Shown piece after piece: positions 1 through 64,000 of a DNA stretch of 64,000 nucleotides (positions are counted from its first letter, which is position 1; each line of letters opens with the position of its first letter). The position numbers and the translations under genes are program-made. Origin of the DNA: Nitrospira sp. BO4 (GTDB lineage: Bacteria > Nitrospirota > Nitrospiria > Nitrospirales > Nitrospiraceae); the NCBI GenBank assembly GCA_030144965.1, contig JAMPUU010000016.1, positions 62,001-126,000 on the forward strand, written 5' to 3'. Under the pieces are notes generated by a model. The model was given only the letters and a program-made list of their open reading frames with translations. It was not told where the DNA came from and searched no databases.

Positions 1-143
1 TCATAGGTCGTACCGATGACCTGCTGGACTGATGACAGCATGTGTCGCTCGGATTCATTCAGCACTCCGTCCGCCATGGCAATCGTTTTCATGGCACGTA
101 AACCCCAGTACGCTTGTTCATGATCCGGCATTTTCAGTTCCAT
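1..143 (-). CDS. TerB-like protein, C-terminus beyond window
   Basis: Open reading frame running off the left edge; 47 codons are visible and the frame is still open at base 1. The start ATG (bases 143-141) follows a good ribosome site, AAGGAGGTC. The visible part (AYWGLRAMKTIAMADGVLNE then SERHMLSSVQ) resembles the first helices of TerB-like/tellurite-resistance domains, in which an acidic helix pair with the pattern 'ADG-x3-xxE' is common. That family assignment is an inference from about 45 residues. It lies 47 bp downstream of, and on the same strand as, the lipoprotein gene that ends at 191. A 7-bp-stem hairpin (159-175) sits just before the ribosome site. Confidence 0.5.
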   Translation of the reverse strand, partial: MELKMPDHEQAYWGLRAMKTIAMADGVLNESERHMLSSVQQVIGTTY

Positions 144-158
144 TGTGACCTCCTTGAT

Positions 159-175
159 CGCGATCATCGATCGCG
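159..175 (-). other. Short perfect hairpin before the TerB-like gene
   Basis: CGCGATC / ATC loop / GATCGCG forms a perfect 7-bp stem in the 47-bp gap between the lipoprotein gene and the TerB-like gene, directly ahead of the ribosome site. There is no T-tract, so it is not an obvious terminator. It could be a weak operator or an mRNA processing structure. Confidence 0.25.
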
Positions 176-190
176 TTGGGTTGTTTGGTT

Positions 191-922
191 TCAGAAATGA
201 AGTATGTCCATCCAGCCGGCCTTTGGCTCCACACAGTTCGCGTCACCACGGGTGCCGCAGAGCCGATAAGCGGAGGAGTCAGCCCAATAATTTAGGCTGT
301 TTTTTACATCGCCCCATGAATTGAACACTTCTCTATCGAGCAGGTTTTGCCCGCCGACTCGCCGGTCCACTCCCACTTCGAGTAATTCTCCCGTGACGGC
401 GTCGGTGATTGTGAACTCGGCCGTGACTTCTCCTGCGAATGCAGGTTTCCCCCGTGTCACCGCCCATAAGGTATTCGCTGCTTGGAGTTGCCAGACGGCT
501 TTGGTGAGTACGGCTAGCGTCATCCAAGATTGCTCGGCGTGCGTAATCGACACACGATATCGCATGGTGCCGGCGGTAGGCGTGTCGGTTATTTGATATT
601 GCTTCGACAGATTCTCTCGGAGTTTGGCGTAAAAACTCTCTGTTAATTTCTTGAGGTCGTCGCGTTGTTCGGCGTTGAGTGTCGACACGAAGTCGTCACT
701 GATCACGACCGGCTCAATGAGAATCTTGTCGTATGCGCGCCAGTTGGCCACCGGGTTGCGGTATCCCTTGAGTGCGGCACGATCGTCCTTCACATCGGTA
801 AGCAGCGCCTGATGTTCAGTGATGGGACCGTGTTGTTGAACGTCGCGCGCATGCATGGTGGAGACACAACCTGTCGTGAGTACCGCCAAAGCACCGAAGA
901 GCATCATCTGTGTGGGAACCAT
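191..922 (-). CDS. DUF3313-like lipoprotein
   Basis: 243 residues. The N-terminus is a type II signal peptide with a lipobox (LTTGC; Cys19), so the mature protein should be lipid-anchored in the envelope. The body has the pattern 'NWRAYDKILIEPVVISD' around residues 60-75, then an alpha/beta region, which resembles the DUF3313 family of small lipoproteins of unknown function; this match is by eye. It has its own leader of about 227 bp separating it from the sigma-54 activator gene upstream on the same strand, and that leader contains palindromes and a possible -24/-12 element. No enzymatic motif is visible. Confidence 0.65.
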   Translation of the reverse strand: MVPTQMMLFGALAVLTTGCVSTMHARDVQQHGPITEHQALLTDVKDDRAALKGYRNPVANWRAYDKILIEPVVISDDFVSTLNAEQRDDLKKLTESFYAKLRENLSKQYQITDTPTAGTMRYRVSITHAEQSWMTLAVLTKAVWQLQAANTLWAVTRGKPAFAGEVTAEFTITDAVTGELLEVGVDRRVGGQNLLDREVFNSWGDVKNSLNYWADSSAYRLCGTRGDANCVEPKAGWMDILHF

Positions 923-1116
923 GATCTGTCCTTTCTATGAGTTCGAATGTTGAGTGCCGATGTCGCTGTTGTCTTCGGTGGAGGGTCATAGCAGGAGGCA
1001 TTCCAGTATGGCGGCGCGTACCAGACTCATTCATAAATGATTGAAAGTATGACTGAATATGTGAGTATTTAGGAGATTTGATGGACTGAAGCCGTCGCGG
1101 TGCCGAAAGCCGAAGT

Positions 1117-1148
1117 GCCGAAATATCGGTAATTACCGAAATGTCGGT
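1117..1148. promoter_or_regulatory. Cluster of TCGG/CCGA palindromic sites
   Basis: Just after the stop of the sigma-54 activator there are two near-identical copies of CCGAAATRTCGG. Together they generate a perfect 14-bp palindrome, TCGGTAATTACCGA, at 1126-1139. Each copy can also fold as a 5-bp hairpin (ACCGA/TCGGT). The arrangement could be a tandem operator, or paired hairpins ending the activator transcript. There is no T-tract. Confidence 0.35.
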
Positions 1149-1149
1149 A

Positions 1150-4100
1150 CTAGGGCCGGCGAGAGATTCCGAGCTTGATCATCTTCGATTGGAGAGTGGA
1201 TCGCTTCATGCCGAGCAGGGTCGCTGCACCGGATGGACCGGCTATCACCCAATTGGATTCCTGGAGGGCACGCAGAATATGATCGCGTTCCGCCTCGTGC
1301 AGCGTCGCAACCGCTGACGGACTCTCGCGTGCTGCAATCTTGAGTTCACCAAGCGGGACGGTCAACTCGGTGCCTTGGGAGAGAATCACGGCGCGCTCGA
1401 TGAGATTTTCCAGTTCACGAACGTTGCCTGGCCAACGATACCGACAGAGGGCATCCATCGTATCGGAGGGAATCCGTTCGACGCGCTTTTCCATTTGGCG
1501 TGAGAGCCGCTGCGTAAAGTAGCGGACGAGGAGTGGAATATCTCCGGCTCGCTCACGAAGCGAAGGACTCACGATAGGAAACACATTCAGGCGGTAATAG
1601 AGATCGCTGCGAAACTGCTTCTGCTCCACCATCTCCAGAAGATCGCGGTTGGTGGCTGCAAGCAACCGGACCTTGACTTTAATGGTTCTCGTGCTGCCGA
1701 GTCGTTCAAATTCCTGTTCCTGCAGGACGCGAAGCAGCTTCGACTGCAGTTCCAGGGGAATGTCTCCCACCTCATCGAGAAATAAGGTTCCACCGTCCGC
1801 GAGTTCGAATCGCCCGACTTTCGTGGCAATTGCTCCGGTAAAGGCGCCTTTCTCGTGACCGAATAACTCACTTTCGAGTAATCCCGTGGGAATTGCCGCG
1901 CAGTTCAGCTTGACGAAGGTTCCTTCCCGCCGCTTGCTCCGATCATGGATGGCTCGGGCGAGCAATTCCTTGCCTGTGCCGGTCTCGCCCAGAATCAGGA
2001 CCGTGGAATCGGTGGGCGCCACAATTCCCACCTGCTTCAGTACCTGCTTGATTGGAGCGCTCTCGCCGACGATCTCTTCAAAATCGCTTCGAATCTCATC
2101 TTCGAGATAAAGCTTCTCCTGCGCAAGCTTATCCTTTAAGTCGGCAATCTGGCCATATGCGACGGCATTTTCAATTGCGATGGCCACTTGCGTGCCGAAC
2201 TGCATCAAGAAATCGACCTCCTCCGCCGTGTAGGCGATCTCCTCCTTTCTCCCCAATCCCATATTTCCGAGGACTTGCCCACGGTGGAGCAGAGGTACGA
2301 TACAGCCGCCGACGATCCCCAGGTCCTGCAGAACTTTTGCCTCCCTCGGAAACTCGCTTGAGTCAAGCCGGGCAGCGACTATAGGTGTCCCTGACCGAAA
2401 CACCTTGCCTTCAAGTGTCCCCTCCACGGGTTGCCACTGGTTGTCCGGCAGGGTCCAGCGGCTGTCGAAAAAATCCATGACGTACGTTTGAAGCTGAGTC
2501 CGTTCCGGATTAGGCAGATGAACTGTCACGAGATCGCATTGCATGACCCGGCGGACACCGGCCACGGTCGCTTGAAGGAGATCGCGAAGTTCCAAGTTGG
2601 ACGTCAAATTGTTCGCCACGTCGATGAGCAACCGCAGCCGATCGCGTTCTTTCATGAATTGCCGTTTCGCAGCCTGTGCGCTCTCGAAATTCAACGTGTT
2701 CTCGACCGCGATCGCGACCTGCGTCCCGATATTGCCGAGCAACTCTGCATCTTGCTCGCTGAACGCATTCTCGCTAAGACTCACCACGCTGAGCGTACCC
2801 AATGCTCGCCCGTGCGCAAGGAGGGGAACCGCACAGCCGGATTTTAATCCTGCCGCTGCCCCCCGTTTGACGACCTCCGCAGAAAACTCTACAAGGCTCA
2901 ATTTCTTGATAAGAACCGGCTTTTGAGAAGTGAATGCCATCCCTTCCGGGGTTCCTTCTAGCGGAATAGGATCGCCGATCCCACCAAACCCTTGATTGCT
3001 CGGGAAATCCAATGAATGGCCTCGCAGCTGGTTGGTGGCGGCATCATAAATACAAAATGCTGCGAGATCGTGAGGGATGACGCGATGGAGGCACGCTGAG
3101 ATCGACTTGAGAAGTTCTCCCAAATCGAGTTGCGAGACCACAGCGTTGTTTATTTCCAACATGAGCCGCTCACGCTCAAATCGGCGTTGTGCCTCCTCCT
3201 CTGCCTGGCGTGCACGTTCGAAGTTCAGCGCATTTTCCGTCGCAATGGCAATCTGGTCTGCGATCTGACAGAGCAACTGCTGACTTTCTTTAGGGAACGC
3301 GTCCTCCCGAAAACTGAGAAGACCCAGCACGCCGAGTTTGCGGCCCTGCATGATCAGCGGCACACAGCCGCCGGCATTGAACCCGTGATCATAAAAACGT
3401 CGTTTGGATTCAGGGAAGGCCTCTGCCTCACTAGCGCGATTGATGAGGATGGGTCGGCCCGAAGTGAGAGCCAGGCCGCCGATGCTGCCTTCGGCCGGAA
3501 TCGTCGCCCCTGCTTCCATCGGCGGTATCGTATCCGGCAAGTCGTAATAATAGACTCGAAAACACGCCGACTCTGGCTCATAAAGCGAGAGGCCCACGGC
3601 ATTGATTTCTAAAGCTTCGCAGAGGGAAGAAGAAATGACCCGTACCAGTTCTCGCAAATCGAGTTGCGAGACGACAGCGTTATTGATTTCCAACATCAGC
3701 CGCTCACGCTCGAACCTGCGTCTCGCGTCCTCCTCTGCCTGGTGCGCACGCTCGAAGTTCAGAGTGTTTTCAACCGCAACGGCGACTTGCTTGGCGACCT
3801 GTTGCAGGAAGTCGAGCTCCGCTCCTTCATAGTGATGTTCCTCCTTGCTCCCAACTCCCATCGCGCCTAGCCGTCGGCGTGCGGTTGTGAGCGGAACCAC
3901 GCAGAACGATTTGATGCCAGCCAGCCGAACCATCGGCATCACTTTGGGAAATCGAGTTTCTTGGTCGACGTTCGTGCAGACAAGAGGCTCCTGATGTTGC
4001 AAGACCCACCCACCTGGAACATCCTCGACGGGTTGTTCCATTCCTGGAGCGAGCGGGCCTGGTCCCACGTGCTCAAGGATATGCATCTGCAGCGTATTAC

Positions 4101-4284
4101 GATCAGGGTTATGCAACGCCATGGAAATGGATGAGCAAGTGATGATTCGAGGCAGGCGTTGGAGAAGATCGCGGAACAGCCCGGCCAAGTCGTGGTGTAC
4201 CGCGATGGACTCTGTAACTTCGAGGAGGGCGCGATACTGAGCCGGCTCAGATCCGATGATGGCCCCTGGTAATCGCTCATTCAT
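1150..4284 (-). CDS. Sigma-54-dependent activator with four GAF domains
   Basis: 1044 residues. Four consecutive GAF-type sensor modules occupy roughly residues 15-735. They are followed by an AAA+ sigma-54 interaction domain with Walker A GETGTGK (766-772), the sigma-54 contact loop GAFTGA (813-818), Walker B '[11 protein letters not shown]', and a C-terminal Fis-type helix-turn-helix (about 1000-1044, '[17 protein letters not shown]'). The architecture is that of FhlA/NifA-like enhancer-binding proteins in which GAF domains sense a small molecule or redox state. The linkers before GAF2 and GAF3 share an almost identical stretch ([19 protein letters not shown]), pointing to internal duplication. 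There is no receiver domain. Its ligand and target genes are unknown; the lipoprotein gene immediately downstream is one candidate. Confidence 0.9.
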
Positions 4285-4447
4285 AGCGACGACGTGGTTG
4301 CCTGTTCGGAGCGTTGAGAAGCAGGCGGTGTAGCCTTACCGGGATACTCAAAATAGCCGCCGGTATGGTAAGGAAGACCTGGCTCCAGGTCAACTCCGGA
4401 CAGAGCGCCGGTAGGTCGTTGATCGTCAACCCGCGGCCACCGTTCGT

Positions 4448-4915
4448 TTACATCCGCTTTTCTTCCAAGTCGTATACATCGAACCAGACATAGACAGGGC
4501 GATGGCTGGGGACAAACTTGGGGATGTAGTCCTCCAAATACTCTTGCGCCTGGAGCGTCATCTCGCTGAGCCGCATGTCGCGCATCTTGTTGTTCCATTT
4601 CAGAACGTCATCGGGATTCTGCACTTTGGAGTGCTTGCCGATCCAGTCGGCCAGTTCGCTATCTGCGGCTCCTGTCGCGACGACGTCTTTGAGCTGCTCC
4701 GGCGTGATGCCGGTGAACGCAAACCACTGTCCGGCCAATGAGCAGGGCCAATAGTTGTATTCGCCGTTCATGCCCAGCAAGAACGCCCGGCACTTGTCGA
4801 CGGAACGGGCCGCGATCACGTAGCCGCCGAGCTTTTCGCGCGGACTGCGGGGATAGCCTTTGCGAAGATCTTTGGCCAGCGCCTTTACTTTCTCAAGATC
4901 GGTCCTCATCAACAT
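4448..4915 (-). CDS. DUF5069 family protein
   Basis: 155 residues, soluble. The N-terminal sequence 'LRKGYPRSPREKLGGYVIAA' followed by 'RSVDKCRAFLLG' matches the conserved opening of DUF5069 proteins, a small family of unknown function found in several bacterial phyla. The start (ATG at 4915) has an AGGAGAATGTTG-type site. The usual family pattern includes the 'R-x2-DK-x-RA' helix seen here at about residues 37-44. It is flanked on the same strand by the sigma-54 activator downstream and an antiporter upstream, with gaps of 85 to 165 bp, so an operon is not evident. Confidence 0.75.
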   Translation of the reverse strand: MLMRTDLEKVKALAKDLRKGYPRSPREKLGGYVIAARSVDKCRAFLLGMNGEYNYWPCSLAGQWFAFTGITPEQLKDVVATGAADSELADWIGKHSKVQNPDDVLKWNNKMRDMRLSEMTLQAQEYLEDYIPKFVPSHRPVYVWFDVYDLEEKRM

Positions 4916-5000
4916 TCTCCTTTCTCTGTTCCTGGCAGCCGGGTAACATTCTCATTTCGGCGTGAGACAGCCTCATGTCAAACCCAAGGGTTCCGGCGCA

Positions 5001-6611
5001 TCAGCCGGCAAAGCGCCGATCTCCCAAGCCCAGGCGGACCGATTCTACATCGAGCTCATGTTCCAATCGGTGCAGCAGCTCGTCGCTGATGGTGCCATCA
5101 TTGCGCAGCTTGATCAACGCGAGTCGTTCGGCGCTTATGGTTTCATGCCGGAGCAGTCGAAACGCCTCAGCCACTTCGTTTGTGCAATCGGAATCAACCG
5201 GACCGGTCGGCTCATAGCGTTGAAGCCGTTGCTGATAATGTGTGTGCAACCGGTCAAGGTGATCCGGCATGACTCGATCATCATCGGCGAATGTCTCCAA
5301 ACGAGTCAATGCGGCTTTAGCGGCGTGCGCGCGTGCCCCCATTTCCTCATGTTCGAGACTCCGGTCTTCTTCCAGTTTCAAGGCGCGGATCAAGGGGGCA
5401 AGGGAGAGACCTTGCAGAACGAGCGTGGCAAGAATCACCGAGAAGCTGAGTAAGATGATTTCCGCTCGGAACGGGAAGGAAGTTCCGGCGGTTGTGGTCA
5501 CGGGCAATGCAAGAGCGGCCGCCAACGTAACGATTCCACGCATCCCGGTCCATCCTACGATCAGCAGATGTGGCCATGGCGGCATGGGATCGCGACGGCG
5601 AAGCGACGGGCTGACGAGTCGCGGCACGATGGCTCCCAAGGGAACCCAGAGCAGACGAACCACGATCACGGTGACGCTGATCACCACCCCGGTAAAGGCG
5701 AGGGGTGCAAACTGATCGGCTGGGATTGTCTCGCTCAGCGTTCTCAGTTGAAGCCCGATAAGAATAAAGATGACGCCGTTCAAGATGAACACCAGCAGTT
5801 CCCAAACGGCCCGTCCTTGAATGCGGGTGATTGGCGCTACGTCCGCGCTAAAATGCTGCCGCAGATACAGCCCGCCAGCGACGCAGGCCAATACAGCGGA
5901 GGAGTGCACTTGTTCGGCCATCACCCAAGCTATGTAGGGGGCCAACAGTGTGACGGCAATTTCGGTGAGGCTGTCGGTCGTCAATTGTCTAAGGACCAAT
6001 CGCGCCATTAGACCGACCGCCAGACCGACGAGAATGCCACCGAGTCCGGCCAACACGAACTGGAGAAGCGTGTCGCGAAGGATGAATGTTCCGCTTGCCG
6101 CTGCCGCAACGGCGGTCCGGTAGAGGATCAGCGCGGTTGCATCATTCACCAGGCTTTCGCCTTCCAAAATCGTCACGAGGCGGTTGGGGATGCCCAAACG
6201 CTTGGCGATGGCCGTTGCCGAGACTGCATCCGGGGGCGAAACAATGGCTCCCAGGGCTATAGCTTCCGCCCAGCCTATTCCCGGCAACGCGACGTGAGCC
6301 ACGGCGGCGACCGCCGCTGTCGTCGCCAACACCAAGCCGACCGCAAGCATTGAGATCGGGCGGATATTGTTTCGAAATTCACGAAGGGACGTAAAATAAG
6401 CGGCCGCCCAGAGGATTGGCGGCAGGAAGACCAAGAATACAAGATCGGGATCCAGGTGGACGGCCGGAAGACCCGGTATCAAACCCAGTATCAAACCGCC
6501 GATGACGAGCAGAATCGGATACGGAATCAGGAGCTTATGCGCAGCCGTCGTCAGCGCTAGGACCGCCGTCAGTAGGAGAATGATAGTCTCAATTTGATGC
6601 AACCCTCCCAT
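5001..6611 (-). CDS. Na+/H+ antiporter, CPA1 type
   Basis: 536 residues from the ATG at 6611, which follows AGGAGCACCACG; a longer frame upstream has no ribosome site. The first ~430 residues are a run of about 12 hydrophobic segments of the NhaP/YjcE-like monovalent cation:proton antiporter family. A typical core 'GAIVSPPDAVSATAIAKRL' followed by 'EGESLVNDATALIL' contains the proton/cation-binding acidic residues of transmembrane segments 5 and 6. A cytoplasmic tail of about 100 residues is rich in charged helices ('RSLEHEEMGARAHAAKAALT'). The role should be pH/Na+ homeostasis. It is preceded on the same strand, 106 bp away, by the pirin gene. Confidence 0.85.
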   Translation of the reverse strand: MGGLHQIETIILLLTAVLALTTAAHKLLIPYPILLVIGGLILGLIPGLPAVHLDPDLVFLVFLPPILWAAAYFTSLREFRNNIRPISMLAVGLVLATTAAVAAVAHVALPGIGWAEAIALGAIVSPPDAVSATAIAKRLGIPNRLVTILEGESLVNDATALILYRTAVAAAASGTFILRDTLLQFVLAGLGGILVGLAVGLMARLVLRQLTTDSLTEIAVTLLAPYIAWVMAEQVHSSAVLACVAGGLYLRQHFSADVAPITRIQGRAVWELLVFILNGVIFILIGLQLRTLSETIPADQFAPLAFTGVVISVTVIVVRLLWVPLGAIVPRLVSPSLRRRDPMPPWPHLLIVGWTGMRGIVTLAAALALPVTTTAGTSFPFRAEIILLSFSVILATLVLQGLSLAPLIRALKLEEDRSLEHEEMGARAHAAKAALTRLETFADDDRVMPDHLDRLHTHYQQRLQRYEPTGPVDSDCTNEVAEAFRLLRHETISAERLALIKLRNDGTISDELLHRLEHELDVESVRLGLGDRRFAG

Positions 6612-6717
6612 CGTGGTGCTCCTTAAAGACAGCGGCCTGCGTTCCCGTCTCCGGCATAGTGCCTTGGGCACACACAGTCAGTGCAACCGCCGTAGCCCTC
6701 ATTCGAGAGTCCTGTGG

Positions 6718-7467
6718 TCACACCTCTAGCGCCCGATCAGTCTCCCAGATCAAGATTTCCGCTCCATGAGTCTTCCCGGCTGTCAGCCGTCTGACTCCGG
6801 CTGCGGTGAGCCGCGCTTCATCGCCGGCTTCCAAATGCCCTGCGCCTTCCAGTTCCGCAGAGTCCTTTGTCACAAACAGATGAATGTACGGGGCATCGGG
6901 AACCTGCGCTGCCTCTCCGGGCCTAAGCTTTCCGCCCCACAGCACGGCTCCTTTCTGTCTGATCGAAATGGCGGCTTGGTGCCCTCGTCCGGAGGCGATT
7001 GGAACGAGCCCTCCTTTGTTCAACTGTCCGTTGATGTCGAGCTGCTCATAGCCAGGCTTTATACTCTCCTGATCAGGTGGCACCCACATTTGGATGAAGT
7101 GGACGTCCTTCTCGCCTTGCGGATTCATCTCGGAGTGCCAAATTCCGGTTCCGGCGCTCATCCGCTGGGCCAACCCCGGATAGATGATCCCGCTGTGACC
7201 TTCCGAGTCCTTATGCTCCAGTTCTCCGTCCAGAACCCAGGTCACGATCTCCATGTCTCGATGGGGATGAGTACGGAACCCGGTGTTCGGCTTGACCACA
7301 TCATCGTTGTGCACCAACAGCAAGCCATGGTGCGTGTTGGTCGGATCGTAATGATGCGAGAAACTAAAGCTGTGCCGAGAATCCAACCAGCCTGCTTGAG
7401 TATGGAAGCGTTCCTGTCCGCGACGGATTTTCACCGCTGTCTTCGTCGCCTGCGTATCTCTGATCAT
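6718..7467 (-). CDS. Pirin family protein
   Basis: 249 residues from ATG 7467, chosen because GGAAAGGAGCGGGGCC lies directly upstream; an in-frame ATG 36 bp earlier has no such site. Bicupin of the pirin/YhhW family: the N-terminal cupin carries the iron ligands in 'FRTHPHRDMEIVTWVLDG', and further on 'GTGIWHSEMNP'. Pirins such as E. coli YhhW have quercetin 2,3-dioxygenase activity; others act as redox-sensing regulators. The gene is divergent from an HxlR-type regulator (7620), a recurrent pairing that suggests control of pirin by that regulator in response to electrophile or quinone stress (inference). Confidence 0.88.
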   Translation of the reverse strand: MIRDTQATKTAVKIRRGQERFHTQAGWLDSRHSFSFSHHYDPTNTHHGLLLVHNDDVVKPNTGFRTHPHRDMEIVTWVLDGELEHKDSEGHSGIIYPGLAQRMSAGTGIWHSEMNPQGEKDVHFIQMWVPPDQESIKPGYEQLDINGQLNKGGLVPIASGRGHQAAISIRQKGAVLWGGKLRPGEAAQVPDAPYIHLFVTKDSAELEGAGHLEAGDEARLTAAGVRRLTAGKTHGAEILIWETDRALEV

Positions 7468-7563
7468 GGCCCCGCTCCTTTCCGGCGATCCCTGCATCGC
7501 CACTTTGATCTTGGTTCGTCACACCCGATTCTGTATAAGACGGATCGCGACCAAAACAAGACG

Positions 7564-7587
7564 GCACCATTCGGTGCGGCAGGCACC
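7564..7587. promoter_or_regulatory. Alternating GCACC/GGTGC half-sites in the pirin-hxlR gap
   Basis: In the divergent intergenic region, GCACC (7564-7568), GGTGC (7573-7577) and GCACC (7583-7587) form two overlapping inverted repeats. HxlR dimers bind inverted repeats in such gaps, so this is a plausible operator controlling both genes. The assignment rests only on position and symmetry. Confidence 0.35.
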
Positions 7588-7619
7588 AACTGGATACCGA
7601 GCGGTGTAATGGAGAGCCG

Positions 7620-7934
7620 ATGGCCAAGAAACGGACATGCCCGGCGGAATCGACGGTCGAACTCATCGGCGGCCGGTGGAAGATCGTCATTCTGTGGTAC
7701 CTCTTCCGGGGCGTCAAACGCTTTTCCGAGCTGCAACGGGCGCTCACCGGAATTACGCAGAAGGTATTGACGCAACAGCTCAGGGACATGGAGCGGGATG
7801 GCATCGTAACACGGACCGTCTACGCCCAAGTTCCTCCCAAAGTCGAGTACTCGGTCACGCCCATGGGTTTAAGTCTCAAACCCGTCGTAGAGGCCATGCA
7901 CCAATGGGGAGTTGATCACAGACCTCCCGAATAA
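7620..7934 (+). CDS. HxlR family transcriptional regulator
   Basis: 104 residues, a single winged helix-turn-helix domain. Diagnostic features are the N-terminal Cys ('TCPAESTVELIGGRWKIVIL'), the 'GVKRFSELQRALTGITQKVL' recognition region and the wing 'VPPKVEYSVTPMG'. HxlR/MarR-like proteins with a Cys near the N-terminus (Cys7) often sense electrophiles or disulfide stress through that residue. The gene is divergent from pirin, with the two starts separated by about 150 bp holding a candidate operator. Confidence 0.9.
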   Translation: MAKKRTCPAESTVELIGGRWKIVILWYLFRGVKRFSELQRALTGITQKVLTQQLRDMERDGIVTRTVYAQVPPKVEYSVTPMGLSLKPVVEAMHQWGVDHRPPE

Positions 7935-8005
7935 GCCGACGGCGGGACGGTCATCTTGTACTGCATCATGATCGTGGTATTGAGCAGTCTATAAATCGGG
8001 CGCGC

Positions 8006-8036
8006 GTCTGGCCGAAGCGGAACGCTTCGGCCAGAC
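8006..8036. terminator. Strong hairpin between convergent genes
   Basis: A perfect 13-bp stem (GTCTGGCCGAAGC / GCTTCGGCCAGAC) with a 5-nt loop lies between the convergent HxlR and alcohol dehydrogenase genes. The T-tract is absent on both strands, so efficiency is uncertain, but position and stability fit a bidirectional terminator. Confidence 0.6.
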
Positions 8037-8048
8037 ATCCTGCAAGCG

Positions 8049-9068
8049 TTACGCATTCATAGTGAGGACAGCACGGAACCGCACCTCGCTCCTCATCATC
8101 TGCTGATAGGCCTCACCTGCCCGGGCCAGTGGGTAGCATTGGATCATGGGGCGCACTCCAGCGTGTGTGCTGAAGCGCAACGTATCCTCGGAATCTTTGG
8201 CCGTGCCGGAGGGCCAACCTTGGATGGAGGTGCGCTTCAGGATCAGCGTGGCGGCGTTGACCGTAATGGGGTCGCCTGGGGCTGCCACGACCAACAACGT
8301 GCCGCTGGGGCTCAACCCCTCCAATAGTGCCGAGATCCCTTTGCCGTCAGGAGCTGTGGCCAGGATGACCCTTGCTCCACCCAGTTGTTGCAGTGCTTCG
8401 GCTGGATTGGCCGAGGCCGCATCGATGTAATGCCCGGCCCCCAGTCTTTTCGCCAGAGGTTCCTTGTCTTTCCCTCGGCCGATGGCGACTGTCATAAATC
8501 CCATCTTGGCTGCATACTGCACTCCCAAGTGTCCCAGTCCTCCGATCCCCTGCACAGCGACGAGGTCACCGGCTCGCGCTCCACTGTTCCGGAGGCTGTT
8601 AAACGTGGTAATGCCGGCGCAGAGCAGTGGGGCGGCCTCCTCCGCCGCCAGTTCATCCGGCAAGAGCGCCACAGCTTCCACCGGCACGACGAGGTAGTCG
8701 GCCCATCCTCCGTCGTAGCTGATGCCACAGATCTGCCCGAAACGGCAGAGAATGAAATCGCCGCGGCGGCATGATTCGCAACGGCCGCAGTGCCCGCCAT
8801 GCCATCCGACTCCGACCCGTCGCCCTTGTTTCCACCCCGTGACGTTTGGTCCGGCCTTGTCGATCCGTCCCGCGACCTCATGGCCGGGAATGCGGGGATA
8901 TTGAAGTCCCGGCCAGTAGCCTTCTTTTACAAACATGTCGCTATGGCAAACCCCGCAAGCCTCAACCTTGATTCGAACCTGCCCTGGACCGGGTTCCGGA
9001 ACCTCGCGCTCGACGACCTCCCACTCACCGCCGGGTTTACTCGCTTGTACCGCTTGCATCCGAGCCAT
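8049..9068 (-). CDS. Zinc-dependent alcohol dehydrogenase
   Basis: 339 residues, the usual length for class-AdhA/AdhT medium-chain dehydrogenases. Visible features: catalytic zinc site 'CGVCHSD' and 'PGHEVAG'; structural zinc cysteines in 'CGRCESCRRGDFILC'; and the Rossmann NAD(P) motif 'GIGGLGHLGVQYAAKMG' at about 175-190. It should oxidise primary alcohols or reduce aldehydes in the cytoplasm. It stands alone on the minus strand, with AGGAGGTACATC in front of the start. Substrate cannot be read from sequence. Confidence 0.88.
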   Translation of the reverse strand: MARMQAVQASKPGGEWEVVEREVPEPGPGQVRIKVEACGVCHSDMFVKEGYWPGLQYPRIPGHEVAGRIDKAGPNVTGWKQGRRVGVGWHGGHCGRCESCRRGDFILCRFGQICGISYDGGWADYLVVPVEAVALLPDELAAEEAAPLLCAGITTFNSLRNSGARAGDLVAVQGIGGLGHLGVQYAAKMGFMTVAIGRGKDKEPLAKRLGAGHYIDAASANPAEALQQLGGARVILATAPDGKGISALLEGLSPSGTLLVVAAPGDPITVNAATLILKRTSIQGWPSGTAKDSEDTLRFSTHAGVRPMIQCYPLARAGEAYQQMMRSEVRFRAVLTMNA

Positions 9069-9262
9069 GATGTACCTCCTATCTCAACGTTCAAATGGGA
9101 GCGAGCTCCGATCGAGTCGGAGCATTGCAAGAGATCGCCTGAATCTGGGTAGAGACGTCTGCATGCCGACCCGTATGCGTGTTAAGTGAGTATGACCGAT
9201 CGATGATCGTGGCTCAAGATTGGATGCCAGCCGTGCCACTATCAATAGGCTCTATTGTGTGG

Positions 9263-9628
9263 CTATTCATTCGGCAGACCCGAGATCTCTCTGACCGGCC
9301 GCACCTCGACCGTACCGATACGCGCTCCGGGTATTTGCGTGGCGATACGAACGGCCGAATCCAAGTCGTCAGCCGGAATGAGAAAATATCCGGCGAGCTG
9401 CTCTTTCGTTTCCATGAACGGCCCGTCAGTCACCATCTGTATGCCGTCGCGCACCTGCACGACCGCTGCGGTGGCCTCTGGTTGTAACGGTGAGGCATGG
9501 ACGTACTGCGCCTTGTCGTGGAGTTGGTGGCAGAGCTGGATTGATTCCGCGAGCATGTCCTTCCGTGTGTCTTCGGGGATCCTGTTGAACATGGTTTCAT
9601 TGTGGTGAACCAGGAGCAGAAATTTCAT
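9263..9628 (-). CDS. YCII/DGPF-domain protein
   Basis: 121 residues, a complete YCII-related (DGPF) protein: 'MKFLLLVHHNETMFNRIPED' opening and 'VTDGPFMETKEQLAGYFLI' with the eponymous DGPF motif, then 'IPGARIGTVEVRPV' at the end. These small dimeric ferredoxin-fold proteins have no settled biochemical role but are typically encoded beside ECF42 sigma factors. This copy is not: it sits 60 bp downstream of the lipoate ligase-like gene on the same strand. A same-length paralogue beside a sigma factor lies at 23134-23499, and a dead copy lies at 16078-16167. Ribosome site GGAGGTATCCC precedes the ATG. Confidence 0.88.
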   Translation of the reverse strand: MKFLLLVHHNETMFNRIPEDTRKDMLAESIQLCHQLHDKAQYVHASPLQPEATAAVVQVRDGIQMVTDGPFMETKEQLAGYFLIPADDLDSAVRIATQIPGARIGTVEVRPVREISGLPNE

Positions 9629-9688
9629 GGGATACCTCCGGTGACAGAAATGGCCGTCTCGACAGTTTCGTGTATTGCCTGGATCGCT

Positions 9689-10408
9689 CTATGATTCTTC
9701 CGGACTTCGCGCAAGGACGGCCGCGATGGTGTGCGGCATGCGGGCGGAGGGCCACAAGTCGCCTGTCGACTCCGCGTCCCAGGCAGCGGCAATGGCCTGC
9801 TTGATGGTGTTCGACGGAACGTTGATCGTCCGAAGGAATGTGCCATGGGATCGATCCGAACGGTAGTCCGGTTGTCGCAGCGGCTGCTTTAGATATCGTG
9901 CGATGAGATCCGCGTGCATGTCATACAGGATGGTGCCATGAAAGAGCAGCGCTTTCCTCGTTCGCCGTTGCGCGTTGCCGGAAATTTTCATCCCGCCGAT
10001 GGCGAGGTCGCTGATGCCTCGGAATGTCGTGGCAGGCTCCCATCGACGCAGTACGGTGGCGATCCGTTCCAGAATGAATCGATTCGTGGTGCGAATAGTC
10101 GCGAGCTCAGGATGCAGATCGAGCGGCAGCACGAAGGCATACGAGAGGCATCCCGGTCCCTGCAAAACAGTCCCCCCGCCGCTCGCGCGCCGCAAGATAG
10201 GGATGCCGTCCCCTTGGCAGGCGGCTAGGTCAACCTCGTCGATTAATCGAGAGGCGCGACCCAGCACAACAAAGTGACGGCTGCTCTCCCAAAACCGGAG
10301 CACGGGATCTCCGCCCCGCTCATCCAGTTCATCCAGTAAGGCCTCATCGAGCGCAAGATTCTCAACGGGAAAGGGGAGGGTTAGATCGAGCAAACGGAGC
10401 GCACGCAT
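9689..10408 (-). CDS. Lipoate-protein ligase / octanoyltransferase family protein
   Basis: 239 residues of the BPL/LplA fold. Motifs: 'RRASGGGTVLQGPGCLSYAF' (substrate loop) and 'AIGGMKISGNAQRRTRKALL' with the conserved lysine that holds the lipoyl or octanoyl adenylate. It lacks the separate C-terminal accessory domain of E. coli LplA and is shorter than LipM, so its substrate (free lipoate versus octanoyl-ACP) is uncertain. It follows lpd with a 1-bp gap, at the end of the pyruvate dehydrogenase operon, which strongly suggests that it lipoylates Lys41 of the E2 protein encoded two genes upstream. Confidence 0.82.
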   Translation of the reverse strand: MRALRLLDLTLPFPVENLALDEALLDELDERGGDPVLRFWESSRHFVVLGRASRLIDEVDLAACQGDGIPILRRASGGGTVLQGPGCLSYAFVLPLDLHPELATIRTTNRFILERIATVLRRWEPATTFRGISDLAIGGMKISGNAQRRTRKALLFHGTILYDMHADLIARYLKQPLRQPDYRSDRSHGTFLRTINVPSNTIKQAIAAAWDAESTGDLWPSARMPHTIAAVLARSPEES

Positions 10409-10409
10409 G

Positions 10410-11825
10410 CTAGGACCGTTTGGGAATGAAGAGATGTGTCGGCGATCCGTGGAACGATTCAGCCGCCTCCATGACCGTCTCGCTCAACGTCGGATGCGGA
10501 TGAATCGAGGCGGCGAGATCTTCGGCGAGCGCCCCCATCTCAATGGCCAGGACGCCCTCTGAAATGAGCTCTCCCGCGCCGACACCGCAGAGCCCAACTC
10601 CGAGCACACGGCCGGATTCAGGATCGAGGATAAGCTTCGTGAGTCCTTCCGTCCTGCCCAGCGTCGCGGCGCGGCCGCTTGCCGCCCAGGGAAACCGCGC
10701 GATCTTCACCGCTTGCCCGGCCGCTTTCGCCCCTTCTTCCGTAAGCCCGCACCAAGCGATTTCTGGATCGGTGAAGACGACGGCCGGAATCGCGGCGGCA
10801 TCAAAGGCTGCCTGGCGGCCGGCAATCACTCTGGCGGCGATCAGCCCTTCATGCGTCGCTTTGTGGGCGAGCATCGGCTCTCCCGCCACGTCGCCGATCG
10901 CGAAGATGGTCGGCTCGGCCGTGCGCATCTGCCGATCGACCTGCACGAAACCCTTCGGTGAGATCTCGATCCTTGTCCGTTCGAGCCCAAGTTGTTGCGT
11001 ATTCGGTTTTCGTCCCACGGCAATGAGCACGCGATCGAAGATCTCGGTGCTCATTCCCTCGGAACCCGTCAAGGTCGCAGCCACTCCCTCATCTCGCGTC
11101 TCCAGCTTCTCGACCGTGGTGTTCAGCCTGATCGCTTTGAAGCGGCGATGCATACGTTGTTGCAGCGGCCGCACGAGATCCGGATCGGTGCCGGCCAAGA
11201 GACGCGGCAGCGTTTCGACGATCGTCACGGCCGATCCGAGCGCTTGGTAGAAGGTTCCCAACTCTAACCCGATGTAGCCTCCTCCGACGACCAGCAGACG
11301 GGCGGGGACATCCGGCACGCCGAGCATGCCGGTGGAATCCATTACACGCGGATCGTCGAGCCTTAGGGATGTGGGAATAGCCGGCTGCGAGCCGGTGGCG
11401 AGGATGGCATGGGCGAACGACAGATCGCGCGTCCCATCCGGGCCGGACAGCAGTAGTGTCTTCGAGTTTTTGAACGAAGCTTTGCCTTGAATGACGTCTG
11501 CCTTGCGAGTGTTTGCCAAGGTCTGCACGCCTTTGCTGAGTTTGCCGACGATCGACTGCAAACGTCCGCGTAACGCTGCGAGGTCCAGGCGCGGCTTGTC
11601 GAAGTGGATGCCCCACGCGTCCGCTTCCTCCGCATCGGTGAGGAGACGGGCAGCGTGCAGCAACGCTTTCGACGGAATACATCCCCGCAACAGACAGGTG
11701 CCGCCCAACTGCGGGTCCTGCTCAATCAATGCCGTGCGCAATCCGAGATCAGATGCTTGAAAGGCCGCCGCGTAGCCGCCGGGCCCTGCGCCGATCACTG
11801 CAACGTCATAGTTGGATTCTGCCAT
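10410..11825 (-). CDS. lpdA: Dihydrolipoyl dehydrogenase (E3)
   Basis: 471 residues, the normal E3 length. N-terminal FAD motif 'VAVIGAGPGGYAAAFQASDLG'; redox-active disulfide in 'GGTCLLRGCIPSKALLHAAR' (CxxxxC; the usual 'NVG' between the cysteines is 'LRG' here); NAD motif 'LLVVGGGYIGLELG'; and the C-terminal dimer-interface catalytic pair in 'SIHPHPTLSETVMEA' (His and Glu). It reoxidises the dihydrolipoyl arm of the pyruvate dehydrogenase complex, passing electrons to NAD+. It is co-directional with aceF upstream (84-bp gap) and the lipoate ligase-like gene downstream (1-bp gap). Confidence 0.93.
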   Translation of the reverse strand: MAESNYDVAVIGAGPGGYAAAFQASDLGLRTALIEQDPQLGGTCLLRGCIPSKALLHAARLLTDAEEADAWGIHFDKPRLDLAALRGRLQSIVGKLSKGVQTLANTRKADVIQGKASFKNSKTLLLSGPDGTRDLSFAHAILATGSQPAIPTSLRLDDPRVMDSTGMLGVPDVPARLLVVGGGYIGLELGTFYQALGSAVTIVETLPRLLAGTDPDLVRPLQQRMHRRFKAIRLNTTVEKLETRDEGVAATLTGSEGMSTEIFDRVLIAVGRKPNTQQLGLERTRIEISPKGFVQVDRQMRTAEPTIFAIGDVAGEPMLAHKATHEGLIAARVIAGRQAAFDAAAIPAVVFTDPEIAWCGLTEEGAKAAGQAVKIARFPWAASGRAATLGRTEGLTKLILDPESGRVLGVGLCGVGAGELISEGVLAIEMGALAEDLAASIHPHPTLSETVMEAAESFHGSPTHLFIPKRS

Positions 11826-11909
11826 CGATTCCTCCCAGCTATCTTGTCGATTGTATCTCGCTGGATTCCGATGTGCGCGAGCGACGCTTCACGAGATATG
11901 GTTCAGCCA

Positions 11910-13247
11910 CTAAAGCCCGAGGAACATCGCTTGAAAGTCTTCCAGCACTTTGACGATCTCGTTGGTAAAGCGCGCACCGACGGTTCCATCCACCAGCCGG
12001 TGGTCGTAGGCCACGCACAGTTGCAGGACCCGGCGCGGTACGAATTGGCCGTCACGATACACGGGCGTCATGCGGGCCCGGCCCAGGCCTAAAATACCGA
12101 CCTGAGGCGGATAAATGATGGGCGTGAACGGACCGGCGCCGATCCCGCCCATGTTGCTCACTGTGAAGGTTGCGCCGCGCAGCTCTTCCAGTTTCACTTC
12201 ACGTTTGCGGGTGCGCTCGGCAAGATCGGCAAGTTCAAGGGAGAGTTGCAGAAGATCTTTCTGATCCGCGTGGTGTATCACCGGTACAATCAACCCTGCC
12301 GGTGTATCCACTGCTACGCCGATATTGTAGTAATCCTTGAAAATCACTTCACCATTCGTGAGGTCGAGCGACGCATTCAATTGCGGATATTGCTTGAGCG
12401 CATGGACCACCGCTTTGAGGACGAGGCTGGTCAGCGTGAGTGTGGCGCCCTTCTTCTTGAATTCGGGCGCGTATCGTTTATGGAGCGTCATCAGATCCGT
12501 AATGTCGGCATCCTGAAATTGATGGACATGTGGGATGGTCGTCCAGGCTTGTGTCATGTTGGCCGCAATCGTACGCCGGATTGACGGCAGTGTTTCTCGG
12601 CGCTCATGTCCGTACATCGTCATGAGGACACGGTCTTTTTCAGCTTGTGCGCTGCCACGGCTGTTTCGTTGCCGTACGAACAATTTGATGTCTTCGGCGG
12701 TGATCCGGCCTCCGCTTTCGGAGCCTTTTACCTGTACGAGATCCACTCCCAATTCGCGTGCGAGCCGGCGTACTGACGGGGATGCAGGAACTGCGGAGCC
12801 GCTGGACGACGAACCCGCCGATGGTGGTGCGGATGGAGCCTGCACTGCGGTCGGCTGCTCCATGTCCACCGGCGCTTCGGACGGCGAGGCGTTCGGCTCT
12901 TTCGGTCGCTCGACGGGTCTCGCATCCGACGCTTCGACGGCTGGCGGCGGGTGGGAAATAGGGGGGACGGCCGGTCTTTCCGGCTCCTGATTCTCGGCCG
13001 GTTTCGCTACGTGATCTGCACCGTCGAGTTCAAGAAGCGCTTGTCCGACCTTCACGTGATCACCCTGCCGGACAAGCAGACGAACCACTTTCCCGGCTGC
13101 CGGTGCCGGCACCGGCACTGTCGCTTTTTCGGTCTCGAGCTCGATCAGCGCTTGTCCTTCGGTCACTTGATCGCCCTCGTGCACCAAGAGCTGGACGACG
13201 TCACCGCCTTCGACGCCTTCCGCAAGAAACGGTAGTTCCACATTCAT
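11910..13247 (-). CDS. aceF: Dihydrolipoamide acetyltransferase (E2)
   Basis: 445 residues. One lipoyl domain (1-75) with the lipoylated lysine in 'LIELETEKATVPV' (Lys41); a Pro/Ala/Ser-rich linker (about 85-150); a peripheral subunit-binding domain ('SPSVRRLARELGVDL' ... 'GRITAEDI'); and a C-terminal catalytic domain ending in 'AYDHRLVDG', with the active-site His near residue 416. E. coli AceF has three lipoyl domains, so the single one here is a compact form common in other phyla. It transfers the acetyl group to CoA in the pyruvate dehydrogenase complex. It lies 32 bp after aceE, in the same operon. Confidence 0.93.
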   Translation of the reverse strand: MNVELPFLAEGVEGGDVVQLLVHEGDQVTEGQALIELETEKATVPVPAPAAGKVVRLLVRQGDHVKVGQALLELDGADHVAKPAENQEPERPAVPPISHPPPAVEASDARPVERPKEPNASPSEAPVDMEQPTAVQAPSAPPSAGSSSSGSAVPASPSVRRLARELGVDLVQVKGSESGGRITAEDIKLFVRQRNSRGSAQAEKDRVLMTMYGHERRETLPSIRRTIAANMTQAWTTIPHVHQFQDADITDLMTLHKRYAPEFKKKGATLTLTSLVLKAVVHALKQYPQLNASLDLTNGEVIFKDYYNIGVAVDTPAGLIVPVIHHADQKDLLQLSLELADLAERTRKREVKLEELRGATFTVSNMGGIGAGPFTPIIYPPQVGILGLGRARMTPVYRDGQFVPRRVLQLCVAYDHRLVDGTVGARFTNEIVKVLEDFQAMFLGL

Positions 13248-13279
13248 GGCATATCCTTCACAGGTGGGCGCGGGTCTGG

Positions 13280-15961
13280 TTACCGGCGCCAGGGAGCTTC
13301 TTCATCAGCTGAGACTCCAAGATCCCGCGCTGCCTGCGTGACTAGGTGCGCATCGATGATTTTCCGACGAAACAAGGCATAGAGCGTCGCCACGGTCACA
13401 TGCTCGGCGTCGATTTCGAAGAACCGGCGCAACGCTTTGCGGCTGTCGCTCCGGCCAAAGCCGTCTGTACCCAAGACGAGCAGGCCTCCGGGAATCCAGG
13501 GTGCAATTTGTTGGGGTACCATGCGCACATAGTCGCTCACGGCCACACAAGGGCCGTCGAGTGCCTGCGCCGTCTTGTGGAGATAACTCATGCGCGGTGA
13601 CTCTTGCGGATGCAGCATGTTCCAGCGCTCAGCCTCCATCGCACGAGTGCGCAACGTGTTGTAACTCGTTACGCTCCACAGATCAGCGGCTACACCGTAT
13701 CGCAGAAGAAGATCTTGCGCCCGTGACGTTTCGTTGACCAGCGCGCCGCTGGCCAACAAATGCGTCCGGTGTTTCGCTCGCTCGGGTGCCGGACGGAAGC
13801 GGTACATGCCTTCGCGAATCCCTTCTTCTGCGCCAGCCGGCATGGCGGGCATCTTATAGGATTCGTTATAGAGAGTGATGTAGTAGGAGCATTCCTCCTG
13901 GTCCCGGTACATGCGCTTCATGCCGTCTTGGAGAATGACCGCAAGCTCAAACATAAAGGCCGGGTCGTAGGAAGCGATCGTCGGATAGGCGCCGGCGAAG
14001 AGGTGGCTGTGCCCGTCCTGATGTTGCAGGCCCTCGCCCTCCAATGTCGTGCGGCCCGCCGTGGCACCCAGCAGAAAGCCGCGGGTGCGCATGTCGGAGG
14101 CGGCCCATATTAAATCGCCGACCCGTTGAAAGCCGAACATCGAATAGAAAATGTAGAAGGGAATCGTGTTCACCCCATGCGTCGCGTAGGAAGTTCCCGC
14201 GGCGATGTAGGAGGACATCGCGCCCGCTTCGGTGATGCCTTCCTCAAGTATTTGCCCGTCGGTCGCCTCGAGGTAATAGAGGAGGGAGCTCTTGTCGACC
14301 GGCTCATAGAGTTGCCCGATGTGTGAATAGATACCGTATTGTCTGAAGAGCGCTTCGAGTCCGAACGTGCGCGCCTCATCGGGAATGATCGGTACGAGGT
14401 GTTGTCCGAACCCCTTGATGCCGAGTAAACGGCCCAGCATGCGGGCGAACCCCATCGTGGTGGAGACTGAACGCTCACCCGATCCTTCGAGGAACTCCTT
14501 GAACTGCTCGAGTTCGGGTGTGTCGAGGGACTCGACCTTCACCCTCCGCTCAGGGATGGAACCACCCATCGCCTTGATCCGCTCGACGAGATAGGCCGCC
14601 TCGGGACTTCCGGCCGGAGGCCGGTAGAACGGCATCGCAGTCAGTTGCTCGTCGGGAACCGGGACGCTGAACCTTGTTCGGAACTCGCGCAGTTCCCGCT
14701 CGTTCATCTTCTTCTGTTGATGAGTGATGTTGCGCCCTTCGCCCGCTTCACCCAGGCCGTAGCCCTTAATCGTCTTGGCCAGGATGACTGTCGGTTGGTC
14801 GCGGTGCTCCACCGCGGCCTTGTAGGCCGCGTAGAGTTTCCGCGGATCGTGACCGCCCCGCAGCATCTTATGAATTTGTTCGTCAGAATAGCTCTCCACC
14901 ATCTTAAGCAGCCGAGGGTCCTGGCCGAAAAAATGCTTGCGTGCGAAGGCGCCGCCTTCGACGGTGTATTTTTGGTACCATCCGTCTACGACTTCTCCCA
15001 TGCGCTTCACCAGGAGGCCTTCATCATCCTGCGCCAACAACGGGTCCCAGCTGCTGCCCCAGATGACTTTGATCACATGCCAGCCCGCGCCGCGGAAGAT
15101 CGCTTCCAGTTCTTGAATGATCTTGCCGTTGCCGCGCACCGGGCCGTCGAGACGCTGGAGATTGCAGTTCACCACCCAAATAAGATTGTCGAGACGCTCG
15201 CGTGACGCAAGGGTGAGGGCACCGAGACTTTCCGGTTCGTCGGTCTCGCCGTCACCGATGAAGGCCCACACACGCTTCAGGCTTGTGTCCTTCAGGCCGC
15301 GGTCTTGCAGGTAGCGGTTGAAGCGCGCTTGGTAGATCGACATGATCGGCGCCAAGCCCATCGACACGGTTGGAATTTCCCAGTAGTCCGGCATGAGCCA
15401 GGGATGCGGATACGAGGATAAGCCTCGTCCCCCTGCGGTCACTTCGGTTCGGAAGCGGAGCAGTGCTTCCTCAGAGAGGCGGCCCTCGACGAAGCTGCGC
15501 GCGTAGATGCCGGGCACGGCGTGGCCTTGGAAGTAGACGATGTCCCCACCCTGGGGCGCGTCTTTGCCGTGCAGAAAATGATGAAAGGCGACCTCGTATA
15601 GGGTCGCGGCCGACGCATAAGTGGAAATGTGTCCGCCGATCCCCGGTCGCTCCTTGTTGGCCTTCACGACCATGGCCATCGCATTCCAACGAATCACACT
15701 GCGGAGGCGGCGTTCGAGTTCGAGCTTGCCCGGGTAGGGTGGCTCCTGCGATGCGGGGATCGTATTGATGTACGGCGTGTTGACCGCGGCGGAAACCTGC
15801 GCACCCCGTTCGCCCAGCCGGTCACGGAGTCGTTCGAAGAGATATGTTGCCCGCTCGACGCCGTGCTGCTCGAGCACGCAGTCGAGGGAGTCCAGCCACT
15901 CTCGCGTTTCCTGGGGATCGGTGTCGACTTGCGGTCGAGGTATGCGGTCGTCGTCGCTCAT
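13280..15961 (-). CDS. aceE: Pyruvate dehydrogenase E1, homodimeric
   Basis: 893 residues, close to the 887 of E. coli AceE, and colinear with that family throughout. Thiamine diphosphate/Mg motif 'FIGDGETDEPESLGALTLAS' ends in 'WVVNCNLQRLDGPVRGN', and the catalytic His regions 'YFQGHAVPGIYARSF' and 'TTLEGEGLQHQDGHSHL' are present. It decarboxylates pyruvate and reductively acetylates the E2 lipoyl group. First gene of the aceE-aceF-lpd-lipoate ligase operon; the promoter must lie within or before the ~500 bp separating it from the divergent glnA. Confidence 0.95.
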   Translation of the reverse strand: MSDDDRIPRPQVDTDPQETREWLDSLDCVLEQHGVERATYLFERLRDRLGERGAQVSAAVNTPYINTIPASQEPPYPGKLELERRLRSVIRWNAMAMVVKANKERPGIGGHISTYASAATLYEVAFHHFLHGKDAPQGGDIVYFQGHAVPGIYARSFVEGRLSEEALLRFRTEVTAGGRGLSSYPHPWLMPDYWEIPTVSMGLAPIMSIYQARFNRYLQDRGLKDTSLKRVWAFIGDGETDEPESLGALTLASRERLDNLIWVVNCNLQRLDGPVRGNGKIIQELEAIFRGAGWHVIKVIWGSSWDPLLAQDDEGLLVKRMGEVVDGWYQKYTVEGGAFARKHFFGQDPRLLKMVESYSDEQIHKMLRGGHDPRKLYAAYKAAVEHRDQPTVILAKTIKGYGLGEAGEGRNITHQQKKMNERELREFRTRFSVPVPDEQLTAMPFYRPPAGSPEAAYLVERIKAMGGSIPERRVKVESLDTPELEQFKEFLEGSGERSVSTTMGFARMLGRLLGIKGFGQHLVPIIPDEARTFGLEALFRQYGIYSHIGQLYEPVDKSSLLYYLEATDGQILEEGITEAGAMSSYIAAGTSYATHGVNTIPFYIFYSMFGFQRVGDLIWAASDMRTRGFLLGATAGRTTLEGEGLQHQDGHSHLFAGAYPTIASYDPAFMFELAVILQDGMKRMYRDQEECSYYITLYNESYKMPAMPAGAEEGIREGMYRFRPAPERAKHRTHLLASGALVNETSRAQDLLLRYGVAADLWSVTSYNTLRTRAMEAERWNMLHPQESPRMSYLHKTAQALDGPCVAVSDYVRMVPQQIAPWIPGGLLVLGTDGFGRSDSRKALRRFFEIDAEHVTVATLYALFRRKIIDAHLVTQAARDLGVSADEEAPWRR

Positions 15962-16457
15962 GCGCGCCTTCAGTAAGTCATGTGGTGCATTACATCCTAC
16001 CTTATCGTCGGCTTTCGAGTCGCTTCCAATCTCAGGGTCATCGGATTTTTCATATTACCAGCGGTCCCTCTCCAAGTGGCCGGTTCCGCCGACATCTCCT
16101 TTTCGTTTGTCTTTGGGATTCTATTGAACAGGTCTTCGTGGTGGTGAGCCAGCAGTAGATATTTTATGGCATGCTTCCCGTGGCATAAGGATAGCTGTAT
16201 TGATAAGTCGAAATCGACGAGCAGAGCGTCTTCGTACTTACGGCAAGGGTGTAGCTTGGAAGAATGTAATCTAAGCGGACTCTTTACGGCCGATATTGCG
16301 TGCCTCAAGAAGGTATGACAGACTGAACCTCTACTGGGTTGCTTTTTCTTGGCGAACTTACGAAAGGGTGTTGGTCAGTCCAAGAAGCCTTACTGCATCG
16401 CTGTTTTTTGATGAGGAGCCAAGTCTACCCTTTCGCGCAAAAAACCAGAGGTGAACG
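15962..16457. other. Intergenic region between divergent aceE and glnA
   Basis: About 500 bp without an intact gene. It contains the decayed YCII gene (16078-16167, minus strand), a weak -24/-12-like string TGGCATAAGGATAGCT at 16181-16196 on the plus strand, and AT-rich sequence before glnA (CTGTTTTTTGATGAGG at about 16402-16418). The promoters of aceE and glnA must both be here. No tRNA or other RNA gene was recognised. Confidence 0.6.
16078..16167 (-). pseudogene. Remnant of a YCII/DGPF gene (start codon lost)
   Basis: The minus strand reads '(I)KYLLLAHHHEDLFNRIPKT' followed by 'NEKEMSAEPA', which aligns directly with the first ~30 residues of the intact YCII protein at 9263-9628 (MKFLLLVHHNETMFNRIPED ...). 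The codon corresponding to its ATG start is ATA (16167-16165), and similarity stops after about 30 codons; no DGPF motif follows. It is therefore a truncated relic of a duplicated YCII gene, lying just upstream of aceE. The frame stays open by chance in both directions, which could mislead a gene caller into annotating a 103-residue protein. Confidence 0.75.
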
Positions 16458-17894
16458 ATGGATACAAATATTACCGCGGAGCTTAAGAGTTTTCTCGAGA
16501 TCCCGTATGACGAGCTCGAAGAAATGAATCTCAAGGCGGCCGATCGCGCCAAGAAGGCCAGCGCAAGAGAGCTCGAGCGGGAATATACGGCCTGGCTCAA
16601 AAAGGAGAAGCACATCAAGGCCGTGACGTTGTGTTTCTCAGACATCGAGGGGCGTCTCCACATGCTCGACTACGACAAGAAGTTCTTACTGGAGTCGTTG
16701 GGCAATCTTACCTTTGACGGGTCGTCCATTCGCGGGTTTACGCCACAACATGAGTCGGACCTCCGTCTTGGCGTCGACTGGTCATCCATCCGCTACCTTC
16801 CGGCCGATGTGATTGGAGCCGGGAAGGTGATCTTCTTTGCGTCTGTATTGAACAGCGATCGGACGCCGTATCGCAGTGACTTCCGCGGTATGCTGAAATC
16901 GTACACGGAGAATCTCAAGAAGAAGGGCATTACGGCATATGCTGCCAGTGAAATAGAAGGCTTTCTTGTGGAAGGGCAGAACGCCGAACAACGGTACCGC
17001 GAGAATGGGTTCAAACTTATCTCAGCGGGTGGGTACTATCACTCGCTCCCGATGGACACGCTCCGCCAGTTTATTGATAAGTCGGCGGAGGCGCAGCGCG
17101 CACTGGGCTTCAAGAACGAAAAAGATCATCCGGAGGTCGCGCCGTCACAGTTTGAGATGAACTTTTCCTATGCCGACGTTGTTCGCGCGGCAGATCACGT
17201 GCAGCTCTACAAGTTGATCTGCCGCCAAGTGGCTCGATCCATGGGGCACACAGCCACGTTCCTTCCGAAACCATTCGTCGGGATCAATGGGTCCGGCATG
17301 CACACCAACTTTTCCTTGAGCAAGAACGGCAAGAATATCTTCTACGACGCGAAGGGGAAGGATGGGCTGTCCGATGTGGCATGGGACTTCATTCTCAAAC
17401 TCTTGAACCATGCACCGGAGATCTGCCTCGTGTTTAACTCGTCGGTCAATGCGTATCGCCGTCTCGATCCGCACTTTGAAGCACCGAACCAGGTCAAGGT
17501 CTCAGCGATCGACCGTGGCTCCATGATCCGCATTCCAATGGCCAATGAAAAAACGGCGCGCATCGAACTGCGTTCGGTCGCTCCCGATGCGAACCCCTAC
17601 CTTGTACTGTACACGATGCTTAAGACCGGTTTCGAAGGAGAGCGCTTGGAAAAGGAACAGACAGCCGGCGACCGCGCTCGATTCCTTCCGAGTAATATCA
17701 ATGACGCGATCGCGCTCTTTAATGAGTCGAAATTTATCACCGATATCCTCGGCGAGGATAGCAAGCAGAAATATTCTAGCTTCAAGCAGCTAGTGGCGGA
17801 TCGTTCTCCGAAAGAACTTGGCACAATTGTGAAGGCTTCGGAAGTTCTCTTTCACCACGAAGTCACAAATCAAATGCTCTGGAATCAGTTCTAG
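16458..17894 (+). CDS. glnA: Glutamine synthetase, type I-like
   Basis: 478 residues. Conserved landmarks: 'FDGSSIRGFTPQHESDLRL' (N-terminal beta-grasp), 'EIEGFLV' (metal Glu), 'VAPSQFEMNFSYADVVRAAD', 'FVGINGSGMHTNFSLSKNGK' (ammonia/Glu site), 'NSSVNAYRRLDPHFEAPNQV' and 'TARIELRSVAPDANPYLVL'. It condenses ammonia and glutamate using ATP. Compared with E. coli GlnA it has about 45 extra N-terminal residues that are highly charged and helical. The tyrosine-containing adenylylation loop (NLYDLP) is missing: the equivalent segment reads 'GERLEKEQTAGDRARFLPSN', so control by GlnE adenylylation is unlikely. Ribosome site AGAGGTGAACG precedes the ATG. It is followed 148 bp later by a CBS gene on the same strand. 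Confidence 0.92.
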   Translation: MDTNITAELKSFLEIPYDELEEMNLKAADRAKKASARELEREYTAWLKKEKHIKAVTLCFSDIEGRLHMLDYDKKFLLESLGNLTFDGSSIRGFTPQHESDLRLGVDWSSIRYLPADVIGAGKVIFFASVLNSDRTPYRSDFRGMLKSYTENLKKKGITAYAASEIEGFLVEGQNAEQRYRENGFKLISAGGYYHSLPMDTLRQFIDKSAEAQRALGFKNEKDHPEVAPSQFEMNFSYADVVRAADHVQLYKLICRQVARSMGHTATFLPKPFVGINGSGMHTNFSLSKNGKNIFYDAKGKDGLSDVAWDFILKLLNHAPEICLVFNSSVNAYRRLDPHFEAPNQVKVSAIDRGSMIRIPMANEKTARIELRSVAPDANPYLVLYTMLKTGFEGERLEKEQTAGDRARFLPSNINDAIALFNESKFITDILGEDSKQKYSSFKQLVADRSPKELGTIVKASEVLFHHEVTNQMLWNQF

Positions 17895-18042
17895 CTGACG
17901 TCGAGGCATCATGGGCTCTCCCGTCTCGCTTTCCCGCAGAGGTCCGCACGCGCCGTGAAACGACACAAGCTCGATCGGCTTGCTTCGCAGATTCCGATGG
18001 AGGTATGATCCCCTCCCCCATCTTATTAGTAGCGGAGGTGCC

Positions 18043-18813
18043 ATGACCACACGCACCGCTTCCACAAAACAACGGATCTCGCTTGATCGCAGTATCGAAC
18101 GCATGCGCAAACAGCTGGCTGAACTGGCCACGTTTCTGGGCAGGGGCACACCGACCCGTAATTTGGAAGAGTTCGATCTGGACACGGAGCGATTGATCGG
18201 CGATCTCCTTGGCCAGACCTCCGATCTCCTCAATGCCTATGAATATGCTGAACTGGGTGAGGCGGCTGGCCTTGTGAACATGACGGACGAAGCACCGGAA
18301 AGCGCCGGTATGGACGGTCAACGATACAGCATGCTCCAGCGGAGCCGGGTGTTGGAAAGCTGCGTCTCGGAATTGGAAGCCCGCCGCGTGACCGAACCGA
18401 AAGGAGTGAAGGCCAGTCGGCGGACCCTGATCGGACCCCAAGTGGTGGAGCACATGACTCCCGAGATCCAGAGTCTCTCGCAAGAAGCCAGCCTGCGGGA
18501 GGCGGGACAGATGATGCAGAAATGGAAAGTGGGCTCGCTGCTTCTGACCGACGACCAATCGTACGTGGGGTTCATCACGGATTCGATTCTTGCGCGTGAA
18601 GTGGTCGCCAACGGCGTCAACGCGAATACCGCACAGGCCAAAGCGTGCATGCGCAAACCGGTGGTGGCCATTGCAGGCGATCGTCCGATCATCGATGCCG
18701 TGCGGCTTATGAAGGAGCATGCCACCCGGCACCTCGCCGTCACGCAAGACGGACAGATTATCGGCATCATCTCGGTCTCCAATATTCTGCGATACTACTC
18801 CGGTGTCGTCTAA
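18043..18813 (+). CDS. CBS-pair protein
   Basis: 256 residues from ATG 18043, which follows AGCGGAGGTGCC; a longer frame upstream lacks a ribosome site. The N-terminal half (1-125) is helical and of no recognised family. The C-terminal half is a tandem CBS pair: 'VVEHMTPEIQSLSQEASLRE' ... 'VGFITDSILAREVV', then 'CMRKPVVAIAGDRPIIDAVR' ... 'IIGIISVSNILRYY'. CBS pairs (Bateman modules) bind adenosyl nucleotides such as AMP, ATP or SAM and regulate partners. Position after glnA hints at a link with energy or nitrogen status, but that is only contextual. Confidence 0.82.
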   Translation: MTTRTASTKQRISLDRSIERMRKQLAELATFLGRGTPTRNLEEFDLDTERLIGDLLGQTSDLLNAYEYAELGEAAGLVNMTDEAPESAGMDGQRYSMLQRSRVLESCVSELEARRVTEPKGVKASRRTLIGPQVVEHMTPEIQSLSQEASLREAGQMMQKWKVGSLLLTDDQSYVGFITDSILAREVVANGVNANTAQAKACMRKPVVAIAGDRPIIDAVRLMKEHATRHLAVTQDGQIIGIISVSNILRYYSGVV

Positions 18814-18912
18814 CAAAATGGGACTCGCTGTATCTGAAGTGCAACGAGATCGAGGGCACAGGTTTTTGGGGTGCCTCTACACTCACTATGATTTTTGCCG
18901 GGAGGTGGACTG

Positions 18913-19272
18913 ATGGGACCGACCAAAGTGATCGTAAAAGACGGAGGGCTGTACGGTGCAGTGTCCGGCAAACTGATCAAAGACGGCTTCGCGAGTCGCC
19001 GCGAGATGGAGGACTACGTGAACCATCATTACCTCGTCTTACCGGTCATCGACAATGCCGGCCGGTCATGGCAGCTTGACGGAAAACCGGTGTATTGCCT
19101 TCGTGGCGTGCAATACGAGATGGTGGACGATCAGAGAGTTCACCTCGCCCGCTGCCCAGATTGCGGCGGCATGGGGATTCGTTCCGACGAATTTACGGTT
19201 GAGTCGGATTGCATCCGGTGCATGGCTTGCGGACATGAGTTTGATGCTCGGTTGGAAATGATGGAAACGTAG
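18913..19272 (+). CDS. Small zinc-ribbon protein, unknown function
   Basis: 119 residues from ATG 18913, preceded by GGGAGGTGGACTG. The C-terminus carries a clear zinc ribbon: CPDCGG (Cys81, Cys84) and CIRCMACGHEF (Cys100, Cys103, Cys106). The N-terminal part ('KVIVKDGGLYGAVSGKLIKD') has no recognised family. It lies 100 bp after the CBS gene on the same strand and is convergent with the methyltransferase lipoprotein gene. It could bind nucleic acid or a protein partner through the ribbon; nothing more can be said from sequence. Confidence 0.65.
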   Translation: MGPTKVIVKDGGLYGAVSGKLIKDGFASRREMEDYVNHHYLVLPVIDNAGRSWQLDGKPVYCLRGVQYEMVDDQRVHLARCPDCGGMGIRSDEFTVESDCIRCMACGHEFDARLEMMET

Positions 19273-19328
19273 GAAGGTTTGCTCAGACAAAACCTCTGTC
19301 CCTGCCGCCCACCGAGAGTAACCGGATC

Positions 19329-19958
19329 TCACCCTTCGTGCTTCGCGAACACCTGGAAATGCTGCTGCTCCAGTAGGTTGTAGTCGTTCAAGAGCCGGTA
19401 GCCGGCTGCTTCCATTTCGAGTCGAACATCTTCTTTTGCGGTTCTGTGGCCGAACAGACCGGCGACGAGTCCGCGGGGATGAAAGTCGAGAATTGCCACT
19501 CGCCCCCCGGGCTTCAGCGACGACCCAAGGGAACGAAAATAGGCCACTCGATCTTTCATCTGATGGTACGTATCGCAACTGAATACCAGGTCGACAGGCT
19601 CGGGAAGTCTGGGATCGTGGGGTTCGGCTCGGACCGGCCGCACGTTTGGAGTCCCTCGGGCGACCATTTCCTTGAAGATCATGTTCAGTGCCGTCTCGTT
19701 GACTTCAACGGCGTAAACGGTTCCTCGTGCGCCGACCGCTTTGGCTAGATGCCACGTGAAATAGCCTCCGCCGGCGCCTAAGTCTGCAACCCGTGACCCG
19801 GGGGCGATTGACAGTTTTTCAACCACTCCTTGCGGCTTCTGCCACGCGTCCCGAGAGGGATCATTCAGACGCTGATACGTTGACTCGGCGCAACCGGCCA
19901 GACAGAGAACAGCGACCAGCAGTACTCCAAATCGTTTGTAGGGGACTATTTGGTTCAT
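19329..19958 (-). CDS. Lipoprotein SAM-dependent methyltransferase
   Basis: 209 residues from ATG 19958, preceded by AAGGATAATGAC. The N-terminus is a lipoprotein signal (VLCLAGC), followed by a class I methyltransferase domain with motif I 'VADLGAGGGYFTWHLAKAVG', motif II region 'GTVYAVEVNE', and 'SLKPGGRVAILDFHP'. Methyltransferases that carry a lipobox are puzzling because SAM is cytoplasmic, yet this exact layout recurs in Gram-negative genomes. The conserved context phrase 'YQRLNDPSRDAWQKP' after the lipobox resembles other such proteins. Substrate unknown. An alternative start at Met8 of the longer frame would lengthen the signal peptide. Confidence 0.8.
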   Translation of the reverse strand: MNQIVPYKRFGVLLVAVLCLAGCAESTYQRLNDPSRDAWQKPQGVVEKLSIAPGSRVADLGAGGGYFTWHLAKAVGARGTVYAVEVNETALNMIFKEMVARGTPNVRPVRAEPHDPRLPEPVDLVFSCDTYHQMKDRVAYFRSLGSSLKPGGRVAILDFHPRGLVAGLFGHRTAKEDVRLEMEAAGYRLLNDYNLLEQQHFQVFAKHEG

Positions 19959-20109
19959 GTCATTATCCTTTCCTGGAATTGTTTTCGACATCGACTGACG
20001 CCGATACTTCATGAAAGAAGATGTTCATACGACGTTTGACGGCATAGGATGCTTGATAAACAGGTCCGTGAACAATGGCCTGGTTGTGTCCTAGCGCATC
20101 GTGATCCGT

Positions 20110-21237
20110 TTACGGTTTCTCCGCCTCGCGATGCTCTTGGGGCGGATTCGCAGCGGTGTCCGCGATCGCAACCAGGATCCCATCGCGGAGCTTAAAGGAG
20201 CCCAAAGCGGCGACCCGCTCGCCGGGAGTCACGCCGGTATAGATGACGATCTCGTCGCCGATCATCGGTCCGCTTTCGACGTGGCGGGCATGGACTCTTG
20301 TCCGGCCATCTTTATCTGGTGCGATGATGAACACCTGGTCTCCTCCCGGCCCCTTGCGGAGCGCGCTGACCGGGATGGCCACGAGGTTCCGTGCGGGGCC
20401 GACCGGGATTTGAACGCGTACCGAGGCTCCGGGCGCGGGGATACTTCGGATCCCCTCAATTCTGGCGCGCACCATCGCGTTCCGAGTCGTCGGATCGACT
20501 CGTGAGTCGAGGGCGACGATCTTCGCCTGGATGACGGGGGAATCACCGGCCGCGAATACTTCGACGGTCTCGCCGACGCGTAAACCCGTTGCCACCTGTT
20601 GCGCAACCGTGAAGTCGACGTGCACCGCTTCACCAACGCCCTGAAGGGTTGTCAGAAGTGTTCCTTCATCCAGGTATTGACCGGGATGCACATCCGCCAT
20701 GCCGACACGCGCCCGGAATGGGGCACGGATAGTCTTGCGGGCGATGATCGCCTTAGTGCGCGCGATCTGGGCCTGTGCGATATCCAGGTCTGCGCGCGCG
20801 CGATCTACTTCTTCTTGGGTCGTGGCGAGTTCATGGCTGAGGTTTTGCCTGCGATTGAGGACCGTCTTCGTGAGTGCGGCTTGGGCCTCTTGCGCCCGAA
20901 GTTCAGCCTCCTCGACCGAGACATCCAGCGCGACCAACAGTGTGCCCGCTTCGACGATCTGCCCGGGCGTCAGTCGGACTTCCCGAACCGTTCCGGCCAA
21001 TTCGTTCTTCAGCGTGATCGAACGCAATGCGAGGACCGTTCCGATCGACGTGGTGGCCTGGCGGTGGTCGATGGCGTGTGCCACAGCGATCGTCACCGCC
21101 TCCATTGGCTCAGGCTGATTGGCCGAACCGGCCTGCTCGCTCTGGAATGATTCGTACTTCCAGGCTGCTAGACCGACCCCGATGAGGATCACCACGGTGA
21201 CGAGGAGAACTGATCCGATCCAATTGTTTTTATTCAC
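20110..21237 (-). CDS. RND-type efflux periplasmic adaptor (MFP)
   Basis: 375 residues. One N-terminal membrane anchor ('WIGSVLLVTVVILIGVGLAAW'), a biotinyl-lipoyl-like barrel ('AGTVREVRLTPGQIVEAGTL' and 'RARVGMADVHPGQYLDEGTL'), a helical hairpin between them (about 105-165), a beta-barrel domain and a C-terminal membrane-proximal domain ('VTPGERVAALGSFKLRDG'). This is the HlyD/MexA-like adaptor that links an inner-membrane RND or ABC pump to an outer-membrane channel. No pump or TolC-like gene lies next to it: the downstream neighbour is the methyltransferase and the upstream neighbour is divergent. Its partner must be encoded elsewhere. Confidence 0.88.
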   Translation of the reverse strand: MNKNNWIGSVLLVTVVILIGVGLAAWKYESFQSEQAGSANQPEPMEAVTIAVAHAIDHRQATTSIGTVLALRSITLKNELAGTVREVRLTPGQIVEAGTLLVALDVSVEEAELRAQEAQAALTKTVLNRRQNLSHELATTQEEVDRARADLDIAQAQIARTKAIIARKTIRAPFRARVGMADVHPGQYLDEGTLLTTLQGVGEAVHVDFTVAQQVATGLRVGETVEVFAAGDSPVIQAKIVALDSRVDPTTRNAMVRARIEGIRSIPAPGASVRVQIPVGPARNLVAIPVSALRKGPGGDQVFIIAPDKDGRTRVHARHVESGPMIGDEIVIYTGVTPGERVAALGSFKLRDGILVAIADTAANPPQEHREAEKP

Positions 21238-21498
21238 GATAAATCGCTAAAAGCCTCCCAACCAAAACGTTCTCTAGTTTAATGAGCGTGGGCAGGTCCG
21301 ATGATGTTACCAGATTTATAGCGTTCCTGGCGCTTCTTTCTCTCTGACCCCTGACTTCCAGTCTGGCATGATGAAGGCTGATTGAAGATTGAATCGAGTA
21401 TATATCGACCTAGGGGATTAACCAGGTATCGCACAATGGTGACAGTGCTTAGATAGAGTATGAAATAGACTCATGAAAATTTTCGGCGAGGTCCGCCG

Positions 21499-21852
21499 AT
21501 GCCTCAGCTGTTGACGGTACTCATTGTTGTAAGTGTTGTCGGTATGTTGAGCGGATGGTCGACGGGATTCGCCCAGGTTGATTCCACCACCCCTTCCGTT
21601 CAGCCACAGACCCCAGCCGTGATTTCCCAACTCCAACCACTCGTCGCGCCAACAAGTGGCGTTTCGGCGAAACTCATTACGCCATCGACCAACAACCGCT
21701 CGGCAAGTTCAGAGTTGCGCAGCAGTTCGAACGTTGTTCGTGGCAGAAGCGGAGGAGTTGCATCGGGCATGCGTGATCCGACGACTCCATTCATGCGACC
21801 CCCGACGGTCGGCCCTCTCTTCTGTGATCCGGTGATTGATATCCCCTGTTAA
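21499..21852 (+). CDS. Small secreted Ser/Pro/Thr-rich protein, unknown
   Basis: 117 residues. The first ~25 residues form a signal peptide ('LLTVLIVVSVVGMLSGWSTG' then FAQ at the probable signal peptidase I site). The mature part is low-complexity, rich in Ser, Thr, Pro and Gln, and ends with two cysteines ('GPLFCDPVIDIPC') that could form a disulfide. A ribosome-like GGCGAGGTCCGCCG precedes the ATG. No homologous family is recognised. The coding status is likely but not certain because of the low complexity. Confidence 0.5.
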   Translation: MPQLLTVLIVVSVVGMLSGWSTGFAQVDSTTPSVQPQTPAVISQLQPLVAPTSGVSAKLITPSTNNRSASSELRSSSNVVRGRSGGVASGMRDPTTPFMRPPTVGPLFCDPVIDIPC

Positions 21853-21854
21853 CG

Positions 21855-23126
21855 CTATTTCTGCTCTGTACTCTTCACGCCCAACTCGGCCAAGCGCTTC
21901 TCCAAGAACCGTCGTTCCGGTTCCTGTTTGGTGAGAGCGAGAGCCTTTTCGTATGAGGCACGGGACTCCGCGTTCTTTCCCAGTCGTCGGCAGAGATCGG
22001 CCCGTGCAGCGTGTGCCAGGTGATAGTTCGCCAACTCGCCACGGGCCAGGAGTTCATCGACCAACTCCAAGCCGTTCTCCGGCCCATCACGCATAGCGAC
22101 CGCCACTGCTCGATTGAGCTCGACGATCGGCGACGGCTCCACTCTCAGCAAGAGATCGTAGAGCGCGACGATTTGAGCCCAATCCGTTTCAATGGTGCCG
22201 GGTGCCTCGGCATGGACCGCGGCAATCGCTGCCTGCAGCGTATATGGCCCAAAGCGCCGTGAGACCAGCGCTCGTTCGATCAGTGTCACACCTTCTTGAA
22301 TGTGACCACGATTCCATAATGACCGATCCTGTTGTTCCAGCAGCACGAGATCTCCTGTTGCCGATGTGCGTGCGGTGCGTCGCGATTCGTGCAACAGCAT
22401 CAGAGCCAGGAGGCCCATGACTTCCGGTTCAGGTAACAGTTGCAAAAGGAGCCGGCCAAGGCGAATCGCTTCACCGGAGAGATCGGCCCTTGTCAGTGAG
22501 GGACCGAACGAAGCCGAGTACCCCTCGTTGAAGACGAGATAGACGACATGCAGCACCATATCCAGTCGGTCAGGAAAATCTGACGGTGGCGGCACTTCAT
22601 AGGGGATGCGCGCATCGCGGATCTTCGCCTTGGCGCGGACGATCCGCTGGGCCAGGGTGGACGGGGTAGAGAGAAAGGCCCGCGCGATTTCTTCGGTCGT
22701 GAGGCCGCAGACCTCGCGGAGCGTCAACGCCATCTGTGCTTCCGGTTTGAGAGCAGGGTGGCAGCAGGTGAAGATCAGCCGGAGACGGTCGTCTTCGATA
22801 TGTTCGTCCTCCTGCTCCAGTGGATCGCCGGTCGCGGTCTCGATCTGTTTGGCCATTTCATTCAGAGATGCGTCGTAACGGGCGCGCCGTCGCATGCCAT
22901 CGATCGCCTTGAAGCGGCCGGTGGAGACAAGCCAGGCTCGGGGGTTGCCCGGGACCCCGTCACGCGGCCATTGTTCCATCGCCGCGGCAAAGGCTTCATG
23001 GAGCGCCTCCTCCGCTGCGTCAAAATCGCCTAGCAAGCGGATCAAAGTTGCCAGGACTTGGCGGGAGTCAGATCGATACACTTCATCGACCCTCGCCTGT
23101 GCCCGCTTGCTACGATCGTCACTCAT
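21855..23126 (-). CDS. ECF42-type RNA polymerase sigma factor
   Basis: 423 residues from ATG 23126. The first ~170 residues are an ECF sigma core (sigma2: 'RQVLATLIRLLGDFDAAEEA' ... 'VPGNPRAWLVSTGRFKAIDG'; sigma4: 'MALTLREVCGLTTEEIARAF' 'LSTPSTLAQRIVRAKAKIRD'). A long C-terminal extension follows (about 175-423) with TPR-like helices ('YHLAHAARADLCRRLGKNAE' 'SRASYEKALALT'). This extension and the adjacent DGPF/YCII gene (7 bp upstream, same strand) are the hallmarks of group ECF42, in which the TPR-containing extension is needed for activity and no classical anti-sigma factor is encoded. No anti-sigma gene is seen here either. An in-frame ATG at 23228 lies inside the DGPF gene. Confidence 0.88.
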   Translation of the reverse strand: MSDDRSKRAQARVDEVYRSDSRQVLATLIRLLGDFDAAEEALHEAFAAAMEQWPRDGVPGNPRAWLVSTGRFKAIDGMRRRARYDASLNEMAKQIETATGDPLEQEDEHIEDDRLRLIFTCCHPALKPEAQMALTLREVCGLTTEEIARAFLSTPSTLAQRIVRAKAKIRDARIPYEVPPPSDFPDRLDMVLHVVYLVFNEGYSASFGPSLTRADLSGEAIRLGRLLLQLLPEPEVMGLLALMLLHESRRTARTSATGDLVLLEQQDRSLWNRGHIQEGVTLIERALVSRRFGPYTLQAAIAAVHAEAPGTIETDWAQIVALYDLLLRVEPSPIVELNRAVAVAMRDGPENGLELVDELLARGELANYHLAHAARADLCRRLGKNAESRASYEKALALTKQEPERRFLEKRLAELGVKSTEQK

Positions 23127-23133
23127 GGCGATT

Positions 23134-23499
23134 TCAGTCGGCGCAGCCGTGTTCCAGCTCGCGCATTGGTCGCACTTCAATGCTGCCGATGCGGGCGGCC
23201 GGGATTTTCGAGGCGGCGCGGAGGGCATCGTTCAGATCCTTCACGTCGATCATGAAGAACCCACCCAGCTGCTCCTTGGTTTCGGCAAATGGTCCATCGG
23301 TGGTCGAGGTCTTTCCCTCGCGGACTCGGATCGTCGTCGCAGTTTCCACCGGATGGAGTGGGGAGGCGGCGATAAACCGGCCGAGCTTCTGCAATTCCCC
23401 ACAATAGGCGATCGATTCGTCCGAGAGCGCTTGCCGTTCGGGCTTCGGCAGGGCGTTGAGGATCTTCTCTTCAACGTAGACGAGACAGAGGTATTTCAT
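23134..23499 (-). CDS. YCII/DGPF-domain protein, partner of ECF42 sigma
   Basis: 121 residues from ATG 23499, preceded by GAGGAGCCTCCT. Opening 'MKYLCLVYVEEKILNALPKP', the DGPF motif in 'TTDGPFAETKEQLGGFFMID', and 'IPAARIGSIEVRPM' near the end. It ends 7 bp before the sigma factor start, so the two are almost certainly co-transcribed. In actinobacteria DGPF genes are both neighbours and targets of ECF42 sigma factors. It is the same length as the paralogue at 9263-9628 and shares its blocks. Confidence 0.9.
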   Translation of the reverse strand: MKYLCLVYVEEKILNALPKPERQALSDESIAYCGELQKLGRFIAASPLHPVETATTIRVREGKTSTTDGPFAETKEQLGGFFMIDVKDLNDALRAASKIPAARIGSIEVRPMRELEHGCAD

Positions 23500-23724
23500 A
23501 GGAGGCTCCTCATGATGGTTAGAAATGGTGGAATGACCACTTATCTGATAGTCGTCGAAGCAACAAGAAATCGACAAGGCACTCGCCGTAGACCCAATAG
23601 TCCCTCCATCGAGAGAAGGTCTACGATAACTCGTCTTGAGCGGGAGAGATAGACGGAGAGTATGCAGGTTCGAATTCGGTGGTGAAGGGCGTACCGCGGT
23701 GGAAACGGCGGTACGCCTCTTCGT

Positions 23725-24117
23725 TCACGAAGCCTTTACATCTGCTCCCCACGACACATTGGCCGGACACCATTGCCAGATACCGAGGGTGATGATGCGC
23801 GTCAATCCCGCCGGGATGCAAGCTGTGCGGTTGACCTCTACCTTGCGGTTGATCAACTTGGTCGGGTCTCCACAGCGCTTCAGGTAATCATCGGCCTTGA
23901 TCTCATGAAGGTTCGCGTGAGGAACAAAAAAGGCGACCAGGGGGACGGGCAACACGGCGATGGAAGAGTCGTCGACACCCTCAGAGCCTGAGCAATGGAC
24001 ACCGGTTTGCGGGTATTTGACGTCATCATGGACAAGAGCTGTCGTGCAGCCTGCAAAGAGGAGAGATGCGCTTGCTGCTATTGCCAAACATCCGCGGAGA
24101 GCCTGCTTCCGGATCAT
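23725..24117 (-). CDS. Small cysteine-containing lipoprotein, unknown
   Basis: 130 residues with a clear lipobox (LLFAGC, Cys24). The mature part contains further cysteines ('GVHCSGSEG', 'KRCGDPTKL', 'TACIPAG', 'WQWCPANVSW'), which could pair as disulfides in the periplasm. A Trp-rich C-terminus ('ITLGIWQWCPANVSWGADV') is notable. AAGGAGGTATTTC precedes the ATG. No family recognised. It is separated from the DGPF/sigma pair by about 225 bp and is on the same strand. Confidence 0.65.
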   Translation of the reverse strand: MIRKQALRGCLAIAASASLLFAGCTTALVHDDVKYPQTGVHCSGSEGVDDSSIAVLPVPLVAFFVPHANLHEIKADDYLKRCGDPTKLINRKVEVNRTACIPAGLTRIITLGIWQWCPANVSWGADVKAS

Positions 24118-24248
24118 GAAATACCTCCTTTGTAACCGGCCTTATGTGTAGGACGAAGGCTACGCAGAATTGTAAACGCCGTCAAGAAAATGTCTTGAGC
24201 GAGGAATACTGCTTGACGGCGAGCGGGAACGACGGTATCCCAGAGGCC

Positions 24249-25151
24249 ATGAGTCAGCCATCCACCTCCATGGCCTATGGGTCCGTTGTCCTTGCGGCGG
24301 TTCTGTGGGGCGGTTCGATCGTGGCGCAGAAGATGGCTTTGGGGTCGTTTTCGGCGGTCGAAGCCTCGGTTCTACGCGATATCGGAGGATTGGCCATTCT
24401 GCTGGCAACGTGGTGGGCGAAAGAAGGCGGCGCGATCAAGATAAGCCGCGGCGACATCGGCTTACTCGGCCTTTTAGGTCTTGGCGTGTTGGGAAATCAT
24501 CTGCTCATTCTCATGGGGTTGAACTACGTCAGTGGCGCGGTCGGTGGAGTGATCATCGGGTCGAGCCCGGTCGTCACCGCTCTGCTCTCGGCTATGTTGA
24601 TTCGGGATGTACCGTTGCGGGCGCTCTGGGCCGGCGCACTGTTCTCCTTCGCGGGTGTCGGATTGGTTTCCGTGGCAGGTTTCCAAGCGGCCGGCGAGCG
24701 ACCGCTACTGGGGAGTACGTTGGTCTTTCTTGGGGTCGTGAGTTGGGCGCTCTATAGTATCGGCAGCCGCACTATCATGGAACGGATTTCGGCGTTGACC
24801 GTGAATTGGACCACGTTGATGGTCGCGACAGTCTTGCAGATCCCACTGCTATGGGCAGATCAAAAAATGATGACTGCCGGTCTCGGTTCGGTGACGACGT
24901 CCGACTGGCTCGCATTGGGGTATCTTATTGTCTTTGCCACGGCCGTGGCGCAGCAGGCCTGGCTGTTCGGTGTCAAGGGTATCGGTCCCTCTCGAGCCTC
25001 GGTTCTGGGCAATCTGACCCCCGTCGCGGCAGTGGGGCTGTCCGCGCTAATCTTAAAAGAATCAGTGGGTTTGATTGAATTTATCGGTATTGGCCTCATC
25101 CTGGCCGGTGTTTATGTCGTCAATCGTCAAACAGCCGAGCTAAACAGCTAA
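24249..25151 (+). CDS. EamA/DMT family transporter
   Basis: 300 residues from ATG 24249, chosen because the preceding 35 codons of open frame are not hydrophobic and do not fit the family. There are about ten hydrophobic segments in two repeats of five. The EamA signatures are 'LAAVLWGGSIVAQKMALGSF' at the start and 'GVKGIGPSRASVLGNLTPVA' in the second repeat. Proteins of this drug/metabolite superfamily export amino acids, nucleosides or metabolites across the inner membrane. The substrate is not predictable. Confidence 0.85.
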   Translation: MSQPSTSMAYGSVVLAAVLWGGSIVAQKMALGSFSAVEASVLRDIGGLAILLATWWAKEGGAIKISRGDIGLLGLLGLGVLGNHLLILMGLNYVSGAVGGVIIGSSPVVTALLSAMLIRDVPLRALWAGALFSFAGVGLVSVAGFQAAGERPLLGSTLVFLGVVSWALYSIGSRTIMERISALTVNWTTLMVATVLQIPLLWADQKMMTAGLGSVTTSDWLALGYLIVFATAVAQQAWLFGVKGIGPSRASVLGNLTPVAAVGLSALILKESVGLIEFIGIGLILAGVYVVNRQTAELNS

Positions 25152-25304
25152 AACCCTTACATTGATCTCATCACTCTCGGTCTCGATCCTGGTCCATCAA
25201 TTAAGGTATGATACGGTTCCTGGCGACGCTGGATCTTCTGTTGCTTCGTGGTCTAGTAGTCGTCGAATGGCAGATGGTCGTGTTTCTTCACGTCACGGAC
25301 GGTG

Positions 25305-26762
25305 ATGAGCACTAACTACGCCCGAGTCCTGATTCCGCTAATCCTCGTCGGGACCTTCCTTGTCGACATGTTCATGCCATGGGGGTATGCGGCGTGGGTT
25401 GTTGGGGATGCTTTCGCTGTGCTGTTGGCGCTCTGGATCGAATGGCCGAGTGCTCCCTACATTGTCGCGGGCATCGGGACCGTACTCCTGCAAATTGGAT
25501 ACACGTTGTCTCCTCCGGGGATCCCGCAGGACATCGCGACCTTCAATCGTGTTTTGGGCATGGCTCTCCTCTGGATTACGGCGGGGCTGGTGGCGCGAGC
25601 GAGAAGGGCAAAACTCGACGACGCAACCAGGCGGCTGGGGGCTATCGTGGAGAGCAGCAGTGATGCCATCCTCAGTGTCACACCCGATGGATTCGTGACC
25701 ACATGGAATGCAGGTGCCGAGGGTATCTTCGGATATACCGCCAGCGAGATGATCGGTCGTTCGATTCTGACACTTGTTCCAGCCGATCTTCATCAGGACA
25801 AAGTCCGGTTGCTGGCCTCAGTGCGGGGAGCCCAGAATATTCATACCTATGATGCAGTCCGGTTGACCAAGGATGGCCGCCGTATCGATGTGTCGGTGAC
25901 ATTATCGCCGCTCAAGGACACAGTCGGTCAGTTTGTGGGTGTGTCGAAAGTCATTCGGGATATCAGCGAGCGGAAGCGGGCGGAGACACTCCTCCAACAA
26001 GCGCATGCCTCAATGGAGATACGAGTTCATGAGCGAACCTTCGAATTGAGCAATGCCAACCATTCCCTGCGGGAACTTTCCAGCCGGCTTATGCAGGTGC
26101 AGGAGGAGGAGCGAAGCCGGCTCGCACGTGATCTGCACGACGAAATCGGACAGTTGCTCACTGCACTGAAAATCGATCTGCAGGAAATCCAGAGTCGTGG
26201 GCCCGGAGAGGTCCGTTCAGGTTCTCTCACGGATAGTCTTCAGTTGCTGGACCGGCTGTTGACTCAAGTGCGGACCTTGGCGCTGGATCTACGACCGTCA
26301 CTCCTCGATGATTTGGGCTTGGTTCCCGCGCTTCGATGGTATGCGAACCGGCAGGCAGAGCGTAATGGATGGGTTCTTGCTTTCTCCGTTGAAGGAATGG
26401 TCGGGCGGGTCCCGGTTCCCCTGGAAGTCGCCTGTTTTCGAGTCGTGCAGGAGGCGATGACCAATATCTCGAAGTATGCGAGAGCGAGGACCATCGACCT
26501 TACGCTGCGTCGGCAAGATCAAGAAGTCATCCTCATTATCCAAGACGACGGGGTAGGATTTGACGTGATGTTGGCGCGGCAACGTGCCCGTGGAGGGGAA
26601 AGCATGGGGTTGCTCGGCATGGAAGAGCGTGTGCGATTGGCGGGTGGCACCTTGGCGATTTCGTCAACGCCCGATCATGGGACCAGACTCCAACTCTGTT
26701 TCCCGCTCGCCCAGCACGATCAGGCTAATCAGCATGGACAGGTTGAGGTGATGTCACCATGA
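25305..26762 (+). CDS. Membrane sensor histidine kinase, NarX/DegS type with PAS
   Basis: 485 residues from ATG 25305 (a GTG one codon earlier is possible). Three or four N-terminal hydrophobic segments (about 8-100) are followed by a PAS domain ('AIVESSSDAILSVTPDGFVT' 'TWNAGAEGIFGYTASEM', about 112-225), a coiled coil, a HisKA_3 dimerisation helix ('QEEERSRLARDLHDEIGQLL', phospho-acceptor His278) and an HATPase domain ('EAMTNISKYARA', 'IQDDGVGFD', 'GLLGMEERVRLAGG'). It phosphorylates the response regulator whose start overlaps its stop by 4 bp (ATGA). The short periplasmic loops suggest a signal within the membrane or sensed by PAS. Confidence 0.9.
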   Translation: MSTNYARVLIPLILVGTFLVDMFMPWGYAAWVVGDAFAVLLALWIEWPSAPYIVAGIGTVLLQIGYTLSPPGIPQDIATFNRVLGMALLWITAGLVARARRAKLDDATRRLGAIVESSSDAILSVTPDGFVTTWNAGAEGIFGYTASEMIGRSILTLVPADLHQDKVRLLASVRGAQNIHTYDAVRLTKDGRRIDVSVTLSPLKDTVGQFVGVSKVIRDISERKRAETLLQQAHASMEIRVHERTFELSNANHSLRELSSRLMQVQEEERSRLARDLHDEIGQLLTALKIDLQEIQSRGPGEVRSGSLTDSLQLLDRLLTQVRTLALDLRPSLLDDLGLVPALRWYANRQAERNGWVLAFSVEGMVGRVPVPLEVACFRVVQEAMTNISKYARARTIDLTLRRQDQEVILIIQDDGVGFDVMLARQRARGGESMGLLGMEERVRLAGGTLAISSTPDHGTRLQLCFPLAQHDQANQHGQVEVMSP

Positions 26763-27412
26763 GTTGCCTCCGGGTGCTTCTGGTGGAAGATCATGCGTTG
26801 GTGAGAGCCGGGATGCGGGCTCTCCTGCAAAAAATCAACGGCCTCGAAGTCATCTCGGATGTGGGAGATGGATGGGAAGCTGTCAAATCCGTGCAAACGG
26901 ATGCTCCCGATCTCGTACTCATGGACATTGCGATGCCGGGATTAAACGGGCTTGATGCCACATCGAGGATCGTCAAGGAATCCCCGAACACGCGGGTGAT
27001 TCTACTGTCGATGCATGCCAACGAAGAGTACCTCCAGCAAGCCTTGCAGGTGGGTGCGTCCGGTTATCTATTGAAAGGTGCGGAACTGGCTGAACTCGAG
27101 TTGGCCATCAGGACGGTGGGTAAAGGTGAGAGATACCTGACTCCAGCGGTTGCCAAGTATGCGATCGAAGCGTATCGAGGAAAGTCCGAAGGGCCATCCG
27201 GTCCGCTGGCCAAGCTCAGTATGCGCCAGCGCGAAATTCTGCAACTCATTGCGGAAGGCCGCACGACAAAAGAAATCGCCAACTATCTCAATTTGAGCGT
27301 CAAAACGGTCGAAACCCATCGATCGCAGTTGATGGAGCGGCTCGAAATTCACGATGTGCCGGGGCTCGTCCGTTTTGCTATCCGTGTCGGGCTCATCCAG
27401 CCATATTCTTAG
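26759..27412 (+). CDS. NarL/FixJ-family response regulator
   Basis: 217 residues. Receiver domain (1-125) with acidic pocket 'VLLVEDH', phospho-acceptor Asp56 in 'DLVLMDIAMPG', Thr/Ser switch region 'VILLSMHANEE' and Lys in 'GASGYLLKGAE'. LuxR-type helix-turn-helix at about 150-217 ('LSMRQREILQLIAEGRTTKE' 'IANYLNLSVKTVETHRSQLM'). Translationally coupled to the kinase (ATGA overlap). Targets are unknown; no adjacent gene shows an obvious operator. Confidence 0.93.
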   Translation: MSCLRVLLVEDHALVRAGMRALLQKINGLEVISDVGDGWEAVKSVQTDAPDLVLMDIAMPGLNGLDATSRIVKESPNTRVILLSMHANEEYLQQALQVGASGYLLKGAELAELELAIRTVGKGERYLTPAVAKYAIEAYRGKSEGPSGPLAKLSMRQREILQLIAEGRTTKEIANYLNLSVKTVETHRSQLMERLEIHDVPGLVRFAIRVGLIQPYS

Positions 27413-27659
27413 TCCTCATCCCAGGTCCTCCACATTTCCAAGATCGTTCCGTGAACTTGCTAGGGTTTCTCAGGAGGCATTTCACCTCTCTCTAAGGGTT
27501 TCCCCGATAGGCCGATCCTCTCTCTTCTGACAGTCTGTAGCCCGATGATTGGGTACATCGCTTTGCACATTGATGAGTAGGTAGCTGCGGAAGCAGTCAG
27601 CTACTCAGCATCCTTAAGTGCCGACAGCGAGATCTCCGAAAAAGGAAGGTGGCATAAAT

Positions 27660-27965
27660 ATGAATGTAAAGGGATTTATCATTGAAGATGACCAGGGGAG
27701 AGAGCTCGTGATGGTGTGTCAACAGCCCTATGAAGAATCGGGGAAGACCTTTGTTCTGAGGGGCTGGCAGCGGCGGCGACTGGTTCCTCTACGGTATACG
27801 GAACCGGAGCTTCGAAGGATGGTTGGCGGAGTGCTGACCACGCTTCATGACTTGTTTATTAGTCTCCCAAGACCAATCGAGCATAGATGCCGCTTCTTCC
27901 TGTGTGGCGCCTGCGACACATGCTTAGGGATTGTGGAAGAGAGTTCCATTGAGCCAGATCACTGA
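27660..27965 (+). CDS. Hypothetical protein with C-terminal Cys motif
   Basis: 101 residues from ATG 27660, which follows GGAAGGTGGCATAAAT. 'VKGFIIEDDQGRELVMVCQQ' forms an N-terminal beta region, and the C-terminus holds 'HRCRFFLCGACDTCLGIVEE', a Cys-rich cluster (CRFFLCGACDTC) that could bind zinc or an iron-sulfur cluster. No family is recognised. It follows the two-component pair by 247 bp. Confidence 0.55.
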   Translation: MNVKGFIIEDDQGRELVMVCQQPYEESGKTFVLRGWQRRRLVPLRYTEPELRRMVGGVLTTLHDLFISLPRPIEHRCRFFLCGACDTCLGIVEESSIEPDH

Positions 27966-28530
27966 AACTGTGGTAACGAGGGTGAAGAAGGGTGTCTAAC
28001 GATTGGATGGCCCGATGGATGAGTCGGGCGGTCATTGCACGCTGGCGATAAAGAGCTGATTGCCCACTGCGAGATCGTTGAGGTGCCGCAGGGATTTCAT
28101 GCCTATGAACCGATTTATCCATGGTATACCCTTCGCGTGACTTGACGGGCGTCGCCGGAGTGTTTTTGCCTGAGCCATGCCATATCGGTTGAGAGAGGCG
28201 ACCTGAGCGATGACCGGACTATGAGTAAAGCTGTGCCAAACCTGAAAGTCTGAAGCTGATCCACCCCACCCTAACCTTCCGCAACGTCTCCCTTGGAACC
28301 GGGGGGTTGCGGCATCGTTCCTTTCCCATGGAAAGTTCTGTCAGTCCATCAGTACCGTACCGACTTGGCCAGACGGTAGCGCACAACCCGTACTGTAGCT
28401 CCATCCGTCGATGCGGTTCGATTTTTCGTCATTTTCCCGCTCGCAGTCGCGTTGATGCCTGTGAGAAATGTCCTCGCCGTGCTCCATCCGGTTGCAGTAT
28501 GATACGACTTCGCTGACTGAGAGGCGTTCT
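27966..28530. other. Intergenic region without a supported gene
   Basis: About 565 bp. Plus-strand frame 28035-28145 gives a 36-codon open stretch from a TTG ('GDKELIAHCEIVEVPQGFHA' then 'YEPIYPWYTLRVT') that reads more like protein than chance, but it has no ribosome site and no start methionine, so it may be a relic. Nothing else was recognised. Confidence 0.4.
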
Positions 28531-28923
28531 GTGTTGAAACAACGCATCGAAGACGTCACTAAAGCCAACCAGAAATTCTACGAAGCCTTTGAGAGTCTTG
28601 ACATTGGGAAGATGGACGAGGTCTGGACGCATCAAGAATATGTCACCTGTATTCACCCGGGCTGGACCATTCGTTCCGGGTGGCCTGCCGTGCGTGATTC
28701 CTGGGTGCTGATCTTCAACAATACCTTCTCGATGAAGTTCGAACTCACCGATGTCATGGTTCAGGTGGCAGGTGATATGGCATGGGTTATCTGTGTCGAG
28801 AATCTCACGACGCAACAGTCCGATGAACCGCAACAAGCCAAGGTGCTAGCCACGAACCTCTACGAGCTCATCGGTAACGAGTGGCTGATGATTCATCATC
28901 ACGGGTCGCCGGTGATGGGGTGA
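28531..28923 (+). CDS. NTF2-like (SnoaL-fold) protein
   Basis: 130 residues from GTG 28531, preceded by GAGAGGCGTTCT; the frame is open further upstream but without a ribosome site. The protein has the cone-shaped NTF2-like fold pattern: N-terminal helices 'ANQKFYEAFESLDIGKMDEV', then 'WTHQEYVTCIHPGWTIRSGW' and the strands 'FELTDVMVQVAGDMAWVICV' and 'WLMIHHHGSPV'. This resembles the DUF4440/SnoaL-like ketosteroid isomerase-type family frequently seen in bacteria, where members are small enzymes or ligand-binding proteins. The function here is unknown. Confidence 0.72.
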   Translation: MLKQRIEDVTKANQKFYEAFESLDIGKMDEVWTHQEYVTCIHPGWTIRSGWPAVRDSWVLIFNNTFSMKFELTDVMVQVAGDMAWVICVENLTTQQSDEPQQAKVLATNLYELIGNEWLMIHHHGSPVMG

Positions 28924-28933
28924 AGGGAGGGTG

Positions 28934-29107
28934 GGCCTGGCAGAGCGCAGTCGCACCAGCGCCTTTCGGAGCGATCCGTTCGGACTCCGCCAGGCGGAAG
29001 CCTTCGGAAATTCCCTCGCGGACTCGGTCAGTTTCCGCTTTCCTTCTTGGCTGAGTCTCGACGGGTCCCCGCTCCTTCGGCGACGGTACTCTGCACTCTG
29101 CCAGGCC
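28934..29107. repeat. 174-bp element with 12-bp terminal inverted repeats (MITE-like)
   Basis: The ends are GGCCTGGCAGAG (28934-28945) and CTCTGCCAGGCC (29096-29107), a perfect 12-bp inverted repeat bounding 174 bp. The interior has further imperfect self-complementarity (TCCGTTCGGACTCCGCCAGG region). No transposase is encoded, and no clear target-site duplication is visible. It starts 10 bp after the NTF2-like gene. It could be a small non-autonomous element or a genomic repeat; copy number elsewhere is not visible from here. Confidence 0.4.
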
Positions 29108-29255
29108 ACAGTGGAAAGCGGAAGGAAGAGGAATGACGGTGCTGGCTCAATGCGCGCAGTTAGGAAACCACTAGGCCGTTCGCTGAAGAAAAAGGGAGAG
29201 AAAGAAACGAGTCGGCGTCGCAAAAACGAGGCGACAATTCTATCGCAACGTGCTC

Positions 29256-29702
29256 ATGACCCATACCATTCGCCGAGCCACGCTTCACGAACTTGACCAA
29301 CTCATTCCACTATTTGACGCCTACTGTCAGTTCTACGGGCAGCAGTCGGATATCATGGTCGCCCGTGAATATTTGAGTAATCGTCTCGTTCGCGATGAAT
29401 CGGTAGTCCTCATAGCCGAAGACCGCGCTGGGAGTGCAGTTGGCTTTGTCCAGCTCTACCCGACCTTTTCATCGATCCTCGCAGCCAGGATGTATCTGCT
29501 CAGCGACATGTTCGTTGCATCTCATGTACGGCGAAGAGGCATCGGGACTTTGTTGTTCAAATCAGCTGTCGATACTGTTCGTGCTGCTGGAGCGGTTCGT
29601 GTGGAACTGGCGACAGCCATCACGAATACTTCAGCGCGACGGCTCTATGAGGCGTTAGGGTGGCAGCGGGACAAATTCTATCAGTACGGCCTATCGCTGT
29701 AG
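29256..29702 (+). CDS. GNAT family N-acetyltransferase
   Basis: 148 residues. Acetyl-CoA binding motif A is 'DMFVASHVRRRGIGTLLFKS' (Q/RxxGxG/A form RRRGIG), and motif B is 'ATAITNTSARRLYEALGWQR'. The N-terminal 'IRRATLHELDQLIPLFDAYC' is a typical GNAT opening. The substrate (small amine or protein N-terminus) is not predictable. A GTG six bases upstream is an alternative start; no strong ribosome site is visible. Confidence 0.85.
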   Translation: MTHTIRRATLHELDQLIPLFDAYCQFYGQQSDIMVAREYLSNRLVRDESVVLIAEDRAGSAVGFVQLYPTFSSILAARMYLLSDMFVASHVRRRGIGTLLFKSAVDTVRAAGAVRVELATAITNTSARRLYEALGWQRDKFYQYGLSL

Positions 29703-29718
29703 CCCAGGACAATGATGG

Positions 29719-30048
29719 TCAAAGTTTTGGAGCAGCGACGGGTACTTCGTCCATGCGGATGGTCTTCATCCATTCGGTGGCAATGGTGTCTCGTTCCTCC
29801 ATTGCCATGCCTGCATAGGTGTGGAACATCTGCGGCCCGCGGCGGCGTCGCCACGTGAGAAAGTTGAGGAAATGGTCTTTGCAGACGGATCGGGTCCCGG
29901 CCGGGGCATAGGGTTTCGCTAGGCAGTTTGGCACGCAGCAGTTTATGTCTTGCACCTGATCCTCGTTCGACTCTGCCCAGTATGCCGTTCGGATCTGTCG
30001 ATTATCAAGCCCGATGCCGGTCTCTTGCTTGACCTTCTTCATCAGCAT
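29719..30048 (-). CDS. Hypothetical protein with Cys/His cluster
   Basis: 109 residues. The middle has a compact metal-binding-like cluster: Cys37, Cys38, Cys42, Cys56 and His59 ('INCCVPNCLAKPYAPAGTRS' then 'VCKDHF'). The C-terminal half is helical ('MFHTYAGMAMEERDTIATEW'). No family is recognised. It is convergent with the GNAT gene and divergent from the PhoD-like gene, with only 16 bp between its start and the next gene, and has no obvious ribosome site, so the exact start is uncertain. Confidence 0.55.
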   Translation of the reverse strand: MLMKKVKQETGIGLDNRQIRTAYWAESNEDQVQDINCCVPNCLAKPYAPAGTRSVCKDHFLNFLTWRRRRGPQMFHTYAGMAMEERDTIATEWMKTIRMDEVPVAAPKL

Positions 30049-30064
30049 AGGGTAGGAGTGCCCG

Positions 30065-31534
30065 ATGTGCAGGTTCTTCCTATTGGGTAGTTTTCTCGCT
30101 CTTGTCGCTCTGTCCGTCGGCTGTGCTGCCTTCTCCAGGGAGACTATTCGGTCGAGTAGCTCATTTGAGGAGAAATCCTTCCTAGCATCGGATCTCTTGC
30201 CCCAAGGTCTGGCTGTTGGTGATGTCAGCTCACACGGGGCTTTACTCTGGCTGCGTACTGATGGGCCGGCATCGATTCAGGTTGAGTGGGCACCAGTCTC
30301 CATGTGGGAACGGGCTTCGAAACTGGCGTCGGTAGTGGCTCTCGCATCGAGGACGACATACGTGACGACGACCGCGGAAGCGGATTACACGCTGACCATC
30401 CCTCTTGACGGTCTAAGCCCTTCGACACGCTATCGTTATCATATTTTGAGCGGTTCAGCCGACCAGACCGGAAAGCAGCTGGCGGGGAAGCTTGCAGCAA
30501 GGGGAGAATTTCTCACCCTGCCGGATGAGAAGACCTCCGCGCCCGTGACGTTTGCCTGGAGCGGAGACCTTGGTGGCCAAGGACGATGCCGCCAAGGAGC
30601 AGGTGGCTATCCTATCTTTGACGTCATCCAGCGACAGGAGATCGACTTCTTTCTATTCCTCGGTGATACCGTCTATGGCGATAATCCTTGCCCCTCGCCG
30701 CCAAACGAGCCCGGAGCCGATTTCAAAGCCACGACGCTGCAGACCTATCGAGTGCGCCATCGCTATCAACGCGGCGCTGCGGCGCTCCAGCGATTTTTGA
30801 GGACGGTGCCTGTTTATGTGGTCTGGGATGACCATGAGGTTCGTGACAATTTCTCAGGCCCGTTTGATGAGCAAATGCCCGGTGGTCGGCAGGCGCTTCG
30901 GGAATACTGGCCGATCGCTTCTCCCGATGATGATCCGAATCGGATGTATCGCAGCATTCGCTACGGGGCCGATCTTGAGCTCTTTATTCTGGACACGCGA
31001 CAGTATCGGAGCCGGAACGAGGATCAAGACGGTCCTTCTAAAACAATGCTCGGGACTGCGCAATTGCGATGGCTGCTCGACGGATTCCGTGCGTCCACGG
31101 CAACTTGGAAAGTCATTGTGACCTCTGTTCCGCTGTCGGTGGTGAAAGGTGGTGTGGGCAACGATGGGTGGGGCGGTGAACCGAACGGCACCGGCTTTGA
31201 GCGCGAACGGCAGGTGATTGTCGACGCAATTCTTGGACACAAGATCAAGAACGTTGTGTTCCTTGCGGGGGATGTGCATTGGGTACAGGCCAATGCCTAT
31301 GATCCTGATCAGGACGGTATCATTGATTTTCACGAGTATATGGTTGGACCTCTCTCGGCCCGGCCTGGAAGGATGACTGCGGCCAGTGAGACGCTGCATC
31401 CAAGGCGGCTGATCAACGAATCGGGATACCAGAACTTCGGCCTGATCCGTGTCACGAAGAACACGTTCGAAGTGACGGTGGTGGACGAGGCAGGCGAGAA
31501 GCGATTTTTTCACGTCGTGGAGGCTCGTCCGTAG
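30065..31534 (+). CDS. PhoD-like alkaline phosphatase, lipoprotein
   Basis: 489 residues. The signal sequence ends in a lipobox (LSVGC), so the enzyme is probably envelope-anchored. The PhoD N-domain ('GLAVGDVSSHGALLWLRTDG') precedes the metallophosphatase domain with metal ligands in 'FAWSGDLGGQGRC', 'DFFLFLGDTVYGDNPC' and 'YVVWDDHEVRDNF', then 'VVFLAGDVHWVQANAY'. PhoD enzymes hydrolyse phosphodiesters and phosphomonoesters using Ca/Fe. Ribosome site TAGGAGTGCCCG is directly before ATG. The classic twin-arginine signal of B. subtilis PhoD is absent here. Confidence 0.87.
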   Translation: MCRFFLLGSFLALVALSVGCAAFSRETIRSSSSFEEKSFLASDLLPQGLAVGDVSSHGALLWLRTDGPASIQVEWAPVSMWERASKLASVVALASRTTYVTTTAEADYTLTIPLDGLSPSTRYRYHILSGSADQTGKQLAGKLAARGEFLTLPDEKTSAPVTFAWSGDLGGQGRCRQGAGGYPIFDVIQRQEIDFFLFLGDTVYGDNPCPSPPNEPGADFKATTLQTYRVRHRYQRGAAALQRFLRTVPVYVVWDDHEVRDNFSGPFDEQMPGGRQALREYWPIASPDDDPNRMYRSIRYGADLELFILDTRQYRSRNEDQDGPSKTMLGTAQLRWLLDGFRASTATWKVIVTSVPLSVVKGGVGNDGWGGEPNGTGFERERQVIVDAILGHKIKNVVFLAGDVHWVQANAYDPDQDGIIDFHEYMVGPLSARPGRMTAASETLHPRRLINESGYQNFGLIRVTKNTFEVTVVDEAGEKRFFHVVEARP

Positions 31535-31642
31535 GTTTGCCACCGCTCAGCCCTCTTGCAATTGCTACAGATGGCCGGGTACCGTACGACTCCCAAAGGC
31601 ATTGGTCAAATCTACGCCAACGACAAAGAAGGGGAGAATGTT

Positions 31643-32125
31643 ATGTCAAGAATGATGTCCGCCGATGAGATCTTTGACAAAGCAGAAGCGGCGGCTGTAG
31701 CAGCAACCGGGCCTGATGAAAAAGCTCTGCAGATCGACTATGACGCACTGAGGGAGAAATTTCGCAAGGCGTTGGGCGACCGTAAAGTTGCGCTCTGCCA
31801 CGTCAATAGGTTTCTGCCGGAAGGGTACGAAGATCAAGGTCGGTTCAATCTGGCGCTGTTGACGGCCGGCAACGTCTTGTTCGATATCGTTATCGGGGAT
31901 ACCTACTTCCGCTACGATGTTGTGTCGGTCGGGCAATTGGATAAAGTACAGCTGATCGATGCGATGTGGGACAATAAAGAAAAACGCCGGGAAGAGCCTT
32001 TTTTGAGTTTGCGCCTCATGCACGGGGATGAAGCGCATCTTCTGTTGGCCTTGGACGACGACGAGCGTGCGAGCCTCCTGAGGTTTGCATCGGCTGTGAC
32101 GGCAGCACGAAACCCAGAACGGTAA
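31643..32125 (+). CDS. Hypothetical protein, unknown family
   Basis: 160 residues from ATG 31643, preceded by GGGGAGAATGTT; the longer frame upstream lacks a ribosome site. Soluble, acidic, with helical N-terminus ('DEIFDKAEAAAVAATG') and a beta-rich middle ('NVLFDIVIGDTYFRYDVVSV'). Pattern 'LLLALDDDERASLLRFASAV' near the C-terminus. No known family recognised. It lies 108 bp after the PhoD-like gene on the same strand. Confidence 0.6.
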   Translation: MSRMMSADEIFDKAEAAAVAATGPDEKALQIDYDALREKFRKALGDRKVALCHVNRFLPEGYEDQGRFNLALLTAGNVLFDIVIGDTYFRYDVVSVGQLDKVQLIDAMWDNKEKRREEPFLSLRLMHGDEAHLLLALDDDERASLLRFASAVTAARNPER

Positions 32126-32324
32126 CTCTGTAATCGTGTGGTTGGTCCTTTCTGGTTAGGTCAGGTCTCGCTGAATAGCTAGTATTCAGGGAGGAACGCT
32201 TCGATACCTCCACGATAGTCGCAATTCCCTCAATGGTAGAAAACGTCGGATGCCGTGTTTCGGGCGGTCGCCGCCCATCGTTTTGTCACACAAGATTCAA
32301 TGCATTCGCCGAGAAACCCCTGCA

Positions 32325-32948
32325 TTAGTCGGCGTTGTTCCATTTCTCGCAGGGACTCAGACGCTCGATGGAGGTATCTCGCCAGATCAGGCACAGCTTG
32401 GTTTCACGGCGGTTGCCAAATGTATCCACGTATGAGACGACTCCCAGCGTCACAATGAACCAGTCTTTGCGCTCTAGATACATACCCTGTTCGTCGGTCA
32501 GTGGAGCCAGCAAGGAAACAGTTCGAGACACGATAGAGCCTGGATCAATTTCACCGATGCTTTCACTATCAGTTGCCAACTTCAACGGCATCTCCCAGTC
32601 AGGGAGCTTGTTCGAAGGCCAGACCGTCATCACCAGACGAATCTTAGTCTTCAGTGCGGGGGAGGAGCCGGTATTGTTAAAGAACACTGTTGCTTGTGGG
32701 ACGTTATGTTGGACGAGAGGGCCGACAATGGTCGCCTCCTGCACCTTCACCCACGCACGCTCATCAGCAGGATGCGTTGTGTTCCTCATCAGCAGGATCA
32801 GAGAAACCGTCATCAGGACGACTGCGAGGAGAGTGACCAAGCTGACCACAACGTACTTGGGATTGTTTAGGATGCTCTTCCGATTGTCATGATCGAATTG
32901 CTCTTGTTGGTGCTCGCTGTTGGAACTGGGCTGGCTAGGATCCGTCAT
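32325..32948 (-). CDS. Single-pass membrane protein, unknown function
   Basis: 207 residues. A charged, Gln/Ser-rich N-terminus of about 32 residues is followed by one membrane helix ('YVVVSLVTLLAVVLMTVSLI', about 32-54) and an extracytoplasmic beta-rich domain ('VKVQEATIVGPLVQHNVPQA' ... 'IWRDTSIERLSPCEKWNNAD'). The layout suggests a signal-anchored periplasmic domain. No family is recognised. The gene points away from the RiPP-like cluster that begins 560 bp later on the opposite strand. Confidence 0.6.
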   Translation of the reverse strand: MTDPSQPSSNSEHQQEQFDHDNRKSILNNPKYVVVSLVTLLAVVLMTVSLILLMRNTTHPADERAWVKVQEATIVGPLVQHNVPQATVFFNNTGSSPALKTKIRLVMTVWPSNKLPDWEMPLKLATDSESIGEIDPGSIVSRTVSLLAPLTDEQGMYLERKDWFIVTLGVVSYVDTFGNRRETKLCLIWRDTSIERLSPCEKWNNAD

Positions 32949-33507
32949 TTGTGGTTCGGGATGGAGGCCATCATCACAGTCACCGATTTGTAGAGCCCCT
33001 TGTCTCCCCGCCGGGCAATGTTGCGATCAATCTGCTCCGTTCGCAAGGGAAAAGTTAGCGAGCCTGGTTGTGAGGCTGATTGCCTCATGACCTTGCCTAA
33101 GAGGGTTCATCCACCAGCAACTTATCATTAAGTGTTTGTGACCTGGTGTTTGGAGCTGAATTCATCTTTCCCCAAGGATTTCCCTTTCTGCCGAACCAGT
33201 TGTCGATTTGGCTCACATCACTTTCTCTTTGTAACGACGGTCCCTTGCAGGGGCATCTCCGCTGCTTCAACGGAACAATTCATTGGTCTTTCCCGCCTGA
33301 CGGAGCCATCCTGGATGCTGAGAACGTTCAAAAGTGTGCAGTATGCGGACCTTACTGCCCCTCCAAAAGCAGCATATTTGGTTCGTCAAAACTGATGTAT
33401 TTTTGAATCCAACGCAGGGGAGATCAGCCTCTTCCGTCCAGGCCGAATATCATATTCTGCTATCGACGAGATCACGGTAGTTACAGCCGCCTAAGGAGGG
33501 AGTCACC
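32949..33507. other. Intergenic region upstream of the RiPP-like cluster
   Basis: About 560 bp. Two overlapping plus-strand open frames (33132-33406) have no ribosome site and no recognised family and are not called. A small hairpin TGAGGC/GCCTCA lies at 33071-33087. The promoter for the cluster starting at 33508 must lie here; an AT-rich stretch at about 33446-33464 (AATATCATATTCTGCTATC) is the best -10 region by eye, but no confident -35 was found. Confidence 0.4.
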
Positions 33508-33849
33508 ATGTCAGACGCCTCACATGCGCCCGCACTTCCTATCGCGCCCAATCACCTCGGCAGTCAGGAAATGCTTAATCGAATCATTCTCCGGCCCAGC
33601 AGCGATGTGCAAGGTACGAACATGGACGACGAGACAGTGCTGTTGGATCTGAGTACCGGCCGGTACTACACGTTAAACCGGCTAGGTAGCGTCATTTGGG
33701 AGCAATGTACTGGCGGCAACACAATCGGCAACATCCATGCGGTCCTTTGTGACCGTTTTGATGTCGCTCCAGATCGGGCCCTTGATGATCTCGTCACTCT
33801 GGTAACCCAGATGATCGAGGAAGGGCTACTTCAACAAGATAGGAGGTGA
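33508..33849 (+). CDS. PqqD-like leader-binding protein (lasso B1 type)
   Basis: 113 residues. The C-terminal ~85 residues are a PqqD-like RiPP recognition element: 'DDETVLLDLSTGRYYTLNRL' (three-strand wing), 'GSVIWEQC', and a helical region 'NIHAVLCDRFDVAPDRALDD'. In lasso systems this fold (B1) binds the leader of the precursor and delivers it to the B2 protease. Here an extra N-terminal 25 residues are unstructured. Its stop lies within the ribosome site (AGGAGGTGA) of the precursor gene that follows 6 bp later, so the two are tightly coupled. AAGGAGGGAGTCACC precedes the start. Confidence 0.82.
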   Translation: MSDASHAPALPIAPNHLGSQEMLNRIILRPSSDVQGTNMDDETVLLDLSTGRYYTLNRLGSVIWEQCTGGNTIGNIHAVLCDRFDVAPDRALDDLVTLVTQMIEEGLLQQDRR

Positions 33850-33855
33850 AACAGC

Positions 33856-34023
33856 ATGAAGGCACAACAGAAAGAATCGTATGCCCAACCAGTTCTTGCC
33901 AAGCACGAACTATTGCGGGATATCACCGCAACACGTTCGGGCAATGGACATAAGAACAAGTTCGGGAATTGGGGCAATTTTGGAAATTTTGGAAATTTTG
34001 GTCATCGGGGTGGCCGTCACTAA
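33856..34023 (+). CDS. Candidate RiPP precursor peptide with G-N-F repeats
   Basis: 55 residues, preceded by an ideal ribosome site (AGGAGGTGAAACAGC). Leader (about 1-26): 'SYAQPVLAKHELLRDITAT' carries Y9-x2-P12-x-L14 and a threonine at 24/26, the pattern read by lasso-type PqqD/B1 proteins. Core-like region (about 27-55): Gly/Asn/Phe-rich, with three tandem Asn-Phe-Gly units (residues 41-49, about 33976-34002) after an Asn-Trp-Gly, and a basic end (GHRGGRH). There is no Asp or Glu after residue 22, so no lasso isopeptide bond is possible, and there is no Cys. Position between the PqqD-like and kinase genes supports its being the substrate. The precise cleavage site is unknown. Confidence 0.72.
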   Translation: MKAQQKESYAQPVLAKHELLRDITATRSGNGHKNKFGNWGNFGNFGNFGHRGGRH

Positions 34024-34040
34024 AGTTTGATGGGCCGGGA

Positions 34041-34068
34041 GCTGGCTGTTTCGCAAGAAGCAGCCAGT
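34041..34068 (+). terminator. GCAA-tetraloop hairpin after the precursor gene
   Basis: Twelve-pair stem (34041-34052 with 34057-34068, including two G-U pairs in RNA) closed by a GCAA (GNRA) tetraloop, 18 bp after the precursor stop. The 3' flank TCTACCTTTC is only weakly T-rich, so partial termination or 3'-end stabilisation is more likely than full termination. In RiPP loci such an element keeps precursor mRNA in excess over the modifying enzymes. Confidence 0.5.
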
Positions 34069-34123
34069 CTACCTTTCAATCCACGTCGAGTAAGTGAGTA
34101 TAGACGTCGACTTGAGGAGAAGC

Positions 34124-35161
34124 ATGTCGAGTTGTGTAGTCAATCAGCCCATGACCGAGTATCTATTTTCTCTCTATGGGAAGTCAGTGCGCTATGTCAC
34201 GATGTCTCCCTTCCTTGCTGCCCCAGTGAATGAATTGCTGAAACACTTTCAGCGAACCTCGCTTGACGAATCCGCTCCGCTCACTCTGTGGTTCCAGGCT
34301 GCTAAGAACCGAGCTGATATTCCTCTGATCATGTCGCCGCTGGCGCGTCGACTATATTCTGGAACCGGCGAAGAGCTCGGGGATCAACGGCCGACAGGGT
34401 TGCCGTACGAGGTATTTTATGACGAAGGACGTCTAATAGCGGACTTTTCCGATGTTGGAGTGCTGGTGATTGATGCCAAGCAACAGAAAGCCGATGGCTA
34501 CTTGATCAATCCCGAGACTATTCACGAAGGTCTGATTGAGTACTTGTTTCACCTCGCCTTGATCGAACTCCTGCGATACGAGGAGCTCTATACTGTTCAT
34601 GCAACCGCGCTGGAGAAATATGGCCGGGCGGTCTTGATTCCAGGGAATAGCGGACGCGGTAAGACGACATCATTTATCTCGCTGCTTCGATCAGGCTATC
34701 GCTATCTTTCCGACGATCATCCGTTGATCAGAGATGCCGGCACACATGTCGATATTCTGCCCTTCCCAATCAAGATCAACGTGACCGAAGAAACAATCGC
34801 GTTTTTCCCAGAACTGAGAAATGCGCCTGATCACATACTGCATCCAGGTTTCCCCAAGCGGGGGTTTTACGCGGAGGAGCTCTACCCGACCTCAGTGGGT
34901 GAGTGTTGCCACCCAGCCATCATGCTGTTCCCCCATGTCGTCCACTCCACTCACAGCCATTTGGAACCCCTTCCAAAGAGCCGTGCAATGGAACTCCTCC
35001 TTCCCCAGGCCTTGCTGGTCTATGATTCTGAGGTCGCGAGACGAGAATTCCGGGTCTTGGCGAAACTCGTTCAGCAGGTGGATTGCTACCGGTTGCACTT
35101 TGGACGAGATATCCTTGACCTCCCGCAATTAATCACCCCGCTTCTTGAGCAGGCGAGATGA
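34124..35161 (+). CDS. HprK-like P-loop kinase of the RiPP cluster
   Basis: 345 residues from ATG 34124, chosen for the ribosome site TTGAGGAGAAGC; a GTG at 34094 is a weaker alternative. The C-terminal half resembles the HPr kinase/phosphorylase catalytic core: 'VHATALEKYGRAVLIPGNSG' with Walker A GNSGRGKT at 174-181, and the acidic pair 'YLSDDHP' (Asp197/198). The N-terminal ~150 residues have no recognised family. In paeninodin-type lasso clusters a related kinase phosphorylates a serine of the precursor. Here the only Ser residue after the leader is Ser28, with Thr24/Thr26 nearby, so the acceptor, if peptide, would be close to the leader/core boundary. Overlaps the next gene (ATGATG over TGA). 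Confidence 0.82.
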   Translation: MSSCVVNQPMTEYLFSLYGKSVRYVTMSPFLAAPVNELLKHFQRTSLDESAPLTLWFQAAKNRADIPLIMSPLARRLYSGTGEELGDQRPTGLPYEVFYDEGRLIADFSDVGVLVIDAKQQKADGYLINPETIHEGLIEYLFHLALIELLRYEELYTVHATALEKYGRAVLIPGNSGRGKTTSFISLLRSGYRYLSDDHPLIRDAGTHVDILPFPIKINVTEETIAFFPELRNAPDHILHPGFPKRGFYAEELYPTSVGECCHPAIMLFPHVVHSTHSHLEPLPKSRAMELLLPQALLVYDSEVARREFRVLAKLVQQVDCYRLHFGRDILDLPQLITPLLEQAR

Positions 35162-36393
35162 TGATGGAACGGCCCATCGACCGTCAGTTCCCGCTGTCAC
35201 CAGAATCCGAACTCCTGGTCTGGTGTGCCCGTACGGTTATGACCGATGATCTAAAGACACGTATCAGGCAAAGAGTGCAAGAATTGCTGGACTGGTCGAT
35301 CCTCGGTGAGATGGCGGAATATCATGGCGTCATCCCACTATTGTACAGGAATCTCTCCGCAGTCGCGCCCGACCTCGTGCCGGCCGAATCATTAAGCCGG
35401 TTACGGCACAAAACCAAGGTCGGCGCACTACTTAATTGGTCGCTCGCCCAAGAACTCATCACGCTATGTGAAACGTTCAACGCGCGTGGAGTCCCGATCA
35501 TTCCGATCAAGGGGGCCACTCTAGCCGTATTGGCGTATGGCGATCTGGCTCTTCGCGATTTTACCGACCTCGACCTGCTTGTTGCCGAAGGCTCCATTGC
35601 GGAGGCACAGGCTATCCTATCGACGCTGGGCTACGAGCGAAGAATGGCAAAGGCGGAGCTGGGTAATGCGCATCATGATGACGGGCCGCATCATGTGTTC
35701 GTGAAGCCTCGGACGCTGTGTCGAGTGGATCTGCAATGGCAGATGGCCCATCAACACTTTGTCTTTCGATTAGATCGCCCGGAATTCTGGAAGCGGTGGA
35801 CCTCTGTGGTGTTCGAGAATCACACGGTTTCAGGATTGGCACCAGAAGATTTGCTGATTGTACTGTGTGTTCATGGATCGAAGCATGCCTGGGAACATCT
35901 CAAATGGGTATGTGATGTGGCCGAACTCCTTCGCGCCCAGCCCGATCTCGACTGGGAGAGGATTGTCCGAGATGCGTCGGATTGGCACTGCCGACGCCTG
36001 GTTTATATGGGATTGTCGCTTGCACACCTGATGCTTGATGCTCCTCTCCCTGAGGGGGTGCTTGCGAGGCTCAGGATTGATACAGATGTACAAGCACTTG
36101 CCCACCGAATGCCGGCTTCCTTACTGACGAACGGCTGTGATGGAGTCTGGGAAGAACAGACGGCTGCACTCTATTTTTCCCTAAAAGATTCATGGTGGGA
36201 GCGGTGGCGATTTGGCTTACTGCTGTGTCGTGCTCATAGCCCTGTGGCGGCAACTCCTCCTCGGTGGTTTCGCTGGCGCACTGCCCTCTCTTGTCTCTCT
36301 TGCTTGATTGTTCCCCTTCATCGAACGATCAAGCGGCTTCTTTCACCTGAAATTCGTGGAGCGATCAATCGTTGGGTCGCACAAGGTGGTTAG
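35158..36393 (+). CDS. Nucleotidyltransferase-fold protein of the RiPP cluster
   Basis: 411 residues. The nucleotidyltransferase (PF14907-like) core is at about 105-200: 'GVPIIPIKGATLAVLAYGDL' then 'ALRDFTDLDLLV', with Asp137 and Asp139 as metal ligands and the substrate-side Lys118. Further helices follow (for example 'LIVLCVHGSKHAWEHLKWVC'). Proteins of this kind recur next to HprK-like kinases in lasso and other RiPP loci and are thought to add nucleotides or sugar phosphates to the peptide or to a phosphorylated intermediate. Translationally coupled to the kinase by overlap. Confidence 0.82.
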   Translation: MMMERPIDRQFPLSPESELLVWCARTVMTDDLKTRIRQRVQELLDWSILGEMAEYHGVIPLLYRNLSAVAPDLVPAESLSRLRHKTKVGALLNWSLAQELITLCETFNARGVPIIPIKGATLAVLAYGDLALRDFTDLDLLVAEGSIAEAQAILSTLGYERRMAKAELGNAHHDDGPHHVFVKPRTLCRVDLQWQMAHQHFVFRLDRPEFWKRWTSVVFENHTVSGLAPEDLLIVLCVHGSKHAWEHLKWVCDVAELLRAQPDLDWERIVRDASDWHCRRLVYMGLSLAHLMLDAPLPEGVLARLRIDTDVQALAHRMPASLLTNGCDGVWEEQTAALYFSLKDSWWERWRFGLLLCRAHSPVAATPPRWFRWRTALSCLSCLIVPLHRTIKRLLSPEIRGAINRWVAQGG

Positions 36394-36405
36394 ATAGCAT
36401 CCTTT

Positions 36406-36879
36406 ATGAGTCTACTCGTGAAAAAGTACTGGACTGTGCTTCGAGTAGGTCTGATCGTAGGGTGGGTTCGTATCTTGTTGCGATTCAACAGTTTGCCGCT
36501 GGTGCTGGAGCGTTTAAGCCTGCGTTCACGGGCCGGACGGTCTGATGATGCTACGATGAGGAGTCTCATCTACTATGTGGATCGTTGGCTCCAACTGTTT
36601 CCCTATAACGAAAGGGGAAACTGCTTTCCGCGGGCATTGGCGCTATATCGACTTGCTCGGCAACTGGGATACCCGGTTCGTTTTCACTGTGGAGTCAGGA
36701 AAGAATCGTCGAATCTCGACGGCCATGCATGGCTCACGTTGGATTCCGAGGCATTCTACGAGCCGGGGAAGCAGTGGCGATGCTTCACCATAACTTTTTC
36801 GTATCCTTCCGATTCAATATCGGGCGTGAGCCGGGTGTCTGCCAGTCACGGTCCACAACTCAGAACCATGAAGTCCTGA
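36406..36879 (+). CDS. Lasso-type B2 transglutaminase-like leader peptidase
   Basis: 157 residues, the usual size for B2 proteins. The catalytic layout of the McjB/B2 family is visible: Cys73 in 'RGNCFPRALALYRLARQLG' and His107 in 'NLDGHAWLTLDSEAFYEPG'; the third residue, Asp in many members, is Glu119 here at the equivalent spacing (+12 from His), by eye. B2 removes the leader peptide presented by B1 (the PqqD-like protein). It lies 12 bp after the nucleotidyltransferase gene. Its presence is the strongest link to lasso-type systems. Confidence 0.85.
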   Translation: MSLLVKKYWTVLRVGLIVGWVRILLRFNSLPLVLERLSLRSRAGRSDDATMRSLIYYVDRWLQLFPYNERGNCFPRALALYRLARQLGYPVRFHCGVRKESSNLDGHAWLTLDSEAFYEPGKQWRCFTITFSYPSDSISGVSRVSASHGPQLRTMKS

Positions 36880-36907
36880 AGACTTTTGCTCCGCGGTTCC
36901 GTTGCCC

Positions 36908-38719
36908 ATGACTATCATGATGAATCGCATAGCTCCATTTCTGATTACGGTCCGCCGTGCGCTTTCATTCGTATGGCAGAGCAGTCCAACATTAGCTATC
37001 AGCAGCATCGTGCTGCGCGTCATCCAGGGACTTCTTCCGTTGATGATGCTGTATCTCACGAAATTGTTGATCGATACCGTGACCGAAGGACTGAAGACTC
37101 CCTCGGACGAATCTTTCTTGACTCGCATCATCATGATCCTTGCGGGGTTAGCGGGTGTTGCGGGCGTTAGTGCCATGCTGAATGTGGCAGCAGGCCTGAT
37201 TTCCAAGATACAAGCTCAAACCGTCACGGATCACATGTACGGGCTCCTTCAGGCAAAGTCGATTGAGGTCGATCTTGAATACTACGAAAATGCGCAGTAT
37301 CAAGATACATTGCATCACGCACAACAAGAGGCTCCCTACCGACCGATTGCCATTCTCAACGCCTTGCTTCAATCGGGGCAAAACAGCATTTCATTGCTCT
37401 CAATGGTGGTCATACTGTGGTGGCTGCATTGGGGGATAATTCCAGTCTTAGTACTGACGGCGATTCCCTACCTCTTGGTGAGGGTGCAGCAATCCAACCT
37501 GCTCTATGCTTGGGAGCGCGAACGCATCCCACTCGAGCGCAAGGCCTGGTACGTCAATACACTGTTGACGCAGGCCACGGCAGCGAAAGAAATCAGGCTG
37601 TTCAACCTGGGGCCTAGGTTGCGAGAATGGTTCCAAGAGACCCGATCGGTGTTACGTCGGGAATTCATTGCTTTAGAGCAACGTTGGGCGGTCAAAACTC
37701 TTATCGCCCAAATCATTGGTGTCGCAGGTGTATTCGGAATCTGCAGCTTTGTAGCGGTCCGAACATTCCATGGGTTACTCACTGTGGGCGACCTGGTCAT
37801 TTGTTTTCAGGCCGTGCAGCGGGCTTCGGGGTTTCTGGAGGGGTTGGGGCAGAGTGTGGCAAGCCTCTATGAGAGCAATCTGTTTCTCACCACATTGGAT
37901 GAGTTCTTGAGTATTCAGTCTCGTTTGCCGACGGCAATACCTCCGAAACCGCTGCCTCGCTCAATCACGCAGGGTATTGTGTTCGATCATGTGTCATTCC
38001 AATACCCACATGAAGAACGTGTGGCGATTCGAGACTTCACGTTCTCAATCGAGCCCGGCGAGCATGTGGCGTTTGTCGGGGCCAACGGCGCCGGAAAGAC
38101 GACATTGGTGAAGCTGTTGTGTCGTCTGTACGATCCATCAGGTGGGCGCATCACAATCGATGGAACGGATCTGCGGGACTACCCTATCACTGATGTTCGA
38201 GGTATGGTCAGCGGTATTTTTCAAGATTTTGTGAAGTTTCAGCTATCGGCAAAAGAGAACATCGTCATGGGTGTGAGATCTTCCGGAGTTGACGATTCCG
38301 CAGTCATCCACGCAGCCAAGCAAGCCGGAGTCCATGAGGTCATCCAACGCTTGCCGCAAGGGTATGACTCATTGCTCGGTAAGCTGTTCGATGGTGGGTC
38401 TGAACTGAGCATCGGGGAATGGCAGAAAGTGGCGCTGGCTAGAGCGTTACTGCGAGATTCGCAAATTCTCGTGCTCGACGAGCCCACCAGTGCGATGGAC
38501 GCCAAAGCGGAGGCAGAGCTGTTCGAGCGGTTTCATGAGCTGGCCCAAGGTCGCATTGCCATTTTGATCAGTCACCGGCTGTCGACAGTGAAAATGGCGG
38601 ATCGGATCTTTGTTGTCGATGAGGGCCAAATCGTGGAACAAGGGACGCATGATGAACTGATGCGACGGCAAGGACTGTACGCCAGCCTCTTTCTGACCCA
38701 AGCCCAGCATTATCAATAA
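36908..38719 (+). CDS. ABC exporter (TMD-NBD fusion) of the RiPP cluster
   Basis: 603 residues from ATG 36908 (TTG at 36902 is possible; ribosome site weak). The N-terminal part is a type-IV ABC exporter membrane domain (about six helices, 15-310), followed by an ATPase domain: Walker A GANGAGKT (391-398), signature 'ELSIGEWQKVALARALL' (LSIGEWQ instead of LSGGQ), Walker B 'ILVLDEPTSAMD' and H-loop 'ILISHRLSTV'. There is no C39 peptidase domain, which agrees with leader removal by the separate B2 protein. It probably exports the mature peptide and may confer immunity. Last gene of the cluster. Confidence 0.88.
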   Translation: MTIMMNRIAPFLITVRRALSFVWQSSPTLAISSIVLRVIQGLLPLMMLYLTKLLIDTVTEGLKTPSDESFLTRIIMILAGLAGVAGVSAMLNVAAGLISKIQAQTVTDHMYGLLQAKSIEVDLEYYENAQYQDTLHHAQQEAPYRPIAILNALLQSGQNSISLLSMVVILWWLHWGIIPVLVLTAIPYLLVRVQQSNLLYAWERERIPLERKAWYVNTLLTQATAAKEIRLFNLGPRLREWFQETRSVLRREFIALEQRWAVKTLIAQIIGVAGVFGICSFVAVRTFHGLLTVGDLVICFQAVQRASGFLEGLGQSVASLYESNLFLTTLDEFLSIQSRLPTAIPPKPLPRSITQGIVFDHVSFQYPHEERVAIRDFTFSIEPGEHVAFVGANGAGKTTLVKLLCRLYDPSGGRITIDGTDLRDYPITDVRGMVSGIFQDFVKFQLSAKENIVMGVRSSGVDDSAVIHAAKQAGVHEVIQRLPQGYDSLLGKLFDGGSELSIGEWQKVALARALLRDSQILVLDEPTSAMDAKAEAELFERFHELAQGRIAILISHRLSTVKMADRIFVVDEGQIVEQGTHDELMRRQGLYASLFLTQAQHYQ

Positions 38720-38854
38720 CCGTGGTGTTTCGTAAATCCAGCGGGCCATAGTCTAATGCGCCTTTCCCGGCACACGTCTCGGACAATGCCCAAGAAACGT
38801 CGTTGGCACCGTCAGCGCCAAGATGAGATCAAGAGACACTTGGGGGCCGGCTCG

Positions 38855-39787
38855 CTACAGCGTTTCTTCCACCACGACATAAGGAACAGTGGCGTCGATA
38901 TCAATCGTAACGAAACGCTGTTCATTCTTTTGCTGCTGCGGTCCCGCACTCGTCTCGAGATATGCATACACATAAATCGCGTATTTGCGCTGACTGACGG
39001 CGAGAATGTCGGTGGCTAACCCATCGCCGATAGTGGCAGCACCTCCCGCCGTCAGGTTTGTCACGTAACTCTGCGTGTTCTGTGACCAGACCGGAATCCA
39101 GTAGTCACGATCGACATAGTGCATGCCGCCGCTTCGCGCCCAACTCTCGACATAAATGCCAAGATAAGCGGCAGCCGAAGCTGGCGCGCTCTCGGTGCCC
39201 GTAAAGCTGGCGCTTGTCAGCCATTGCACATAGGGCCGGATGCTGACTTGCGCATCGCCAAACTCAGGCAGGAAGAACATGCCGGCGCCGACGATCGCGT
39301 AAGAGCTCTGGCCGGAGTATGAATAAGAGTTGCACGAAAGTTTTCCCTCCTGGACGATTTGCGAATCCTTCGAATAAATAATTGCGTGCGGTCCTGGTTG
39401 CTTCCAGGCGTAACGATAATACCGTGTCCAATCCTTAGTGTTGTTACGGTCAGGCCCGTAAACATGGAATAAATCCCGCGCGGTTGGGATAACCGGCTTG
39501 AATAAATTGTGATGTGCGATCGTCAGTATCGTCGAGGAATTGACTTTGTGGAAGACACCCCCGTGTAAGCGTTGACCACGAACGGGAAGCACATCTTTTC
39601 GAAACCCATTCATTTGATTGCGAACATATTTTTGAATTGATTGGCCGTTGGGCAATTTCCATTTTGGATCGGCAGCGTTGCAGCCGGTCCGGATGAATCG
39701 TGAGTTGAATGATGCGACCTTCAAGGATTGGACGGCGGTCATCACATCCCGTTCGCCGATTTGTTCTCTGCTGGGTGGTGTCTTCAT
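38855..39787 (-). CDS. Hypothetical protein, beta-rich, unknown
   Basis: 310 residues with ribosome site AAAGGAGTTGCG before ATG 39787. No signal peptide. Aromatic-rich middle ('YGPDRNNTKDWTRYYRYAWK') and beta-strand-rich C-terminal half ('WIPVWSQNTQSYVTNLTAGG', 'RKYAIYVYAYLETSAG'). The composition (Asn, Ser, Tyr rich) suggests a beta-sandwich or surface-interacting protein, but no family is recognised. It is convergent with the ABC exporter gene (135 bp apart), so it is probably not part of that operon. Confidence 0.6.
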   Translation of the reverse strand: MKTPPSREQIGERDVMTAVQSLKVASFNSRFIRTGCNAADPKWKLPNGQSIQKYVRNQMNGFRKDVLPVRGQRLHGGVFHKVNSSTILTIAHHNLFKPVIPTARDLFHVYGPDRNNTKDWTRYYRYAWKQPGPHAIIYSKDSQIVQEGKLSCNSYSYSGQSSYAIVGAGMFFLPEFGDAQVSIRPYVQWLTSASFTGTESAPASAAAYLGIYVESWARSGGMHYVDRDYWIPVWSQNTQSYVTNLTAGGAATIGDGLATDILAVSQRKYAIYVYAYLETSAGPQQQKNEQRFVTIDIDATVPYVVVEETL

Positions 39788-40765
39788 CGCAACTCCTTTC
39801 TGATCAGCCGGTCAGGGTGTTATCGTGCCAACACATGGTCTATAGCTGAGCCGCCCTTCTCGCCGCGAACTCTACGTTGAATGCTGAAATATAGAGCGAA
39901 GTTGCATCCTGAGAGTTGAGTCCTCAACAAAGCATCATCGACGGTGGAACAAAGTCTTCGGCACTATCCGCACTTCTCGAAACGTTGTCAAGTTGCGTCT
40001 GTGCAAGGTGTGGAACTGCGAGGAGATATGGAGAGCGGTTGTTTCGGCTCAGTCAAGGGCGACATTGCGGTGGGTTCGTCAACCAGAGTCGTGGAGTGAT
40101 GAATGCAGAAAAAGAGGTTCTCGATCTGAGGTTTAGTCTTGGTTCTCGGAGGAATTGCGACGTAGCCGTTTACGCAGGAGGGCGAATGACTTTGTCAGGG
40201 AACTATGAGAAGCAGTTGAACGTGAGGGGGCTCCAGAGTGCTTAGCATCGCCGGTGGTCTGGTACGAGGGCGTGTCTCTGGCATAAAACCGGCTTACGTC
40301 TATCCAGGCCTCGCATCCCATCGAATTCTGTTCTGCATGAATCGGAGGGGTTCGCTCTCGGTGAGAAGAATTGGATGAGAAGATCACGGTGACGTCGTCT
40401 CCCTAGTATGCCGTAGCGCGACTACCCCGAAATGATCTTTTTACGATTCCCAGCTTACAACACCGCACTTCTTGCAACCTATACCTCACTCGTAGGCCTG
40501 CGCTGTTTTAGTGATTCTGGAGGACTCGCTTAAACCTGATCGAGGAGGCTCTGTCCGGGACCTTGCTTTGACTCTCTCTTTACAACAGCAAGGAGGATGC
40601 CACGAGAAGATTGTGTCTATGGAGCTAGAGCTGTCTGTTCATCGCGGTGATTTTGAAAGAGAATGTGGAGTTCACATCTTGATGCAGATCCGAGCTCTGT
40701 ATCTGGAAAGATCCAGCTCTGTATCTCAACGTGAACATCGGAGGCTCAAGAAGGTGCGTCCCGTC
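39788..40765. other. Long region without a supported gene
   Basis: About 980 bp. Open frames on the plus strand (39916-40245; 40511-41029) have no recognised family, and the second runs antiparallel over the haemoglobin gene. A near-perfect short direct repeat (GATCC-(G)AGCTCTGTATCT) occurs at 40687-40704 and 40710-40726. Nothing else is recognised; it could hold a decayed gene or a regulatory RNA. Confidence 0.4.
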
Positions 40766-41185
40766 CTAATACTCTCCCGCGTTGACTTCTCTGACTCGTT
40801 CTGCCGGGATACTGAGGGCGGCCAAGAGGTAATCCTTAAATTGGTCGTTGTATGGCTGGACGGCGAGCGCTCGTTCCATACAGTAGAGCCATGCATCACG
40901 CTCTGCATATCCAATCGCGAACTGTTTGTGGAACGCCGGAATGCTGATTGGGCCATAGTGTTGTTGAAAGAGCTTGGGGCCTCCAAGCCAGCCACACAGG
41001 AAATAGGTCAATTTTTTGCGCGACTCTGAGAGGTCAGGCGGGTGCATGTTTCTGATGGTTTCGGCTTCCGGCAGTGTATCCATATTCATGTAAAATGCAT
41101 CAACTAATCGGGTTATCCCCGCCAGTTCTCCGGCCTCCTGGTATGGGGTCGTACGGACGTCATCTTCCTGCTCATGAGGTGGCAT
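40766..41185 (-). CDS. Truncated haemoglobin, group II
   Basis: 139 residues. Group II signature: 'LTYFLCGWLGGPKLFQQHYG', proximal His86 in 'IPAFHKQFAIGYAERDAWLY', conserved Trp99 (the G8 Trp of group II) and Tyr32 at the B10 position in 'FYMNMD'. The Trp-G8 group II globins bind O2 and act in peroxide or nitric oxide chemistry. In a nitrite-oxidising organism, NO detoxification would be plausible, but that is inference. It ends a minus-strand run that begins upstream with ygfZ-like, pseudo-receiver and TPR genes; the gap to the ygfZ-like gene is 21 bp. Confidence 0.9.
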   Translation of the reverse strand: MPPHEQEDDVRTTPYQEAGELAGITRLVDAFYMNMDTLPEAETIRNMHPPDLSESRKKLTYFLCGWLGGPKLFQQHYGPISIPAFHKQFAIGYAERDAWLYCMERALAVQPYNDQFKDYLLAALSIPAERVREVNAGEY

Positions 41186-41206
41186 AAATATTCGCGGGAT
41201 ATGGTG

Positions 41207-42298
41207 TTACGGCTTGGTATAGATGGGTAAGGTGTGAACGATGGCCTCGTGCGGTACCCCGTCGATCTCGACCGAGAGGACAGTGTCGGGTTTGCTGAAG
41301 TCACGCAGAGGAAATCCGAGCGCAATGACTTTATTGAGCTGAGGGGAGCGAGCGGCACTACTGATCCAGCCCACCTCACGATCGCCGCTATGGAGTTTAG
41401 CCCCATGCGGCGGGACGAGGGAGTCCTTGAGCACCAGGCCCACGAGCTTACGGCGGACGTTGCCGTATGTATCCATACGCGCGACAACTTCTTGTCCTGG
41501 ATAGCACCCTTTATTCAGGCTGAAGGCTTTGCCTTCGAGGTTGGCCTCAGGCGGGACAATCTCTTCATTCAAATCGGGTCCGGCCTTGGGAATGCCGGCC
41601 TCCAGGCGCAGGGCTTCCCGTGCCTGACTTCCGATGGCTTTGATCTCAAATTTCGCTCCGGCCTGCATGGCATTGGTCCATGCAGTCGACAGGCCATCTA
41701 TGGGGAGCAGCACTTCGACATCCGTTTCTCCCGTTTCTTCCGTGCGCAACACGAGGGCCTGATGCCCTCCGATCTGTGCGGTGACGAAATCAACCGGTTT
41801 TAAGTCCGAGACTTCGACGCCGAAGGCTGATTGCACCACCTGAGCGGCTTTCGGTCCACTGATCAGCAGCAGTCCCCAACTTTCGGCGCAGTTTTCAATC
41901 TTGGCTTTGGTGCCGTAGAGCAGGAATTTTCGGAGAGCATGAAATGTCGTGTCTCCGATTTCACCAACGTCTTCCAGCATGACCGCTTCGGTCTGCAGAT
42001 ACAGGCGGAAGTACGTGAGCATCTTGCCCTTGTGGGTTAACAGGCTGGAATAGCGACCCTGGCCTGGTTGAAGCGGGAGAATGTCATTGCTGATGACGCT
42101 CTGCAGCCACTTCACGCGATCCTCGCCCGTTACTCTGATCTTGCCACGATGGGAAAGATCAGCCAGCCCCACGGCCTGACGGACGGCGCGATGCTCTGCA
42201 GTGGCATCGCCATAATGGGAGGGCACTTCCCAGCCGGTGAGTTCCTCAAAGGTTGCCCCGAGTTGGGTATGTTGTGTGTAAAGCCGGGATCGTTTCAT
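41207..42298 (-). CDS. ygfZ: YgfZ/GcvT-family folate-binding protein
   Basis: 363 residues. N-terminal GcvT-like folate domain ('FEELTGWEVPSHYGDATAEH' 'RAVRQAVGLADLSHRGKIRV') and the YgfZ signature 'NKGCYPGQEVVARMDTYGNV' (KGCYxGQE with its conserved Cys). C-terminal beta-barrel domain. YgfZ proteins help assembly or repair of iron-sulfur enzymes using tetrahydrofolate. The signature Cys distinguishes it from aminomethyltransferase GcvT, although the N-terminal similarity to GcvT is strong. Nearby Fe-S enzymes encoded in the window include ThiC and NadA. An upstream ribosome-site candidate, AAGGAGTAATCG, precedes the ATG at 42298. Confidence 0.86.
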   Translation of the reverse strand: MKRSRLYTQHTQLGATFEELTGWEVPSHYGDATAEHRAVRQAVGLADLSHRGKIRVTGEDRVKWLQSVISNDILPLQPGQGRYSSLLTHKGKMLTYFRLYLQTEAVMLEDVGEIGDTTFHALRKFLLYGTKAKIENCAESWGLLLISGPKAAQVVQSAFGVEVSDLKPVDFVTAQIGGHQALVLRTEETGETDVEVLLPIDGLSTAWTNAMQAGAKFEIKAIGSQAREALRLEAGIPKAGPDLNEEIVPPEANLEGKAFSLNKGCYPGQEVVARMDTYGNVRRKLVGLVLKDSLVPPHGAKLHSGDREVGWISSAARSPQLNKVIALGFPLRDFSKPDTVLSVEIDGVPHEAIVHTLPIYTKP

Positions 42299-42331
42299 CG
42301 ATTACTCCTTCGACTTTCCGTCCGACACTGG

Positions 42332-42709
42332 TTACCGTGAGGTGGCGGCAAGAACTTCGTCTACGAGGTCTTTGGTTCGAGCAGAAAATTCATTGCGGGA
42401 GACGATCTTTGTCACGCCAAGCGCCTTGGCCCGGTTCCAAGTCTCAACTTCTTCGTGATTGGCAAATGCCAGCGTCGGAATGCCCTTCAGCAGAGGATCG
42501 GCCTTCAGTTTTTCCAGCGCCTGAAAGGCATCGAGGGTCAGGTCGTTCATGTTGAAAATGACCATGCCTGGGTCGGTAGAAACGGATTTGTCGATGATAT
42601 CCTGCTGCACGCGGGCCTTCTCAATGTGGTAATTGGTCTGCCGTAACGCGTCCCGGACTTTGGTATAGAAGAAAAGGTCGGTGATGGCGACGAGAATAGT
42701 TGTTGGCAT
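42332..42709 (-). CDS. Pseudo-receiver protein
   Basis: 125 residues with the alternating strand/helix pattern of response-regulator receiver domains, without an output domain. The phospho-acceptor position is Asn53 instead of Asp ('GMVIFNMNDLTLDAFQALEK'), and the usual N-terminal acidic pair is replaced ('LVAITDLFFYTKVRD'). The expected Thr/Lys switch residues are also altered ('TLAFANHEEVETWNRAKALG'). It therefore is unlikely to be phosphorylated and could act as a protein-interaction module. It lies 12 bp after the TPR gene and 33 bp before the ygfZ-like gene on the same strand. Confidence 0.7.
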   Translation of the reverse strand: MPTTILVAITDLFFYTKVRDALRQTNYHIEKARVQQDIIDKSVSTDPGMVIFNMNDLTLDAFQALEKLKADPLLKGIPTLAFANHEEVETWNRAKALGVTKIVSRNEFSARTKDLVDEVLAATSR

Positions 42710-42721
42710 GGAGGTGTAATT

Positions 42722-43237
42722 TCAGTTCAGTGAGCTGATCAGCCGTCCCAGCGCCTTTCTGGCAAGCGCATAATTGGGGTCCAGAGTGAGGGCTTTTTTG
42801 TACGAATCGATGGCCTCCGTCCAGTTCCCCTTGCGTTCGTACACGCGTCCAAGATTGAGGTGCGGATACGCCGGGCTTTCATAACGCTTGGCTTGCATCG
42901 CCTTCTGGAACCAGGTGATGGCCTCGTCGAATTCGCCCTTCTCGATCAGATAGGCGCCGATGTCATTGTAGGGGTTGCCGAAGTCAGGATCTTGCGCGAT
43001 GGCCTTGTGACATTCCTCAATGGCGTCATCGAGGCGTCCCATGAAGCTGTACGTCCAGCCCAGGAACGTGTAGGCCTCGGCCGTCGGATGAGAGGCGATC
43101 GACTTCTTATAGAGATTGACCGCCTCTTCGAGATCCCCCTTCATTTGCCGCTCAAAGGCCTGTTGAAATAGATTCCAGGCCTCGCGCTTATCTTCCTCGC
43201 GGCCTTCACCTTGTAACAAAAAATCCTGCATGTCCAT
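42722..43237 (-). CDS. TPR-repeat protein
   Basis: 171 residues. Four or so tetratricopeptide repeats: 'AEAYTFLGWTYSFMGRLDDA', 'GNPYNDIGAYLIEKGEFDEA', 'PAYPHLNLGRVYERKGNWTE', each with the W/L-G-Y-A-F-A-P pattern, plus a partial repeat at the N-terminus ('AWNLFQQAFERQMKGDLEEA'). Cytoplasmic, no signal peptide. TPR proteins mediate protein-protein contacts. It is probably co-transcribed with the pseudo-receiver gene (12-bp gap). Partner unknown. Confidence 0.85.
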   Translation of the reverse strand: MDMQDFLLQGEGREEDKREAWNLFQQAFERQMKGDLEEAVNLYKKSIASHPTAEAYTFLGWTYSFMGRLDDAIEECHKAIAQDPDFGNPYNDIGAYLIEKGEFDEAITWFQKAMQAKRYESPAYPHLNLGRVYERKGNWTEAIDSYKKALTLDPNYALARKALGRLISSLN

Positions 43238-43330
43238 GATCAGGTTGCTGAAAAAAGTTACCAGCGTCGTGCTCGTTGCCGGATGATCTTTGTCGTCAGA
43301 CTGCCGGCCGCTTGGGGTTACTTGGACTCG

Positions 43331-44131
43331 TTACTCCTGTTTGAGCTTCTTTTTAATCAATTCCGCGCCGTACCTGCCGGATAATAGCATCGAGCCGAAG
43401 GCGGGCCCCATTCTCGGTGTGCCGTACACGGCGGCGACGGCTAAGCCGATGACAAAGCAATTTGGATACACCTCTCCAGTCCGGTCCATGACTTCTTCTT
43501 CAGATCGTGCAACCCACATGGCACCGTTTCCCGGAACCTTGTTGTAGAGGTTCCGCTTGTGCAAGAGCTCGACCACGACGGCATCATGGCCGGTTGCATC
43601 AACCACAATCTTGCTCTCAAGGGCGATGGGATCCACATGGATGATGTCATGACCAGCCATTTCGACGGTGGTGCTGTTGACGACGACCCCTTCCAACGAG
43701 CCGTCGTTGCGGAGGATCAGGTCCACCACTCTCGTCAGGTTCATTAACTTGGCGCCGGCATTGTATGCAGCAGCGATCAGGGCACCGGTGGCATGCGGAG
43801 GATCGACCATGTACATCCCTTCGCATTCTTTGATCTTCTTGCAGGGCACGCTGATCTCTTCGAGGATTTCATTGGCCGGTTCACAGATGGTGGCCTTGTT
43901 CATGAGATACCCGCCTGACCAGAATCCACCCCCCAGAGCCAGGCTTTGCTCGACAATCAGCGTTCGAAATCCCATTTTCGCCAGGTCATGCGCGCAGATA
44001 AGCCCGGATGGACCTGCGCCGACGATGATCACGTCGCTCTCGATCAGCTGATCGAACTCTTTATAGTATTCACGGGCGATCTGCCGGGTGATGTCCCGTT
44101 CACGCAAGGGGGCTGGTCGTGGTTTGGCCAT
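43331..44131 (-). CDS. thi4: Sulfide-dependent thiazole synthase (Thi4 type)
   Basis: 266 residues from ATG 44131 (ribosome site AAGGAGCGCCCT). FAD/NAD binding motif 'DVIIVGAGPSGLICAHDLAK', 'GGGFWSGGYLMNKATICEPA', and 'DPPHATGALIAAAYNAGAKL'. The catalytic cysteine of yeast Thi4 ('CCMDP') is replaced by His165 in 'GHDIIHVDPIALESK', the archaeal/anaerobe type that uses free sulfide as S donor rather than sacrificing its own Cys. It makes ADP-thiazole carboxylate for thiamine. It follows thiC by 37 bp on the same strand. The suicide type requires Cys, so this copy can turn over repeatedly. Confidence 0.9.
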   Translation of the reverse strand: MAKPRPAPLRERDITRQIAREYYKEFDQLIESDVIIVGAGPSGLICAHDLAKMGFRTLIVEQSLALGGGFWSGGYLMNKATICEPANEILEEISVPCKKIKECEGMYMVDPPHATGALIAAAYNAGAKLMNLTRVVDLILRNDGSLEGVVVNSTTVEMAGHDIIHVDPIALESKIVVDATGHDAVVVELLHKRNLYNKVPGNGAMWVARSEEEVMDRTGEVYPNCFVIGLAVAAVYGTPRMGPAFGSMLLSGRYGAELIKKKLKQE

Positions 44132-44168
44132 AGGGCGCTCCTTCAGCATCCGTCTTCTGTATCCATAG

Positions 44169-46187
<2,019 letters not shown>

Positions 46188-46199
46188 TCACAAGATCCG

Positions 46200-46292
46200 C
46201 TGTCGTCCGGCTTCCCTACGCTGGTATTACCCAGGTCAGGTTGTGAGGGTCGTCCGATTCGTTCGGACTCTCAGCCTCAAGGCACCCCTAGC
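46200..46292 (-). ncRNA. TPP riboswitch (THI element)
   Basis: The minus strand carries the classic landmarks: 'GGGGTGCC' (P1/P2 5' part), 'GGCTGAGAG' and 'ACCTGACCTGGGTAATACCA' 'GCGTAGGGAA'. These match the conserved TPP-binding core of the THI element, including the pyrophosphate-sensing helix. It precedes thiC (start 46079) and a terminator. TPP binding stabilises P1 with the strand TAGGGAA (46212-46218), which otherwise can pair with TTCCCTA inside the terminator. Confidence 0.93.
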
Positions 46293-46468
46293 TCTAACTA
46301 CTGCTCCTGATCGTAGTACTCGGAGATGAGCGAAGTCAATCGGCTATTAGCCCCATTCCGTCTACTATCCTTTGGGGCAGCTGACTAGGACTTTTCCTCG
46401 TAGGGCTCTTCGTTGATTGTGCGGGGAGCCTATCGTAGAATGACATTCCTTTTCATTCGGAGGAAGGT

Positions 46469-47572
46469 GTGACAGCTACTGCGACGTTACCCAGACCGAT
46501 CATCGAATACCAAGCGCTATCGACGGAAGAATTATACCGTCGGACACTGGCGGCGAAGCGAGTGCTCGGTGAACGGGTGATGGTCCTGGGCCACAATTAC
46601 CAGCGGGACGAAGTGATTCAGCATGCTGATTTCCGCGGTGATTCGCTCTTGCTCGCCAAGCTGGCCGCTGCACGGTCCGAGCGACCCTACATCGTCTTTT
46701 GCGGTGTGCATTTTATGGCCGAGACAGCGGACATCCTTAGCCGCTCTCAGCAAACGGTGATTTTGCCCGATATGGCCGCCGGTTGCTCGATGGCCGATAT
46801 GGCGGCGATTGAACAGGTCGACCAGTGCTGGGAAGCGTTGGGGCGCGTAGTTCCCGTGGAAGACACCGTGATACCGGCGGTCTATGTGAACTCGGCAGCG
46901 GTGCTGAAAGCGTTTTGTGGCGAACATGGCGGGATCACCTGCACGTCCTCCAATGCCAAAGCCGTGATTGAGTGGTGTTGGGCCAGGCGAGAGAAGATTC
47001 TCTTCTTTCCCGATGAGCACTTGGGTCGCAACACGGCAAACAAGATGGGCATCCCGCGAGACCAGATGATCGTGTGGGACCCCTACCAGCCGAACGGCGG
47101 GAACACCAAAGACGCCATCAAGCGAGCCAAATTGATTCTCTGGAAAGGCCATTGCAGCGTCCACCAGATGTTTCAACCGGTTCATGTGGATCACTTCCGT
47201 AAACAGTACCCGAACGGCACGGTTATCGTTCACCCTGAGTGCCATGAAGACGTCGTGAATAAAGCGGATCTTATCGGATCAACCGAGTTCATCATTCGTA
47301 CGGTGACTGCCGCACCGGCCGGCACGACGTGGGCGGTCGGTACAGAACTGAATCTTGTCAATCGATTGAAGCATGAACTCACCGATAAAAAGGTATTCTT
47401 CCTGTCCTCCACGGTCTGTCAGTGCGCCACCATGTTCCGGATCGATGCGGCACACCTCTGCTGGGCCATGGAGAATCTGGCCGAAGGTCAGGTTGTGAAC
47501 CATATCGTGGTAGCGGAGGACGACAAGCGTTGGGCGAAGGTCGCGCTCGATCGCATGATGGCCGTCAGTTAA
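46469..47572 (+). CDS. nadA: Quinolinate synthase NadA
   Basis: 367 residues starting at GTG 46469 with ribosome site CGGAGGAAGGT. It condenses iminoaspartate and dihydroxyacetone phosphate to quinolinate in NAD biosynthesis, using a 4Fe-4S cluster. Signature blocks: 'VMVLGHNYQRDEVIQHADFR', 'GVHFMAETADILSRSQQTVI', 'GGITCTSSNAKAVIEWC' (cluster cysteine), 'FFPDEHLGRNTANKMG', 'VHPECHEDVVNKADLIGSTE' and 'FFLSSTVCQCATMFRIDAAH'. Stands alone on the plus strand, 82 bp before ileS. Confidence 0.93.
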   Translation: MTATATLPRPIIEYQALSTEELYRRTLAAKRVLGERVMVLGHNYQRDEVIQHADFRGDSLLLAKLAAARSERPYIVFCGVHFMAETADILSRSQQTVILPDMAAGCSMADMAAIEQVDQCWEALGRVVPVEDTVIPAVYVNSAAVLKAFCGEHGGITCTSSNAKAVIEWCWARREKILFFPDEHLGRNTANKMGIPRDQMIVWDPYQPNGGNTKDAIKRAKLILWKGHCSVHQMFQPVHVDHFRKQYPNGTVIVHPECHEDVVNKADLIGSTEFIIRTVTAAPAGTTWAVGTELNLVNRLKHELTDKKVFFLSSTVCQCATMFRIDAAHLCWAMENLAEGQVVNHIVVAEDDKRWAKVALDRMMAVS

Positions 47573-47653
47573 GACTGGTGCCTCCCCCCTCCGTTCCGGT
47601 ATATTCCCTCAATTCTGTATGATTACCTGGTGAGAGCGTGGATCCCAGTGTCT

Positions 47654-50467
47654 ATGGACTATAAGTCAACACTTAACCTTCCCAAAACCGATTTCCCGAT
47701 GAAGGCCAACTTGCCGCAGCGGGAACCGGAGATGCTGGTCTGGTGGGAGCAACAGAAGCTCTATGACCGAATCCAAGCGACGGGTGCGGGACGGCCTCGG
47801 TATGTACTTCACGATGGCCCTCCGTATGCCAACGGCCGAATTCATATCGGACATGCCCTCAACAAAATTCTGAAAGATATCATCGTCAAGTCCAAAACCA
47901 TGGCAGGCTTCCACGCGCCGTATGTGCCCGGATGGGACTGCCACGGGTTGCCGATCGAACATCAAGTCATGAAGGAACTGGGCGACAAGAAGAAGGACTT
48001 TGATGTGTCGGCGATTCGTCGGCTCTGCCGTGAGTATGCCGAACGATACGTCAACATCCAGCGAGATGAGTTCAAGCGACTCGGAGTGCTGGGAGAATGG
48101 GACCACCCGTACCTCACCATGACCCCTGGCTATGAAGCGACGATTATTCGCGAGTTCGGGAAATTTGTCGAGCATGGAGGGGTGTACAAGGGCCTCAAGC
48201 CCGTACTCTGGTGCACCCACGATCAAACGGCACTGGCGGAAGCGGAAGTCGAGTATGATGACCACACCTCGCCATCGATCTATGTGAAGTTTCCGGTCGT
48301 CACCTCGCCCCTTGTTTTGGCAAAGGCCTTTCCCGGGATCTCCTTTCCGGAAGGAATGAAGCTGGTCTCCGTCGTCATCTGGACGACAACACCCTGGACC
48401 TTACCGGCCAATCAAGCGGTCTGTCTCCATCGTGATTTCGATTATGTCTTCGTCCAAGTCGGTGATGAACTGCTGATTGTGGCGGAGAAACTTCTGGAGA
48501 GCGTTGCCAAGTCTTGTGGGCTCACTGATTATCGCGCGGTGGGGGTGAAGAAAGGCGGAGAAGGATTCGAGGGGTTGGAGACACAACGCCCCCTTTCCAC
48601 CGGCTTGTCACCTATCCTACTCGGAGACTTTGTAACCCTCGAGCAGGGAACCGGCTGCGTACACATCGCCCCTGGCCACGGGATGGAGGACTATCTCCTC
48701 GTCCTGGAACACAACGCCAAGGCGTCACCAGGTGAACGACTCGAAATCCTGGCGCCGGTCGACAATGGCGGGCGATTCACGCCGGTCGTGAAGGAATTCG
48801 CCGGACAGCATGTCTTGAAGGCGAATCCAAAGATTGTCGAATACCTCAAGGCGAATGGACGTTTGCTCGGTCATGGCTTGTTGAACCATTCCTATCCGCA
48901 CTGTTGGCGGTGCAAGAATCCGGTGATCTTTCGTGCGACCGAGCAGTGGTTCGTCTCTATGGAGACGAATGATTTGCGAAGAGAAACACTGGTGGAAATC
49001 GAACGGGTCCGATGGATCCCAAGCTATGGCCGCGATCGGATCTTCGGCATGATTGAAAACCGTCCGGACTGGTGTCTTTCGCGTCAGCGGGTGTGGGGCG
49101 TGCCGATTCCTGGGTTTACGTGTCATACCTGTCATCATGTCCTTGCCGACCCTGTCGTGATCGAGCATGTCGCCGCGTTGATGGAATCGAAGGGGGCGGA
49201 TGTCTGGTTCGAACGATCTGCGCTTGATTTATTGCCCGCAGGAACGGCATGTCCGAAGTGCGGAGGTACCAAGTTTGAGAAGGAACGTGACATTCTCGAT
49301 GTGTGGTTTGAATCCGGCGTCAGTTACGCGGCAGTCTTGAAATCGAGGAAGTGGTGGCCGGCTGATTTGTATCTTGAAGGTTCTGACCAACATCGCGGTT
49401 GGTTTCATAGCGCCCTGCTGGCCGGAATCACAACCGATCATCGGGCGCCGTATCAAGCGGTATTGACCCATGGCTTCGTCGTGGACGGGCAGGGCAAGAA
49501 GATGTCCAAGTCGGCCGGCAATGTCGTCGCGCCCCAGGACGTCATCAAGCAGTCGGGCGCGGAAATCCTCCGCTTGTGGGTGGCGGCTCAAGACTATCGT
49601 GAGGATCTCCGCATCTCGCAGGAGATCTTGAATCATCTGATCGAGGCCTATCGGAAGATCCGCAACACGTCCCGCTTCTTACTGAGCAATCTGTACGATT
49701 TTGATCCGGCGGCGCATCGTGTTCCCTACGAGCAGTTACCCGAGTTGGACCGTTGGGCACTACTGCGTCTTGGTGGACTGATTACGAAGGTGCGACGAGC
49801 GTATGAAGATTTCGAGTTCCACACGATCTTCCATGCCCTGAACAATTTTTGCGCGGTCGACCTCAGCGCCGTGTATCTCGACATTCTCAAGGATCGACTC
49901 TATACCTTCCGCGCCGACTCACCTTTGAGGCGAGGGTCACAGACCGTCCTGTTTGAAGTCGCGGTGACGCTGTCAAAACTCATGGCGCCGGTATTGAGTT
50001 TCACGGCGGAAGAAATCTGGCGGACGCTGGCCGCGCAGGTACCCGGAGGGATGGAAACCACGAGCGTGCATCTCGCCTCGTTTCCCGAGCCGGATCCGGC
50101 TTGGGCCGATGCGAGGCTGGCGGAACGGTGGGAGCGACTGCTGAAATATCGTGCGCAGGTCCAAGGAGTTTTGGAGGAACGGCGCCGCGAGAAAGTCATT
50201 GGCTCTTCGCTCGAAGCGCATGTTCATCTCACCACCGATGTGCCGACCGGTCAGTGGCTGGATATCTCGCCCGAGGATTTGGGCGCTTTGTTTATCGTCT
50301 CGCAGGTGAGCGTTGATCAACGGCCCGATGCGACGTCCGATCTCGCCGTCTCCGTAACCAAGTCGGCGCATGGCAAATGCGAGCGCTGCTGGAACTACCG
50401 GCCGGCTGTCGGAACCTTCCCCGACCATCCTACCCTCTGTGACCGGTGCCTGGAGGCAATCCGTTGA
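47654..50467 (+). CDS. ileS: Isoleucyl-tRNA synthetase
   Basis: 937 residues from ATG 47654 (a GTG at 47630 is an alternative; '[20 protein letters not shown]' is a natural IleS opening). Class I landmarks: HIGH motif in '[11 protein letters not shown]', CP1 editing region ('[20 protein letters not shown]'), KMSKS in '[15 protein letters not shown]', and a C-terminal zinc ribbon ('[14 protein letters not shown]' 'CDRCLEAIR'). Essential. It overlaps the start of lspA, an arrangement conserved in many bacteria. No T-box is visible upstream. Confidence 0.96.
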
Positions 50468-50988
50468 GTGGACTTACCTTGCGGAATCTGGCCTTGGCGT
50501 CGGTGACCGGCAGCATCATTTTCCTGGATCAACTGACGAAACAGCAGATCATGAAAACCATGCGGCTCCATGAATCGATCCCCATCATTCCCAACCTCTT
50601 CAGTTTGACGTACATTCGAAATCCCGGTGCGGCATTCGGTTTGCTGGCCGGGAGCAGCAACGCGTTTCGGATGGTCTTCTTTGGGTTGACGTCGATTTTT
50701 GCCCTTGGCCTGCTGGGCACGATTCTGCTACGGATGCCGGAAGAGGATTGGATGGGGCGTGTCAGTGTTGCAGGAATTCTCGGTGGCGCGATCGGGAACC
50801 TCATCGACCGGCTGCGTTTTGGAGAAGTGATCGACTTTCTGGATGTCTATATCGACAACTACCACTGGCCTGCATTCAATGTGGCGGATTCTGCGATTAC
50901 CGTCGGGGTGATCGTCCTCATCATTCACTTCGCCTTTGAGAAACGAGCCGATCCCCCTACTGCTTCGGAGACCTCCTCAGTTCCCTAA
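50464..50988 (+). CDS. lspA: Prolipoprotein signal peptidase II
   Basis: 174 residues from TTG 50464, which overlaps the ileS stop (TTGA) and follows GGAGGCAATCCG; a GTG at 50446 is an alternative. Four hydrophobic segments with the catalytic-aspartate motifs '[16 protein letters not shown]' and '[17 protein letters not shown]' '[20 protein letters not shown]'. It cleaves lipoprotein signal peptides after lipidation, which is relevant to the many lipoproteins in this window. Confidence 0.93.
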
Positions 50989-51056
50989 CACGTGAAGCGC
51001 GTGTCCCTTTCACCGACATACGAGATCCAAACGACCACCCGTGGTTGCGATACTCG

Positions 51057-51317
51057 CTAGGCTGGCATTCTTACGATAAATCCGCCTTTTTCTTTGGCTT
51101 GTTTCTGCTGCTCTGCCGAGAACATGAACAGCGGTTCGCTGTGACAGAATTGGCACTCTCTCGTGGTCACCGTCGCACTCGGTTCCCCGATGCTGATGAG
51201 GTACTCCTGAGCGAGCTTGAGGGCGGTGGCTTCATCCGTCGTCATCACATCGAAGTGAATGCGACCGCTCTTGCCGTTGACCCACGTATCGTAAACATGA
51301 ATCGTATCCGAGGACAT
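51057..51317 (-). CDS. DUF2024 family protein
   Basis: 86 residues from ATG 51317, preceded by AAGGAGTTGTTC. Pattern 'IHVYDTWVNGKSGRIHFDVM' and 'TRECQFCHSEPLFMF' match DUF2024, a short family of unknown function with a conserved Cys-x2-Cys-His near the C-terminus. It is followed by (read in the minus direction) nothing on the same strand; upstream is uppP with a 12-bp gap, so uppP and this gene are probably co-transcribed. Confidence 0.75.
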   Translation of the reverse strand: MSSDTIHVYDTWVNGKSGRIHFDVMTTDEATALKLAQEYLISIGEPSATVTTRECQFCHSEPLFMFSAEQQKQAKEKGGFIVRMPA

Positions 51318-51329
51318 GAACAACTCCTT

Positions 51330-52205
51330 TCAGCGGACGACCAACAGGACCACAATTCCGAGGATAATACGATAGTACGCAAAGACGCGCAAGGTATGCC
51401 GTTGGACATAGGTCAAAAAGGCGGCGATGACCGCCCAGGCCACCAGAAAGGAGATGACCATGCCGAGGCCGAGCGCCAGAAAATCCTGCTCGGTAAACGA
51501 GCCCCGTGCCTTCCACGTTTCGTAGACCGTTGCCGCGATGATGGTTGGAAGGGCCAGAAAAAAGGAGTACTCCGTGGCAACTTTGCGATCCAACCCGGCG
51601 AGCAGGCCTCCGATGATGGTTGAGCCGGATCGAGACATTCCGGGAATCAGGGAGGCGCACTGTGCGAGACCGATCCAGAATGCATGGACTGCCGACACCT
51701 GCTCCAGACGCATCGCACGGCTGGTTCGTTTCGTGGCTTCAACGATGAGGATGATGATGCCACCGAGGATCGATGTCAACGCCACCGTCAGGGGAGTGAA
51801 CAAATAAGATTTGATCCATCCGTGAGCCAACAGACCGAGTATGGCAGCGGGCAGGAAGGCGATCCCTAGTCCGAGCAGAAACCATAGGTTGGGATGACTT
51901 TGCATCGAGATCTTGAGGCGGTTGGTCCACGCGGCAGCCGGCTGGTTTTGTGAGAACGATCGCAACGTTTTTTGTTCCTCCCAAGCGCCGGTGAGAAGCC
52001 GTCCGATTTTTTCCCGTTCGAATACGATGACGGCCAGAATCGCCCCCAACTGGATGGAGATCTCCGCGTTTGCGGCCACGTCGCCGGTGAAACCGAGGGC
52101 ATGGCCGACCAGAATAAGGTGTCCGGTAGATGAAACGGGCAGAAACTCCGTCAGTCCTTCGACGACCCCAAGAATCACCGCGAGCGCCGGACCCCATTCG
52201 TTCAT
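51330..52205 (-). CDS. uppP: Undecaprenyl-diphosphatase UppP
   Basis: 291 residues from ATG 52205 (ribosome site CCAGGAGTGG). Membrane protein with about eight helices. Family motifs: 'GVVEGLTEFLPVSSTGHLIL' and 'SLIPGMSRSGSTIIGGLLAG' (catalytic Arg/Ser region). It dephosphorylates undecaprenyl pyrophosphate for peptidoglycan recycling and can give bacitracin resistance. A 12-bp gap separates it from the DUF2024 gene downstream. Confidence 0.93.
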   Translation of the reverse strand: MNEWGPALAVILGVVEGLTEFLPVSSTGHLILVGHALGFTGDVAANAEISIQLGAILAVIVFEREKIGRLLTGAWEEQKTLRSFSQNQPAAAWTNRLKISMQSHPNLWFLLGLGIAFLPAAILGLLAHGWIKSYLFTPLTVALTSILGGIIILIVEATKRTSRAMRLEQVSAVHAFWIGLAQCASLIPGMSRSGSTIIGGLLAGLDRKVATEYSFFLALPTIIAATVYETWKARGSFTEQDFLALGLGMVISFLVAWAVIAAFLTYVQRHTLRVFAYYRIILGIVVLLVVR

Positions 52206-52495
52206 GCGTACACCACTCCTGGAATAGTAGGGCGGAGGTATCAATCCCCATGGCCATGTCTGATAGAATGTGAGCGATAATCACAGAGCGACGCTGATCC
52301 GTCAAGCGCCGGATAGTTTGTCCTCATATGTGTTTCGGCGGGACGGCCTCGCACAAAAGCAATTATGTTGACAACGTCCGGGTGTTGGCATACACACAGA
52401 GAAGGTAAACGGAAAAACGACTCTCACAGTCGGATGGAAGTGAAGATCCACATGAAGCGCAGTCAAGTCGTAGGATTTGATGGAGGGAGGATCGC

Positions 52496-53191
52496 ATGAG
52501 ACGCGAGTGGACGGCGATAGTGTTGATTGGAGCGGTATTAACCACGGGTTGCGTATCCAACAAGAAATACCAAGAGGCGTTGGCCGAGTCGGACAATGCC
52601 AAGATGGAGCTGGAGAAAGCTCGCCAACAGAAAAATGCCATGGAGCAACAGGTTCGAACGCTCAAAGAAATGAATGTAAAGTTTGGCAATGAAGCGCAGG
52701 CGGCTCGGGACGAACTCCAGCGCATTGAGCATGGGCGTGACACAGAGCGTGGCACGGTCGAAGGAAGGACGAAGGAGCTGGAAGACAAGGTCAAGGCGTT
52801 ATCGGCGCAAAATCGAAATGTACGGCAGGAATATCAGGACGTGAAGCGTCATAACGATACGCTGAAATCGTTGGTCGCTCGCTATCAAAAAGAGCTCAAG
52901 GACCGCTCTCAGTCGGGATCGTCGGCACAGACAGCAACGCTGACCCCAAGCCAGGCGCCATCTGGAACCGCTCCTGCAGCGGCTCCAGCCACTCCGGTCG
53001 CTTCCGCGGCGATGAACATCAATAAGGTGTCAGCGAGCGACATGATTCTCTTCTTGGGACTGAAACAAGACGAAGCCGATCGAATCGTGAACAATCGTCC
53101 CTATCGCGTGAAGGGCGAATTGGTGGCGAAGAATGTCGTCCCCAAAGAGACCTTCGACTTGATCAAGGATCGAATCTCGGTTAATCCATAG
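52496..53191 (+). CDS. Coiled-coil lipoprotein with HHH-like C-terminal domain
   Basis: 231 residues. Lipobox LTTGC (Cys19); a long charged coiled coil (about 28-140, 'YQEALAESDNAKMELEKARQ'); an Ala/Pro/Ser/Thr-rich linker (about 140-170); then a C-terminal domain ('MNINKVSASDMILFLGLKQD' 'EADRIVNNRPYRVKGELVAK') resembling helix-hairpin-helix/ComEA-like modules. It should be anchored in the outer or inner membrane with the coiled coil in the periplasm. Function unknown; the C-terminal module suggests nucleic-acid or protein binding. GGAGGGAGGATCGC precedes the ATG. Confidence 0.7.
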   Translation: MRREWTAIVLIGAVLTTGCVSNKKYQEALAESDNAKMELEKARQQKNAMEQQVRTLKEMNVKFGNEAQAARDELQRIEHGRDTERGTVEGRTKELEDKVKALSAQNRNVRQEYQDVKRHNDTLKSLVARYQKELKDRSQSGSSAQTATLTPSQAPSGTAPAAAPATPVASAAMNINKVSASDMILFLGLKQDEADRIVNNRPYRVKGELVAKNVVPKETFDLIKDRISVNP

Positions 53192-53220
53192 ATCGCGCGA
53201 TAGATTCCACGGACATGGAA

Positions 53221-53253
53221 AAGGCCGTTCTCCTCGCGGAGAACGGCCTTTTT
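53221..53253. terminator. Intrinsic terminator
   Basis: AAGGCCGTTCTCC / TCGC loop / GGAGAACGGCCTT forms a perfect 13-bp stem, followed by TTTG on the plus strand and by TTTTCC on the minus strand. It closes the coiled-coil lipoprotein transcript on the plus strand, 30 bp after its stop, and also ends transcription of the convergent amidohydrolase gene. Bidirectional. Confidence 0.9.
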
Positions 53254-53291
53254 GTTTGGAGAGACAGCACGCGCATCCCGGTTCCGCATCG

Positions 53292-54314
53292 TCAACTATT
53301 CGAACTCCGGCCCGAAACAAGGTCGCCGAAGGATTGAAAATTCAGGTTCAAACCTGTGCAGACCTCCACCTGGCGGTCGAAGCGGTTCTTCGTGCGGATC
53401 ATTTGCCCAAGCGTCCGGAACCCGACTCGGCCCCAGGCGGGCAAGTGGAAGACCGACAGCGGGTAGTCTGTTCCAAAGAGCAACCGAGCTTGAATCTCAG
53501 GGTGGTGCCTGAGGTGCAGCAGCATTTTCAAGCGATGGGGTTGGGTGAGGGCGGAAATGTCGGCATAGAAATTTGGATAACGCCCGCACAATTCTCGTAG
53601 GGTCGGAATGAATTTTTCGTAAAACATGAGGCCGTAACTGCAGGCATGAGCGGCGATGACGGTCACGCCTTCTTCCAGGGCCAGGCGGAGCCGAGAGGGA
53701 TCTCCGAGTGATTGGTCCTTGCCGATCAAGCTGAATTCGTAGCCGACATGGCTCAAGAAGGGTAAGCGCCGTTGCGCCAGCGCCCGATAAAAAGGTTTGT
53801 ATCGCTCGTCAGCCGGGTTGAAGTGCTGGGCATTCGGTAGGACTTTGATCAGAACGGCACCGGCATCGGCGCAACGATGAACTTCGTCGATCGCGTCCTC
53901 CCGCTGCGGATTGATCGAAGGGCCGGCCAAAAAGACATCGGGGTAGGTCTGCACTACCTTGAACACGTAATCGTTGTTGACGAGAAAGTCGGTGTGCTGG
54001 CGATTGAGCGATCCCGCTTGATCGTAGAACCCGTCCATGCCGAGTAGGACTGCCTTCGAGACATGCCGTGAAGCGCGTAACTCCGTCAGAAGGTGATCGA
54101 GGTAGTGCTGATTTGCCGCCCGTGGATGGGCACGGGAGAGGTCGTGCTTCCACAAGAGAAATCGAAAGAGCGGGCTGCGGAGCAGCTTCGGCGAGATGAA
54201 ACAGCCGTTGTCGCCATCCGGCAATGCCGCAAGATGGACATGACAGTCAATGAGTGATTTCTGAGCCGTATGTCGTGAAGTGCCGCGCGTGGAGTCGTGT
54301 TTGGAAAGAGCCAT
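53292..54314 (-). CDS. Amidohydrolase family protein (TIM barrel)
   Basis: 340 residues from ATG 54314 (an ATG at 54368 is an alternative; neither has a strong ribosome site). Metal-dependent hydrolase of the amidohydrolase superfamily (amidohydro-related): 'SLIDCHVHLAALPDGDNGCF' gives the first metal His pair, 'RLPFLSHVGYEFSLIG' and 'VTVIAAHACSYGLMFYEKFI' further ligands, and 'RLLFGTDYPLSVFH' the catalytic Asp. Such proteins decarboxylate or hydrolyse small aromatics and related compounds; the substrate is unknown. It overlaps neither neighbour and lies 65 bp after the fused acyltransferase gene. Confidence 0.82.
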   Translation of the reverse strand: MALSKHDSTRGTSRHTAQKSLIDCHVHLAALPDGDNGCFISPKLLRSPLFRFLLWKHDLSRAHPRAANQHYLDHLLTELRASRHVSKAVLLGMDGFYDQAGSLNRQHTDFLVNNDYVFKVVQTYPDVFLAGPSINPQREDAIDEVHRCADAGAVLIKVLPNAQHFNPADERYKPFYRALAQRRLPFLSHVGYEFSLIGKDQSLGDPSRLRLALEEGVTVIAAHACSYGLMFYEKFIPTLRELCGRYPNFYADISALTQPHRLKMLLHLRHHPEIQARLLFGTDYPLSVFHLPAWGRVGFRTLGQMIRTKNRFDRQVEVCTGLNLNFQSFGDLVSGRSSNS

Positions 54315-54378
54315 CAGTTCGCCGCGCGATCTCATCGCTGCGATCTTATCTTGCGAGATACACTTCACGAAATATGCT

Positions 54379-57300
54379 TCATGCGTCCTGTCCTCGAAGT
54401 CGTTCCGTCGCGATGCGCTTCACGCCCCGCAGATCCAGCTTGCCGGTGCCGAGCACCGGCAAGGCATCGACCTTGACGAACTGGCTCCGAGAGGGGATGA
54501 ACAGATTCGGAAGGCCGCTGGCCGACACCTTTGCCAGAATTCCCGGAATCAGGTCGTCGTCAAGGGTATGAAGCACGGCCAGCCGCTCCCCCTTTTTCTC
54601 GTCCGGAAGACCGGTCACGGCGAAGACTTGGGTATCTGCTCCGGCTGCATGTTGCAAGGCCTCTTCGACTTTTCCATGCGGGACCATCTCACCTCCGATT
54701 TTTGAGAAACGCGAAAGCCGGTCGGTGATCGTCAAAAATCCATCTTCATCCAAGGAAGCGATATCCCCGGTGATGTACCATCCGTCCCGCATCGCCTGGG
54801 TCGTGAGATCTTCTCGCCCGAGGTAGCCTTTCATCACATTGGGGCCTTTCACGAGCAACATACCGGGACTGCCGTGTGGCAGTGGAGTGTAGCTGTCAGG
54901 ATCGACGATCCTGAGTGATACACCGGGGAGCGGCTGGCCGACCGTGCCGCGGCGCGATGCCGGTTGATAGTAGCCGGCGGCTCGGAAGTCCGGGCAGTTG
55001 ACGGCGATGACGGGAGCACACTCCGTGACGCCATAGCCTTCGATTGGGCCGATGCCGAACCTATCCTCCACGGCCTCGGCGAGCCGAGCCGACAGTTTTT
55101 CCGCCCCGGTGAGGATGACGCGCACCGAGCTGAACTGTTCCGGCGTGCAGCGGCGGGAGTAGAGTTGCAGGAACGTCGGTGTAGTGACGATAAACGTGAT
55201 CCGATGCCTTCGAATGATCTCACCGATTGCCGCCACGTCGAGGGGCGAAGGGTGAAAGATCATCGCGGCATTATTGGACATCACGAACCAGAACACCATG
55301 TATCCGAATGAATGGAAGAACGGCAGGATGCCGAGGACCCGTTCGCCCTGATAGAAATGGAGTACCTGCGTGGCCCCTTGACTGTTGGCATCGATGTTGA
55401 AGTGCGACAGCATGACCCCTTTCGGTTCACCGGTGCTGCCGCTGCTGAAGATGATCGTGGCCATGCTGTCGGGGGTGAGCGGAGTTGTCTGTCCGCAGGC
55501 GCGTTCGATGAGACGGCAGGGCGCGAACAAAGCCAGCAGGGCAGCCAGCGCTTTCTGGCAGGCTCCGATCGTCTTAGCCAGGTCTTCCAGCCAGATCACC
55601 GACGGGCCATCCGGCAGTTCGAGTTTGGCCTTTTCAACGAAGGTGCGGCTCGTGACGAGAGTGCGCAGACCCGCAAGTTCCACGGCAGCCTCTAGACCGG
55701 ATTTCCCGACCGTGTAGTTCAGGTTCACGACGGTCTTGCCGCAGAGGGGCGCGGCGACATTTACCAGCGCCGTGGCGACCGTGGGTGGCAGCAGGACACC
55801 CACCCGTTGTTGGTCCTTCCAATACGGCCGCAGCGTCCGCGCAAGAACGATTGATCCGATAAGCGCTTGTAAGGATGAGACGTGGGGGCGATTGTGATCG
55901 GCCATGGCCAGGCGGAAAGGATAGCGACGCATCGAACGGATAAATTCGCGATGCAGCGGCCGCCGGCTCGGTTTCCTGAGCTGCCAGGCTGCTTCGCCGA
56001 GTTCGCGGATCTTCTCGCGTAACTCGTGCGCCGATGTACTCGGCGGCAGCGGTGAGCCGAACGAAACGGTGACGGGATACGGAAGTTGTTCGGGCACTTT
56101 CCAGAGAAAGCGGCCGTGATTGAAGCTGAAGATGCTGCCCCACACGCGATCCAGATGAACGGGAATGATTGGAACCGTTTGGCCCTTCATGATTCGTTCA
56201 AATCCCCGTCGAAACGGCAGGAGCGTTCCCGTACGGGTGATCTGACCTTCAGGGAAGATACAGACAAGTTCGCCGTCATCGAGCGCCCGTCCGGCATCAC
56301 GCAGGGTACGAAGAATCAGGCGGGGGTTGCCTGATGAGGAAATCGGGATGACCCTCAGCCTGTTCATAAAGGGCTTGAACAGCGGATGCCCGGCATATCG
56401 TTCATCAACCACGAATCGCACTGGACGATCGAGGCTGGCAATCAGCAGGAAGCCGTCGATAAAGGAGACGTGATTGGGAACGAGCAACGCTCCGCCTTGG
56501 CGGGGGACGTGGTCCAGTCCGATCACGGTGAGGCGGTACACTATTCGGGGCAGGAGGGCCACGACGAATCGAACCACGCTGTCCGGCAACAACCATATGA
56601 CGAGCAGGGCTCCGATCAGTGCAAAGATGCTGCAGGCGAGCAGGATCTCACTGGCTGACAAGCCGAGCTGCGACAGAAGACCGGCGCCCAGAGAGCCGGC
56701 GAGGATGCCTCCGAATACAAAGGTGTTGCCGAGAGCGATGACCGCACCCCGGCGGTCGGCCGGGGCTCGCCACTGAATCAGCGCATTGATCGGCACGTTG
56801 ATGAACCCGCTGGCGATGCCGAGCATGCCCATGAGCACTAGCGTCCAGGTCAGGCTCGGTGGGATGAGTCCTAAGACGAACAGCCCCAAGGCCAGCCCGA
56901 TCGCACCTGGTGGAATCAGGCCTGTTTCAATTTTTGAACCCGAAAGTCGTCCGGCAAGCACCGCGCCGAGCCCGATTCCAATTGCAAGCACCGCCATTGG
57001 GAGACCCGAGAGCGCGTCCGAAAGCGCCAGTCGGCTCTTGGCGTAGATCAGCATGTCTTGTCCAAACAGGCTTGCAATAGTCCAGAAGATAACGTTGATT
57101 CCGATCGCAAGGCTGAGCAGGCGGTCTGCTCGCATGGTCGACCAGGCTACGGCCAGCGTCATACGCACGCCGCCCTCGGTTCTGGCAGGGGGAACAGGAG
57201 GTATTGCATAGGCAGCTGCCGCTCCGATGGCGGCGACAACGGTTAAGATGAGACCGGCTTGCCAAGGAGCAGTTTGGGAGTACTGAAGCAGAACACCGCC

Positions 57301-57825
57301 GGATGATGTGCCCGCAATGATGGCCACAAACGTCCAGAGCTTCAGCAGCCCGTTCCCGATCGAGAGCCGTTCGTACGGGACCAGTTCCGGCAGGATTCCG
57401 TACTTTGCAGGACTGAGAATTGCGCTGTGAACACCCATGGCTCCGAGCACGACCAGGAGAGCCGTGCCGCCGGTGGGGTTGTTCCAGAGCACAACAGCTC
57501 CGGCTCCCATCAACAGCACTTCAACGACCTTCATCGCGATGATGACGGTGCGCTTGCTCAACCGGTCCGAGAATACGCCCGCAACCAGAGAGAACAGCAT
57601 GAGCGGCAGGGTGAAGACCACGAAGGCGATAGTCGCCTGGGTTTGAGACGCCGCTTCGAATGCGGGCCCGGTCTGCCCGACAGTGACCGCGATTTGACGG
57701 ATTGCGAGGAGGGCGACCATCAACTTCCAGGCATTGTCATTGAACGCACTGCAAAACTGGGCAAGGAGCAAGGCGCGGAGTGGATGTGAACGAGGTTGAG
57801 CTTCAGAACCAGCCGAGGTGGTCAT
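54379..57825 (-). CDS. MFS-acyltransferase-acyl-ACP synthetase fusion (Aas-like)
   Basis: 1148 residues, a three-part fusion. (1) 1-~410: 12-helix MFS transporter resembling LplT ('LLLAQFCSAFNDNAWKLMVA'). (2) ~430-620: PlsC-type acyltransferase with HX4D in 'VPNHVSFIDGFLL' and 'EGQITRTGTL'. (3) ~650-1148: AMP-forming acyl-ACP synthetase with P-loop 'IIFSSGSTGEPKGVMLSH', 'YGVTECAPVI' and 'ITGDIASLDEDGFLTITDRL'. It corresponds to the LplT-Aas system that flips and reacylates lysophospholipids, using acyl-ACP made by its own synthetase domain. It follows the MutS-like gene by 9 bp on the same strand. Confidence 0.9.
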   Translation of the reverse strand: MTTSAGSEAQPRSHPLRALLLAQFCSAFNDNAWKLMVALLAIRQIAVTVGQTGPAFEAASQTQATIAFVVFTLPLMLFSLVAGVFSDRLSKRTVIIAMKVVEVLLMGAGAVVLWNNPTGGTALLVVLGAMGVHSAILSPAKYGILPELVPYERLSIGNGLLKLWTFVAIIAGTSSGGVLLQYSQTAPWQAGLILTVVAAIGAAAAYAIPPVPPARTEGGVRMTLAVAWSTMRADRLLSLAIGINVIFWTIASLFGQDMLIYAKSRLALSDALSGLPMAVLAIGIGLGAVLAGRLSGSKIETGLIPPGAIGLALGLFVLGLIPPSLTWTLVLMGMLGIASGFINVPINALIQWRAPADRRGAVIALGNTFVFGGILAGSLGAGLLSQLGLSASEILLACSIFALIGALLVIWLLPDSVVRFVVALLPRIVYRLTVIGLDHVPRQGGALLVPNHVSFIDGFLLIASLDRPVRFVVDERYAGHPLFKPFMNRLRVIPISSSGNPRLILRTLRDAGRALDDGELVCIFPEGQITRTGTLLPFRRGFERIMKGQTVPIIPVHLDRVWGSIFSFNHGRFLWKVPEQLPYPVTVSFGSPLPPSTSAHELREKIRELGEAAWQLRKPSRRPLHREFIRSMRRYPFRLAMADHNRPHVSSLQALIGSIVLARTLRPYWKDQQRVGVLLPPTVATALVNVAAPLCGKTVVNLNYTVGKSGLEAAVELAGLRTLVTSRTFVEKAKLELPDGPSVIWLEDLAKTIGACQKALAALLALFAPCRLIERACGQTTPLTPDSMATIIFSSGSTGEPKGVMLSHFNIDANSQGATQVLHFYQGERVLGILPFFHSFGYMVFWFVMSNNAAMIFHPSPLDVAAIGEIIRRHRITFIVTTPTFLQLYSRRCTPEQFSSVRVILTGAEKLSARLAEAVEDRFGIGPIEGYGVTECAPVIAVNCPDFRAAGYYQPASRRGTVGQPLPGVSLRIVDPDSYTPLPHGSPGMLLVKGPNVMKGYLGREDLTTQAMRDGWYITGDIASLDEDGFLTITDRLSRFSKIGGEMVPHGKVEEALQHAAGADTQVFAVTGLPDEKKGERLAVLHTLDDDLIPGILAKVSASGLPNLFIPSRSQFVKVDALPVLGTGKLDLRGVKRIATERLRGQDA

Positions 57826-57834
57826 CCGTGAAGT

Positions 57835-59682
57835 CTATTTTGCCCGATTATTGATGTTTGGGGAAATAGGTAGCCCTTCCAGCTCCATGATGCGCAGCGC
57901 ATTCGTGGTGGGGCAAGGACCCGGTCGGAGCCGATAATCGAACTCCAGTGTGCCGGCCGACACGGTTTCCTGGAAGTGTGCATTAATGAGCCGGGGCACC
58001 ACTGGTTCCAACTCCGCCAACTCGAGATCATGGGTGCTCACGAGGCCGAAGCCGTTTCCTTGCGACAGTTCGGTGATGTAGGCCTGGCTGCCGATGAGCC
58101 GCTCCCGGTTGTTGGTGCCTTTGAATATTTCATCAATCAAGAACAGCACAGGTGGCGCGTGTCTTTCTTTGGTGGCATCGAGGATCGTTTTCAGTCGTTT
58201 GACCTCGGCATAAAAGAACGACAGACCGGCATCGAGCGAATCATCAACGCGGATGCAACAGGCCAAGCGGCTCCAGGTCCACTCAAACGAGCGCGCACAA
58301 ACAGGACCTCCGGCCTGCGCCAGACAAAGGTTGATGCCGATCGTTCGCAGGAAGGTGCTCTTGCCGGACATGTTTGAGCCCGTGATCAAGTGGATCGAGC
58401 CGAGCTCTGTCAGATGAACGTCGTTTGCCACTCGCGTCTTGGCGGGGAGAAGCGGGTGTCCGAGCTGGTTTGCATGGAGAGCCGGAGGCGTGCCGTTCAG
58501 TTCGGCGGTTGCGACGAGCGGGGTGGGCCATGCATAGTCGGAATGCAGATGGGCAAACGTTGCTAATGCCGACGCGGCTTCGACTTCAGCCAAACAGTCG
58601 AGCCAGTGCGGGAGCGCATCCTTGATCTCGTGCTGAACGTGAATCAGTTGCCGGGTGAACCACAGATCCCACGGACACAGCGCGTTAACCGCCAGATGAA
58701 CGAGCGGGTGGGCCTTGATGCTGATCGCATGGAGCGTGCGTGCCGCGCGGTTGAGGTGCCGTGTGGGACTGGCCGCACCGATCAGGTTTGTCCAGGCTGA
58801 AGCGAGTGCCGTGTCCCGCCGTTTTGCATGGCGTTCGATGTAGCCGAGAACCGTGGCCAGCCGCTCGGTTTCATGGTGAAGTCCGACGGCATGCTCCAGC
58901 AACTCTTCCCCTTGATCGGTCATAAAGTAGATCAGCACATAGGCTGCGAACGAAAACATCCAATAACCGGGCAGCTGGCCGAACATTGTGGCGAAGGCAA
59001 GACCTATAGTTGTCAGGGCAAGCAGGCTTTGGACGGCAAGAAAGGTATTCAAGTGAGGCAAGCCGACCGGATGCTCAAGCACCGCGGCCAAGCGTCTGCC
59101 ATTGATTTCTTGGTCTCCGGTCAGTTTGGCTTCGAGCGCCAGACGGTCACGAAACAAGGAGCGGGACGCCAGTTCTCTCACCAACGACTGCCGCGTGTGC
59201 CACTGTGATGGAGTGGGAGGTTGTTCCAACAGCCAATGATGCAGGCGCTCTCTGCCATGGTCCGAGACGGTCGTGTCGAGAAGATGCGTCAGGGAGTGCG
59301 CGCCGAACAGATCCAGGTCGGCGGCGTACGGGTGAGCCTTTGGAGTTTCGCCTGGCCTTGGAGGAATTGCAGACCAGTCCAGTGTCATCCGCGCCAAATG
59401 AATCAGCTTGATCTGTTTCCATTGACGAAGCCGGTGAATCCGGGTTTCCACCTTGTTATGATACGCGGCGACGGTGACGAAGATGGCCAGGAATACTCCA
59501 AGGGCAAGGTTGCCGCTGTGATACCAATCGAGCTTGTAGAGGGTGATCGTGACGACTAGGCCGATGAGGAAAATGGCCAGCCGCCATCGCGTGAAGGTGG
59601 CGCTGGTCCTGGTTCCTCGAGCAATGAGCCGGTCGGCCAACCGAACCATTGTCTCGATCTGGGTGATACGAGAGTGAGCCAT
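57835..59682 (-). CDS. Membrane-anchored MutS-like ATPase
   Basis: 615 residues. The C-terminal part is a MutS-type ABC ATPase: Walker A 'HLITGSNMSGKSTFLRTIGI', Walker B 'PPVLFLIDEIFKGTNNRERL' and 'GLVSTHDLELAELEPVVPRL'. The middle has MutS-core/clamp helices. The N-terminus lacks the mismatch-recognition domain and instead has two membrane helices ('LAIFLIGLVVTITLYKLDWY' 'HSGNLALGVFLAIFVTVAAY'), with two more near 210-250. Thus it is a MutS-related, probably membrane-bound ATPase of unknown substrate. The neighbouring lipid-remodelling gene, 9 bp away, suggests co-transcription. Confidence 0.82.
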   Translation of the reverse strand: MAHSRITQIETMVRLADRLIARGTRTSATFTRWRLAIFLIGLVVTITLYKLDWYHSGNLALGVFLAIFVTVAAYHNKVETRIHRLRQWKQIKLIHLARMTLDWSAIPPRPGETPKAHPYAADLDLFGAHSLTHLLDTTVSDHGRERLHHWLLEQPPTPSQWHTRQSLVRELASRSLFRDRLALEAKLTGDQEINGRRLAAVLEHPVGLPHLNTFLAVQSLLALTTIGLAFATMFGQLPGYWMFSFAAYVLIYFMTDQGEELLEHAVGLHHETERLATVLGYIERHAKRRDTALASAWTNLIGAASPTRHLNRAARTLHAISIKAHPLVHLAVNALCPWDLWFTRQLIHVQHEIKDALPHWLDCLAEVEAASALATFAHLHSDYAWPTPLVATAELNGTPPALHANQLGHPLLPAKTRVANDVHLTELGSIHLITGSNMSGKSTFLRTIGINLCLAQAGGPVCARSFEWTWSRLACCIRVDDSLDAGLSFFYAEVKRLKTILDATKERHAPPVLFLIDEIFKGTNNRERLIGSQAYITELSQGNGFGLVSTHDLELAELEPVVPRLINAHFQETVSAGTLEFDYRLRPGPCPTTNALRIMELEGLPISPNINNRAK

Positions 59683-59798
59683 GACAGCGACCTTACTGGG
59701 AACGGGTCGGGGACGTCAAATACCAACGTGAATTTCATGAAGCGGATCTTGTAGGCTCGCGTTGGAAGGACGACCTGTCACGTTTCATCAACCACGAA

Positions 59799-60680
59799 AT
59801 GGCCATGCCCAACGATTGGATTGACGTCTGTATCCACGGGTGCGTCGACGCGGGAGAGCTGCTTAGTCGACTCGATGATCCGAGCCTCCAAGGCGCATGG
59901 GAGGATGAGGGGACGGTCCATCTCTATTGGCCGGAGGACCAGTGGAACGAGGATCGGCTTGCTTCGGTTCGCCTAATTCTTGCCGACCTTGCACCATCGA
60001 TCGAGGATACTCCGCTCTCGGTACTACAGGTGCCGGCTCAGGATTGGAACGAGGCTTGGGCTCGCTCCGTGAGGCCGCTTCACATCGGGCGGCTGGTCAT
60101 TCGTCCGAGTTGGGAGCCAGTCGTATTGGGGGCGAACGATATCGACATCGTGCTTGATCCGAAGCAGGCGTTCGGCACCGGCCACCATGCGACCACTCGG
60201 ATGTTGCTCGAATGGTTGCAGAGGGAAATACATGGCGGAGAGCGGGTTTTGGATGTGGGCGCCGGCAGCGCCATCTTGGCCATGGCGGCGGTTAAGCTTG
60301 GCGCCGCATCGGCCATCGGTATTGAACATGATGCGGTTGCGGTGGAATGTGCAAGAGAGTATCTCGGGGTGAATCATGTGGACGATCGGATCGACATCAT
60401 GACAGGCACGTTGGACGATCTGCCGGAGGAGAAGCGACGGATTGCCGATCTGGTGCTGGCTAATCTCGACCGGCGAACGATCTTGGATCTCGCCGGCGAT
60501 GTGGTAAGCTCGGCGTCGGAACGCGCACGCATACTGGTCTCCGGTATTCTCATCGAGCAGCAGGCCGAGATCGTCGATCGATTTGCCAATCTTGGCTTGG
60601 CGTGCTCGGAACGGCGCCAGGAGGAGGGGTGGGTGGCGATGAAATTTCTCAGGCCCGAATCCTGCGACGGAGAGGCCTGA
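59799..60680 (+). CDS. prmA: Ribosomal protein L11 methyltransferase
   Basis: 293 residues. PrmA layout: N-terminal substrate-binding domain and a class I methyltransferase domain with 'LDPKQAFGTGHHATTRMLLE' (PrmA signature FGTGxHxTT), motif I 'VLDVGAGSAILAMAAVKLGA' and 'LVLANLDRRTILDLA' (N-x-x motif). It trimethylates L11 lysines using SAM. Its stop overlaps the start of the MOSC gene (TGATG), so both are translationally coupled. Confidence 0.88.
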   Translation: MAMPNDWIDVCIHGCVDAGELLSRLDDPSLQGAWEDEGTVHLYWPEDQWNEDRLASVRLILADLAPSIEDTPLSVLQVPAQDWNEAWARSVRPLHIGRLVIRPSWEPVVLGANDIDIVLDPKQAFGTGHHATTRMLLEWLQREIHGGERVLDVGAGSAILAMAAVKLGAASAIGIEHDAVAVECAREYLGVNHVDDRIDIMTGTLDDLPEEKRRIADLVLANLDRRTILDLAGDVVSSASERARILVSGILIEQQAEIVDRFANLGLACSERRQEEGWVAMKFLRPESCDGEA

Positions 60681-61159
60681 TGGCGACCAGGCCGCCGTAT
60701 CCACATGTCCACCAGATCAATGTCTCCGACGGAGGGGTTCCGAAGCTTCCCGTTTGGGAAGCAAAAGTGGGCGAACACGGGTTAGATGGCGATCGGCAGC
60801 GGAATCTCAAGGTTCACGGCGGACCCGACCGGGCCGTCTGTCTATTTTCGCTGGAGCTTATCGAACAACTTCAAGAAGAAGGTCATCCGATCGACCCCGG
60901 ATCGTCCGGCGAAAACCTGACTTTGTCCGGCCTGGATTGGGAGCTGGTACGGCCGGGTGTGCGATTGATGATCGGTCCCGAGATTCAACTCGAGGTCACG
61001 AGCTATACGACTCCCTGCAGTCACAATCGGCGGTGGTTTAGGGACGAGGATTTCTCGCGCATTTCGCAGAAGTTAAACCCTGGCTGGAGTCGTGTCTATG
61101 CGAGAGTGTTGCAAGGAGGGATTGTCCGACCGGGAGATGCGGTGACCGTGGAATCATGA
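60680..61159 (+). CDS. MOSC-domain protein (YiiM type)
   Basis: 159 residues; the ATG overlaps the prmA stop. MOSC core: 'GLDGDRQRNLKVHGGPDRAV', 'CLFSLELIEQLQEEGHPIDP', and the conserved Cys in 'EVTSYTTPCSHNRRWF'. YiiM-type MOSC proteins use molybdenum cofactor to reduce N-hydroxylated bases and amidoximes. Sulfur acceptor/Moco ligand is the conserved Cys. Overlap with prmA suggests co-transcription rather than shared function. Confidence 0.86.
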   Translation: MATRPPYPHVHQINVSDGGVPKLPVWEAKVGEHGLDGDRQRNLKVHGGPDRAVCLFSLELIEQLQEEGHPIDPGSSGENLTLSGLDWELVRPGVRLMIGPEIQLEVTSYTTPCSHNRRWFRDEDFSRISQKLNPGWSRVYARVLQGGIVRPGDAVTVES

Positions 61160-61217
61160 AGTGACGGGGAGTTCGTAGGATTTTTGCGAACATGCTTTAC
61201 GGATGACGGGGGTGCGG

Positions 61218-61880
61218 ATGATGAATCGAATACTCGAACCGGAATTGATGGACGATCCCAAGCAGGCGGAAGTCTATGCGCGTGCCGACTTTGCCGAAGA
61301 GAATCAAGGATTCGTCGATCGATTCAAGGAATACTTCCCGGAGTTTTCGCAAGGCCGTGTTTTGGATCTCGGCTGCGGCCCTGCCGACATCCCGATCCGG
61401 TTTGCTAGACTGTATCCGGCCTGCCAGATCATCGGGGTTGATGCCTCGGCTCCGATGATCCAGTTGGGCGAACAGGCACTGAAGCAAGTTGACTTGACTG
61501 ATCGCATTACGCTGCGTTGCGAACGACTCGATGCCGTAGCCGGAGCCAATATTGCCGATGCAGCGATCTCCAATAGCCTGCTTCACCATCTGCCCAACCC
61601 CCTGCAGTTTTGGCAAAAACTTCGGCAACTCGTGAAGCCGGGCTCCCCGGTGCTCGTGATGGATCTGCTCCGCCCGGAATCGCCGGAAGCCGCGCAAGCC
61701 ATTGTGGACCAGTACGCCGCCAATGAACCGGATATTTTACGCCGCGATTTCTACAACTCGCTGCTCGCTGCTTTTACGGAGGATGAGATCGGCTCCCAGC
61801 TGGCGCGCATGAATCTCACACGATTGCTGATCGATATCCCGGACGACCGCCACTGGGTGGTCGGCGGCATCATTTATTGA
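61218..61880 (+). CDS. Class I SAM-dependent methyltransferase
   Basis: 220 residues from ATG 61218 (an earlier ATG at 61203 is also in frame). Motif I 'RVLDLGCGPADIPIRFARLY', 'CQIIGVDASAPMIQLGEQAL', and 'NSLLHHLPNPLQFWQKLRQL' 'VKPGSPVLVMDLLRPESPEA'. Methyltransferase_25-type small-molecule methyltransferase; the substrate is unknown. 58 bp after the MOSC gene, with the same orientation. Its stop overlaps an upstream open frame of the RlpA gene but not its probable start. Confidence 0.85.
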   Translation: MMNRILEPELMDDPKQAEVYARADFAEENQGFVDRFKEYFPEFSQGRVLDLGCGPADIPIRFARLYPACQIIGVDASAPMIQLGEQALKQVDLTDRITLRCERLDAVAGANIADAAISNSLLHHLPNPLQFWQKLRQLVKPGSPVLVMDLLRPESPEAAQAIVDQYAANEPDILRRDFYNSLLAAFTEDEIGSQLARMNLTRLLIDIPDDRHWVVGGIIY

Positions 61881-61978
61881 CCAAAACCATTTATGGGATT
61901 TGCATAAACATAGCTGGCCGATGCGAGGTAGCGATTCGCTGGCAGGGAAGGAGCTGTGGCGGTGTCAAGTGTTGGGCA

Positions 61979-62734
61979 ATGAAATTATATTTTCTACCCT
62001 TACGGCGTGATTGTGAAAACTTTCGAGCGGGTACTTTTCTCTCACTGCTTCTCCTTCTCGCTCTCCTAAATCTTGCCTCCTGTTCGGTGATCGACGCGAC
62101 CTTCTCAACGATCAAAACAGGTTATCGTGTCATTAAGGGAGCCGTGAAAGGGACCGTATGGGTCGTGCGAGGAACCTATCAATTTACAAAAGAGACGACC
62201 AAACTCGTTTACCACATCGGCAAGTTTACCTTTGAAGTCGTCCGTGCTCCGTTGGAGTATCCCTTGGTGAGGGACGACGTTCAGACCATCGATGGACTCC
62301 CGGTCAAGGAGGCGATTCGCCTTGGGCGCGTAAAAAATGCTCCCTATACCGTCAATGGCCGGTATTATGTGCCGATGAGCGTCTCGAGTGCACAGACGTA
62401 TGGAGAGACAGGCATGGCATCTTGGTATGGGGAAGAAACAGTGCGTCAGAACAGTGGATCCATGACGGCCAACGGCGAACTGTTTAACCCACGAGGATTG
62501 ACGGCAGCCCATAAGTATCTGCCGCTTCCCATCCATGTGCAGGTGACGAACCTTGAAAATGGGAGGTCGATCGTTGTGAGAGTGAATGACCGCGGTCCCT
62601 TTCCCAGTCAGCACAATCCTGATTCCGGAAAGAGGATCATCGACTTGAGCGAAGGAGCCGCCGAACAGCTTGGGTTTGTCGACAAAGGAGTCGCCCTGGT
62701 CCGTGTCGAGACGATTCAACTGGAAGAGTCATAA
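61979..62734 (+). CDS. RlpA-like septal lytic transglycosylase, lipoprotein
   Basis: 251 residues from ATG 61979; the lipobox is LASC ('LLLLLALLNLASCSV'). The C-terminal DPBB barrel matches RlpA: 'GETGMASWYGEETVRQNSGS', 'ANGELFNPRGLTAAHKYLPL' and 'VRVNDRGPFPSQHNPDSGKR' (the catalytic D/H and 'NDRGPF' motif). RlpA proteins cleave denuded peptidoglycan at the septum. It lacks the C-terminal SPOR domain of E. coli RlpA, so localisation must be different. The N-terminal part between residues 40 and 130 ('YRVIKGAVKGTVWVVRGTYQ') is of unknown function. Confidence 0.87.
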   Translation: MKLYFLPLRRDCENFRAGTFLSLLLLLALLNLASCSVIDATFSTIKTGYRVIKGAVKGTVWVVRGTYQFTKETTKLVYHIGKFTFEVVRAPLEYPLVRDDVQTIDGLPVKEAIRLGRVKNAPYTVNGRYYVPMSVSSAQTYGETGMASWYGEETVRQNSGSMTANGELFNPRGLTAAHKYLPLPIHVQVTNLENGRSIVVRVNDRGPFPSQHNPDSGKRIIDLSEGAAEQLGFVDKGVALVRVETIQLEES

Positions 62735-62903
62735 GCGGAGGCCCGCAAGGGGGGAAAGGGTTTCCGTGTCCGGCGCGTCCAGCGCACGGTTGCTCTGCAT
62801 CCTTGGAGCTCTTCGCCATCACTAATGAATAGGCGCCGCCTAACTGGTATATTCACCTTTCCAGTTGATGCTTGGTGAAAGTGAAGTTTGAAACCGAATG
62901 TGA

Positions 62904-63242
62904 TTGAACACTGTTGTGAGACGATTCCGCGACTATATCTCCGTCGTCACTCTTTGTGCTCTCAGCGCAGTAATTCCCGTTGGATGCGACAATCGTGAAA
63001 CGATCCTCGTGATCGAAAAACCAACAGAGGTGCACAGCATAGAGCAGACGGCGCCTGCTCCTGAATCCTCGAGTGCGGGGCCTCAGCCAGGGAAAGTGAT
63101 TGCGATCCTGAAGGCAAGTGAGACGGCACGAGCCATTGGCGTGTATCACGGCAAAGATTTTGACGCCTTCCAAGTCAAGCTTGCAGACGGCACCGAGGGG
63201 CTCATTATCGCTGGTGATACCTTCAAAGTCGTGTCCCGATGA
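62904..63242 (+). CDS. Small lipoprotein with possible SH3-like domain
   Basis: 112 residues if TTG 62904 is used; a GTG at 62916 is an alternative, and neither has a strong ribosome site. Signal peptide ending in a lipobox-like VGC ('LCALSAVIPVGCDNRETILV'). The C-terminal ~55 residues ('PGKVIAILKASETARAIGVY' 'HGKDFDAFQVKLADGTEGLI') resemble a bacterial SH3-like fold. Function unknown. It lies 170 bp after the RlpA gene. Confidence 0.55.
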   Translation: MNTVVRRFRDYISVVTLCALSAVIPVGCDNRETILVIEKPTEVHSIEQTAPAPESSSAGPQPGKVIAILKASETARAIGVYHGKDFDAFQVKLADGTEGLIIAGDTFKVVSR

Positions 63243-63327
63243 GATGCAATAGAGCAAAAGCCGGTGCAGCAAGATGTTGACGAGAAGTTGAACATCCGGA
63301 TGCGTCACTCAATAGTAGAAGTGTCCA

Positions 63328-64000
63328 ATGAGCACGCCTTCACAAGTTCAGGAGCTGATCGATAGTAGCGGCAACACCTTTCATGCGAAGGTTACCCGTT
63401 GGTTTGCGTCCAACGGGTGGAGTACTATTGTCAGTCCATACTATATGGACCAGTCACAACAGAAGGCACGAGAGCTTGACATCATTGTTGAGAAGGTATG
63501 GTCTATCAAGGGAAATTACGACGAGTGGTTCGGTGAGGTTGCTGTTCGACTCTTCGTCGAATGCAAGTTTTTGCTCGGGTACTCTGCGTTCTGGTTTGCC
63601 GACAAAGACCGATCTGCAATTGTAGAAATGCTTTGTGCTTCTGGGAAGTTTCGGGGGCGCAACGACCACATATCAAAGCACCATTACCTTTCATCCGGTA
63701 ATCGGGTCGCAAAGCTTTTTGCCTCTTCGAACGCTCGAGGGCAAGAGTCTGAGCCGTTCTATAAAGCACTGAATCAGGCGCTCAATGGTCTTGTTTCAAT
63801 GCGAATGCAGTTGCCTCGAGCGTTCTCATCTGACCGGAGACGCGGAGGTTTTCACGTTGTACTTGATTTCCCAGTTGTTGTCTGCAGTTCCTTCTCCCAG
63901 CTGTATGCCGCTGACTTCGTCGGGACACAAGAGACTAGTTTGATCCGTGACAACTTTCAGCTTGAGGTGCAGTACGCCTACGTTGAAGCATCAGGCAAGA
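63328..64000 (+). CDS. PD-(D/E)XK nuclease-like protein, truncated by window end
   Basis: 224 residues visible from ATG 63328; the frame is still open at the right edge, so the C-terminus is missing. The N-terminal region fits the restriction endonuclease-like fold: 'AKVTRWFASNGWSTIVSPYY' helix/strand, Asp51 in 'KARELDIIVEK' and Glu78-x-Lys80 in 'RLFVECKF', i.e. D...(26)...ExK, the PD-(D/E)XK catalytic arrangement. No named family recognised. It could be the start of a defence or DNA-repair locus that continues beyond the window. Confidence 0.6.
   Translation, partial: MSTPSQVQELIDSSGNTFHAKVTRWFASNGWSTIVSPYYMDQSQQKARELDIIVEKVWSIKGNYDEWFGEVAVRLFVECKFLLGYSAFWFADKDRSAIVEMLCASGKFRGRNDHISKHHYLSSGNRVAKLFASSNARGQESEPFYKALNQALNGLVSMRMQLPRAFSSDRRRGGFHVVLDFPVVVCSSFSQLYAADFVGTQETSLIRDNFQLEVQYAYVEASGK

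Follow-up and report, generated by a model that had tools for sequence, protein, structure and literature searches.

A cyclase-free Nitrospira locus with lasso-type leader machinery and a kinase, probably encoding a linear Ser3-phosphorylated RiPP

Among the described systems closest to the locus analysed here are the Linear Polyphosphorylated Peptides (LPPs) of Bacillota, described by Popov et al. (2026, PMC13381572) with the lpp cluster of Paenibacillus alginolyticus. LppK attaches up to four phosphates to Ser3 of a linear, cyclase-free precursor, a modification abolished by the exchange S3A, and LppN had no detectable effect in the heterologous host (PMC13381572). LPPs and paeninodins were called restricted to Bacillota in that paper (PMC13381572). 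Second, in the Bsf lasso system of Bradymonas sediminis, BsfK phosphorylates Ser3 and the B1/B2 pair cuts the leader, with Tyr, Pro and Leu of BsfA at positions -17, -14 and -12; the product carries a Gly1-Asp8 ring, and the leader has Ile at -2 (PMC10368454). Third, the pseudomycoidin and paeninodin systems possess B1, B2 and an HprK-type kinase, in pseudomycoidin together with the nucleotidyltransferase PsmN, but form a lasso ring by means of a C protein, bear the phosphate on the C-terminal Ser and, in the paeninodin type, use WxxP leaders (PMC8498205, PMC9266682). PsmN is needed for the addition of hexoses to the phosphate, for which an indirect route via nucleotidylation is possible (PMC8498205, PMC9266682). 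A preliminary description of the DNA studied here had stated that all systems of this type with a kinase and a nucleotidyltransferase carry the C protein, which no longer holds, as the LPPs published in 2026 do not (PMC13381572).

The locus was found in Nitrospira sp. BO4 (assembly of 4.7 Mb on 30 contigs, 99.97% complete). The window, meaning the whole stretch of 64,000 nucleotides that was analysed, carries six plus-strand genes within positions 33508-38719, for B1, a precursor, a kinase, a nucleotidyltransferase (NT), B2 and an ABC protein, all six as the preliminary description had given them. The features are as follows.

33508..33849, plus strand: B1, a discrete RiPP recognition element (PqqD-like) of 113 aa, from PF05402 and lasso PqqD NCBIfam matches.
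33856..34023, plus strand: precursor A, 55 aa, with the leader MKAQQKESYAQPVLAKHELLRDITA and the predicted core TRSGNGHKNKFGNWGNFGNFGNFGHRGGRH, from its ribosome-binding site and relatives.
33937..33939, plus strand: TCG codon of Ser28 (core Ser3), where phosphorylation is predicted, from conservation.
34042..34067, plus strand: predicted RNA hairpin between the precursor and kinase genes, from folding and two-sided changes.
34124..35161, plus strand: kinase K (HprK/PEPCK-type), 345 aa from ATG 34124, from an HprK_rel_A match and the predicted fold.
35158..36393, plus strand: nucleotidyltransferase NT, 411 aa, overlapping the kinase stop, from PF14907.
36406..36879, plus strand: B2, a lasso-type cysteine leader peptidase of 157 aa, from NF033537.
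36902..38719, plus strand: D, an MsbA-like TMD-NBD ABC exporter with an in-frame ATG at 36908, from TIGR02203.

The precursor gene is preceded by the ribosome-binding site AGGAGGTG. For the kinase, ATG 34124 is a more likely start than the longer alternative GTG 34094, because GAGGAG lies upstream of it; with this start, the gap between the precursor and kinase genes amounts to 100 bp. The hairpin that had been noticed in this gap proved to be real in that a strong hairpin was predicted in all 14 precursor-kinase gaps folded, and the RNAalifold consensus of 12 loci comprises an 11-bp stem in which four pairs are kept via two-sided changes. The hairpin probably sets the ratio of precursor to enzyme expression.

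Domain searches of B1, the kinase, NT, B2 and the exporter agreed with the names given to these parts beforehand. B1 matched PqqD (PF05402) at 63.2 bits and had lasso PqqD models as top NCBIfam matches; among PDB sequences, it matched the lasso RREs TbiB1, PbaB1 and TfuB1 (30.7, 27.6 and 24.5 bits) and then LppB, which by these PDB scores was the lowest of the four (22.8 bits). Binding of the YxxPxL leader is to be expected of B1. The top NCBIfam match of the kinase, HprK_rel_A (5.7e-17), lies under the family cut-off, as does its match to Pfam Hpr_kinase_C. Its AlphaFold model (pLDDT 88) has a PEPCK/HprK-type fold and matches PEP carboxykinases, a fold class related to HPr kinase. Four residues assigned by their position around the P-loop (H169, K190, D207 and D208, numbered from GTG 34094) are invariant in 17 sequences, and such a His-Lys-Asp-Asp set has been reported to be catalytic in lasso kinases. 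The HPr-rel-A system (TIGR04352/TIGR04353) likewise combines an HprK-related kinase with a PqqD-like chaperone; membership was rejected at 61.7 and 15 bits for the kinase and the PqqD protein versus cut-offs of 200 and 35. NT belongs to NTP_transf_5 (PF14907, 201 bits) and has D137, D139 and D191 invariant among 20 homologues; the folds nearest to its model (pLDDT 89), albeit weakly, are MenT1, antibiotic nucleotidyltransferases and FKRP. B2 scored 49.2 bits with the NCBIfam model lasso_biosyn_B2 (NF033537, cut-off 33), and the residues Cys73, His107 and Glu119, named for it earlier, do not vary among 18 homologues, one of which comes from a radical-SAM locus. Searching PDB sequences with B2 and NT gave no matches. 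The exporter D (TIGR02203, MsbA being the best match, 8.2e-85) contains the ABC_membrane and ABC_tran domains and is approximately 75-84% identical to full-length copies in relatives. The precursor itself matched no domain family.

Close homologues of the kinase (>450 bits) are present in 30 of the 79 Nitrospira genomes, and B1, kinase, NT, B2 and ABC genes occur together in 31 loci whose surroundings were read, a few of which may be one genome present in two collections. This co-location is far beyond chance. The usual order is B1, one to three precursors, K, NT, B2 and ABC, and the kinase is identical in another genome of the same species (G091).

Relatives of the precursor were collected by tblastn with leader queries, used in place of a loose pattern search that returned mostly noise. 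The 85 distinct precursor-like sequences obtained comprise a main family (56), an ATP-grasp-adjacent group (21), a radical-SAM group (4) and others (4); a relative of precursor A in genome G028 shows 78% identity. The leaders are almost fixed (YVQPxxxKHELLRDIT), and the cores, of 12 to 38 residues, are hardly alignable. Four residues after the conserved Thr of the leader, however, 54 of the 55 distinct main-family sequences have Ser, and all four TCN codons are used for it; the entropy at this position is 0.13, compared to 0.73 for the following Gly and 2.2-3.8 for the remaining core positions. This near-invariance amid a variable core, together with the use of all four TCN codons, indicates that the core Ser is under selection. 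Should B2 cut one residue past the conserved Thr, this Ser would be residue 3 of the core. Cleavage after Thr-Ala places the leader Tyr, Pro and Leu at -17, -14 and -12, the register of BsfA, and Thr is the penultimate leader residue of lasso systems; by analogy, we regard this cut by B2 as likely. Alternatively, an LPP-like cut after Thr24 may take place, which would make the conserved Ser residue 4. Phosphorylation of a C-terminal Ser, as in paeninodin, was set aside in favour of Ser3, only one of the 55 cores having a terminal Ser.

We propose that the product is probably a linear Ser3-(poly)phosphorylated RiPP made by lasso leader machinery without ring closure. B1 would bind the leader via Tyr9-Pro12-Leu14 and present the precursor, upon which the HprK-type kinase would put one or more phosphates on Ser28 (core Ser3) and NT would add a further group to the phosphate, either a nucleotide or, as with PsmN, a hexose. 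B1/B2 would then cleave between Ala25 and the next residue, so that Thr24 occupies position -2, releasing a 30-residue core of Gly, Asn, aromatic and basic character for export by the MsbA-like ABC protein. The order of these steps and the export are modelled on homologous systems that have been tested. The parts of this proposal differ in strength: the peptide is almost certainly linear rather than a lasso, phosphorylation of Ser3 is likely by analogy with the known Ser3 kinases, and action of NT on the Ser3 phosphate is only somewhat favoured. The earlier suggestion of a linear, phosphorylated, cleaved and exported peptide is supported: of the two findings named there as refuting it, a lasso cyclase co-evolving with the locus and homologous loci with a C protein and acidic cores, neither was obtained. 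As regards nucleotidylation, the group added by NT may be something other than a nucleotide, since PsmN, a homologue of NT, is needed for hexose addition (PMC8498205, PMC9266682).

Another conceivable role of the conserved Ser is in recognition by B1, B2 or NT. The modification might not be phosphate-based, with K and NT serving another partner and an unmodified, bacteriocin-like peptide being exported. In favour of this, no product has been seen, LppN showed no effect in the host used to test it, and the genome also has K and NT next to a radical-SAM enzyme with another precursor. Nevertheless, the core Ser is near-invariant and stands in the proven Ser3 register, the His-Lys-Asp-Asp motif is intact, and K is present in every tabulated multi-gene locus of the main family, so that we consider this explanation rather unlikely.

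A comparison with the LPPs revealed a discrete RRE, an HprK-type kinase, an NTP transferase, an MsbA-like exporter and a YxxP leader on both sides, as well as a linear core with Ser3 and no cyclase. It is therefore conceivable that the locus is an LPP proper, acquired by transfer from the Bacillota family, as the gene set is alike except for the peptidase. However, the LPPs of Bacillota use the SipW-like serine peptidase LppS, which cuts after Thr(-1), whereas the Nitrospira locus has the lasso-type Cys peptidase B2, with Thr expected at -2, and short cores. An SpI-like LppS is absent from the locus, and no protein of the genome matched above the TIGR02228 cut-off. Comparing the LPP consensus YxxPxVLxHQxIxFETxxS with YVQPxxxKHELLRDITAxxS of the Nitrospira precursors, YxxP, His and Ser are common to both, but RDIT replaces FET and the distance from Tyr to Ser is one residue longer. 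B1, moreover, scores higher with lasso RREs than with LppB, as far as PDB scores go. An LPP proper is thus improbable. Judged by its sequence, the locus appears to function in the manner of the LPPs but falls outside their definition, since it has neither the SpI-like peptidase nor the leader consensus. Nor does it belong to the lasso class, as it has no C protein and no Asp or Glu at core positions 7-9, even though it has the B1 and B2 processing pair and the YxxPxL leader of lasso systems. With Bsf it shares B1, B2, a kinase predicted to act on Ser3 and the leader register, but it lacks the cyclase and any acidic core residue and has Thr where Bsf has Ile (PMC10368454). By analogy, the locus seems to join the cyclase-free, linear logic of LPPs with the peptidase and register of Bsf. 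Our literature search, conducted mostly outside subscription journals, found no description of a Nitrospira or B2-using counterpart.

The preliminary description had reported no C homologue near the locus, in agreement with which no Asn-synthetase domain was detected anywhere on its contig. The macrolactam synthetase search proposed there, extended to genome and genus, recovered no lasso-type C at the curated score (525 bits) in any of the 79 Nitrospira genomes, and the comparative search for the same gene set without C yielded 31 homologous loci, all of them cyclase-free. Several homologous loci have weak Asn-synthetase matches some 2 kb upstream, which turned out to be PurF. The genome does encode several Asn-synthetase-like proteins, the best scoring 346 bits with the lasso cyclase model, and D or E occurs at core positions 7-9 in 15 of 55 cores of relatives, which might speak for a macrolactam peptide, lasso or otherwise, that is closed in trans by a cyclase encoded at another site. 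However, the window core TRSGNGHKNKFGNWGNFGNFGNFGHRGGRH contains neither Asp nor Glu, which renders a lasso ring chemically impossible for this peptide; both residues are likewise absent from 12 of the 55 distinct main-family cores. On contig C14, the Asn-synthetase proteins, the best scorer among them, are encoded in a polysaccharide cluster that has neither B1 nor B2. The genome has just two B2 genes, one in this locus and one in the radical-SAM locus. C proteins above 400 bits were found in seven of the 79 genomes and coincided with a close kinase homologue in only three, as against 2.7 (30 x 7 / 79) expected under independence, so that the two co-occur no more than by chance. In the two of these seven genomes in which the neighbourhoods were read, C adjoins B2 and B1. 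The lasso cluster L115 encodes a precursor with the leader YNTPTLVEYGDIAKLTQ and the core GNPSGMFGD (Asp9), and kinase and NT genes are adjacent. Such clusters elsewhere in the genus are genuine, self-contained lasso clusters, with other leaders and with kinases only distantly related to that of the locus; as they were detected, the method would have revealed one here. An in-trans cyclase is therefore very improbable. Least probable of all is a decayed lasso cluster, an unselected relic after loss of the cyclase gene: the gene set does look like a kinase-bearing lasso cluster from which C and the ring Asp have been removed, but frames and catalytic residues are intact across many species, Ser and hairpin are conserved, and precursors have multiplied to 85 distinct sequences with one to three per locus.

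In addition to the linear Ser3-phosphopeptide system proposed here, the genus contains variants on the same chassis. The radical-SAM locus of the BO4 genome, on contig C18, comprises B2, kinase, a radical-SAM protein, B1, NT and its own precursor. In several Nitrospira, a second block directly follows the first and encodes two ATP-grasp-type proteins, of which the first matches the ribosomal peptide maturase GRASP_SAV_5884 weakly (35.6 bits) and the second at 124.7 bits, under the cut-off. This block also has another B1, fatty-acid-hydroxylase-family proteins, an NT' and, in some cases, a kinase, as well as several precursors with Lys/Thr/Ser and Asp/Glu. A separate B2 or exporter is mostly absent from it, which suggests that it borrows those of the first block. 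Whether Nitrospira evolved a cyclase-free branch of kinase-bearing lasso systems apart from the LPPs, with an exchangeable ring-closing step (absent, C, two ATP-grasp ligases plus hydroxylases, or a radical-SAM enzyme), is in our view an even question; if it did, linear Ser3-phosphopeptides would be a common ground state and not an oddity of Bacillota.

Possession of the lasso leader peptidase pair usually counts as a sign of a lasso peptide, and here the pair serves a peptide unable to form a lasso. Mining rules that read B1 and B2 as lasso would mislabel the locus, and rules that need a cyclase would miss it. The locus would extend cyclase-free phosphopeptides beyond Bacillota, into a major genus of nitrifiers in which dozens of natural cores occur, and it suggests that B2 and the signal-peptidase-like enzyme are alternative solutions for one step; the shared chassis would allow variants with no ring-closing enzyme, C, ATP-grasp or radical-SAM to be compared directly.

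In the ATP-grasp-associated precursor family, Tyr replaces the conserved Ser in 11 of 21 sequences, a finding that a kinase acting purely on Ser would leave unexplained in that family. Outside Nitrospira, parts of the gene set were detected in a Nitrospinota MAG (L103; kinase and a fused B2-NT protein), in a Nitrospirales MAG (L104; kinase and NT) and in remote loci of Syntrophomonas, where B1, B2 and kinase are present.

Adjoining the main locus in a number of the stretches read around homologous loci (L039-L043, L060, L063, L085, L088, L089, L098, L099 and L101) was a second block that encodes a B1 protein, two ATP-grasp-type proteins, FA_hydroxylase-family proteins, a nucleotidyltransferase (NT′), up to several precursors and often a kinase. 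It represents a candidate graspetide-like system, which would share the B2 peptidase and the exporter with the main locus.

L039:1033-2172, NT′ of the second block

Here APADPVALV replaces DFTDLDLLV, and because the DxD motif is thereby lost, NT′ is, judging from its sequence, probably inactive or repurposed. At the position matching the nearly invariant Ser of the main precursor family, the 21 precursors of the ATP-grasp family carried Ser (10/21) or Tyr (11/21) and no other residue. The motif NNGWGNGGxDGVPGxS recurred in 12 of the 55 main-family cores.

Genuine lasso clusters, with C, B2 and B1 grouped, were detected in two Nitrospira genomes (G088 and G012; L115 and L116). The L115 cluster additionally contained a kinase, a nucleotidyltransferase and a methyltransferase-like gene, and its precursor has the core GNPSGMFGD.

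The genome of Nitrospira sp. BO4 (G000) itself carried the following features:

L051 (G000:C18:94000-112000), 4921-9224, radical-SAM locus (B2, kinase, radical-SAM protein, B1, nucleotidyltransferase)
L029:9785-9994 (G000:C17), second, orphan precursor
L048:13103-14881 (G000:C14), Asn-synthetase-like protein
window 30065-31534, gene encoding a PhoD-like phosphatase, located upstream of the main locus at a distance of ~2 kb

The radical-SAM locus, which resembles loci in L070, L071 and L072, has a precursor ending in FVRPILTRHATLPAVTAAFFGTFSPHTRPR. The orphan precursor shares its leader with the main-locus precursor and has a GKGNCGFGNGGYDGVPGNSNCPDINR core; no B1, kinase, nucleotidyltransferase or B2 genes were found within the 19 kb read around it. 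The Asn-synthetase-like protein lacks the usual MCGI glutaminase start and is encoded inside a polysaccharide cluster, next to an ATP-grasp-like protein.

In a Nitrospinota MAG, B2 was fused to NT, a fusion resembling those that have been reported from lasso clusters of Firmicutes (PMC8498205):

L103:1284-2864, B2-NT fused protein
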